A program made the translations under genes and the position numbers. From Erysipelotrichaceae bacterium (GTDB taxonomy: Bacteria; Bacillota_I; Bacilli_A; Erysipelotrichales; Erysipelotrichaceae): a stretch of 36,086 nucleotides of DNA. Each line of letters starts with the position of its first letter. Within the stretch, counting starts at the first letter, position 1. Below the pieces are notes generated by a model. That model did not search any database. It was not told where the DNA came from and worked only from the letters and a program-made list of their open reading frames with translations. The stretch lies in assembly GCA_030536365.1 (NCBI GenBank), contig JAUNQE010000003.1:1-36086 (forward strand), in the 5' to 3' direction. This document shows, one piece after another, positions 1 to 36,086 of this stretch.

Positions 1-25
1 TTTTATATGTCAGACGGAGAGATCA

Positions 26-54
26 AAAAGGCAGCCTTTCGCAGACTGCCTTTT
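26..54 (-). terminator. Rho-independent terminator after darA
   Basis: Inverted repeat AAAAGGCAG (26-34) and CTGCCTTTT (46-54) with an 11-base loop. Read on the minus strand it follows the darA stop by 11 bases and ends in a U run. The A/T flanks make it potentially bidirectional. Confidence 0.85.
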
Positions 55-65
55 ATCATTGATCC

Positions 66-389
66 TTATTTCTTAATGAACTGTTCAACGTTGAGCACGA
101 AGATCGTGGCGCCGCCGACCGTTACTTCGATCGGGAAAGAATCGAATCTGCCCATATCGTAGGAAATGGTTGAAGGAACGACCTCTGTTCTTCTTGAGGA
201 TTCCTGGCCGATGATCTCGATCGCATGGTCCACTTTTTCATCTTCGGTTCCGATGATCAGAGTTGTGTTTCCGGCCTGCAGGAAACCGCCGGTCGTTGCC
301 AGACGGGTGACCTGGTATCTTTCGGCGTTCAAAGCAGTTGTTACGGACGAGGCATCATCATTTGATACAATTGCCATTATCAGTTTCAT
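66..389 (-). CDS. darA: DarA/PstA-type cyclic-di-AMP receptor (PII-like)
   Basis: A 107-aa protein of the DUF970 (YaaQ) family, small cytoplasmic PII-like trimers that bind cyclic di-AMP in Bacillota. The family core is visible around residues 28-43: RLATTGGFLQ followed by GNTTLIIG, the loop that contacts the nucleotide in known structures. Length matches the usual ~109 aa and the protein looks intact. The start is set by AAGGAGGG 5 to 6 bases upstream. It is monocistronic, ends at a strong terminator and diverges from a YitT-family gene. The downstream partner of DarA is unknown in general and the neighbourhood does not reveal it. Confidence 0.93.
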   Translation of the reverse strand: MKLIMAIVSNDDASSVTTALNAERYQVTRLATTGGFLQAGNTTLIIGTEDEKVDHAIEIIGQESSRRTEVVPSTISYDMGRFDSFPIEVTVGGATIFVLNVEQFIKK

Positions 390-395
390 GGTTTG

Positions 396-418
396 CCCTC
401 CTTAAGGCTATTTTACCA
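396..418 (-). promoter_or_regulatory. darA promoter (extended -10) and strong RBS
   Basis: On the minus strand TGGTAAAAT (418-410) is an extended -10 element. A purine-rich AAGGAGGG Shine-Dalgarno lies between it and the ATG at 389. No convincing -35 is visible. Predicted leader is about 14 to 18 bases. Confidence 0.7.
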
Positions 419-438
419 TAAATCCCTCCGCTTATATC

Positions 439-475
439 TTTCTTGTCCTGTGAGAAACGGGTATAATAAATTGGC
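439..475 (+). promoter_or_regulatory. Promoter of the YitT-like gene, predicted leaderless
   Basis: TATAAT at 462-467 with a possible -35 TTTCTT at 439-444 (17-base spacer). Only eight bases separate the hexamer from the ATG at 476, so a start 7 bases after the hexamer falls at about 474. No Shine-Dalgarno sequence precedes the ATG. Confidence 0.65.
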
Positions 476-1321
476 ATGAAAGAAAATGTAAAAACGCTTC
501 TGGCATTGCTGGCAGGGAACCTGCTGCTTGCCTTTTCGGTATCAGCCTTCGTTTTGCCCTATGACATCCTCTCCGGCGGTGTTGCCGGAATCGCGGTACT
601 GGTAAAGCCGTTCACATCGATCAGTGAGAATACGATCATCATTGCGCTGGTCATTACGCTGTTTCTTGTCGGATGGGCTTTTCTGGGAAAAAAGTTTGCG
701 GTCACGACGATCATGTCTTCCGTTCTCTATCCGCTCTATCTTTTGCTGATGGAGAACCATCTGCAGCCTGTGGAAGTCGATCCCTTGCTGGCATCGGTCT
801 TCGGCGGTCTGATCGCAGGCGCCGGGATCGGTCTTGTCATGAAGGTCGGCGCGAGTACCGGCGGCATGGATATCCCGCCGCTGATCATGCAGAAATATCT
901 CGGATTCGATCTCGGTAAAAGCGTCATGGCGATCGATGCTTTGACCGTCATTGCCGGTCTCTGGATCTATGACCTGCAGCACGTGCTGATCGGTCTGATC
1001 TATGTCTACACGAGCGGGATCATGATCTCCAAAGCGCTGACATTCGGCCTTGTCGAATCGATGTCCGTCCAGATCATTTCCGAAAAATATGAGCAGCTGC
1101 TCCCCCTGATCCAGGAGAAAATGGAAAGGGGCGTTACCCTCATTCACGCGGAAGGCGGCTACTTTCATAAGCAGAACAACGTGCTTCTTGTCGTGATCTC
1201 CAAACATCAGTATCAGTCGCTGGTAAACCTGATCCGCGAGATCGATCCGGAAGCCTTCGTGATCATCTCCGATGTCAAGGAAGTACAGGGAAACGGTTTC
1301 ACCTATGGGACACGGATATGA
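476..1321 (+). CDS. YitT family membrane protein (DUF161/DUF2179)
   Basis: A 281-aa integral membrane protein. The N-terminal ~200 residues hold about five hydrophobic segments with the Gly-rich YitT signatures SGGVAGIAVL near residue 35 and GASTGGMDIPP near residue 125. The C-terminal ~80 residues are soluble and match DUF2179 by eye (VTLIHAEGGYFHKQNNVLLVV). Function of the family is unproven; a transport role is commonly guessed. The start is typical of the family. It is followed after 23 bases by ftsE, which may have its own weak TATGAT (1322-1327), so an operon link is possible but unproven. Confidence 0.88.
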   Translation: MKENVKTLLALLAGNLLLAFSVSAFVLPYDILSGGVAGIAVLVKPFTSISENTIIIALVITLFLVGWAFLGKKFAVTTIMSSVLYPLYLLLMENHLQPVEVDPLLASVFGGLIAGAGIGLVMKVGASTGGMDIPPLIMQKYLGFDLGKSVMAIDALTVIAGLWIYDLQHVLIGLIYVYTSGIMISKALTFGLVESMSVQIISEKYEQLLPLIQEKMERGVTLIHAEGGYFHKQNNVLLVVISKHQYQSLVNLIREIDPEAFVIISDVKEVQGNGFTYGTRI

Positions 1322-1344
1322 TATGATTAATTAATGGTGATAGT

Positions 1345-2025
1345 ATGATAAAAATTGAAAATGCATCCAAAACATATAAGAACGGAACACATGCCCTGAG
1401 CAATATTTCCCTCGAGATCAGAGACGGGGAATTTGTTTATATCATCGGGCCGACCGGTTCCGGTAAGAGTACATTGATCAAGCTTTTAAACGGCGAGGAA
1501 GTGCCGAGCTCCGGTACAGTTCTGGTCAATGATATCAACGTCGGCAAGCTCCGTCATTCCAAAGTCCCGATCTACCGCCGTAATATCGGTGTCGTATTCC
1601 AGGACTACCGTCTGCTCCCGCGCAAGACCGTTTTTGAAAATGTTGCTTATGCCATGGAAGTCGTTGACGCGCCGCGCGATACACTGCGCAAGCGTGTCCG
1701 TGAAGTCCTGAAACTCGTTGACGTTGCCGATAAATCCAACGTTTTCCCGGCAGAACTCTCCGGTGGTCAGCAGCAGCGTGTTGCGATCGCCAGAGCGATC
1801 GCCAACAAGCCTTCGATCCTGATCGCTGACGAGCCGACCGGTAACCTGGACCCGAAGAAGAGCGAGGAGATCATCCGCCTTCTTGAAAAGATCAACCAGG
1901 AGGAAAAAACAACGATTTTGATCGTTACCCATGATATTGAGATCGTCCGCCGTCATCCCAAACGCACGATCGCGATCGATAGCGGACATATTAAGGCAGA
2001 TCTGGCCGGTGGAGGTAGCATCTGA
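1345..2025 (+). CDS. ftsE: Cell division ATP-binding protein FtsE
   Basis: A 226-aa ABC ATPase, full length for FtsE. It has Walker A GPTGSGKST (residues 35-43), an LSGGQQQR signature near 140, Walker B ILIADEPT near 160 and the FtsE-typical GVVFQDYRLL Q-loop. It energises FtsX to control septal peptidoglycan hydrolysis at the cytoplasmic face of the membrane. The start has a weak GGTGAT site. Its stop overlaps the ftsX start (TGATG), and ftsX, a secreted M23 peptidase and an S41 protease follow in the same operon. Confidence 0.96.
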   Translation: MIKIENASKTYKNGTHALSNISLEIRDGEFVYIIGPTGSGKSTLIKLLNGEEVPSSGTVLVNDINVGKLRHSKVPIYRRNIGVVFQDYRLLPRKTVFENVAYAMEVVDAPRDTLRKRVREVLKLVDVADKSNVFPAELSGGQQQRVAIARAIANKPSILIADEPTGNLDPKKSEEIIRLLEKINQEEKTTILIVTHDIEIVRRHPKRTIAIDSGHIKADLAGGGSI

Positions 2026-2927
2026 TGTTTCGCCGTTTAGGACGCCATATTAAAGAAGGTTTTCTGGGAGTCGGCCGTCACTTCGGCATGGCTCTTTCCA
2101 GTTCTACTGCTGTTGCAATTACCCTGACACTGATCGGGGTCTTTATGGTTCTGACCTATAACCTCGTTCTGATGACAAATACGATCGAGAGCTCGATCTC
2201 GCTTTCCGCGCTGATCGAATACGATTCCGGAGATCAGGTCAATCTGCAGCGTATCGAGAATGAGATCAAAGCGGTCAACGGTGTTTCTTCCGTCACCTTC
2301 CACAGTAAGGAAGAGGAGTTTGATTTCTATGTCAATTCCAACACGGATCCGGAGCTGAAGGAATTCTACGAAGCTTACCGTGATGAGAACCCGTTCCGTG
2401 ATGCATTCATCATCACGATCAATGACGGAACGATGCTGCAGGAAGTCACCAAGAACGTTGAGGCGATCAACGGTGTGCACCAGGTCTATGACGGCGGCGC
2501 CAACACCTATAAACTGGTCGATGTTCTGGAGAATATCCGTCTGTTCGGCGGTATCCTCGTCATCGCTTTAGGGGTTCTCGCCATCTATCTTGTCTATAAC
2601 ACGATCCACATCACCATCGATAACCGTAAGGATGAGATCTGGATCATGCGTAATGTCGGCGCGAAGAACGGCTATGTCCGTGCTCCGTTCCTGGTAGAAG
2701 GTATCATCATCGGTTTTTCCGGTTCGATCGTTCCGATCCTGATCATCGGCGGCCTTTACTATTATCTTTATAATGCTCTGCAGGGAACTCTGTTCGGAAG
2801 CTTCGCGCTCGTTCCGCCGTTCCCGTTCCTCTACTACCTGGCTGCCGTTCTGGCAGGCACAGGTGTCTTGGTCGGTTTCATCGGTTCCTACATCTCCGTC
2901 TGCAAGTATCTGAGGATCCGTCGATGA
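2025..2927 (+). CDS. ftsX: Cell division protein FtsX
   Basis: A 300-aa permease-like partner of FtsE. It shows a short cytoplasmic N-terminus, a first membrane helix at about residues 25-45, an extracellular domain at about 50-170, and three further helices (about 172-192, 225-250, 270-295). FtsX transmits ATP hydrolysis outward to a peptidoglycan hydrolase or its activator. GGAGGT at 2011-2016 is the ribosome-binding site inside ftsE. It overlaps the next gene by the tetranucleotide ATGA, which strongly implies that the hydrolase downstream is the FtsX partner. Confidence 0.96.
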   Translation: MFRRLGRHIKEGFLGVGRHFGMALSSSTAVAITLTLIGVFMVLTYNLVLMTNTIESSISLSALIEYDSGDQVNLQRIENEIKAVNGVSSVTFHSKEEEFDFYVNSNTDPELKEFYEAYRDENPFRDAFIITINDGTMLQEVTKNVEAINGVHQVYDGGANTYKLVDVLENIRLFGGILVIALGVLAIYLVYNTIHITIDNRKDEIWIMRNVGAKNGYVRAPFLVEGIIIGFSGSIVPILIIGGLYYYLYNALQGTLFGSFALVPPFPFLYYLAAVLAGTGVLVGFIGSYISVCKYLRIRR

Positions 2928-4297
2928 AGAGAATCAGCATTCTGCTCTGCATCCTGTTCGCTCTTTTATGTCTCTCACCCAGTGAGATCCTTTTGGCTGA
3001 AGACAACTACGAGGATTCGGATTACTGGCTGACACACTGCAGCTATGACAGTGAGTACCACGACTCCGAGGAATGCGATGCTTACCGGCAGTATCTTGAA
3101 GATAAAAAGAAAAACACCAACAGCACGATCAGCGAGCTGAAGGCAAGAAAAGAGAATATCGGCGCCGATCTCGATGAGGCGCTTGAATACGCCAAGGATT
3201 ACGCCAATCTGGCGGCACAGTACGAAAGCGAGATCCAGACTCTGCGCGTTCAGATCAAGGACCTGAACGACCAGATCGATCAGCTTACCCTGGAGATTGA
3301 ATCCAACCGCGCGCTCGTTGAAGCGCTGAACGAAAGAGTTCTTTCCCGTATGCGCAACGCGCAGGGAACGATGCATTTCAATCCGCAGCTCGACTTTATT
3401 CTCGGTTCCAAGAGCTTTGATGAGCTGAACCGCCGTTCCTATGGCGTTCAGGCGATCATGCAGAAGGATAAGGAAGACCGTAACGAACTTCTCGGCGTCA
3501 TCAAGAAACTGGAAGAAGACGAGAAGAAACTGGAAGAATCCAAAGTTAAGCTTGATGAGGACATGCGTGTCCTGGAAGACAAACAGGCGGAACTTTACGC
3601 CTGGGAAGAATATTACCGTGCTGTCGCGCAGGAATTCCAGGCACAGTACGATGAGATCATGTCCCAGATCGAAGAGATGCAGGCAAGCTATGCTGAACTC
3701 GCAAGTATGATCAACCTGACCGGTATGGGCACATCCGCCTATCTGGCTTCCCCGGTCCCGGGAGCCGGACTCAGTGCCGGTACCTGGTATTATCCGGCCA
3801 GCTTCGGCGGCGGTGTTCACCTTGGCGCGGACTTCGCAGTCGGCAGAGGCACGAATATCTATTCTCCGGCCAACGGTGTCATCCTTGTATCCTCTGACGG
3901 ATGCGGTGACGGCTGGCTGGGTAACTCCTGCTCCGGTAACGGCGGCGGTGTCGCTTACGGCGGCAACCAGATCACGATGATGGTCGCGGCGGACGGCAAT
4001 GTATATGGCGTCATCATGTTCCATATGCTGTATGGTTCCCCGGCTGCGGTAGGCCCGATCGAACAGGGCCAGTATGTCGGCCGTGTCGGCAGCAGCGGCA
4101 ACTCGACCGGTGCCCACTGTCATGTTGAATTATTCTATCTTGGTCCCGGTGATATCACCGATATCCAGGAAGACTATATGTACCGCTCCTATTCCCAGTC
4201 CTTTAACTGCGGATGGGGCTCCTACGCGCTCAACCGGCTTTGCGAGAACGGCGTCGGCGCGCCGTGCCGTCTGAAACCGGAAAACTACTTTGGCTGA
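2924..4297 (+). CDS. Secreted coiled-coil M23 peptidase, FtsEX partner (PcsB/EnvC-like)
   Basis: A 457-aa protein with a Sec signal peptide (about residues 1-25), a long coiled coil (about 55-260) and a C-terminal LytM/M23 domain (about 285-405). The zinc and catalytic residues are present: HLGAD gives H299 and D303, and HCH gives H398 and H400, so an active endopeptidase is expected. EnvC from Escherichia coli has the same layout but a dead LytM domain; pneumococcal PcsB has the coiled coil but a CHAP domain. It is translationally coupled to ftsX. Several extracellular Cys (tail near 425-450, N-terminal CSYDSEYHDSEEC) could form disulfides. Confidence 0.9.
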   Translation: MKRISILLCILFALLCLSPSEILLAEDNYEDSDYWLTHCSYDSEYHDSEECDAYRQYLEDKKKNTNSTISELKARKENIGADLDEALEYAKDYANLAAQYESEIQTLRVQIKDLNDQIDQLTLEIESNRALVEALNERVLSRMRNAQGTMHFNPQLDFILGSKSFDELNRRSYGVQAIMQKDKEDRNELLGVIKKLEEDEKKLEESKVKLDEDMRVLEDKQAELYAWEEYYRAVAQEFQAQYDEIMSQIEEMQASYAELASMINLTGMGTSAYLASPVPGAGLSAGTWYYPASFGGGVHLGADFAVGRGTNIYSPANGVILVSSDGCGDGWLGNSCSGNGGGVAYGGNQITMMVAADGNVYGVIMFHMLYGSPAAVGPIEQGQYVGRVGSSGNSTGAHCHVELFYLGPGDITDIQEDYMYRSYSQSFNCGWGSYALNRLCENGVGAPCRLKPENYFG

Positions 4298-4299
4298 TT

Positions 4300-5787
4300 A
4301 TGGAAGAAGAAAAGAAGATCGTCTATAAGCTCGAAAAACACGAGCTTGCAAGTGAACGAAAAGAGAGAAAGGAACGCAATCTCAGGCGTCTCCTTTTTGT
4401 TGCGATTTGTATTCTCTGTATCTGGGTCGGTTTCTCACTCGGTTACCTTTTCAACCGTGCCGGCGGCGTTGAGCCGCAGGACATCACGGCCAACCAGAAA
4501 ATGGAATCGATCAAGGGCTATATGAAGTCCTTCTGGCTCTATGCCAATGATTACGAAGATCTCGACGAAACGCTTTCCGACAAGGCTTTCTACGGAATGA
4601 CCAATTTCGATTATGACCCGTATACGACGTATATGAGCGCCGAGGAGCTGGATGAGTTCTCCAGCGGTATCAACCTCAATGTCGTCGGTATCGGCATCAG
4701 CTACGCCAAATACGCGGGCGTGCCGACAGTCTTGCGCGTCTTCAAGGACGCGCCGGCTGAAAAGGCAGGTATCCAGGAAGGTGACCAGCTGATCAAGGTC
4801 GACGGTGTCGATGTGATCGATAAGACCACGGATGAGATCCGGGAAATGGTCTTAGGCGAAGAAGGCACGAACGTGACCATCACGATCCGCCGTGAAGGTG
4901 AGGAGATGGATCTCGACATCACCCGTGCTGAAGTTGACGTAACTGTCTTCGCGGAAGCGATCGACGACGTGGTCGTCTTAAGCATCTACAGCTTCGGTGA
5001 TCACAGCTTTGAGGAAGTGCGCCATTATCTCGACGCGTATCCGGATTATGAGAAACTGATCATCGATCTGCGTGACAACGGCGGCGGTTACCAGACCGCG
5101 GTCGAAGACATCGCGTCCCTGTTCTTAAAAGAAGGTTCTGTCGTCATGAAGCTCATCTACGGTGACGGCAGTGAGAATATCTCCAGAACTTCGGGAGATG
5201 TCTGCTATGACAACTTCAAGAAGATCATCATCCTGACAAACGGCAATACCGCCAGCGCGTCGGAAGTTCTGACACTGGCGCTCCGTGAGCAGCATCCCAA
5301 CGCGACCATCATGGGAACGACGACCTACGGAAAGGGCGTCGTACAGACGACTGTTTCGATCCGTGACGGTTCGGCGCTGAAGATCACCACCAGCAAATGG
5401 CTGAGCTCCAAGGATGTCTGGATCAACGGTGAGGGCATCAAACCGGATGTCGAAGTACGTCAGGACGATGTCATCTACATGAATTACGACGAGTTCCCGG
5501 AAGGAAAGGAATTCGATGCGGATCAGGTAGACAACGTCATCCGTGTCGCGGAAGCAGGCCTGAAATATCTCGACTATGAAGTCGATCGAACAGACGGCTA
5601 CTTCCCGGAATCCCTGAAGGCGACGATCGCGCAGTACCAGCAGGAACATGATCTCGAAGTCACCTCAACACTGAACGCCGAGACCTACGAAGCGATCATC
5701 TCCGGCATCGTCCGTGAATGGAACTTCAACAAAGACAAAGACTATCAGATGAACGCAGCCCTTGAGGCCATGCGTGAGCAGCCGTGA
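4300..5787 (+). CDS. S41 carboxy-terminal processing protease with PDZ and peptidoglycan-binding domain
   Basis: A 495-aa CtpA/CtpB-type serine protease. After a basic cytoplasmic N-terminus comes one membrane anchor (about 27-50), a PDZ domain (about 115-200) and the S41 core. The Ser/Lys dyad is S319 in NTASASE and K345 in TYGKGVVQ. A PG_binding_1-like domain ends the protein (about 425-475). I choose ATG 4300, two bases after the M23 stop, because an in-frame upstream opening at 4213 lies inside the M23 gene and adds no domain. It probably acts outside the membrane, and the operon suggests a substrate in the FtsEX-hydrolase machinery. Confidence 0.93.
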   Translation: MEEEKKIVYKLEKHELASERKERKERNLRRLLFVAICILCIWVGFSLGYLFNRAGGVEPQDITANQKMESIKGYMKSFWLYANDYEDLDETLSDKAFYGMTNFDYDPYTTYMSAEELDEFSSGINLNVVGIGISYAKYAGVPTVLRVFKDAPAEKAGIQEGDQLIKVDGVDVIDKTTDEIREMVLGEEGTNVTITIRREGEEMDLDITRAEVDVTVFAEAIDDVVVLSIYSFGDHSFEEVRHYLDAYPDYEKLIIDLRDNGGGYQTAVEDIASLFLKEGSVVMKLIYGDGSENISRTSGDVCYDNFKKIIILTNGNTASASEVLTLALREQHPNATIMGTTTYGKGVVQTTVSIRDGSALKITTSKWLSSKDVWINGEGIKPDVEVRQDDVIYMNYDEFPEGKEFDADQVDNVIRVAEAGLKYLDYEVDRTDGYFPESLKATIAQYQQEHDLEVTSTLNAETYEAIISGIVREWNFNKDKDYQMNAALEAMREQP

Positions 5788-5801
5788 TATGGCTGCTTTT
5801 T
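5778..5801 (+). terminator. Terminator overlapping the S41 protease stop codon
   Basis: GCAGCC (5778-5783) pairs with GGCTGC (5791-5796), followed by five T. The 5' arm is coding sequence and the TGA stop (5785-5787) lies in the loop. Confidence 0.85.
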
Positions 5802-5845
5802 CTTTCGCCCGGCCGGCGTCAGAAGGGCTCTAAGGTCCTGCTTGA

Positions 5846-5860
5846 TGTATAATGGTATTA
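5846..5860 (+). promoter_or_regulatory. uvrB promoter, predicted leaderless
   Basis: TATAAT at 5848-5853 preceded by TG. The ATG at 5860 is exactly seven bases after the hexamer, where transcription should start. No -35 and no Shine-Dalgarno sequence are visible. The hexamer sits inside the longer open frame that begins at TTG 5842, which argues against that start. Confidence 0.65.
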
Positions 5861-7836
5861 TGGAAAGTCTGTTTAAACTGAAAGCCGATTTCAAACCCAC
5901 CGGCGACCAGCCGGAGGCGATCGCCTCTCTGGTCAAAGGGATCAACGAAGGAAAACACGAACAGGTCCTGCTCGGCGCTACCGGCACCGGTAAGACCTTT
6001 ACGATCGCCAATGTCATTCAGCAGGTCAACAAACCGACACTGATCTTTTCCCATAATAAGACACTGGCAGCGCAGCTCTATTCGGAATTCAAGACGCTCT
6101 TCCCGGAGAACCGGGTCGAGTATTTCGTTTCCAATTTCGATTATTACCAGCCGGAAGCCTACGTTCCTAAAACGGATACCTACATCGAGAAGAACGCCGT
6201 TCAGAACGATGAGCTGGACATGCTGCGCATGAGCGCCTATAACTCGCTGCTCGAAAGAAGAGACACGATCGTCGTCGCTTCGGTCGCCTGCATCTACGCA
6301 AGCTCGAATCCGGAGAATTACGAGGACATGTTCTTTACGCTGAAGGCAGGGGATATCATCGACCGTCAGGAACTGCTGCGCAAGCTGATCAGCCGCCAGT
6401 ATACCCGCAATGACGTGGATGATCTGCGCGGAACTTTCAAGGTGCGCGGCGATGTGATCGAGATCGTGCCCGGCTATACTGACCGTTTTATCCTGCGTAT
6501 CGAGCTCTTTGATAACGAGGTGGAGCGGATCTGCGAAGTCGATCCGGTCACCAAGGATGTGCTCAACGCCTATCTTGTCTATATCATCACCCCGGCCAGC
6601 GGTTATGCCCGTGATCATAATGACATGCTGATCGCCTGCGAAGGCATCGAGCGTGAACTGGAGGAACGCCTGGAATTCTTCAAGAAGGAAGGCAAACCTC
6701 TGGAAGCGGAGCGTCTGGAACAGCGCTGCCGCTACGATGTGGAAGCACTGCGTGAATTCGGCATGTGCCCTGGTATCGAAAACTATTCCATGCATATCGA
6801 CCACCGTGTCCCGGGACAGCGTCCCTATAACCTGTTTGACTATTTCCCGGAAGACATGCTGCTGGTCGTGGATGAATCGCATGTATCGCTGCCGCAGATC
6901 CGCGGTATGTATAACGGCGACCGCGCCCGTAAGCAGGTCCTGGTCGACTACGGTTTCCGTCTGCCTTCGGCGCTGGAGAACCGGCCGATGCGTTTTGACG
7001 AATTCGAGGGGATCAAGGGACAGCGCATCTACATGAGCGCTACCCCCGGTGATTACGAGATGGAGCAGGTCCATAACGAAGTCATCGAACAGATCATCCG
7101 TCCGACCGGTCTGGTCGATCCGCAGATCGAAGTCCGTCCGACGATGGGACAGATCGACGATCTGTTAACGGAGATCAAGGCGAATATCGCGAAAAACGAA
7201 AGAACGATGATCACGACGCTGACGGTAAAGATGGCCGAGGATCTGACCGATTTCCTTAAGAAACAGGATCTCAATGTCGCCTATCTGCACCATGAGACCA
7301 AGACCCTGGAGCGCAGCCAGATCATCGTCGATCTGCGTAAAGGCGTCTACGATGTGCTCGTCGGCATCAACCTGCTGCGTGAAGGTCTGGATATTCCGGA
7401 AGTCTCGCTGATCGCGATCCTGGACGCGGATAAGGAAGGTTTCCTGCGTTCCGAGCGTTCCCTGATCCAGACGATCGGCCGTGCCGCGCGAAACGCGCAC
7501 GGACGGGTCATCATGTACGGTGACAGCATTACCGACTCGATGCGTAAGGCGATCGATGAGACCGACCGCCGCCGCCGCATCCAGGAAGACTACAATAAAA
7601 AACACGGCATCGTTCCCAAGACGATCTTCAAGGAGATCGGGGAAGCGGTCCACGGCAAGGAGACCAAGGCTGAGACGAGCCGTTACCTGAAGAAGAAAGT
7701 GAAGACGAAGAAGGATACCGAAAGCCTGATCGCTTCGCTGGAGAAAGAAATGAAGCAGGCCGCCAAATCGCTCGACTTCGAGAAAGCGGCGGAACTGCGC
7801 GATATCATCTTTGAGCTGAAAGCGGAGATCAGCTGA
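5860..7836 (+). CDS. uvrB: Excinuclease ABC subunit B
   Basis: A 658-aa DNA repair helicase-like protein, normal length for UvrB. It verifies damage and loads UvrC in nucleotide excision repair. The N-terminus [17 protein letters not shown] is the family start, Walker A is GATGTGKT near residue 40, a YYQPEAYVP beta-hairpin region follows, VVDESHVS is the DEAD-like box, and a C-terminal UVR motif (about 620-655) binds UvrC. I use ATG 5860 rather than TTG 5842 because the six extra codons contain the -10 element. No uvrA or uvrC is in the window. Confidence 0.97.
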
Positions 7837-7849
7837 TAGGGGGAGAACA

Positions 7850-8935
7850 ATGGAATATACGATCAAAGAGAACGCCATCAAACTCGGCGAAAACGGGGAA
7901 ACGCTGGCGGAGCTGGATTTCACCGTTGACGGGGATGTCTACAATATCACCCGTGTCTTTGTGAGCGATGAACTGCGGGGTCAGGGCGTCGGCTCCCTTC
8001 TTATGCGCAGGATGATCGAGGAAGTCGAGAAGCGCGACGGAAAGCTCGCCGCGACCTGTCCTTACGCGATCCGCTGGCTCGAGGAACATAAGGATAACGA
8101 GATCCGTGAATACCGTTTCCGCAAACAGCCGGATCTTTACAAGCCGGAGATCATCCGCGGCATCCAGTACAAGCGCATCCTTTCGGGAAAGCGTCTGCAT
8201 TTTGATTTCGTCTGCCCGAAACAGTATTACGGGGAGCACTTTGAGCGTTTCCCGCTGATCCTTTATACAAAAGGCTCCGGCTGGCATCTGCAGAACCGCA
8301 ACGACATCCCGCTTCTGGTATCAAGATATGTCCAGCTCGGTTTCTGTGTTGCCATCGTGGAATACAGTTCCATTGAAGACGGCGCGACCTTCCCGGATCA
8401 GATCATCGACGCCAATGACTGTCTGCGCTATCTTTTCAAGCACAGGGATAAATTCCCCTTTGATGAGGATTTCCTGATCGCCGCCGGTGATTCGAGCGGT
8501 GCCCATACCGCGATCATGCAGGCACTGACAGCCGGTGATCCGGCCTACGGTTCCTGGGAAGGCGTCAGCTTTAAAGCCGTCATCGACTATTACGCGCCGG
8601 TCGATCTGACCAAGATGCTGAAGGATGAGACGATCGGTGATTTCAATCCTTTCCAGACGACCAAGGTCTTCCTTTCCGGTTTTGATGCCGGCAAGGTCTA
8701 CGAACATGTGCCGATGCATCATCTCGGCGACAATGTCCCGCCGTTCCTGGTATTGCATGGCACCGAAGATGAGATGGTCCCCTATGAACAGAGCGAGATC
8801 CTCGTCCGTGAGCTGAAAAAGCGCGGTGTGCGCACGACTTTCATTACGGTGGAAGGCGCCGGCCACGCGGATCCTGCTTTCTGGCAGGACGATGTGTTCG
8901 CGACCGTCCGTGAATTCCTGTTATCGCTTAAATGA
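7850..8935 (+). CDS. GNAT (YidJ-type) / alpha-beta hydrolase fusion protein
   Basis: A 361-aa two-domain protein. Residues 1-90 resemble the small GNAT group PF14542: RVFVSDELRGQGVG is the acetyl-CoA loop and TCPYAIRWLEEH the family tail. Residues about 105-361 are an alpha/beta hydrolase of the BD-FAE/esterase type with a full triad: S215 in GDSSG, D307 in GTEDE and H339 in GAGH. The likely reaction is hydrolysis of an acyl ester, but the substrate is unknown. GGGGGAGAA lies just before the ATG, 13 bases after uvrB, so uvrB transcription probably continues into it. It overlaps the next gene by ATGA. Confidence 0.82.
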   Translation: MEYTIKENAIKLGENGETLAELDFTVDGDVYNITRVFVSDELRGQGVGSLLMRRMIEEVEKRDGKLAATCPYAIRWLEEHKDNEIREYRFRKQPDLYKPEIIRGIQYKRILSGKRLHFDFVCPKQYYGEHFERFPLILYTKGSGWHLQNRNDIPLLVSRYVQLGFCVAIVEYSSIEDGATFPDQIIDANDCLRYLFKHRDKFPFDEDFLIAAGDSSGAHTAIMQALTAGDPAYGSWEGVSFKAVIDYYAPVDLTKMLKDETIGDFNPFQTTKVFLSGFDAGKVYEHVPMHHLGDNVPPFLVLHGTEDEMVPYEQSEILVRELKKRGVRTTFITVEGAGHADPAFWQDDVFATVREFLLSLK

Positions 8936-9561
8936 GACTGACGGACGATAAGATCCGGGAACCTTTCTTTGAATATCTGGAGGAACAGTTCGACGGCATC
9001 CGCATTCTTGAGGAGAAACGGATCGGCCGCTCCCGGGCGGATATCCTGCTCGTAAAAGGGGAGGAGCTGATCGGTATCGAGATCAAGAGTGACCACGATA
9101 CATATACACGGCTGAAGGATCAGGTGCGTGACTACGACCGCTATTACGACCGGAATTACGTCCTGATCGGCAAAAGCCACGAGAAGCACGTTGCCGAGCA
9201 TATTCCCGCTTACTGGGGCATCCTGGTCGCGGAGGAGAATGAGGGCGTCTTCCGCTTTACGCTGCTGCGCGAGGCGGAAAAGAATCCGAAAGTCAAAATG
9301 GAGAAAAAGATCACCCTGCTCTGGCGCCGGGAACTGGCGCATATCCAGGAGATCCATAAACTGCCCGCCTACAAGCAGCAAAGCAAAGAATTCGTCCAGC
9401 AGAAGCTGCTTGCCAAAATGGATCCGGAGACCCTGCAGAAAGCGCTCTGCAGCGAGCTGATGGAGAGAGACTATACAACGATCGCCGAGGAGATCAACGA
9501 ATACCGCAAGGCGCACAATAAGAAACCGCGCAGGAAGAAGAAAAAGCTCTTCTTCCGCTAG
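8932..9561 (+). CDS. sce7726-like PD-(D/E)XK family protein
   Basis: A 209-aa basic protein. Residues 10-75 fit the PD-(D/E)XK nuclease fold as seen in sce7726-family proteins: RADILL supplies D37 and GIEIKSD supplies E50 and K52, followed by the family-like DTYTRLKDQVRDY segment. A lysine/arginine-rich tail (RRKKKKLF) suggests nucleic acid binding. It is coupled by a 4-base overlap to the GNAT-hydrolase gene and lies 15 bases upstream of moxR. A DNA-related role beside uvrB is plausible but not shown. Family assignment is from motif memory. Confidence 0.68.
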   Translation: MRLTDDKIREPFFEYLEEQFDGIRILEEKRIGRSRADILLVKGEELIGIEIKSDHDTYTRLKDQVRDYDRYYDRNYVLIGKSHEKHVAEHIPAYWGILVAEENEGVFRFTLLREAEKNPKVKMEKKITLLWRRELAHIQEIHKLPAYKQQSKEFVQQKLLAKMDPETLQKALCSELMERDYTTIAEEINEYRKAHNKKPRRKKKKLFFR

Positions 9562-9576
9562 GATGGAGTAAGACAT

Positions 9577-10530
9577 ATGGAAATGGAAAAAGTACTGCAG
9601 GAAATGCGTAAAGCCGTTTACGGCAAGGATAAGATCCTGAGGGAGATCATGATGGCGATCTGCGCCGGCGGCCATGTGGTCATGGAAGACAAGCCGGGTG
9701 TCGGCAAGACGACGATCGCCAAGACGATCGCGAAAGTCACCGGTCTTTCCAGCAAGCGTATCCAGTTCACCAGCGATGTCATGCCGTCGGACGTGACCGG
9801 ATACATGACCTACAATAAGACCCGCAACGTCGAGGAATTCGTTCCCGGACCGATCTTCAATACCAATATCCTTTTGGTCGACGAGATCAACCGCGCCAGC
9901 GCCAAATGTCAGGCGGCGCTTCTGGAAGTCATGCAGGAAAAACAGGCGACCGTCAATGCCGTGACCCGTCAGGTCGAGGATCCTTTTATCGTTCTGGCAA
10001 CAATGAACCCCTATATCTCGCCGATCTACGGCGTGAACGTGCTGCCGCAGTCCGAGCTTGACCGTTTCATGCTGGCGCTGAGTGTCGGCTATCCCGAAGA
10101 GGCCGATGAGATCGCGCTGCTGCGTTCCCGTGACCGCAGGGATCCGCTTGAAGAGATCACCCAGGTAACGAATAAAGAGGAGATCCTGCAGGCGCGTGAA
10201 GAGATCAACGAGGTCTATGTGGATAACGTGATCTACAACTATGTGCTCGCGCTCACCAAACAGACAAGAAATAACCCGGATATCGAGATCGGCATCTCGC
10301 CCCGCGGTGAGCTGGTCATGCTGAAAATGGCGAAGGCCAATGCCTATTTCAAGGGACGCAATTATGTGGTCCCGGAGGATGTCGCCGACATCTTCATCGA
10401 CTGCTCGATCCACCGTATCAGTATGGTGTCCCAGGAGCTCACGATCATTTCCGAGGCGCGCAAGCGTCTGCTGAAGGAGATCCTGAAAAAGATCCCGCAG
10501 CCGTCGATCCTGCGAAAGGGCGGCAGATGA
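9577..10530 (+). CDS. MoxR family AAA+ ATPase
   Basis: A 317-aa MoxR-type ATPase, typical length. Walker A is KPGVGKTT (residues 39-46), Walker B ILLVDEINRA near 105-114, and sensor region VLATMNP near 145. MoxR proteins act as chaperone-like ATPases and are usually encoded with DUF58 and transglutaminase-like proteins, exactly as here. A GGAG site precedes ATG 9577; an alternative start two codons later exists. The gene overlaps the DUF58 gene by ATGA. Confidence 0.94.
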   Translation: MEMEKVLQEMRKAVYGKDKILREIMMAICAGGHVVMEDKPGVGKTTIAKTIAKVTGLSSKRIQFTSDVMPSDVTGYMTYNKTRNVEEFVPGPIFNTNILLVDEINRASAKCQAALLEVMQEKQATVNAVTRQVEDPFIVLATMNPYISPIYGVNVLPQSELDRFMLALSVGYPEEADEIALLRSRDRRDPLEEITQVTNKEEILQAREEINEVYVDNVIYNYVLALTKQTRNNPDIEIGISPRGELVMLKMAKANAYFKGRNYVVPEDVADIFIDCSIHRISMVSQELTIISEARKRLLKEILKKIPQPSILRKGGR

Positions 10531-11381
10531 TCTTTCTTCTGCTGTTTTTACTGTTCGTTCTGAAATTCCACGAAGCCCACGGGTATCTGGATTACCTGAT
10601 CGGCGTGGTGTTTTTGCTGTTGCTTCTTTCAGCAGCGGTGACTTTATATACAGCCCTGCGTCTGAACGCTTCACTGACCGTGAAAGACGGACGCTATCAC
10701 GAAGGAGAGGACATCAGCCTGCTGTTTACGGTCGATGCTCCCTTTTTCCATTCCCAGCTGCTTCCGGAGATCCATGTCCTGAACCTCAACGATAAGTCGG
10801 AGAAGACCGTTCCAAAAACACTGGTCCGCGACAACGAGGCGGAGATCATGGTGAATGGACTTTCTGCCGGTCTCAACCGCATCAGCATCCGCAAGGTCCG
10901 CATCTACGGGATCTTCGGCACACTGTATTTTCCGCTGCGCTATCCTCTGCAGTGCGAGATCAGCGTATATCCGTCTGCCTGCACCCTCAATCCCGGAAAT
11001 CTGCGTCAGCGCAGTGTCGTCAGTGAAGGCGCTGTGATGATGGAGAAGGGCGACGATTACCACGAACTGTATGAGATCCGTCCCTTTGAAGAGGGCGACG
11101 ATCTGCGTCATCTGCACCGTTCGCTCAGCGCCCGTTACGGCGACTATATCATCAAAGTCGGCAGCGGCCAGCGCCATATGTTGTTCACCTTTATGCTGAA
11201 GGATGAAAAAGACTTCACGAAGATGAAGCAGGAGCTCGGCCAGCTCTACAGTCTCAGCCAGCAGGTCATCGGTAAAAACAGTGACGGTTTTCTTCTAACT
11301 TACCGCGGACAGGATCGTCAGGTCTACGCCTGGACGCAGTTCTACGATTTTATCGACGGAGTGTATCAGCGTTATGTTTAA
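10527..11381 (+). CDS. DUF58 domain membrane protein
   Basis: A 284-aa protein with two N-terminal membrane helices (about 1-12 and 20-45) and a cytoplasmic domain. The DUF58 signature is clear near residues 185-215: IRPFEEGDDLRHLHRSLSAR, then DYIIKV. DUF58 proteins carry a VWA-like fold and accompany MoxR ATPases. It shares an 8-base overlap with the next gene, so the three genes form one translationally coupled unit. The exact role of MoxR/DUF58/transglutaminase sets is unknown; wall or envelope protein maturation is the usual guess. Confidence 0.9.
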   Translation: MIFLLLFLLFVLKFHEAHGYLDYLIGVVFLLLLLSAAVTLYTALRLNASLTVKDGRYHEGEDISLLFTVDAPFFHSQLLPEIHVLNLNDKSEKTVPKTLVRDNEAEIMVNGLSAGLNRISIRKVRIYGIFGTLYFPLRYPLQCEISVYPSACTLNPGNLRQRSVVSEGAVMMEKGDDYHELYEIRPFEEGDDLRHLHRSLSARYGDYIIKVGSGQRHMLFTFMLKDEKDFTKMKQELGQLYSLSQQVIGKNSDGFLLTYRGQDRQVYAWTQFYDFIDGVYQRYV

Positions 11382-14352
11382 GGAACGTCCGCTTGAAACC
11401 ATCCTGAATCTTCTCTTGCTGGTCCTTGACTTTCTGATCCTGGATCATTTTACACAGGAGTCCGTAAACCTTTTGCCGACACTGCTGCTTTTCGTTTACG
11501 CACTGCTGCGCGAAATGCTCCTGCTGTATGTAAGGAATAACGATCCGGACAACGCCCGCAGGTCGAGAATTCTAGCCGTCTGTGCGGATGTGCTTCTCAC
11601 GATCATCCTTTTCCATAAGGTGACCTTCCCGGTCCTGCGTTTACTGCTGCGCGGACAGAACAGTCAGATCGGTACTTTCTTTTTCTATTTCGATCCGGCG
11701 GAACTCCGTCCGGCGATCAGTTCCCTGTTCAAGCTTATCTTAAGCATCTTCTTCATCTCGCGCTTTGCGAAGGACAGCCGGATGCTGTGGCTGGACCTGC
11801 TGTCAATAGCCTGTTTCCTGCTGGCCGAGCTCAGCCGAAGATATTCCGCCAATCTGCAGAACGCTCTTTTACTGACTCTTCTGTTCAGGTACATCTGGCT
11901 GCGTTTCAGCCGTAAGAAAAAGACCAACGGTCTGAAACTTCTGGCTTTTGTCCTGATCGCGGCTGTTCTGGCAACGACCCTGCAGCCGGCGATCGCCCGG
12001 ATCAAGCGTCCTTTTATGAACGGAGAGGATGACAACGTTTTCTCGATCTTTGACTCCCGCCGCACCCGCTATGATTTTGACGAGAATTCGGGGACGCCGG
12101 TCGGCATCATTGATTATCTTCTGGGCAGCCAGCTGAATATGCATACCTCTTCCGAAATGGAGGAAGAAATCGTTTTCCGGATCAGGACGACCGTTCCTGT
12201 CCCGCGGATCCGTGCTTTCAGCTGCGCGGATTATGATATGGAGAACGCCGAATTCAAACTGGAAGACGAATACGGCAATGAGAGCGGCTGGAACTACTTC
12301 CGTAATGCCGTTCACGGGTTCGAAGAGATCTCCCATAATACCTATCGTCAGAAAATGGATATCACCGATTATACAGATTCAGAGCTTCTCTTCTATCCGG
12401 ACAACGCCTTTTCCATCTACAACGACAGCGTCGGCGCCTATAAAGACCGTTATCTGTATTATGCATTTGAAGACAGCGAACCGAATTACACCTTTTATTT
12501 CAATCCGGACCGCTCCTATGCCTATTACGATACTCCCTATCTGGAATATGTAGATATGACTTACAAACGTGTTCCTGAAGCGATGAAGCAACAGCTGCAG
12601 TCCTTCCTCAATACCGCCGGTATCGCAAAGACGGAAGATCCGCTGCAGGACATCTATGCTCTGCATGCGTATCTGAATGAGAATTTCCGCTACACGGATT
12701 CCTTTACCGAGACTCCGGACGGAGACCCGGTCCTGTATTTCCTGAACACTTCAAAAGAAGGAGACAGCCGTCTTTTCGCAGCTGCCGAGACACTGCTGCT
12801 GCGTATGCTCGATGTGCCTGCCAGGTACAGCTTCATGTATCACGTCCACCATTATATCGACGGGACCGCTTTTGTCCTTTACCGCGATGAATATGCGTAC
12901 TGTGAAGTCTTTGCCGACAATCAGTGGCAGACCGTGGAAGAATATCTGCAGGCAGAAGGTTATCCGCTTGTCCACTTCGGCCCGTTGCCGGAGATGATCG
13001 TGGAAGGGACGGAAAAAGCGGAGAACGATACACCGGAACAGATCGAGGCGCCCGGTCCGCACGAGGACGACGGCGAGCGCGCAGTCGCCCGGACAGCCCG
13101 TTCGGAAGAAAACCGTCTGGTCCTGCGTTTTACTTCGGATGTATACCTCAAATATCTGCGTGCTTTCTCCTCCGGCAGCTATGATCTTGAAAAGCACAGC
13201 TTCCTTTACGAGGAAGATGTCAGTGAAGCTCTCGCGAAAGCCGGAATCAGCGACCTCGACGCTTTGCTGGAGAAAACTCTCCTGCAGCCGGCCGCAAAAG
13301 AGAAACATAAGATCGAAGTGCAGAATGTCGATGCCGGAAAATGGGTCTATGCGCCTTACGGTGTCTTTGAAGACAGCGCGCTTTCACTGTATAAGGACCA
13401 GAATTACCTGCTCAAGGACGAGGAACAGTATGTCTCTTATACCTTGTACTACGACGATGGCGACATCCGCTTCCCGGAGGAATATGAGACATATGTCTAT
13501 GATCATTATCTTGAACTGGATCCGGCTCTGAAGGAGGAACTGATCGACTTCCTTCTCTCCCATAACATCGATCCTTCGGAAAAAGACAAGAACGGGATCA
13601 TCACGAAACTGCGCGCGCTGTTCCGTGATGAATACGTCTACCGCGCGGACATTCTGAATATCCCGAACGATAAGGACCCCATCCTGTATTTCCTCGAGGA
13701 ATCCAAGGAAGGCTACTGTCAGCATTTTGCCGGAGCCATGACTCTGCTGTTACGCACCTGCGATATTCCGGCAAGATATGTCACCGGCTATGCAGGCTCG
13801 TTCAAAGCCGGTCAGATCAACGATGTCGGCTCCAGACAGGCGCATAACTGGGTCGAGATCTATACCCGTGAAGGCTGGAAGATGATGGAGGCGAGCCTCG
13901 GAGATAACCTCAGCGGTGATCTCGAGATCCCTGAGATCGTTCAGACAGGCAGTTATGATATCCCGCAGCGGCCGACACTCAGCGGATACGCTCTTCCTTT
14001 GGGCATTGGCGTCGCAGTCATTCTGCTGCTCGCAGTCTTTTGGAAGAAGATCGCTGCGATCTTCGAAAAGCTGCAGCCGACTCTCCTGCAGAAGATCAAT
14101 GCTTCCTATCTTTTGCTCAAACGGCACCATTTCGTTAACGAAGAGGTGAACGAGCGCATGATGCGGATCCGCTATTCGGCAGACAAGGAGACCAGAGAAG
14201 ACCTGGAAGTGCTGCAGCAGCGGAAAGAGCAGCTGCGCCGTCTGTATCGTCTGAATAACTATTATTTCGGTCTGCTTGGAGAACTCCTGGATGAAGCGGC
14301 CGATACAGTCAGGATCGTATTCGGAAATCTGATCGCGCTGTTCCGGAAGTAA
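11374..14352 (+). CDS. Membrane protein with two transglutaminase-like domains, the first degenerate
   Basis: A 992-aa protein. Residues 1-205 hold several membrane helices; a large extracellular part follows, then a helix at about 868-888 and a ~100-aa cytoplasmic tail. The second transglutaminase core is near canonical: SKEGYCQHFAGAM gives C782, AHNWVEIY gives H824, and E839 stands where Asp is usual. A first core aligns to it without gaps over the same motifs: SKEGDSRLFAAAE has S465 for the Cys, and EYAYCEVF has Y507 for the His. So the gene carries a tandem duplication with one inactive copy. It is the last of the MoxR/DUF58 set. Confidence 0.88.
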   Translation: MFKERPLETILNLLLLVLDFLILDHFTQESVNLLPTLLLFVYALLREMLLLYVRNNDPDNARRSRILAVCADVLLTIILFHKVTFPVLRLLLRGQNSQIGTFFFYFDPAELRPAISSLFKLILSIFFISRFAKDSRMLWLDLLSIACFLLAELSRRYSANLQNALLLTLLFRYIWLRFSRKKKTNGLKLLAFVLIAAVLATTLQPAIARIKRPFMNGEDDNVFSIFDSRRTRYDFDENSGTPVGIIDYLLGSQLNMHTSSEMEEEIVFRIRTTVPVPRIRAFSCADYDMENAEFKLEDEYGNESGWNYFRNAVHGFEEISHNTYRQKMDITDYTDSELLFYPDNAFSIYNDSVGAYKDRYLYYAFEDSEPNYTFYFNPDRSYAYYDTPYLEYVDMTYKRVPEAMKQQLQSFLNTAGIAKTEDPLQDIYALHAYLNENFRYTDSFTETPDGDPVLYFLNTSKEGDSRLFAAAETLLLRMLDVPARYSFMYHVHHYIDGTAFVLYRDEYAYCEVFADNQWQTVEEYLQAEGYPLVHFGPLPEMIVEGTEKAENDTPEQIEAPGPHEDDGERAVARTARSEENRLVLRFTSDVYLKYLRAFSSGSYDLEKHSFLYEEDVSEALAKAGISDLDALLEKTLLQPAAKEKHKIEVQNVDAGKWVYAPYGVFEDSALSLYKDQNYLLKDEEQYVSYTLYYDDGDIRFPEEYETYVYDHYLELDPALKEELIDFLLSHNIDPSEKDKNGIITKLRALFRDEYVYRADILNIPNDKDPILYFLEESKEGYCQHFAGAMTLLLRTCDIPARYVTGYAGSFKAGQINDVGSRQAHNWVEIYTREGWKMMEASLGDNLSGDLEIPEIVQTGSYDIPQRPTLSGYALPLGIGVAVILLLAVFWKKIAAIFEKLQPTLLQKINASYLLLKRHHFVNEEVNERMMRIRYSADKETREDLEVLQQRKEQLRRLYRLNNYYFGLLGELLDEAADTVRIVFGNLIALFRK

Positions 14353-14368
14353 GCCGCAAGAAAAACAG

Positions 14369-14386
14369 CTCCTGTAACAGGAGGTG
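14369..14386 (+). promoter_or_regulatory. Hairpin enclosing the Shine-Dalgarno of the miniprotein
   Basis: CTCCTG (14369-14374) and CAGGAG (14378-14383) form a 6-bp stem with a TAA loop. The 3' arm is most of the GGAGGTGA ribosome-binding site of the ORF at 14393, so folding would hide it. Confidence 0.6.
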
Positions 14387-14392
14387 AATTTC

Positions 14393-14482
14393 ATGCTGGC
14401 GATAATTTTCCATGTCTTTGTTACTATGATCCTTCCGTTCAAACTGGTCGGGAAATTCCTGAAATGGCTGTTTCGAAAATGA
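14393..14482 (+). CDS. 29-residue cationic hydrophobic miniprotein (type I toxin-like)
   Basis: A very short ORF with an ideal GGAGGTGA site seven bases before its ATG and a terminator formed by its own 3' end. The peptide begins with a hydrophobic stretch (MLAIIFHVFVTMIL), has a Pro at 15, a Gly at 20 and a basic end (KFLKWLFRK), net charge about +5. This pattern, and the hairpin over the ribosome-binding site, resembles Fst/Ldr-type membrane toxins. No convincing antisense RNA promoter is visible, so a toxin role is inference. Alternatives are a small membrane regulator or leader peptide. It starts 40 bases after the transglutaminase gene and may share its transcript. Confidence 0.55.
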   Translation: MLAIIFHVFVTMILPFKLVGKFLKWLFRK

Positions 14483-14500
14483 GAGACAGCCATTTTCTTT
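14462..14500 (+). terminator. Terminator overlapping the miniprotein stop
   Basis: AAATGGCTGT (14462-14471) pairs with ACAGCCATTT (14486-14495), followed by TCTTT. The 5' arm is coding and the TGA (14480-14482) is in the loop. Confidence 0.8.
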
Positions 14501-14519
14501 TACCGACTGATAGGACAAG

Positions 14520-14553
14520 TGGTAGAATACGAATGTAGTTAGTTAATACTAAC
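14520..14553 (+). promoter_or_regulatory. Methyltransferase promoter with downstream palindromic operator
   Basis: TGGTAGAAT (14520-14528) is an extended -10; a weak TTTACC at 14499-14504 could be the -35. Just past the expected start, GTTAGT (14538-14543) TAAT ACTAAC (14548-14553) is a perfect inverted repeat, placed where a repressor would block initiation or elongation. The cognate regulator is not in the window. Confidence 0.6.
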
Positions 14554-14592
14554 AAAATCTGAAACGATGAAAGGCGGATGGAGAGGATCATT

Positions 14593-15408
14593 ATGACAAG
14601 AAAATTAGGAGTCGTGGAAGATACTTTGTATGTTCCCATGCTTGGCAGGATCTATGCCAGTGAGAACTGCAGGGATATTCTGTACGATAAAAAGGCACTC
14701 GAACTGAAAAACAAACTGCCGGGAGGGCTGATCGAAAAGGATACGCAGACGCAGTATACCTATCTGGCGTCCGCTTCCCGTTCAGCGAATATGGACCGTT
14801 ATATAAAGGACTTTATCCGGCGGAAACCGGAAGGGATCGTCGTTCAGCTGGGGTGCGGCCTGGAGACGACGTATTACCGCTGCGATAACGGTCATACAAA
14901 ATGGTACGCTATCGATCTGCCCCATGTGATCGAATACCGCAGGGAACTGTTGAGCGAAGCGGGAAGGGAGGAATATATCCCCGGTGACGCTTTTCAGAAG
15001 GACTGGATCGAACAGATCCGCAGCGAACATCCTGATGCGCCTCTTCTTGTTACTGCCAGCGGCCTGTTCTATTATTTTGAGGAAGAAAAGGTACTGTCTC
15101 TGCTCAGGATGCTGCAGGGGTATGGCGAGATCGAGGTCCTTTTTGATACCGTCAATAAAAGCGGCATGACAATGATGAAAAAGAAACATATGAAGACAGT
15201 CGGCCACCAGGACGCGCAGATGTATTTCTACGTTGATTCTGCGAAAGAACTGGCCGCTAAGATCGGCGGCAATGCAAAAGTGCTGGCCGAAGAGCCGTTC
15301 TACCGTTCTGTTCCGAAAAAAGGACTGAAGTTTGCGACGAAAGTAAGTATGATCGTTTCCGACTGGTTTTCCATGGTGAAGATGATCCATCTTTCTCTGG
15401 CGAAGTAA
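14593..15408 (+). CDS. LCM-family SAM-dependent methyltransferase
   Basis: A 271-aa protein similar to the leucine carboxyl methyltransferase-like family PF04072. SAM motif I is VVQLGCGLETTYYR near residues 83-96, followed by WYAIDLPHVIEYRR and SGLFYYFEEEKV, all typical of the group. Bacterial members usually methylate small molecules such as polyketide-like or carboxylate substrates; the substrate here is unknown. ATG 14593 is chosen because GGAGAGG (14580-14586) sits six bases upstream; an in-frame ATG at 14578 lies inside that site. The gene is monocistronic, between an operator-bearing promoter and a terminator. Confidence 0.85.
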   Translation: MTRKLGVVEDTLYVPMLGRIYASENCRDILYDKKALELKNKLPGGLIEKDTQTQYTYLASASRSANMDRYIKDFIRRKPEGIVVQLGCGLETTYYRCDNGHTKWYAIDLPHVIEYRRELLSEAGREEYIPGDAFQKDWIEQIRSEHPDAPLLVTASGLFYYFEEEKVLSLLRMLQGYGEIEVLFDTVNKSGMTMMKKKHMKTVGHQDAQMYFYVDSAKELAAKIGGNAKVLAEEPFYRSVPKKGLKFATKVSMIVSDWFSMVKMIHLSLAK

Positions 15409-15440
15409 AGACCGCTGGAAAAGATACAGAAGAAAATGCA

Positions 15441-15475
15441 GATCGCCGGAATGTCCGGCGGTCTATTTGTTTTTA
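15441..15475 (+). terminator. Terminator after the methyltransferase
   Basis: GATCGCCGGA (15441-15450) pairs with TCCGGCGGTC (15454-15463) with one G-T wobble and an ATG loop, followed by a T-rich run. Confidence 0.8.
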
Positions 15476-15530
15476 AGGTCATTCCGCTTGGGGCAAATCG
15501 TTTATCAAATATGGTTATGATTTTGCCCTG

Positions 15531-15545
15531 TGATAAAATAGATAT
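15531..15545 (+). promoter_or_regulatory. Macro-domain gene promoter, predicted leaderless
   Basis: TGATAAAAT (15531-15539) is a near-consensus extended -10. The ATG at 15546 is seven bases past its last base, so the mRNA should begin at or next to the start codon. No Shine-Dalgarno sequence is present. Confidence 0.7.
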
Positions 15546-16559
15546 ATGCCATTATCTATTTGCCGAAATGATATCTTAAAGATCAAAGCTGACGCGATCG
15601 TCAACCCGACAGACCGTTATCTTTCCGGTTCCGGAGGAACGGATCTGCAGATCCACCTTGCAGCCGGAGAAGAGCTGGATGAGGAGTGTTACAGACACGG
15701 AGAGATCAATACAGGCGAAGTATTCGTTACCGGTTCGTATAATTGTCAGAACTGTGACTGGATCATTCATGCCTGCGGCCCGGTCTTTGATGAGGAAGAT
15801 GAGCAGCGCGACGAACAGCTTCGCAACTGCTACCGCAACGCTTTAAACGCGGCTGCGGAAAGAAAACTGAAATCGATCGCTTTTCCGCTGATCTCAAGCG
15901 GTTCCTTTGCCTATCCGAAAGGAAAGGCGTTGAGGATCGCGACCGATACGATCACTTCTTTCCTGCTTGAACAGGAGATGCAGGTCTATCTTCTTGTCTA
16001 TGACAAGGAGGCTTTTGATACAGCTTCCAAGCTTTTTGTCGAGATCCATAATTATCTCGATGACCAGCTGGGAACTTTTGCGGAAACCGCCAGTTATTCG
16101 GGCAATCGCAGAAAAAGACGTACGGAGCTGATTTCGAACTTCCGCGAGGACATCCTGGACATGCAGGTCTTGGGAAGCGTTCTTCCGCAGGCAAAGGAGG
16201 ATTCCTATTCCTTTGAGCCGGACGAATCTTTCAGTGAATGTCTGATCCGGCTGATCGATGAGAAGGGAATGACCGATCCCGAGGTCTATAAACGGGCAAA
16301 TATCGACCGCAAATTATTCAATCACATCAAGAATACGAAACTGTACCGTCCGAAAAAGGAGACGGCCGTCGCTCTGGCGATCGGCATGAAGCTGAGCCTT
16401 GAGGAGACGAACGATCTTCTGGAAAAGGCTGGTTTCGTCCTCAGCAGAAGCAGCCGTTTCGATCTGATCATCCGCTACTGCCTGACGAAGAAGGAGTACA
16501 ATATCTTCCGCATCAACGAGATCTTATTCGAACAGGATCAGAAAACGCTCGGCTGTTAA
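15546..16559 (+). CDS. Macro-domain protein with C-terminal helix-turn-helix module
   Basis: A 337-aa protein. Residues 1-155 are a macro domain: RNDILKIKADAIVNPTD at the start, GSGGTDLQIHLAAG as the first ligand loop, TGEVFVTGSY, and FPLISSGSFAYP as the second. Macro domains bind or hydrolyse ADP-ribose adducts. After a linker, residues about 225-337 form an XRE-like helical module (MTDPEVYKRANIDRKLF) ending in a conserved-looking tail. I recall this tail on varied Bacillota proteins, so it may be a recruiting or DNA-binding module. The N-terminus matches family members exactly, which fixes the start and supports the leaderless reading. Confidence 0.85.
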   Translation: MPLSICRNDILKIKADAIVNPTDRYLSGSGGTDLQIHLAAGEELDEECYRHGEINTGEVFVTGSYNCQNCDWIIHACGPVFDEEDEQRDEQLRNCYRNALNAAAERKLKSIAFPLISSGSFAYPKGKALRIATDTITSFLLEQEMQVYLLVYDKEAFDTASKLFVEIHNYLDDQLGTFAETASYSGNRRKRRTELISNFREDILDMQVLGSVLPQAKEDSYSFEPDESFSECLIRLIDEKGMTDPEVYKRANIDRKLFNHIKNTKLYRPKKETAVALAIGMKLSLEETNDLLEKAGFVLSRSSRFDLIIRYCLTKKEYNIFRINEILFEQDQKTLGC

Positions 16560-16561
16560 AT

Positions 16562-16582
16562 GTCGTTTTCCAAACGACCTTT
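16562..16582 (+). terminator. Weak hairpin after the macro-domain gene
   Basis: GTCGTTT (16562-16568) pairs with AAACGAC (16572-16578) around a TCC loop, followed by only CTTT. It may be a partial terminator or attenuator before the VWA gene. Confidence 0.4.
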
Positions 16583-16592
16583 GAACATCTTA

Positions 16593-16635
16593 CCTCCTGT
16601 ATCCTAAGCATGTAACCGAAAGGTGGCAGGAGGGA
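16593..16635 (+). promoter_or_regulatory. Structured leader that can hide the VWA gene RBS
   Basis: CCTCCTG (16593-16599) is perfectly complementary to CAGGAGG (16627-16633), which is the ribosome-binding site of the ATG at 16641. Between them ACC-GAAA-GGT (16615-16624) can form a short GNRA-capped hairpin. It does not match a riboswitch class I know. Confidence 0.45.
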
Positions 16636-16640
16636 AAAAG

Positions 16641-17282
16641 ATGAACAAAGAACTTACCGAATTAGTATTTATCCTCGACCGCAGCGGATCGATGCACGGT
16701 CTTGAAAAAGACACGATCGGCGGTTTCAATTCCATGATCGAAAAACAGCGCAAAGAAGAGGGAGACTGCCTTGTCTCGACTGTTCTCTTCAACCACCGCA
16801 GCGACGTTCTTTATGACCGGGTATCCCTGAAGGAGATCCGGGAGATGGAAGAGAAGGATTACACTCCTTCCGGCTGCACCGCGCTGATCGACGCGCTCGG
16901 AAGCGCGATCAGACATATCCGCAATGTGCATAAGTATATCCGCGAAGAGGATGTGCCGGCACATACGATCTTCGTGATCACGACCGATGGTCTTGAAAAC
17001 GCCTCGCACCGCTATTCCTCCGACCAGGTAAAAAGAATGGTCTCCGAACAGAAGGAAAAGGGATGGGAATTCCTGTTCCTGGGAGCGAATATCGATGCGG
17101 TCGAAACCGCGAAGATGTACGGTATCGATGAAGACCGTTCCGTCAAATTCGTAAACGACTCCGTCGGCCACATGAAAAATTTCTCGGTGCTGTCGGAAGC
17201 CATCACCCGCTTCCGCGGATCAGGAACGATCGAGCCTGACTGGTCGGAAGAGATCCAAGAAGACTACAAAAAGCGCGGCTGA
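16641..17282 (+). CDS. VWA domain protein
   Basis: A 213-aa stand-alone von Willebrand factor A domain, cytoplasmic, without signal or membrane segment. The MIDAS metal site is complete: D13-x-S15-x-S17 in LDRSGSM, the Thr of SGCTALIDAL, and the Asp of ITTDGLEN. Such domains bind partners through a divalent ion. The start is ATG 16641, eight bases after AGGAGGG; an upstream in-frame GTG (16623) would include that site. It follows the macro-domain gene by 81 bases and precedes sbcDC. A functional link is possible but no known system is recognised. Confidence 0.85.
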   Translation: MNKELTELVFILDRSGSMHGLEKDTIGGFNSMIEKQRKEEGDCLVSTVLFNHRSDVLYDRVSLKEIREMEEKDYTPSGCTALIDALGSAIRHIRNVHKYIREEDVPAHTIFVITTDGLENASHRYSSDQVKRMVSEQKEKGWEFLFLGANIDAVETAKMYGIDEDRSVKFVNDSVGHMKNFSVLSEAITRFRGSGTIEPDWSEEIQEDYKKRG

Positions 17283-17302
17283 CAAGAGTTCAGCCGCTCT
17301 TG
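17275..17302 (+). other. Overlapping hairpins at the VWA stop codon
   Basis: GCGGCTGA (17275-17282, containing the stop) pairs with TCAGCCGC (17290-17297). The loop CAAGAG (17283-17288) can instead pair with CTCTTG (17297-17302). The two stems are mutually exclusive. No U run follows, so termination is uncertain. Confidence 0.45.
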
Positions 17303-17377
17303 CAAAATCTGTTGAATAAAACTGAAAACATCTGTACCGGACTAGAGGTCTGGCCGGGGAGAGGAGGGCCTGAAGCA

Positions 17378-18619
17378 ATGAAAATTTATCATTTAGCGGA
17401 TCTGCATCTCGGAAAATCGATCTACGGTATTTCGATGATCGAAGACCAGAAATACTGGATAGAGCAGTTTATTGCATACTGCGTAAAAGAACGTCCGGAC
17501 GCGGTGCTGATCGCCGGTGATGTTTACGACCGTTCCTCTCCGGGTGGAGACGCGGTCGAACTGCTTGACTTTATGCTGACGGAACTGGCGGAGATGGATA
17601 TCCCGACATTCCTGATCGCCGGCAACCACGACAGCGGCCAGCGTCTTTCTTTCGGAAAGACCATGCTGGCGAAACAGAATATCCATATTTCCGGTACCGC
17701 TAAAAAGGAACTGGATCATATCCCTTTTGATGATCCGGACGGATACGGCCCTCTGAATATCTGGATGCTGCCGTATACCTATCCGGAGCAGATATCAGGA
17801 TTTTTAGAAAGAGAAGATCTGCGCACCTATGATCAGGCTCTGCGTGAGCTGATCGCGCTGCAGAATATTGATACAACGCAAAGAAATGTGATCCTTTCTC
17901 ACCAGAATGTGACTGTCAACGGCAAGGAAGTCGAAAGAGGCGGCTCGGAATCGATGGTCGGCGGTGTCGGCCAGATCGATTACAGCGCCTATGATCCTTT
18001 TGACTACGTTGCTTTGGGACACATCCATTCGGGGTATTCGGTCGGCCGTCCGGAAGTCCGCTATGCCGGCACGCCGCTTTGTTACCACATGACCGAGACC
18101 AGACAGAAAGACAAAGGTTTCCTGAAAGTAACACTTGCCGGAAAGGGAGAAGCCGTCACGATCGAGAATGTTGCAATCACACCGCTGCATAAAATGCATT
18201 ATCTGACCGGCACGAAGGAAGAGATCTATGATCTCTTGCAGAATGACAGTGGTAAAAACGAATATATCGGGATCACGATCACGGACCAGCGTGTCACGCC
18301 GGAGATTTCCACATACTTAAGACAGCTCGTTACCGGCAGGGGAAGCCTGCTGATGGAACTGTTGTCCTCCTATTCTTCTTTCGCGGGGAACGTTGTTTCG
18401 GCGGAAGCGGAAGCGGTGGAAACAAAGTCTTTCGAGGATCTCTTTGCGGATCTTTACCGGGAACAGCGGGGCGACACACCACCGACGGATAACGAGTACG
18501 AGATGATGAAATATGTCGGAGAACTGGTGCGCAACCAGGACGCGCATCTGCCTCTCGAAAGGAAAGATGTGGATAAGATCGTCCTCAAGGCGAAAAAGAT
18601 CGGAGGTGACGGAGAATGA
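17378..18619 (+). CDS. sbcD: Exonuclease SbcCD subunit D
   Basis: A 413-aa Mre11-type metallophosphoesterase, the nuclease of the SbcCD complex that cuts hairpins and processes double-strand ends. All phosphoesterase motifs are present: DLHLG near residue 8, AGDVYDRS near 50, GNHD near 85, SHQNVT near 175 and GHIHSG near 215. ATG 17378 is chosen because GAGGAGGG (17361-17368) precedes it and the protein then begins at the usual MKIYHLADLH; an in-frame TTG at 17300 only adds a non-family extension. It overlaps sbcC by ATGA. Confidence 0.96.
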   Translation: MKIYHLADLHLGKSIYGISMIEDQKYWIEQFIAYCVKERPDAVLIAGDVYDRSSPGGDAVELLDFMLTELAEMDIPTFLIAGNHDSGQRLSFGKTMLAKQNIHISGTAKKELDHIPFDDPDGYGPLNIWMLPYTYPEQISGFLEREDLRTYDQALRELIALQNIDTTQRNVILSHQNVTVNGKEVERGGSESMVGGVGQIDYSAYDPFDYVALGHIHSGYSVGRPEVRYAGTPLCYHMTETRQKDKGFLKVTLAGKGEAVTIENVAITPLHKMHYLTGTKEEIYDLLQNDSGKNEYIGITITDQRVTPEISTYLRQLVTGRGSLLMELLSSYSSFAGNVVSAEAEAVETKSFEDLFADLYREQRGDTPPTDNEYEMMKYVGELVRNQDAHLPLERKDVDKIVLKAKKIGGDGE

Positions 18620-21600
18620 AACCTCTAAAACTGAAGATGACGGCCTTCGGCTCCTACGCCGAAGAAGCGGTCGTGGATTTTGAGAAATTCAAAAGTGGAT
18701 TATTCCTGATCACCGGCGATACCGGCGCGGGAAAAACAACGATCTTTGACGCGATCGTCTTTGCCTTATACGGAACTTCCAGCGGTTCAGAACGAACGAT
18801 GGAAATGATGCACTGCGACTTCGTTAGCAAGGATGTCGATACGAGCGTTGAGCTCGATTTTGAGCAGAACGGCAAGAAGTATAACGTAAAAAGAACGCTT
18901 CACTTCGCTAAAAAACGCGGAAAAGAAGATGAGTACGGCAGCTCTACGGTAAACGCCGTACTGACAGAACCGGGAAACAAGACGGTAACAGTCTCCAGTA
19001 AAGTAACGGACCGGATCACTGAGATCATCGGTCTCAATAAAGACCAGTTCCGGCAGATCGTCATGCTGGCACAGGGTGAATTCAAGAAATTCCTGAAATC
19101 GGACAGTGATGAGAAAAGCGTTATCCTGGGGAAACTTTTTGATAACTCTTCTTATCTGCGCTATCAGGAACTGTTCAAAGAAGCGGCGGATAAGCTTTAC
19201 GGAGAACGTAAGGAACACCTTGCTGCTGTGCAGGTGCAGATGGAGCAGGTCTTCCAGAAACCGGAAGGCTACGAAGAGGAAAGCTGGCTGCCGGGAAATC
19301 CACAGCTGCTGGATCATCTGGAACAACTCATAAAAGACGAAACAGCCAAGACCGAAAATCTGAACAAAGCTGTTAGAAAGAAAAACGATGTACTTGGTCT
19401 CTTAAACGCAGAACGTGGTAAAGCGGCAAACCAGAATGAACAACTGAAAACGCTGGAGGAAAGCCGTGTAAAACTTACGGAACTCGAACAGCAGGAAGAA
19501 CGGTACGAGAAGCGGCAGGAACGACTGAATACAACCGAGATCGTTTATCATAAAGTGTTCCCTAAAAGAGACAGCAGGGATGATGCGGTAACCGCTTTGG
19601 AAGATCTGAAGAAGAGTATCGAAGGTCTGGAAAGGGATCTGACCGAAAAGAAAAACGCGAAGCAAGTTGCAAACCTCGCGGTTGAGAAAGATGTTTTGAC
19701 ACAGAACCAGCTGGATGAAACTGTTGAGAAGATTACTGTACTGAATGGCATGCTTCCGAAATATGCTGAACTGGAAGTCAAAGCCGGAGAGATTCGCGAC
19801 AGGGAGAAAAAACTGTCCGAGGATTCAGAAAAGCTTCAAAAAACAGACAGTCAGCTGAAAGAACTGAACCAATATCTGCAAAACGCGGAAAAGGAATCTG
19901 AAACGCTGAAAAATGCAGGCGAAAGCAAGGCACTAAAAGAAACAGAATTGCAGCATCTGCAGGAGATCCAGAATGAGCTGACGGGAAAGAATGGAATCCG
20001 AGAACGGGTGAACAACGTTGAAAAACTTGCCGGTGAACTGATAGTGAAAAACGAAGCGAAAAAAACAGCCGAAAAAGAACTCGGTCTGGTGCTGGATGCT
20101 TACAACACAAAATACAAGTTATTCCTCGCTGGTCAGTCCGGACTTCTTGCCGACCAGCTGCGAAAGGATCTTGAAACAAACGGCGAAGCAGAATGTCCGG
20201 TCTGCCGTACTCGGTTTAAACACGGTCAGGATGTTCATTTCGCACACCTTGAAGATGGAATTCCGATACAGGAAGAAGTCGACCTGGCCAAAGAAAAATA
20301 CGAACAAAAAGAGCGAGCGAATCAGAAGATCCGCCAGGAAATCGAAAATCTGAAAACACAGATCAAACTGGGACAGGAAGAAGCGTTGACGGTCGCCCGG
20401 AAACTCTATCCGGATTGTTCAGACTGGGAGACTCTTTCGGGAGAAGGCTATCTCGAACAAAAAGAATGCAAGTTAGAAGGACAGTTGCAGGAAACAGAAA
20501 CCGCGCTGACAAAAGCCAGAAAAGATGCCGAACGTTTTGAGGAACTTCGGAGAGAAATCCAAAACGGCAAAGAAAGACAGCTGAAACTGACCGGAGATCA
20601 GAAGACTCTTTCGACCGGCATCGAAAAAGAAACAAATGAGTGTAAGACCTGGAAAGAAGACTATACGAAACAGCTTTCTCTGCTTCCTTATCCGGATCTT
20701 AAAGAAGCGCAAAAAGCCATTACTGAACTGGAAACCAAAAAGACATCTTTGTCCGAACAGATCAAAACAAATCTCGAGAACAAAGAGCATGCGGAAAAAC
20801 AGTTCAGTACTGTGGAAGGTTCTTTGAGTACCGAAAAGGGAAGGCTTCCTAAAACTAAGAACACAGCCGCCGAAGCAGAAAACGCCCTGTCATCTGTACT
20901 GAACGAATACGGCTATGACTCACTGAGTCAGGCAGAAGCGGTACTGGAAGGTATAGAAGATCCGGAAATTTGGCTGAATACCGAAAAGAAAGCGATCCAG
21001 GAATTCAAAGTCGCTTTGGAGACAGCGAGAAACCGCGTTAAAGAACAAGAAGAACAGACAAAAGGCTTTAAAAAGACCGATCTGAGTAGTCTGGATGAGG
21101 CGGTTGCTGAAGCTAATGAACAACTGGACAAAGCTATTCAGGAACGTGATGCGCGCAGTAATCTGCTGAAGAATCATCGGAGAGTCCTTGAAGCCGTGAA
21201 AGAGAAAAAAGCAGATCTGGCGGAAAGCGATGAAGCCTACAACATGCTCAGCCGTTTATCTGAACTGGCGGTCGGTTCAAACAGTGAAGGCGGTAAACTC
21301 TCTTTTGATCGTTACGTCATGGGAGCTACTTTCCGGGAAGTGATCGAAAAGGCGAATATCCGTCTGGAGATCATGTCCGGCGGACAGTATCAGCTGGTTC
21401 ACCAGGCAGAGGCATACCGTAAGAACGCGAAGGCCGGTCTGGACATCGAAGTACTCGACAGAAACACCGGGATCCAGCGTTCTTCCGGGTCTTTGTCCGG
21501 AGGGGAATCGTTCATCGTTTCCCTGGCTCTCGCGCTTGGACTCTCGGACGTCGTACAGAGTTATGCCGGCGGCCAGTCGCTTGATACACTGTTCATCGAT

Positions 21601-21798
21601 GAAGGCTTCGGAACACTGGATGATGATGTACTGGATAAAGCGGTACAGGTGCTGAACAGTCTGTCAGATGACAACCAGCATCTGGTCGGAATCATCTCCC
21701 ATGTCAACCGTCTGGAAGAGAGTATCGTTCAGAAGATCGTCGTCAAAAACGGGCAAAAGGGCAGCTCGCTTCATCTGGAAGGCATCGAAAACTTCTGA
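18616..21798 (+). CDS. sbcC: Exonuclease SbcCD subunit C
   Basis: A 1060-aa Rad50/SMC-like ATPase, normal size. The N-terminal P-loop is GDTGAGKTTIFDAI near residue 34. Two long coiled-coil arms flank a zinc hook C527-P-V-C530. The C-terminal half-site has the ABC signature LSGGESFIVSLALALGL and Walker B LFIDEGFGTLD. It dimerises through the hook and gates the SbcD nuclease. The coiled-coil part is richer in A than its neighbours, consistent with Lys/Glu content. GGAGGTGACGGAG precedes the start, inside sbcD. Confidence 0.96.
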   Translation: MKPLKLKMTAFGSYAEEAVVDFEKFKSGLFLITGDTGAGKTTIFDAIVFALYGTSSGSERTMEMMHCDFVSKDVDTSVELDFEQNGKKYNVKRTLHFAKKRGKEDEYGSSTVNAVLTEPGNKTVTVSSKVTDRITEIIGLNKDQFRQIVMLAQGEFKKFLKSDSDEKSVILGKLFDNSSYLRYQELFKEAADKLYGERKEHLAAVQVQMEQVFQKPEGYEEESWLPGNPQLLDHLEQLIKDETAKTENLNKAVRKKNDVLGLLNAERGKAANQNEQLKTLEESRVKLTELEQQEERYEKRQERLNTTEIVYHKVFPKRDSRDDAVTALEDLKKSIEGLERDLTEKKNAKQVANLAVEKDVLTQNQLDETVEKITVLNGMLPKYAELEVKAGEIRDREKKLSEDSEKLQKTDSQLKELNQYLQNAEKESETLKNAGESKALKETELQHLQEIQNELTGKNGIRERVNNVEKLAGELIVKNEAKKTAEKELGLVLDAYNTKYKLFLAGQSGLLADQLRKDLETNGEAECPVCRTRFKHGQDVHFAHLEDGIPIQEEVDLAKEKYEQKERANQKIRQEIENLKTQIKLGQEEALTVARKLYPDCSDWETLSGEGYLEQKECKLEGQLQETETALTKARKDAERFEELRREIQNGKERQLKLTGDQKTLSTGIEKETNECKTWKEDYTKQLSLLPYPDLKEAQKAITELETKKTSLSEQIKTNLENKEHAEKQFSTVEGSLSTEKGRLPKTKNTAAEAENALSSVLNEYGYDSLSQAEAVLEGIEDPEIWLNTEKKAIQEFKVALETARNRVKEQEEQTKGFKKTDLSSLDEAVAEANEQLDKAIQERDARSNLLKNHRRVLEAVKEKKADLAESDEAYNMLSRLSELAVGSNSEGGKLSFDRYVMGATFREVIEKANIRLEIMSGGQYQLVHQAEAYRKNAKAGLDIEVLDRNTGIQRSSGSLSGGESFIVSLALALGLSDVVQSYAGGQSLDTLFIDEGFGTLDDDVLDKAVQVLNSLSDDNQHLVGIISHVNRLEESIVQKIVVKNGQKGSSLHLEGIENF

Positions 21799-21819
21799 AA
21801 TACAAACACTTCAAACAAC

Positions 21820-21850
21820 ACAAAAGGATGGGATTGACCCATCCTTTTGT
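21820..21850. terminator. Bidirectional terminator between sbcC and the glycosyltransferase
   Basis: CAAAAGGATGGG (21821-21832) pairs perfectly with CCCATCCTTTTG (21838-21849) around a 5-base loop, between convergent genes. Confidence 0.85.
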
Positions 21851-21877
21851 CTGTTTCAGGAGAAACAGTGCTTGATG

Positions 21878-22963
21878 TTATTTCGCAAAGATCTTCTTGG
21901 AGTACAGATTGTCGTATTTCTTCAGCATCTGCTTAAGGCTGTAATGTTCAAGAATGTCTTTGTGTGCCTGTTCCGTGATCTCTTTGGTCGACTCATCGTT
22001 GTAGTGGTTGATGGCATTGACGAAAGCGGCAGCGCTGTCGCAGATATAACCGTTTTCGCCGTTGTTGATGACGTCACGGCTGCCAACAACGTTGGAAACG
22101 ACACAGAGCTTTTTCTGATACATCGCTTCAAGCAGGGCGATCGGAAGACCTTCCCAGAGAGAAGTCAGAAGGAAAACGTCGCATTCCGCCATTTTCTGCA
22201 GCGCTTTGTCGTGCTCCAGCCAGCCGGTAAACTCGATGTTCGGAGCTGTCAGTTTCCATTTGTATTCACCGTCACCGATCCAGATAAAACGGGTCTCAGG
22301 CATCGCTCTGGCGATCTCATTGAAAAGATCCGGGTTCTTCTGGCCGTTGATCAGACCGGTCGTGAAGACGCGGAGCTCGTGTTCCTCCTGCGGGATGTCC
22401 TCGATCAGTCTGTCGATCTCGGCAGTATCGATGCCGTTATTGACGTAAGTGGCATTTTCGGTAAAGCCGAGAGTCTCTGCGAATTCGCCCTTGGAACAGG
22501 CGACCGTCATACAGTTCGGTGTATTGGCAAGTGACTGCTCGGTGTAGCGGAATACGCTTCGGGTCAGACGGTTTCGGTCTTCCGCCAAATAGCGGTAACC
22601 ATGCGGGGTATAGAACACAGGCACGTCAAAACCTTCAAAAGCTCTCCGCCCGAGTCTGCCGGCATGGAAACCGTGCAGATGGACCAGGTCCGGTTTTTCC
22701 TGCTCAAAAAGGGAACGCAGTTCGTTGCGTGTCGTGCTGTCCGAGATCGGATTATGGGTGGGGTCATAGGTGCCGATACGGATCAGATGAACATTCTTGT
22801 CGAAACGCGCACGGACGTTTGTAGGAGTGTTGCCATTGGCGACATAGGCAACAGTCATGTCGTAGGTATCGACCAACCCTGCGGTCAGGTATTGCAGGAA
22901 AGTAAAAATACCTCCGTTGAAATTTACCACGACATGCATGATCTTTGGCTTCTGATTATTCAT
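21878..22963 (-). CDS. GT-B glycosyltransferase, family 4 type
   Basis: A 361-aa cytoplasmic glycosyltransferase. The N-terminal half has IMHVVVNFNGGIFTFLQYL and LVHLHGFHAGRLG; the C-terminal half has VFTTGLINGQKNPDLF, WIGDGEYK and the EX7E donor-binding motif EGLPIALLEAM, followed by SRDVINNGENGYI. This fits GT4 enzymes that build capsule, glycolipid or wall polymers from sugar nucleotides; the acceptor is unknown. The gene stands alone. Its start is fixed by the N-terminal motif, but the leader is odd: nine A residues lie directly before the CA-ATG, and the only G-rich site (AAAGGGG) is 13 bases away. Confidence 0.9.
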   Translation of the reverse strand: MNNQKPKIMHVVVNFNGGIFTFLQYLTAGLVDTYDMTVAYVANGNTPTNVRARFDKNVHLIRIGTYDPTHNPISDSTTRNELRSLFEQEKPDLVHLHGFHAGRLGRRAFEGFDVPVFYTPHGYRYLAEDRNRLTRSVFRYTEQSLANTPNCMTVACSKGEFAETLGFTENATYVNNGIDTAEIDRLIEDIPQEEHELRVFTTGLINGQKNPDLFNEIARAMPETRFIWIGDGEYKWKLTAPNIEFTGWLEHDKALQKMAECDVFLLTSLWEGLPIALLEAMYQKKLCVVSNVVGSRDVINNGENGYICDSAAAFVNAINHYNDESTKEITEQAHKDILEHYSLKQMLKKYDNLYSKKIFAK

Positions 22964-22980
22964 TGTTTTTTTTTAACCCC

Positions 22981-23003
22981 TTTGTTACTTTTATTGTAAC
23001 AAA
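22981..23003 (-). promoter_or_regulatory. Glycosyltransferase promoter with inverted-repeat operator
   Basis: On the minus strand TGTTACAAT (23001-22993) is an extended -10. It lies inside the perfect inverted repeat TTTGTTAC-N7-GTAACAAA (22981-23003), so a dimeric repressor bound there would cover the promoter. Regulator unknown. Confidence 0.55.
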
Positions 23004-23029
23004 TGTCCGGAAAGTTAACATATTTTTTG

Positions 23030-23045
23030 AAGTAAGCGCTTACTT
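23030..23045. promoter_or_regulatory. 16-bp palindrome, cre-like or TetR/LacI-type operator
   Basis: AAGTAAGCGCTTACTT is perfectly self-complementary. Its core GTAAGCGCTTAC matches the CcpA cre consensus except at the outermost base. It is about 48 bases upstream of the predicted hppA start and 27 bases from the glycosyltransferase operator. Confidence 0.5.
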
Positions 23046-23077
23046 ATGAAGAAAATCACAAACACAGGTTTAAATCG

Positions 23078-23128
23078 TGCTACAATAACCTTGATAGGGT
23101 GCAATCACCAATAATATGAAAGAGGGGA
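23078..23128 (+). promoter_or_regulatory. hppA promoter and RBS
   Basis: TGCTACAAT (23078-23086) is an extended -10 without a clear -35. AGAGGGGA (23121-23128) is the ribosome-binding site for ATG 23136. Leader about 43 bases. Confidence 0.65.
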
Positions 23129-23135
23129 TAATCAT

Positions 23136-25259
23136 ATGGAATACTGGGCTGCTGTGCTGTTTCTGGCAGTTATCGTAATCATCTATGTTTTTGTATGCTT
23201 TGGCCGCATCAGAAGGCTGGATGAAGGCACAGACGAAATGAAAGAGTTGTCCGGTCTGATCCGTGACGGCGCCAACACTTTTATGCGTACGGAATTCCGT
23301 TCGATCGGTGCGGTCGTCGTCGTTCTGGCATTGGTCTTCACACTTTTTGTCGAAAAAACAAGCGGTCTGACTCTGCTGCTGGGGGCAGTCATGAGTTCGA
23401 TCGTCTGCATCCTGGGCATGAAGAGCGCGACTTACGCAAATGTCCGTACCGCCAATGTTGCGAGAAATACTCTGTCCGTTGGCGAGACGGTAAAGGTCGC
23501 TCTGCTTGGCGGCTCGATCAGCGGACTGGCCGTTCAGGCTTTCGGTCTTCTTGGTCTGACCGGTATCCTGCTCTGTTTCGGAGATATCCAGGCGGATGCG
23601 ACAAGTCACGGATTACTCGCATCACTGCCCTGCAATCCGTATATCACACGTATCACAACCTATTCATTGGGCTGCTCGGTCGTCGCGATGTTCAACCGTG
23701 TCGCGGGCGGTAACTATACCAAGGCGGCGGATATTTCCGCAGATATCTTAGGCAAGATCCGCCACGACCTTCCGGAAGATGACTCCCGCGTTCCGAACAC
23801 GATCGCCGACTTCATCGGTGATAATGTCAACGATATCGCCGGAAACTGTTCAGACCTTCTGGAGAGCTTTGTCGCTACGATCTCAGCTTCTTTAATGATC
23901 GCTATAACGCTCTATGTTACCGGTGGTGAACAGGTCTCGGCATCGGCATTTGAAGCAACACTGCTGTTCCCGATCCTGCTTGCAGGAGTCGGTCTTCTGG
24001 CCTGCTTCCTGAGCCTTGTCCTGGCTTCTCTGCGTAAGAGAATGTCAGATAACCCAAGCAAGGAACTGAATATCATGACCTGGATCGCTGCCGCGCTGAC
24101 TCTGCTTATGGGTCTTGCGATCTGCTATTTCCTGTTCCATGACAAGCAGATGTATGACAGCTTCCGCCTTGACTGGATCTCACCATGGTGTTCGGTCGTC
24201 TTCGGTATCCTGAGCGGCATCCTGATTGGATCGATCACCGAATATTACACAAGTACAGAGTTCAAACCGACACAGGAACTGGCAAAGATCGCTCACGAGG
24301 GCGAAGCCTTCGTTATCACCAAGGGTGACGCGATCGGTTCCCGCAGCTGTCTTCTGCCGATCCTTCTGATCGGTATTTCGCTCTTTGTTTCCGGCCGGAT
24401 CTGCGGCACCTATGGTATTGCCTTATCGGCTTTAGGTATGCTGTCGTTCGTCGCTGCAACTGTATCGATCGACGCATTCGGTCCGATCGCGGACAATGCG
24501 GGCGGTATCGCGGAATCCTGTCATCTGGATCAGAACGTCCGTCTGATCACAGACCGTCTGGACGCGGTAGGTAATACGACAGCTGCGATCGGTAAAGGTT
24601 TCGCGATCGGCTCTGCCGCATTCGCGACCGTCTCTCTGATCGTTGCCTATGTTTCCAACTACGCTCATACAGGAGCGGAACCGGTCCTGAATATCGCTTC
24701 CTACGTTGTTATTGCCGGCGGTATCATCGGCGGTGCCCTGGTCGAATACTTCAGCGCTCTGCTGACAGATAACACAGTCGACGCGGCGAAGCTGATGGCC
24801 GACGAAGGCGACAGACAGCTCTCGATCCCGGGTGTGCTGGAAGGTACAGTTAAACCGGACTACAACCGTATGGTCCGTATGGCTGCCAATACAGCTTTAC
24901 GGAAAATGATGCTGCCGAGTGTCCTGGCGATGCTGATCCCGGTCATCGGCGGTCTCCTGTTCGGCGTTGATTTCGTCGGTGGTATGCTGGTCGGTGCGAC
25001 GATCACCGCGATCCCGCGTGCGATCTTCATGGGTAACTCCGGCGGCGCCTTCGATAATGCCAAGAAGTATATCGAACGCGGTGCGGTAAGCGGAAGTGAA
25101 AAGGGCAGTCCTGCTCATAAAGCGGCAGTCACCGGCGATACAGTCGGTGATACCCGTAAGGACGTAGTCGGCGTTGCTCTGGATATCTTCATCAAAACGA
25201 TGAGTACCGTTGCCAACTCTCTGGCTACAGTTTTCACGCATATCACTCTGTTCCGCTGA
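23136..25259 (+). CDS. hppA: Potassium-dependent membrane-bound pyrophosphatase
   Basis: A 707-aa protein with about 16 membrane helices that couples pyrophosphate hydrolysis to Na+ or H+ export. Catalytic residues known from the family are kept: K196, D199, D203, K207, E214, D225, D229, D233, D240. GNTTAAIGKG (A483, G486) is the potassium-dependent form. E243, three after D240, is in the position typical of sodium pumps. Signature motifs deviate: DVGADLVGKVE reads DISADILGKIR, and DNVGDNVGD reads DFIGDNVND; the C-terminal GDPFKDT-type motif reads GDTRKDV. It is thus a divergent but probably active pump. Confidence 0.92.
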   Translation: MEYWAAVLFLAVIVIIYVFVCFGRIRRLDEGTDEMKELSGLIRDGANTFMRTEFRSIGAVVVVLALVFTLFVEKTSGLTLLLGAVMSSIVCILGMKSATYANVRTANVARNTLSVGETVKVALLGGSISGLAVQAFGLLGLTGILLCFGDIQADATSHGLLASLPCNPYITRITTYSLGCSVVAMFNRVAGGNYTKAADISADILGKIRHDLPEDDSRVPNTIADFIGDNVNDIAGNCSDLLESFVATISASLMIAITLYVTGGEQVSASAFEATLLFPILLAGVGLLACFLSLVLASLRKRMSDNPSKELNIMTWIAAALTLLMGLAICYFLFHDKQMYDSFRLDWISPWCSVVFGILSGILIGSITEYYTSTEFKPTQELAKIAHEGEAFVITKGDAIGSRSCLLPILLIGISLFVSGRICGTYGIALSALGMLSFVAATVSIDAFGPIADNAGGIAESCHLDQNVRLITDRLDAVGNTTAAIGKGFAIGSAAFATVSLIVAYVSNYAHTGAEPVLNIASYVVIAGGIIGGALVEYFSALLTDNTVDAAKLMADEGDRQLSIPGVLEGTVKPDYNRMVRMAANTALRKMMLPSVLAMLIPVIGGLLFGVDFVGGMLVGATITAIPRAIFMGNSGGAFDNAKKYIERGAVSGSEKGSPAHKAAVTGDTVGDTRKDVVGVALDIFIKTMSTVANSLATVFTHITLFR

Positions 25260-25278
25260 TAAAAAAAGACCTTCAACC

Positions 25279-25305
25279 AAAAAGACTCACTTTGCGAGTC
25301 TTTTT
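25279..25305. terminator. Bidirectional terminator between hppA and the histidine phosphatase
   Basis: AAAAAGACTC (25279-25288) pairs with GAGTCTTTTT (25296-25305). It closes both convergent genes; the phosphatase stop codon (25304-25306) overlaps its flank. Confidence 0.85.
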
Positions 25306-25825
25306 ATATGGTTTGCGGATATTCAATGATCGTTCCGCACTTTATGTGTCCGCAGCCGGTAACAGCACGGATCATCGTTTCGTGTCCGACGACGACCACT
25401 TTCGGATAAGATTCATATTTCCGGAGGACGTTGAGGATACGTTTCCGTAACGTCTCTGTTTCTTCCCAATGGTCGGCTTCGGAGCTGTGTCTGCCGCTGC
25501 TGTTCAGATAGGCTTCGTAGGCAATGTCTTCTTCTTCATCGCTGACAACATTGTAATCCGTATCTGCGACCCATTCATGAAGGTCGGTCTCGACAACGAT
25601 GTCAGCCCCGAGTTTTTGAGATAGAATGGCAGCGGACTGAACGGCGCGTGTATAGGGTGAGCACAGGATCAGATCCGCGCCTTGGAGGCAGGGATCTTTT
25701 GCGGCTTCGCTGATCTGCTGAATGCCTTTTTCAGAGAGCGGAGCGAGATTGACGCCGAAACCCTGATAGATCCCGGTATTGCGTTTTGAATAATCGGTCT
25801 TTCCGTGACGTACAAAATAAAACAT
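25304..25825 (-). CDS. Histidine phosphatase family protein
   Basis: A 173-aa enzyme of the phosphoglycerate mutase-like superfamily. It begins FVRHGKTDY, with the phospho-acceptor His of RHG at residue 7, has LILCSPYTRAVQSA near residue 55, an acidic middle (SDEEEDIAYE), and the second active-site His in VVVVGHETM near 147. Substrate unknown. No Shine-Dalgarno or clear promoter lies upstream: the ATG is only 13 bases after the terminator of the preceding minus-strand gene, so expression may depend on read-through. Confidence 0.87.
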   Translation of the reverse strand: MFYFVRHGKTDYSKRNTGIYQGFGVNLAPLSEKGIQQISEAAKDPCLQGADLILCSPYTRAVQSAAILSQKLGADIVVETDLHEWVADTDYNVVSDEEEDIAYEAYLNSSGRHSSEADHWEETETLRKRILNVLRKYESYPKVVVVGHETMIRAVTGCGHIKCGTIIEYPQTI

Positions 25826-25838
25826 GGCGATCTAACAA

Positions 25839-25861
25839 AAAACGACGCTAAGCGTCGTTTT
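25839..25861 (-). terminator. Terminator of the acidic CCC-repeat protein gene
   Basis: AAAACGACGC (25839-25848) pairs with GCGTCGTTTT (25852-25861) around a TAA loop. On the minus strand it ends in a U run and overlaps the TAA stop at 25862-25860. Confidence 0.85.
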
Positions 25862-26810
25862 ACTCATCATCTGCGAGAGCTTTGCGGAGGAGCTCCATTC
25901 CCTTTTCGGCAAGGTCCAGGATCGCTTTCTTCGCTTTACGGATATCATCCTGCGTTTCCGGACGGTTGTAGTAATCGTCGAAACCTTTGCGGACATTTGA
26001 GCTGACATCCTTGACTGTCTTAACGACGCTCTGTACATCATCGCTCATGAGGAACAGATCGACCGGGGATGGTTCTTTCTTCTCTTCCGGTTCTGCCTTG
26101 AATTCTTTTACAGGTTCTTCGACCGGTGCTTCTTCTGCAGGAGTTTCTTCTTTGCAGCAGCATTCTTCTTTCTGCTCGGATTCGCCGCAGCAGCATTCAG
26201 ACGGTTTTTCCTCTTCGTTCTGGCATTCGCAGGTCTCTTCAACGACGTCGGTCACGGTGTCCTTGATCTCTTCAACAGCATCCTCTGCTGTTTCGCAAGC
26301 ACATTCCGCAGCTTCCTTGACATCTTCCTTGACTTCCTCGACTTCGTCGCGGACCTCTTCAACAGCTTCCTTGACTTCTTCGACAGTTTCTTCAACAGTC
26401 TCTTCAGGAGCTTCTTCGGTCACTTCTTCAACGGGTTCTTCAGCCGGAGTCTCTGCGGCCGGTTCAGCCGGTGTATCTTCGACAGGTGTTTCCTCGGCCG
26501 GAGCTTCTTCTTCCTTCGCAGCGTACTCCGCACCGATGCTGCGGATACGGTCGATCGTGAAATTGCAGGCTTCTTCGCAGCGGTCGCCGACTCTCTGCAG
26601 GAACTCATCGATCTTCTCATCCTGCGCAAGCTCATTGACGGTCGATTCGATCTTATTGCCGGCATTCTTAACGACTTCGATGGATCTATTGACTAATTCG
26701 TCCAGCTTTTCCTTATCTTCATCGTTCAGCAGCGGACGCTGTTCAGCAGCCGCAAGACGGATCTCAAGTATCTTTTCGTTCATTTTCTGGATTGCTTCTC
26801 TTACGTTCAT
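25860..26810 (-). CDS. Acidic repeat protein with paired Cys triplets, unknown function
   Basis: A 316-aa protein I do not recognise. Residues 1-95 are predicted helical with C78 and C82; residues 100-165 are a low-complexity Glu/Pro/Ala/Val region with VEEV-type repeats; residues 166-220 hold ten Cys: C170, C172, C194, C196 and the triplets 206-208 and 217-219. Residues 250-316 are again helical. No signal peptide or membrane segment. The Cys pattern suggests metal binding. AGGAGGT six bases upstream fixes the start. The two helical ends look like amphipathic phasin/apolipoprotein-type helices, but this is only a visual impression. It diverges from the 287-aa gene. Confidence 0.75.
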   Translation of the reverse strand: MNVREAIQKMNEKILEIRLAAAEQRPLLNDEDKEKLDELVNRSIEVVKNAGNKIESTVNELAQDEKIDEFLQRVGDRCEEACNFTIDRIRSIGAEYAAKEEEAPAEETPVEDTPAEPAAETPAEEPVEEVTEEAPEETVEETVEEVKEAVEEVRDEVEEVKEDVKEAAECACETAEDAVEEIKDTVTDVVEETCECQNEEEKPSECCCGESEQKEECCCKEETPAEEAPVEEPVKEFKAEPEEKKEPSPVDLFLMSDDVQSVVKTVKDVSSNVRKGFDDYYNRPETQDDIRKAKKAILDLAEKGMELLRKALADDE

Positions 26811-26816
26811 TGGAGT

Positions 26817-26839
26817 ACCTCCTACGTGCTTTCATTATA
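26817..26839 (-). promoter_or_regulatory. Promoter and RBS of the acidic repeat gene
   Basis: TATAAT (minus strand, 26839-26834) with AGGAGGT (26823-26817); predicted leader about 17 bases. No clear -35. Confidence 0.6.
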
Positions 26840-26885
26840 GCTTAATCGGCCAGCCAAAATACTATCTTTTTTCGACCTTTCATTG

Positions 26886-26917
26886 TAAAATAATACTGGT
26901 TTACTGTATATAGGAGG
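26886..26917 (+). promoter_or_regulatory. Promoter and RBS of the 287-aa gene
   Basis: TAAAAT (26886-26891) preceded by TG, with AGGAGG (26912-26917) before ATG 26924. A TATATA at 26907 is an alternative but would put the RBS upstream of the start point. Confidence 0.5.
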
Positions 26918-26923
26918 AACCAA

Positions 26924-27787
26924 ATGGGAGTTTACGAGTTACTGTCCTCGAAAGAGGATGCACGCAAAGGTTCACCTTTGTGTGAGTTCAACGGTTTCCT
27001 GGAAGATTATCTGGAAACAATCGCCGACGAGGACGAAAATAAAGAAGTCCTCACAGAAGTCTTTGGCATCGATAAGGATGTCAAAATCATCGTCAACCTC
27101 CGAATGGGTATCTCCAGAGAGTCCATTTCTAATCAGATCATCCGTTATAAAGACATTTTTAAATTGGAAGACAAGGCCGTTGTAATTCCTTATGTTCTTT
27201 ATGCAAAAAATGATAAGGAAGAAAAGGCTTTGATCCTTGTAGGCGGTGACTATATCTATGCGAAAGGCATGTATTATTCACTTACAGAACCGGGCAGCGA
27301 ATTCCAGAATTCCAAGAATGATATCGTTGCTATGGAGCTCACAGACAAGGACCGCGTTAAGGAGGTCTATTCGCAGCTATTCACCAAAAGGGCAGGACAG
27401 ATCCAGCGTGATCTGGACCGCCGTCATTTCAACAACTACGATGAGAGCTTTGCACACGCATTAGAGTTATCCGATGGCATCCGCAGTGAGCTGGAAGAAA
27501 AGCTCGGAAACACGGAGGAGAAGGAGGAACTGATCCGTTCCTGCATCAGCCGCTGGTTCCTGATCAAGAAGTTCACATATGTTCAGTACATGGTCGATAA
27601 GACGATCCTCAACACAAAGTTCGCCGGAAACGTCAAGGCGCAGCGTAATCAGGCTAAGCAGAACGCTGACAACATCCGCTTCGTTTCGATCTCCGACATG
27701 TGGAGAGGAAAACTGGAAAAACCGGTCCCCGAAGAAATCCAGCCGGCCATCGTTGAAGCAGAAAGCGAAGTTGTCGAAGAGGCTTAA
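26924..27787 (+). CDS. Conserved-looking cytoplasmic protein, unknown function
   Basis: A 287-aa protein I do not recognise. It has no signal peptide or membrane helix. Residues 1-115 mix alpha and beta segments (VKIIVNLRMGISRESI, AVVIPYVLYAK, ALILVGGDYIYAKGMYY); residues 145-265 are charged and helical, and the tail is acidic (EAESEVVEEA). A good AGGAGG site sets the start. Its own terminator separates it from the XpaC-like operon, and it shares a 113-base divergent promoter region with the acidic CCC protein, which suggests joint regulation. Confidence 0.72.
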   Translation: MGVYELLSSKEDARKGSPLCEFNGFLEDYLETIADEDENKEVLTEVFGIDKDVKIIVNLRMGISRESISNQIIRYKDIFKLEDKAVVIPYVLYAKNDKEEKALILVGGDYIYAKGMYYSLTEPGSEFQNSKNDIVAMELTDKDRVKEVYSQLFTKRAGQIQRDLDRRHFNNYDESFAHALELSDGIRSELEEKLGNTEEKEELIRSCISRWFLIKKFTYVQYMVDKTILNTKFAGNVKAQRNQAKQNADNIRFVSISDMWRGKLEKPVPEEIQPAIVEAESEVVEEA

Positions 27788-27830
27788 AACCGCTCTGATT
27801 AACAGCTCAGACCATCAAAGAATAAGGGAT

Positions 27831-27857
27831 AAGGAAGTGCGTTATACTTCCTTTTTT
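27831..27857 (+). terminator. Terminator abutting the XpaC-like promoter
   Basis: AAGGAAGT (27831-27838) pairs with ACTTCCTT (27846-27853), followed by a run of T. The next promoter hexamer begins five bases later. Confidence 0.85.
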
Positions 27858-27859
27858 CG

Positions 27860-27874
27860 TGTATAATTAGTTAC
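27860..27874 (+). promoter_or_regulatory. XpaC-like operon promoter, predicted leaderless
   Basis: TATAAT (27862-27867) preceded by TG; ATG 27875 is eight bases past the last base, with no Shine-Dalgarno. The -35 position would fall inside the terminator loop, so the promoter probably works from its -10. Confidence 0.65.
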
Positions 27875-28801
27875 ATGAGAAGAAGAAGTTCAGGGTTTGG
27901 GTTTTGGTTGTTCTTTATTATTCTGTTAAGCAGCGGATTTGAATTATTCTACGGTCTGTTTGAACTTGCGATCGTCGGTATCTTCGGATACACGATCTAC
28001 CAGATCATCAAGAATATCATTCAAAGCGGCCAGCGCAGAAACAACATAAGAACCACAACAACCAGCACCAAAACAACCAACATGTCCAACAAGGAACGTA
28101 ACCTTATTGATGAGCGTCTGCGTGAGTATTTTAAAGACCACTACCGTCTGCCGGTCGTGGACAACATCGCTCTCACCACGCAGAACGGTTCTTTTACTAC
28201 GGTCGAAAACCTGTTCATTTCCTACGGTGAGGAGAATATCCTCTCGCTCGAGGAGTTCCAGAAATACGATCCGGTCCTTTACAATTCCGTCGTGAATCTG
28301 CTTCTGGCCTTCGCCAAGCAGAAGGAAGATGTCATGGGCGCCGAAGTCAAGACGAATGAGGTCAAGACCGGCAAGAAGCTTTCCGATGCCCAGAAGTATA
28401 TCGATCAGATCAATCAGCTGAATACAGACATCCCGAACGAGGAGATCTCCAACAGCCTGTTCCAGACCTGCGCTTTGCTGAAGCAGATCGACCTGTCTGA
28501 CAAGGAAAACAAGGAAGCGAAGCTGTCCAAGCTGTATGATTACTATCTGCCGATCCTGACCGGTATCCTTGAGAATTACCGCAATCTGCAGAAGACCGGA
28601 ACGGATTCCAAGGAATTCAAAGATTCCGAGACACAGCTGATCAAAACGATCATCCTGATCAACGAAGCTCTGAAGACGATCAATGAATCGCTTCACGAAG
28701 AAGACTATATGAACCTTTCCGCGGATATCACGACCCTTCAGTCGCTGCTGAAGAAGGACGGTCTTGTGGAAAGCAATCCTTTCAAGGAGGATGCAGAATG
28801 A
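27875..28801 (+). CDS. XpaC-like membrane protein
   Basis: A 308-aa protein. After a basic start, one or two hydrophobic segments at about residues 8-50 anchor it. Residues about 70-130 form a small soluble domain, and residues about 165-300 are helical and resemble the XpaC family (5-bromo-4-chloroindolyl phosphate hydrolysis protein): DYYLPILTGILENYRNL and the ending DITTLQSLLKKDGL are typical. XpaC usually pairs with TelA in toxic-anion or envelope stress operons; here the partners are an unknown protein and a tandem AAA+ ATPase, coupled by ATGA overlaps. Confidence 0.75.
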   Translation: MRRRSSGFGFWLFFIILLSSGFELFYGLFELAIVGIFGYTIYQIIKNIIQSGQRRNNIRTTTTSTKTTNMSNKERNLIDERLREYFKDHYRLPVVDNIALTTQNGSFTTVENLFISYGEENILSLEEFQKYDPVLYNSVVNLLLAFAKQKEDVMGAEVKTNEVKTGKKLSDAQKYIDQINQLNTDIPNEEISNSLFQTCALLKQIDLSDKENKEAKLSKLYDYYLPILTGILENYRNLQKTGTDSKEFKDSETQLIKTIILINEALKTINESLHEEDYMNLSADITTLQSLLKKDGLVESNPFKEDAE

Positions 28802-29322
28802 GTCAGAGAAACAAGCCAAACGACTTCCTCGACGAAGTCTTTTCGGAACTCGACAAAAACCTTACCAGCAACGAAAGCCAGGAAGAACTCTTAAAGAGAG
28901 TCCTTTCTTACAATTCCGGCAATTCCATTAATTACAGAACGAATTACAATTCCCGGGTAGTCAAAAGACCGTCTCTGCCGACCATCAACCAGATCGGTGA
29001 ATTCAGCGGACGCTATGACTGCTTCCAGAAACTGCTGATGAATGTGGACTACGGTCCGAATAACTCCAGTGAGTATGTGGAAGGTCATGCAGAGGCGCTC
29101 AACAAGTACATGGCGCAGGCGCAGGCTGCTTCCAAGGATCTTTCAGTCGTGGAAGCGCGTGTCAACGAAGAGATCACGAAGTATAACCACATCAACCGTG
29201 AAAGGATCTTTGTCAAAGGGTATTATGACGGCCTGATCTACGTATACAGAGCATTAAAGAAATCCAAGGAACTGATCGTTACCAAGATCCAGAACGAGTT
29301 ACGCAAGGGGTTGAATCTATGA
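28798..29322 (+). CDS. Unknown helical protein of the XpaC/AAA operon
   Basis: A 174-aa cytoplasmic protein I do not recognise. The first 55 residues are polar and rich in Asn and Ser; residues 60-174 are predicted helical with a basic end (SKELIVTKIQNELRKGL). AAGGAGG (28784-28790) seven bases before the ATG supports the start. It overlaps both neighbours by ATGA, so stoichiometric production with the XpaC-like protein and the ATPase is likely, perhaps as an adaptor. That role is inference from position only. Confidence 0.78.
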   Translation: MSQRNKPNDFLDEVFSELDKNLTSNESQEELLKRVLSYNSGNSINYRTNYNSRVVKRPSLPTINQIGEFSGRYDCFQKLLMNVDYGPNNSSEYVEGHAEALNKYMAQAQAASKDLSVVEARVNEEITKYNHINRERIFVKGYYDGLIYVYRALKKSKELIVTKIQNELRKGLNL

Positions 29323-31319
29323 AAAAAGTCGATAAAGATGAACTGATGAACGAAGTGCTGGGCAAGAAGCGCCCGTATTCTTCCGTTTATACCGATTCGA
29401 TGGATATGCTGAAGAGCACTGAGGATGAGCTGAACCGCATCATCGCCGAGAACGAAAAGAAGCTTCAGGAGATGACTGAACGCAGCAGCTACAGTGAAGA
29501 TAAGATCAATTCACTGAAAGCGGAGATCGAGAAGGATTTCAACGTCAAGATCGATCTGCCGGAGACAGTTGTTGTCGGCAAAGATTCCAAGGAAGTCTTC
29601 GAAGCGATCGAAAAGGAAATGAACGAGATCTGCATCGGCCAGGAAAAAGCAGTCGATGATATCACCGTTGCTTTCCGCCGTCCGTTCGTGACCGGCTCCG
29701 ATCCGAAGAAGATCCGCAACTCCATCCTGCTGATGGGCTCCAACGGTTCCGGCAGACACCTGCTCGTCGAAACGATGGCAGACCTGCTCAAGAAGCACGG
29801 TCTCACCGTATCTTCCGAAGTCATCGGGATCGATATGTCCCGTTACCAGTCGTCCTCCCAGGAAGCGCTCTTCCTGCAGGACCTCTATGCCGCTCTTCAG
29901 GGCAAGAACCCGGTCATCATCTTTGAGAACTTCACACAGGCCAGCCCGGTCTACAACCGTATGCTGGCGGACCTTGTCATCAACGGACAGTGCATCCTCA
30001 ACAAGCGTTATGTCTTCGCGAATAACCAGCTGCAGGAAGCAACACAGAAACTGACAAAAGAAGCGATCGACCATCTCGACGGCAACAATAAGACTCTGGT
30101 CTTCATCACCGAAGGAAAAGCGTCTTCCGTCATGGATGTCTTCGGCAAGAGCTTCGTCGAAACGATCGTCGACCAGATCAAGACAGTACCGTACGATGAG
30201 GGTTCGCTGAAGATCCTCGTCGACAAGATGCTCGATGACCTTTCCCTCAAGTGCAAGACCCAACTTGAGATCGAGGTGGATGTTGCCCAGAGCTTCAAGG
30301 ATTATCTCCTTACCTGCTATGAACCGAACGACGGGATCGATTCGATCTCGCCGATCATCAATAAAGTCTATGACAACCTTGTCGAACTCGCGCTGCGTCA
30401 GGATGACCTTAACAGCCTGGTGCTGATCCACGAGGGAGATGACGTTGTCGCCAAAGAAGCGGAACGCAGTTTCCCGCTGAGCATCAAAAATGATTCCGAA
30501 GCCGAGAGAGCTGAGATCCAGAAGGAACTCGACGCGATCGTCGGCCTGGATAAAGTCAAGGATTATCTCCTGAGCCTGGAAAAACAGGTCAAGGTCAACC
30601 AGCTGCGCCGTCAGAAGGGACTGAAGACCTACGATGTTTCCAAACATATGATCTTTACCGGCAACCCCGGTACCGGTAAAACAACGATCGCCCGTATCAT
30701 CTCCCGTCTGATGAAGGCGAGCGGCATCCTCAGACAGGGCCAGCTCGTTGAAGTTACCCGCGCGAACCTGGTCGGCAAATATGTCGGTCATACCGCGCCG
30801 CTGACGATGGACGTCATCGAGAGCGCGCTGGGCGGTGTCCTGTTCATCGATGAAGCGTACTCGCTTTACCGCGGCAGAGACGATTCCTTCGGACTTGAAG
30901 CGATCGATACATTGGTCAAGGGCATGGAAGATCACCGTGATGACCTGATCGTCATCCTCGCCGGATACGATAAGGAAATGCAGGAATTCCTGACTGCCAA
31001 CACCGGTCTTAAATCCCGTTTCGCGAACATCATCCACTTCGAGGATTACACCGGCGAAGAGCTGATGCTGATCGCCTGCTCGATCGCGAAGGGCAAGGAT
31101 TACAAGATCGCCGAAGAAGCCAAGCAGCCGCTGCAGAACTACTTCACACTGATGCAGGCAAGAAAAGATGTTACCTCCGGCAACGGCCGTATGGCCAGAA
31201 ATCTGGTCGAGGATGCGATCCTCCGCCAGTCCGCCCGTCTGCTGAACAATCCGGAAGATGAAATCGATGTACTGAAACTGGAAGACTTCGATCTTTCCAA
31301 TATGACAGAAATGAAATAA
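29319..31319 (+). CDS. Tandem AAA+ protein: degenerate Clp-like domain plus active CbbX/SpoVK-like domain
   Basis: A 666-aa protein. Residues 20-90 are a coiled coil. Residues about 95-330 resemble a Clp/Hsp100 D2 domain (IGQEKAVDDITVAFRRP, IDMSRYQ) but Walker A reads GSNGSGRH (R146 for Lys, H147 for Thr) and Walker B reads VIIFEN (E203, N204), so nucleotide hydrolysis is unlikely. Residues about 400-660 are a CbbX/SpoVK-type AAA+ domain with GNPGTGKT (K454, T455) and VLFIDEAYSLY (D511, E512), plus the Arg-finger region GLKSRFANIIHF. The operon suggests remodelling of an envelope-bound complex with the XpaC-like protein. Confidence 0.87.
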   Translation: MKKVDKDELMNEVLGKKRPYSSVYTDSMDMLKSTEDELNRIIAENEKKLQEMTERSSYSEDKINSLKAEIEKDFNVKIDLPETVVVGKDSKEVFEAIEKEMNEICIGQEKAVDDITVAFRRPFVTGSDPKKIRNSILLMGSNGSGRHLLVETMADLLKKHGLTVSSEVIGIDMSRYQSSSQEALFLQDLYAALQGKNPVIIFENFTQASPVYNRMLADLVINGQCILNKRYVFANNQLQEATQKLTKEAIDHLDGNNKTLVFITEGKASSVMDVFGKSFVETIVDQIKTVPYDEGSLKILVDKMLDDLSLKCKTQLEIEVDVAQSFKDYLLTCYEPNDGIDSISPIINKVYDNLVELALRQDDLNSLVLIHEGDDVVAKEAERSFPLSIKNDSEAERAEIQKELDAIVGLDKVKDYLLSLEKQVKVNQLRRQKGLKTYDVSKHMIFTGNPGTGKTTIARIISRLMKASGILRQGQLVEVTRANLVGKYVGHTAPLTMDVIESALGGVLFIDEAYSLYRGRDDSFGLEAIDTLVKGMEDHRDDLIVILAGYDKEMQEFLTANTGLKSRFANIIHFEDYTGEELMLIACSIAKGKDYKIAEEAKQPLQNYFTLMQARKDVTSGNGRMARNLVEDAILRQSARLLNNPEDEIDVLKLEDFDLSNMTEMK

Positions 31320-31345
31320 AAGAGCCGTGTGCTCTTTTATTTTTG
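31318..31345 (+). terminator. Terminator of the XpaC/AAA operon
   Basis: AAAAGAGC (31318-31325) pairs with GCTCTTTT (31331-31338), followed by ATTTTT. The ATPase stop codon overlaps the 5' arm. Confidence 0.88.
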
Positions 31346-31352
31346 CAAAGGA

Positions 31353-31367
31353 TGATAAAATAAAGGT
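31353..31367 (+). promoter_or_regulatory. Promoter of the small membrane protein gene, predicted leaderless
   Basis: TGATAAAAT (31353-31361), identical to the macro-domain promoter. ATG 31368 is seven bases past its last base. The AAAGG next to the ATG is too close to act as a ribosome-binding site. Confidence 0.68.
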
Positions 31368-31793
31368 ATGAAAAAGAATGGTTACAGATTAGGATTCTAC
31401 TATTTTCAGGTCTATGGCTATCTTTATGTATGCGCGTTCTTTGATCTGATGATGATGCTTATCTTTATTTCCGGCGGTTTTATGGATATTGATCTGTACA
31501 TCCCGAGAATGAATATGATCAACTATATCATGGCGGCTTTCCATCTGTTCAAAGCGGTCATGTATATCGTTATCGCGATCTGGATGCGCGGATTCCGTCA
31601 GAATTCCGAAAAGATGCTGATCTGGATCAAGATCGCGAATCTTCTGCTCGGCACCTTCTATGTTTTGGTCCGTCTCCGCTACACATTTGATGTGGATATC
31701 TATGATGTGATCGCGGTACTGATCGTTACAGGCATTCCGCTTCTGATCAATTATCTCTATTTCAAAAAACGCGCTGAGCTTTTCTGCAATTAA
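31368..31793 (+). CDS. Small four-helix membrane protein, unknown function
   Basis: A 141-aa integral membrane protein I do not recognise. Hydrophobic segments lie at about residues 14-38, 48-70, 84-102 and 110-130, separated by short charged loops, with a basic/aromatic C-terminus. Its stop codon overlaps the AAGGAG site of the lipoprotein gene that starts 12 bases later, so the two are co-transcribed. Function cannot be told from the sequence. Confidence 0.8.
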   Translation: MKKNGYRLGFYYFQVYGYLYVCAFFDLMMMLIFISGGFMDIDLYIPRMNMINYIMAAFHLFKAVMYIVIAIWMRGFRQNSEKMLIWIKIANLLLGTFYVLVRLRYTFDVDIYDVIAVLIVTGIPLLINYLYFKKRAELFCN

Positions 31794-31804
31794 GGAGTTC
31801 GCTT

Positions 31805-32713
31805 ATGAAGAAACTGCTGCTAGTCCTGCTGCTTTTACTGAGCTTTACTGCCTGCACGAAAAACCCGGAAAATGTTTCCGGGGATCCGACAACAGTTCCT
31901 ACTGCGACGCCTGCCCCGACTGCGGCGACGCAGGCAAATAACACCATTAAACCGACCGCTTCACCAACGCAGAAACCCAAAGTGCAGTTTGTGGACGAAG
32001 CAATAAACCAGATGCGACAGTATATGGCACCGGCAAAGCTCGGTATCATTTATGCCGGAACGCTTTACGGTTCGCAGGAGGAGATCGACCAGAAATTCGA
32101 TTTGATCAGCAAGAATTATCCTTTTCTTCTAAATATGGAAGAGGATCAGATCGTCTATGGCGATATCCGCGAAGGCGAGCTCTACATGATGCTGATCCTG
32201 GTCCCGGAAGAGAACGCGACGCTCTCGCTCAACAGCCTGAAAGACGGCTCGGTCCTGTATCGTGATGAATATGGAACCCCGATCGTATTCATCGATACGA
32301 TCGTTGCGGGTAACCCGACAGCTGAGGTCACTGTCGTCGCCAAAGGAACAGAACCCGTCAGCATCCGTCCGGCTCTTTCACTTTATGACGGCAGGATCCG
32401 CGAAAATATGAACATGCTGATCCTGGACCTTTCCGATTACGACTGGCTGACGGAGAACGGAGATGTCCCCTTTTACCAGCAGGCCTGTTTTGACAGGATC
32501 ATGTACCGTGAGGATGTGCAGTCAAAGATCAATGCCGGTAAGCAGATCCGGCCGCTCTGGGATATGGAGATCGAAGGTCAGTACTACCTTTGTTTCGGGC
32601 TGGGCGACGATCCCACTGATTCCGCAAAGATCGACTGTTTCTACTGCTCCCGTCCGGACAGCGATAAAGTCTACTATTCCGAGAATCTACCCGATTGGAC
32701 ACTATTGAATTAA
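31805..32713 (+). CDS. Predicted lipoprotein, unknown function
   Basis: A 302-aa secreted protein with a type II signal peptide: MKKLLLVLLLLLSF followed by lipobox TAC, Cys at residue 17. A Thr/Pro/Ala-rich linker (about 20-58) is followed by a folded domain of about 240 residues that I do not recognise; it includes a TIVAGNPTAEVTVVAKGTEP beta-rich part. Likely tethered to the outer face of the membrane. AAGGAG precedes the ATG. Its TAA overlaps the ATG of the next gene (TAATG). Confidence 0.82.
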   Translation: MKKLLLVLLLLLSFTACTKNPENVSGDPTTVPTATPAPTAATQANNTIKPTASPTQKPKVQFVDEAINQMRQYMAPAKLGIIYAGTLYGSQEEIDQKFDLISKNYPFLLNMEEDQIVYGDIREGELYMMLILVPEENATLSLNSLKDGSVLYRDEYGTPIVFIDTIVAGNPTAEVTVVAKGTEPVSIRPALSLYDGRIRENMNMLILDLSDYDWLTENGDVPFYQQACFDRIMYREDVQSKINAGKQIRPLWDMEIEGQYYLCFGLGDDPTDSAKIDCFYCSRPDSDKVYYSENLPDWTLLN

Positions 32714-33435
32714 TGGATAAAACACTTGTATTCCGAAAACCCGAAGATGTGATCAATGCCGTAGAGACCTACGGCATTGTGCCGTTTTTTCGCAACCGGA
32801 TCAGCGGTTTCTCGATCGAGGAACATACGCCCGCAGATCTCTGGTTCACCGAATTCCCGGGACCCTGGGAATGGAAAGGGGCGATCCTGCGCAGCGGCTG
32901 CTATTACGGAAAATTCTTCGAGAACCGGGCGGCCTATATCTCCGCGGAACTCTTCCCGGATTTCGCGAACTTCCGCCGTGACGGCTATGATTACGATGCC
33001 CGTATGGAAGACGGTCTGGGAGATGAGCAGGATTATGTGATCCTGCAGACCCTGAGCAATTACGAAGGGATCCTCAGCCGGGCTTTGAAAAAGAAGACGG
33101 GCTATTTCGGGAAAGAGGGGAAAAGCGGATTTGAGAGCCGTATTACCCGCCTGCAGATGCAGGGGTATGTGACGATCCAGGATTTTGAGTACGACCTTGA
33201 TAAACATGGCAAACCGTACGGCTGGGGCGTTGCCCGCTATACGACTCCCGAGAATTCCCGGGGTGAGGAATTTACCGAAAAGGTCTACCTCCGCAAACCG
33301 GAAGAATCCTACGCGATCCTCTTCAACAAACTGAAAAGCATTTTCCCGGAAGAAAGCGATCAGACGATCGCCCGCTTCCTGAACTATAAAGACCGGCACC
33401 TAAAAAAGGTTCCGGCGGAGAGAATACTGTTATAA
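32713..33435 (+). CDS. AlkZ-related protein
   Basis: A 240-aa cytoplasmic protein similar, from memory, to the group annotated as AlkZ-related: GFSIEEHTPADLWFTEFPGPWEWK near the start, YYGKFFENRAAYIS, FANFRRDGYDYDARMEDG, and SRITRLQMQGYVTIQDFEY with PYGWGVARYTTPE. AlkZ enzymes are DNA glycosylases, but this shorter group has no proven activity. I choose ATG 32713, which overlaps the lipoprotein stop; an in-frame TTG at 32695 lies inside that gene. No Shine-Dalgarno is present, so termination-reinitiation is likely. Confidence 0.75.
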   Translation: MDKTLVFRKPEDVINAVETYGIVPFFRNRISGFSIEEHTPADLWFTEFPGPWEWKGAILRSGCYYGKFFENRAAYISAELFPDFANFRRDGYDYDARMEDGLGDEQDYVILQTLSNYEGILSRALKKKTGYFGKEGKSGFESRITRLQMQGYVTIQDFEYDLDKHGKPYGWGVARYTTPENSRGEEFTEKVYLRKPEESYAILFNKLKSIFPEESDQTIARFLNYKDRHLKKVPAERILL

Positions 33436-33448
33436 TAAGACAAGGTGA
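33428..33448 (+). promoter_or_regulatory. murD promoter and RBS
   Basis: TGTTATAAT (33428-33436) is a perfect extended -10 and contains the stop codon of the preceding gene (33433-33435). AAGGTGA (33442-33448) serves ATG 33454. Leader about 11 bases. Confidence 0.7.
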
Positions 33449-33453
33449 TTTCT

Positions 33454-34788
33454 ATGGAACTGAACAAAAAGAAAATACTGGTCATCGGAGAAGCCAGAAG
33501 CGGTATCGCAGCTCTTAAGCTGCTGTATAAGCTCGGCGCCCGCGATCTGACCTTAACAGAACGTAAAGATTTTAAAGAAACAGAGCTGCTCGCACAGCTC
33601 GGTGTCAAATGCGTCCCGCAGACAGACGAGGTCTTCAAAGAGAACTGGGATCTCGTGATCAAGAACCCCGGTGTGCCGCCGGTCAGTCCTTTCATCGTTG
33701 ATATGAAAAACCGCGGGATCGAAGTGATCACAGAGATCGAACTTGCCTGGCGCTATATGAAACCGCAGCACATCTTTGCGATCACCGGCACGAACGGCAA
33801 AACGACCACAACGACCCTGGCCTATGAATTTCTGAAAAAGACCTATGGCGACAAAGCGCATGTCGGCGGCAATATCGGAACGCCTCTGTGCGAGATCGTT
33901 CTGGATGCCGATCTTCTGAATAACGAGGGACATTACATCGCTCTTGAGATCAGCAACGCGCAGCTGGCGGATATCGTCGGTTTCCGCGCGGAGGTCTCCG
34001 CGATCATGAACCTGACGCCGGATCATATCGACTTCATGGGAAGTCTCGAGAATTACTATCTCTCCAAGACCCGCGTCTATGAAAACAGCCTTAAAGAGGA
34101 CGTCTTTATCGAGAATATCGACGATCCGGTCCTGAAGGAATATCTGGAAAAACGCCCGCTGCCGTGCCGCAGCCGCAGCATCTCCCTGGAGAAAGAGGCG
34201 GATGCCTGGTTTGACGGCGAACGTCTGCTGCTGGATGGCGAAGAACTGGTGAAGCTTGAAGAAGTAAAACTTCCGGGCAAGCATAACCTGCAGAATATCC
34301 TGGTCGCCGCATCCGGCGCCTATGAGCTCGGTGTGCCGCGTGAGGACTTACGCGCAGTCATCCGCGCTTTTGAGGGTGTCGAGCACCGTATCGAATTCGT
34401 CCGCGAGATCGCCGGTGTGCGTTATTACAACGATTCCAAGGGAACCAATACCGACGCGACGATCACCGCGCTGAAATCCTTCGATCACGGTGTGATCCTG
34501 CTCGTCGGCGGCTTCGAAAAAGGTCTCCCGATGGATGAAATGAAAAAGTATCTCGGGCCGGTCAAGAAAGTCATCGGCTATGGCGCTTCCGGCAGACGCA
34601 TCGCGACGGATCTCGTCGGCGATGCTGCTTCGATCGTCACAGATCTTCCGGAAGCCGTAAATCTCGCGAAGGAGTTCGCGGAAGCAGGGGACACTGTCCT
34701 GCTTTCCCCGACAACATCCTCCTTCGACCAGTATTCTTCCTTTGAGGAAAGAGGACGCCATTTCAAGGCGATCGTGAATGCCTTATGA
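33454..34788 (+). CDS. murD: UDP-N-acetylmuramoylalanine-D-glutamate ligase
   Basis: A 444-aa Mur ligase that adds D-Glu to UDP-MurNAc-L-Ala in the cytoplasm. It shows the N-terminal Rossmann part (KKILVIGEARSGIAALKLL), the ATP loop AITGTNGKTTTT near residue 110, the NLTPDHIDFMGS segment, GVEHRIEFV and YNDSKGTNTDATI. ATG 33454 is preferred over GTG 33445, which overlaps the ribosome-binding site. Its last codons overlap murI by ATGA, placing D-Glu synthesis and D-Glu addition in one transcript, a sensible pairing. Confidence 0.96.
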   Translation: MELNKKKILVIGEARSGIAALKLLYKLGARDLTLTERKDFKETELLAQLGVKCVPQTDEVFKENWDLVIKNPGVPPVSPFIVDMKNRGIEVITEIELAWRYMKPQHIFAITGTNGKTTTTTLAYEFLKKTYGDKAHVGGNIGTPLCEIVLDADLLNNEGHYIALEISNAQLADIVGFRAEVSAIMNLTPDHIDFMGSLENYYLSKTRVYENSLKEDVFIENIDDPVLKEYLEKRPLPCRSRSISLEKEADAWFDGERLLLDGEELVKLEEVKLPGKHNLQNILVAASGAYELGVPREDLRAVIRAFEGVEHRIEFVREIAGVRYYNDSKGTNTDATITALKSFDHGVILLVGGFEKGLPMDEMKKYLGPVKKVIGYGASGRRIATDLVGDAASIVTDLPEAVNLAKEFAEAGDTVLLSPTTSSFDQYSSFEERGRHFKAIVNAL

Positions 34789-35573
34789 GTGAACAGTATA
34801 TCGGTGTATTCGATTCCGGTGTCGGCGGACTGACCGTCTTTAAAAGCATCATGGAGTCGATGCCTTCGGAGAACCTGCTGTATTTCGGTGATACAGCCCA
34901 CGTTCCCTACGGCACCAAATCCGAAAAGCAGATCCGCAAATTCGTTCTGAACGATGTGGCCTTTCTGCATCGTTTTCCCTTAAAGGCGATCGTGATCGCC
35001 TGCAATACCGCGGATTCGGTCGCCGGACAGCTTCTGCGCGAGACCTATCCTGAAGAAAAGATCTTCGGTGTCATTGAACCGGCAGCCGCGGAAGCGGTAC
35101 GCTCGACCGCCAATAAAAAGATCGGGATCATGGCCACAAAGGCGACCGTCGCCTCCAAGGCCTATGACCGCGCGATCCTGGCGGAGGATCCGGAGATGGA
35201 TCTCATCTCCGTTCCCTGCCCGCTGCTGGTGCCGCTGGTCGAAAATGGACGTTTTGAAAAAGATGATCCGGTCGTCCGAATGGTCCTAAGCGAATACCTG
35301 GAACCGCTGATCCGCTATGGTGTGGATACAATTGTGCTCGGCTGCACGCATTATCCGCTTTTAAAGGAAGCGATCCAGTCCCTGGTCCCGGAGATCCATC
35401 TGATCTCCTCTTCCGATGCCGCCGCAAAAGTGCTGAAAGAAGCATTCCCGGCAGAAGAGGGGCAGGGCATCCGCCGCTACTTTGTCAGCGATGACAGGCA
35501 GCAGTTCGCGGATAACGCGTCCCGCTTTATTCCCGATCTGCATGGCGAAATCGAACAAGTAACTCTCGAATAA
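34785..35573 (+). CDS. murI: Glutamate racemase
   Basis: A 262-aa enzyme that makes D-glutamate for peptidoglycan. It starts GVFDSGVGGLTVFKSI, and has the two catalytic Cys motifs ACNTAD (about residue 74) and LGCTHYPLL (about residue 186), plus GVIEPAA. Length is normal. It is coupled to murD through a 4-base overlap, so the product and its user are made together. Confidence 0.95.
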   Translation: MSEQYIGVFDSGVGGLTVFKSIMESMPSENLLYFGDTAHVPYGTKSEKQIRKFVLNDVAFLHRFPLKAIVIACNTADSVAGQLLRETYPEEKIFGVIEPAAAEAVRSTANKKIGIMATKATVASKAYDRAILAEDPEMDLISVPCPLLVPLVENGRFEKDDPVVRMVLSEYLEPLIRYGVDTIVLGCTHYPLLKEAIQSLVPEIHLISSSDAAAKVLKEAFPAEEGQGIRRYFVSDDRQQFADNASRFIPDLHGEIEQVTLE

Positions 35574-35575
35574 GA

Positions 35576-35601
35576 TATAATAGGATTGTTTGGAAAAGGA
35601 G
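35576..35601 (+). promoter_or_regulatory. Promoter and RBS of the DUF362 gene
   Basis: TATAAT (35576-35581) directly after the murI stop; AAAAGGAG (35594-35601) serves ATG 35609. No clear -35. Confidence 0.6.
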
Positions 35602-35608
35602 TGTGTAT

Positions 35609-36086
35609 ATGTCAGAAATCAAAGCAGCAACTGACGGTAACATCTACGTACCGGCCGAAAAACGTACCGGCAACGAATCGATCGTTTACTTTACAAGAGA
35701 TATCTCCCCGGAAGGCATCATGAAAGCGTATGAGAAAGTCTGCGCCAACATGACCGGCAAAGTCGCGATCAAGCTTCATACCGGTGAAAAGAACGGTCCG
35801 AACTTCACCCCGGCAAGCTGGGTCAAGAAAGTCATGGAGAACGAACCGACCCTGAAGGACGCGACGATCGTCGAAACGAATACCTTCTATGTCGGCGATC
35901 GCTACACGACCGAAGAGCATCGTGAAACACTGAAAGTCAACGGCTGGGATTTCTGTCCGGTCGATATCATGGATGAGGAAGGAACAGTCGATCTTCCGGT
36001 CGAAGGCGGTAAATGGTTCGACCATATGACTCACGGTTCCCATATGACCCAGTACGATTCCCTGTTTGTGCTGACCCACTTCAAGG
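35609..36086 (+). CDS. DUF362 domain protein, 3' end missing
   Basis: The first 159 residues of a gene running off the window; no stop is reached. The visible part has VAIKLHTGEKNGPNF near residues 50-65 and ends in LFVLTHFKG, both typical of DUF362 proteins, which often carry a ferredoxin-like [4Fe-4S] region at the C-terminus; that part is outside the window. Function of the family is uncertain. It follows murI by 35 bases but has its own TATAAT and a good ribosome-binding site. Confidence 0.85.
   Translation, partial: MSEIKAATDGNIYVPAEKRTGNESIVYFTRDISPEGIMKAYEKVCANMTGKVAIKLHTGEKNGPNFTPASWVKKVMENEPTLKDATIVETNTFYVGDRYTTEEHRETLKVNGWDFCPVDIMDEEGTVDLPVEGGKWFDHMTHGSHMTQYDSLFVLTHFK

Follow-up and report, generated by a model that had tools for sequence, protein, structure and literature searches.

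A three-gene operon of Erysipelotrichaceae joining an XpaC-family protein to a two-domain AAA+ protein: a candidate remodelling branch of the XpaC/TelA envelope-stress system

Introduction

A three-gene operon of an Erysipelotrichaceae bacterium encodes a divergent XpaC-family protein (A), a small helical protein (B), and a two-domain AAA+ protein (C), and it probably adds to the XpaC/TelA envelope-stress system a dedicated AAA+ remodelling branch associated with the membrane, a reading to which we assign a probability of about 60%. In Gram-positive bacteria, XpaC and TelA are tied to tolerance of bacteriocins and to stress on the cell envelope, by a mechanism described as unknown (PMC12791056). 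In B. subtilis the pair is part of the core regulon of sigma-W (PMC3498285), and in L. lactis the envelope-stress response linked to CesSR induces it (PMC3139573); mutation of telA renders Listeria sensitive to nisin, according to work cited in PMC12791056. The motor of C belongs with the SpoVK/CbbX/EccA proteins, whose known members are dedicated chaperones with narrow targets, two of them in envelope biology; SpoVK, for example, activates MurG (PMC10659427).

Layout and Transcription Signals of the Operon

The window analyzed here is the whole 36,086-nt stretch of contig JAUNQE010000003.1, and its genome is labelled G000; other genomes and loci carry G and L numbers. The features of the operon are as follows.

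27831-27858, plus strand: terminator hairpin with T-run upstream of A (-12.8 kcal/mol, z -4.2), which closes the gene at 26924-27787 and sets the module apart
27862-27867, plus strand: TATAAT -10 element, 7 nt 5' of the ATG of A; probable leaderless start
27875-28801, plus strand: gene A, 308 aa, XpaC family (PF10112-like)
28798-29322, plus strand: gene B, 174 aa, all-helical protein
29319-31319, plus strand: gene C, 666 aa, pseudo-AAA/AAA+ fusion
29571-30473, plus strand: pseudo-ATPase domain of C, aa about 85-385, Clp NBD2 type
29736-29759, plus strand: Walker A of the pseudo-ATPase domain, GSNGSGRH
29928-29930, plus strand: Asn204 in place of the catalytic Glu in Walker B of the pseudo-ATPase domain (..IIFEN); the arginine finger is also replaced
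30513-31298, plus strand: motor domain of C, aa about 399-660, CbbX/SpoVK/EccA type
31313-31343, plus strand: terminator hairpin after C (-13.3 kcal/mol, z -4.8)

The original prediction of a defined module with ATGA-coupled genes holds, as the reading frames overlap by ATGA at 28798 (A/B) and 29319 (B/C) and the A-B-C order is kept in relatives. The leaderless promoter that it placed before A is also borne out. No Shine-Dalgarno sequence precedes A in the window, and a TATAAT separated by 7-8 nt from the start codon, again with no Shine-Dalgarno sequence, recurs in six relatives (G001, G002, G003, G005, G047, and G032), which gives good comparative support for a leaderless start of A. No good -35 hexamer was found, and a consensus scan that required both hexamers did not list the promoter of A; in the more distant loci L041, L045, and L047, the TATAAT lies further upstream and a Shine-Dalgarno sequence is present. 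The terminator expected behind the operon is conserved as a hairpin 3' of C in two sister species (G001 and G003). The dN/dS ratios of A, B, and both halves of C range from 0.02 to 0.34 and, being below 1, indicate purifying selection on all of them.

The gene at 26924-27787 (plus strand) upstream of A forms its own transcription unit and encodes a 287-aa protein with no Pfam match above the cut-off. It recurs upstream of A in G001, G002, G003, G047, G037, and G035, with a look-alike in L083, and its product is a possible further partner. Further upstream, 25860-26810 (minus strand) encodes a 316-aa protein that contains extended acidic segments rich in Glu and Pro as well as Cys-rich ones; its relatives lie upstream of A in several genomes.

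Proteins A and B

Protein A has a hydrophobic N-terminus by hydropathy (about aa 4-50), which is probably a two-helix hairpin, followed by a C-terminal XpaC domain (about aa 151-301). Its score against PF10112 is sub-threshold (25.1 bits; Pfam cut-off 29.8), while its orthologue in L048 exceeds the cut-off (43.3 bits) and profile-profile comparison of A with short XpaC proteins gives a probability of 99.4% (E 3.9e-21). Judged by these comparisons, A is a divergent XpaC-family protein, in agreement with the earlier call of an XpaC-like protein with a hydrophobic N-terminus. It is the only convincing XpaC homologue of the window's genome, and A is likewise the sole XpaC-type protein found in G001-G003 and in about a dozen other genomes. 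In G433 (L225:3227-5523), B comes after two A-type genes in tandem, and a full-length C was not found in that genome.

Protein B is confined to Erysipelotrichales among the genomes searched. Its model is all-helical (pLDDT 79), with N-terminal helices, a low-confidence linker, and a helical C-terminal domain. No Pfam or PDB match was obtained for B, and its best structural matches (Foldseek E 0.23; VIA Z 6.0) are within the noise for helical proteins; assignment to a known fold was therefore rejected, which does not imply a new one.

Protein C Combines a Degenerate Clp-Type Domain With an Intact Motor

Profile comparison and predicted structure confirm the earlier description of C, in which a Clp-like domain with lost Walker residues is joined to a CbbX/SpoVK-like motor that is intact. 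The motor motifs are all intact, comprising Walker A (GNPGTGKT), Walker B (LFIDEA), a YVGHTAP loop, GY, an N-x5-R finger, and sensor 2 (GNGRxxRN), and GNPGTGKT, LFIDEA, AGY, N561/R567, and R624/R627 are invariant in 22 sequences. The features of the SpoVK/CbbX/EccA clade that were tested, as taken from PMC10659427 (Walker A and B, GY at sensor 1, Asn before the arginine finger, and the sensor-2 Arg), were all found in the motor; position 565, which is Arg in CbbX, is Lys in the C of the window and varies among relatives. The motor model aligns structurally with CbbX, the red-type Rubisco activase (3syl_B; Z 25.7, 270 residues, rmsd 4.8, 42% identity). The N-terminal half of C differs from those of the clade, being a Clp-type pseudo-ATPase and not the TPR of EccA or the short domain of SpoVK, and an unsystematic inspection around C revealed no context of Rubisco, sporulation, or T7SS.

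Scores of C against the NCBIfam models of the clade are below the cut-off in each case: SpoVK, the closest (307 bits; cut-off 422.95), EccA (255.3 bits; cut-off 466.65), and CbbX (242.5 bits; cut-off 459.25). Assignment of C as a T7SS EccA was rejected, since it is far under the cut-off and has no TPR domain, and assignment as a sporulation SpoVK was rejected because of the sub-threshold score and the different N-terminal half.

The N-terminal domain resembles ClpC in profile comparison (E about 1e-20), and its model (aa 78-382) shares the fold of the second nucleotide-binding domain of ClpA, ClpB, and ClpC (ClpA 6uqe_A; Z 24.6, 269 residues, rmsd 2.7). In contrast to those proteins, C has no Clp N-domain or NBD1, and it carries a conserved L-x-K-R-Y segment before sensor 1. 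The residues that mark an active NBD2 (Walker A Lys-Thr, Walker B Glu, and the arginine finger) were not found together in it: none of the 24 readable sequences retains the catalytic Walker-B Glu, only L046 among them keeps the arginine finger, and the Walker-A Thr/Ser is mostly His. As the loss is common to Erysipelotrichales and Clostridia it is old, and the dN/dS of the pseudo-ATPase domain (0.08-0.34) indicates that the domain is maintained. Most of each domain of C is modelled with confidence (mean pLDDT 82.9), but the placement of the two domains relative to each other is not confident (pTM 0.50).

Giant CbbX proteins of 1128-1213 aa occur in Sporanaerobium, Lysinibacillus, Paraclostridium, and Terrisporobacter (L100, L101, L102, and L108). 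They match the CbbX type strongly and the N-domain of C weakly; although they match both C profiles, no A or B lies nearby, and they were rejected as instances of the same system.

Conservation of the Gene Neighborhood and Placement in the XpaC/TelA System

About 15 loci from a wide range of genera share the A-B-C arrangement, and its order persists among relatives whose proteins are as little as about 22-40% identical, which argues that it is not due to chance; the lack of co-occurrence that would have counted against the module was not seen in Erysipelotrichales. In ten loci (L037, L038, L039, L041, L045, L046, L047, L049, L050, and L051), telA lies 3' of C, either immediately or with one to a few genes in between, and the three of these tested by Pfam match PF05816 with E-values of 1e-121 to 1e-126. 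The gene order is A-B-C-XpaC-TelA-LemA-TPM in L041 and L045 and C-XpaC-TelA in L050 and L051, and an Erysipelotrichaceae metagenome-assembled genome (L088) has the full seven-gene form. The cultured relative Lactimicrobium massiliense (L084) encodes A and C, and its telA is about 9 kb distant. LemA-like and TPM genes, known companions of XpaC-TelA, follow C-XpaC-TelA in L041, L045, L051, and L088, but are not in the neighborhood of the window.

The presence of TelA beside C in ten relatives, and of a short XpaC, LemA-like, and TPM proteins in several, places the set in the XpaC/TelA system. The module is thus not outside known systems but is an extra ATPase branch of XpaC-TelA, and the original statement that no described system with this set is known does not hold at the scale of the genome. 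A literature search of partial coverage found no description of the A-B-C gene set. That prediction had named a match to TelA/Ter stress operons as evidence against it; the TelA part of this applies, whereas Pfam detected no Ter family member (TerD/TerC) in A, B, C, or the four flanking genes examined. Its remark that TelA is absent is true of this contig only, as the genome has a single TelA gene, standing alone on another contig (G000:C11:3354-4331, E 1.8e-118).

The known XpaC-TelA pairs (xpaC-yaaN and yceGH of B. subtilis, lmo1966-1967 of Listeria, and llmg_1115-telA1 of L. lactis) resemble the present set in that A is of the XpaC family and TelA is encoded in every C-containing genome searched. 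The present set differs in the addition of an AAA+ protein with two domains and of a small helical protein, in the greater length of A compared with short XpaC proteins, and in the unlinked position of telA in the window's genome, where XpaC and TelA do not share an operon in the window. In Lachnospiraceae lacking C, by contrast, XpaC adjoins TelA in every sampled locus. Given that A is the only convincing XpaC homologue of the window's genome and TelA stands alone there, the most economical view is that XpaC was incorporated into the operon of a dedicated AAA+ remodeller, TelA being encoded apart. In a tree of C, A-B-C loci without TelA, the window included, cluster apart from most TelA-adjacent loci, with modest support (a single change in 86% of bootstrap trees); the position of TelA thus probably changed near that branch, in a direction that is not settled because the root is arbitrary.

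The C gene of Lachnospiraceae and their relatives is solitary: B is missing and XpaC-TelA lies elsewhere, which means that neither B nor linkage is a universal requirement of C. In two Lachnospiraceae (L092 and L098), the orphan C adjoins genes that resemble gapA and pgk/tpiA of glycolysis, as named from the beginnings of their sequences. An AAA gene beside XpaC-TelA in L195 was considered as a second case and rejected, since its sequence reads as FtsH.

The neighborhood also bears on the idea that the client of C is an enzyme of peptidoglycan or lipid-precursor synthesis, as in SpoVK-MurG, such that the operon would regulate cell-wall synthesis with XpaC/TelA as a parallel membrane partner. 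SpoVK, the closest model of C (307 bits), activates MurG (PMC10659427), and a murD-like gene lies about 2 kb 3' in the window (33445), as it also does in G001 and G003. This linkage, however, is limited to the genus and missing even in G002, no constant cell-wall gene adjoins C in other genera, and C is below the SpoVK cut-off (307 versus 423 bits) with a different N-terminal half. We therefore consider a cell-wall client improbable.

Co-Occurrence of A, B, C, and TelA

Among 98 Erysipelotrichales genomes, TelA is present in 24 of the 24 that encode C and in 8 of the 74 that do not (p 2e-16), A and C occur together in 22 (p 2e-17), and A and B occur together in 22, B never being found without A (p 6e-20), by Fisher tests whose p-values ignore kinship among genomes and overstate their independence. 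The association of C with TelA is seen within each family separately (p 9e-11 and 0.001) and in genomes not used for discovery, where TelA accompanies C in 6/6 cases against 1/11 without C (p 0.0006). In Clostridia, TelA is present in all 17 C-containing genomes, against a base rate of 82/150 (55%) in one Lachnospiraceae sample; within that sample the excess (5/5 with C versus 77/145 without) is only suggestive and not significant (p 0.06). Across the genomes searched, C was never found without TelA (24/24, 6/6, and 17/17), and the association persists where A-B, C, and TelA are encoded at separate places (G013, G055, G026, and G087).

It might be argued that A, B, and C are mere neighbors, A being an XpaC that happens to lie next to an unrelated ATPase, since the linkage is broken in G013, G055, G026, G087, and G091 and absent in Clostridia. 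Yet A and B co-occur with C even where unlinked, and the order endures over large divergence, which makes a chance neighborhood very improbable. A and B were found without detected C in G048, G018, and G433; G048 and G018 have either an A-B contig that breaks off close by or a fragmented assembly.

Co-occurrence with TelA could also reflect a shared envelope-stress response if A-B-C served in general quality control of membrane proteins or aggregates, with C threading misfolded clients through both rings. The derivation of the N-domain from NBD2 of a ClpB/ClpC-type disaggregase, the membrane-anchor-like hydrophobic N-terminus of A, and the ability of C to stand alone in Clostridia are consistent with such a role. 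Nevertheless, the catalytic residues of the Clp-like ring are lost in all readable relatives, C lacks the Clp N-domain and NBD1, and CbbX/SpoVK/EccA members have narrow, dedicated targets (PMC10659427), while a pure stress co-response leaves the inclusion of A, the sole XpaC in many genomes, in the operon unexplained. General quality control is for these reasons judged unlikely. Since the clade comprises narrow, dedicated chaperones and XpaC-TelA belongs to envelope stress, a membrane-anchored remodeller of XpaC/TelA is the best-supported reading.

Proposed Mechanism and Candidate Client

The membrane-anchored, ATP-driven remodelling complex with an inactive scaffold domain that was originally put forward is still the best hypothesis, with client and scaffold roles that we infer. 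Protein A would tether the complex to the membrane on its inner side, and C would form a hexamer in which the N-terminal domains make up a pseudo-ATPase ring that serves as scaffold by binding A and/or B. By analogy with CbbX and the Rubisco tail, the C-terminal ring would hydrolyze ATP and pull on a dedicated client, and B probably links A to C as an adaptor or regulator. TelA or XpaC may be that client, the most likely candidate being TelA, with its acidic N-terminus and T-L-T-L/F-x-P or I-x-L-T-L-x-P motif, or an XpaC/TelA assembly; the cycle would then load TelA, extract it, or reset it under envelope stress. That A-B-C constitutes a new kind of two-ring AAA+ machine dedicated to remodelling TelA/XpaC, driven by a CbbX-type ring and scaffolded at the membrane by a catalytically dead Clp-type ring, is a tentative proposal that we hold at somewhat less than even odds. 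If it is true, XpaC-TelA in these bacteria is an ATP-driven remodelling system and not a passive pair. The pseudo-Clp domain is an addition to the known partners of the CbbX/SpoVK clade. A motor that is never found without TelA in the genomes searched and that lies beside the sole XpaC in many of them would offer a concrete handle on the mechanism of XpaC-TelA.

The N-terminus of TelA is acidic and disordered-looking, with a short motif, PTLT(L/F)xP or IxLTLxP, in most genomes. The pattern [IV]xL[TS]L occurs in the TelA of 23/38 genomes with C and 0/23 without, a split that mostly separates Erysipelotrichales from Lachnospiraceae and is thereby confounded, and most TelA proteins of genomes without C have a similar PTLTLxP. 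The motif was accordingly rejected as a C-specific tag, because many genomes without C have it. The conserved N-terminal motif of L061:3321-4529 (minus strand) and other TelA loci is a candidate binding motif of this non-specific kind. A TelA-like motif, DIKLTLEP, and similar repeats are also present in the C-terminal tail of the A protein of G035 (L048:8851-9981, minus strand), the gene of which has no neighboring B.
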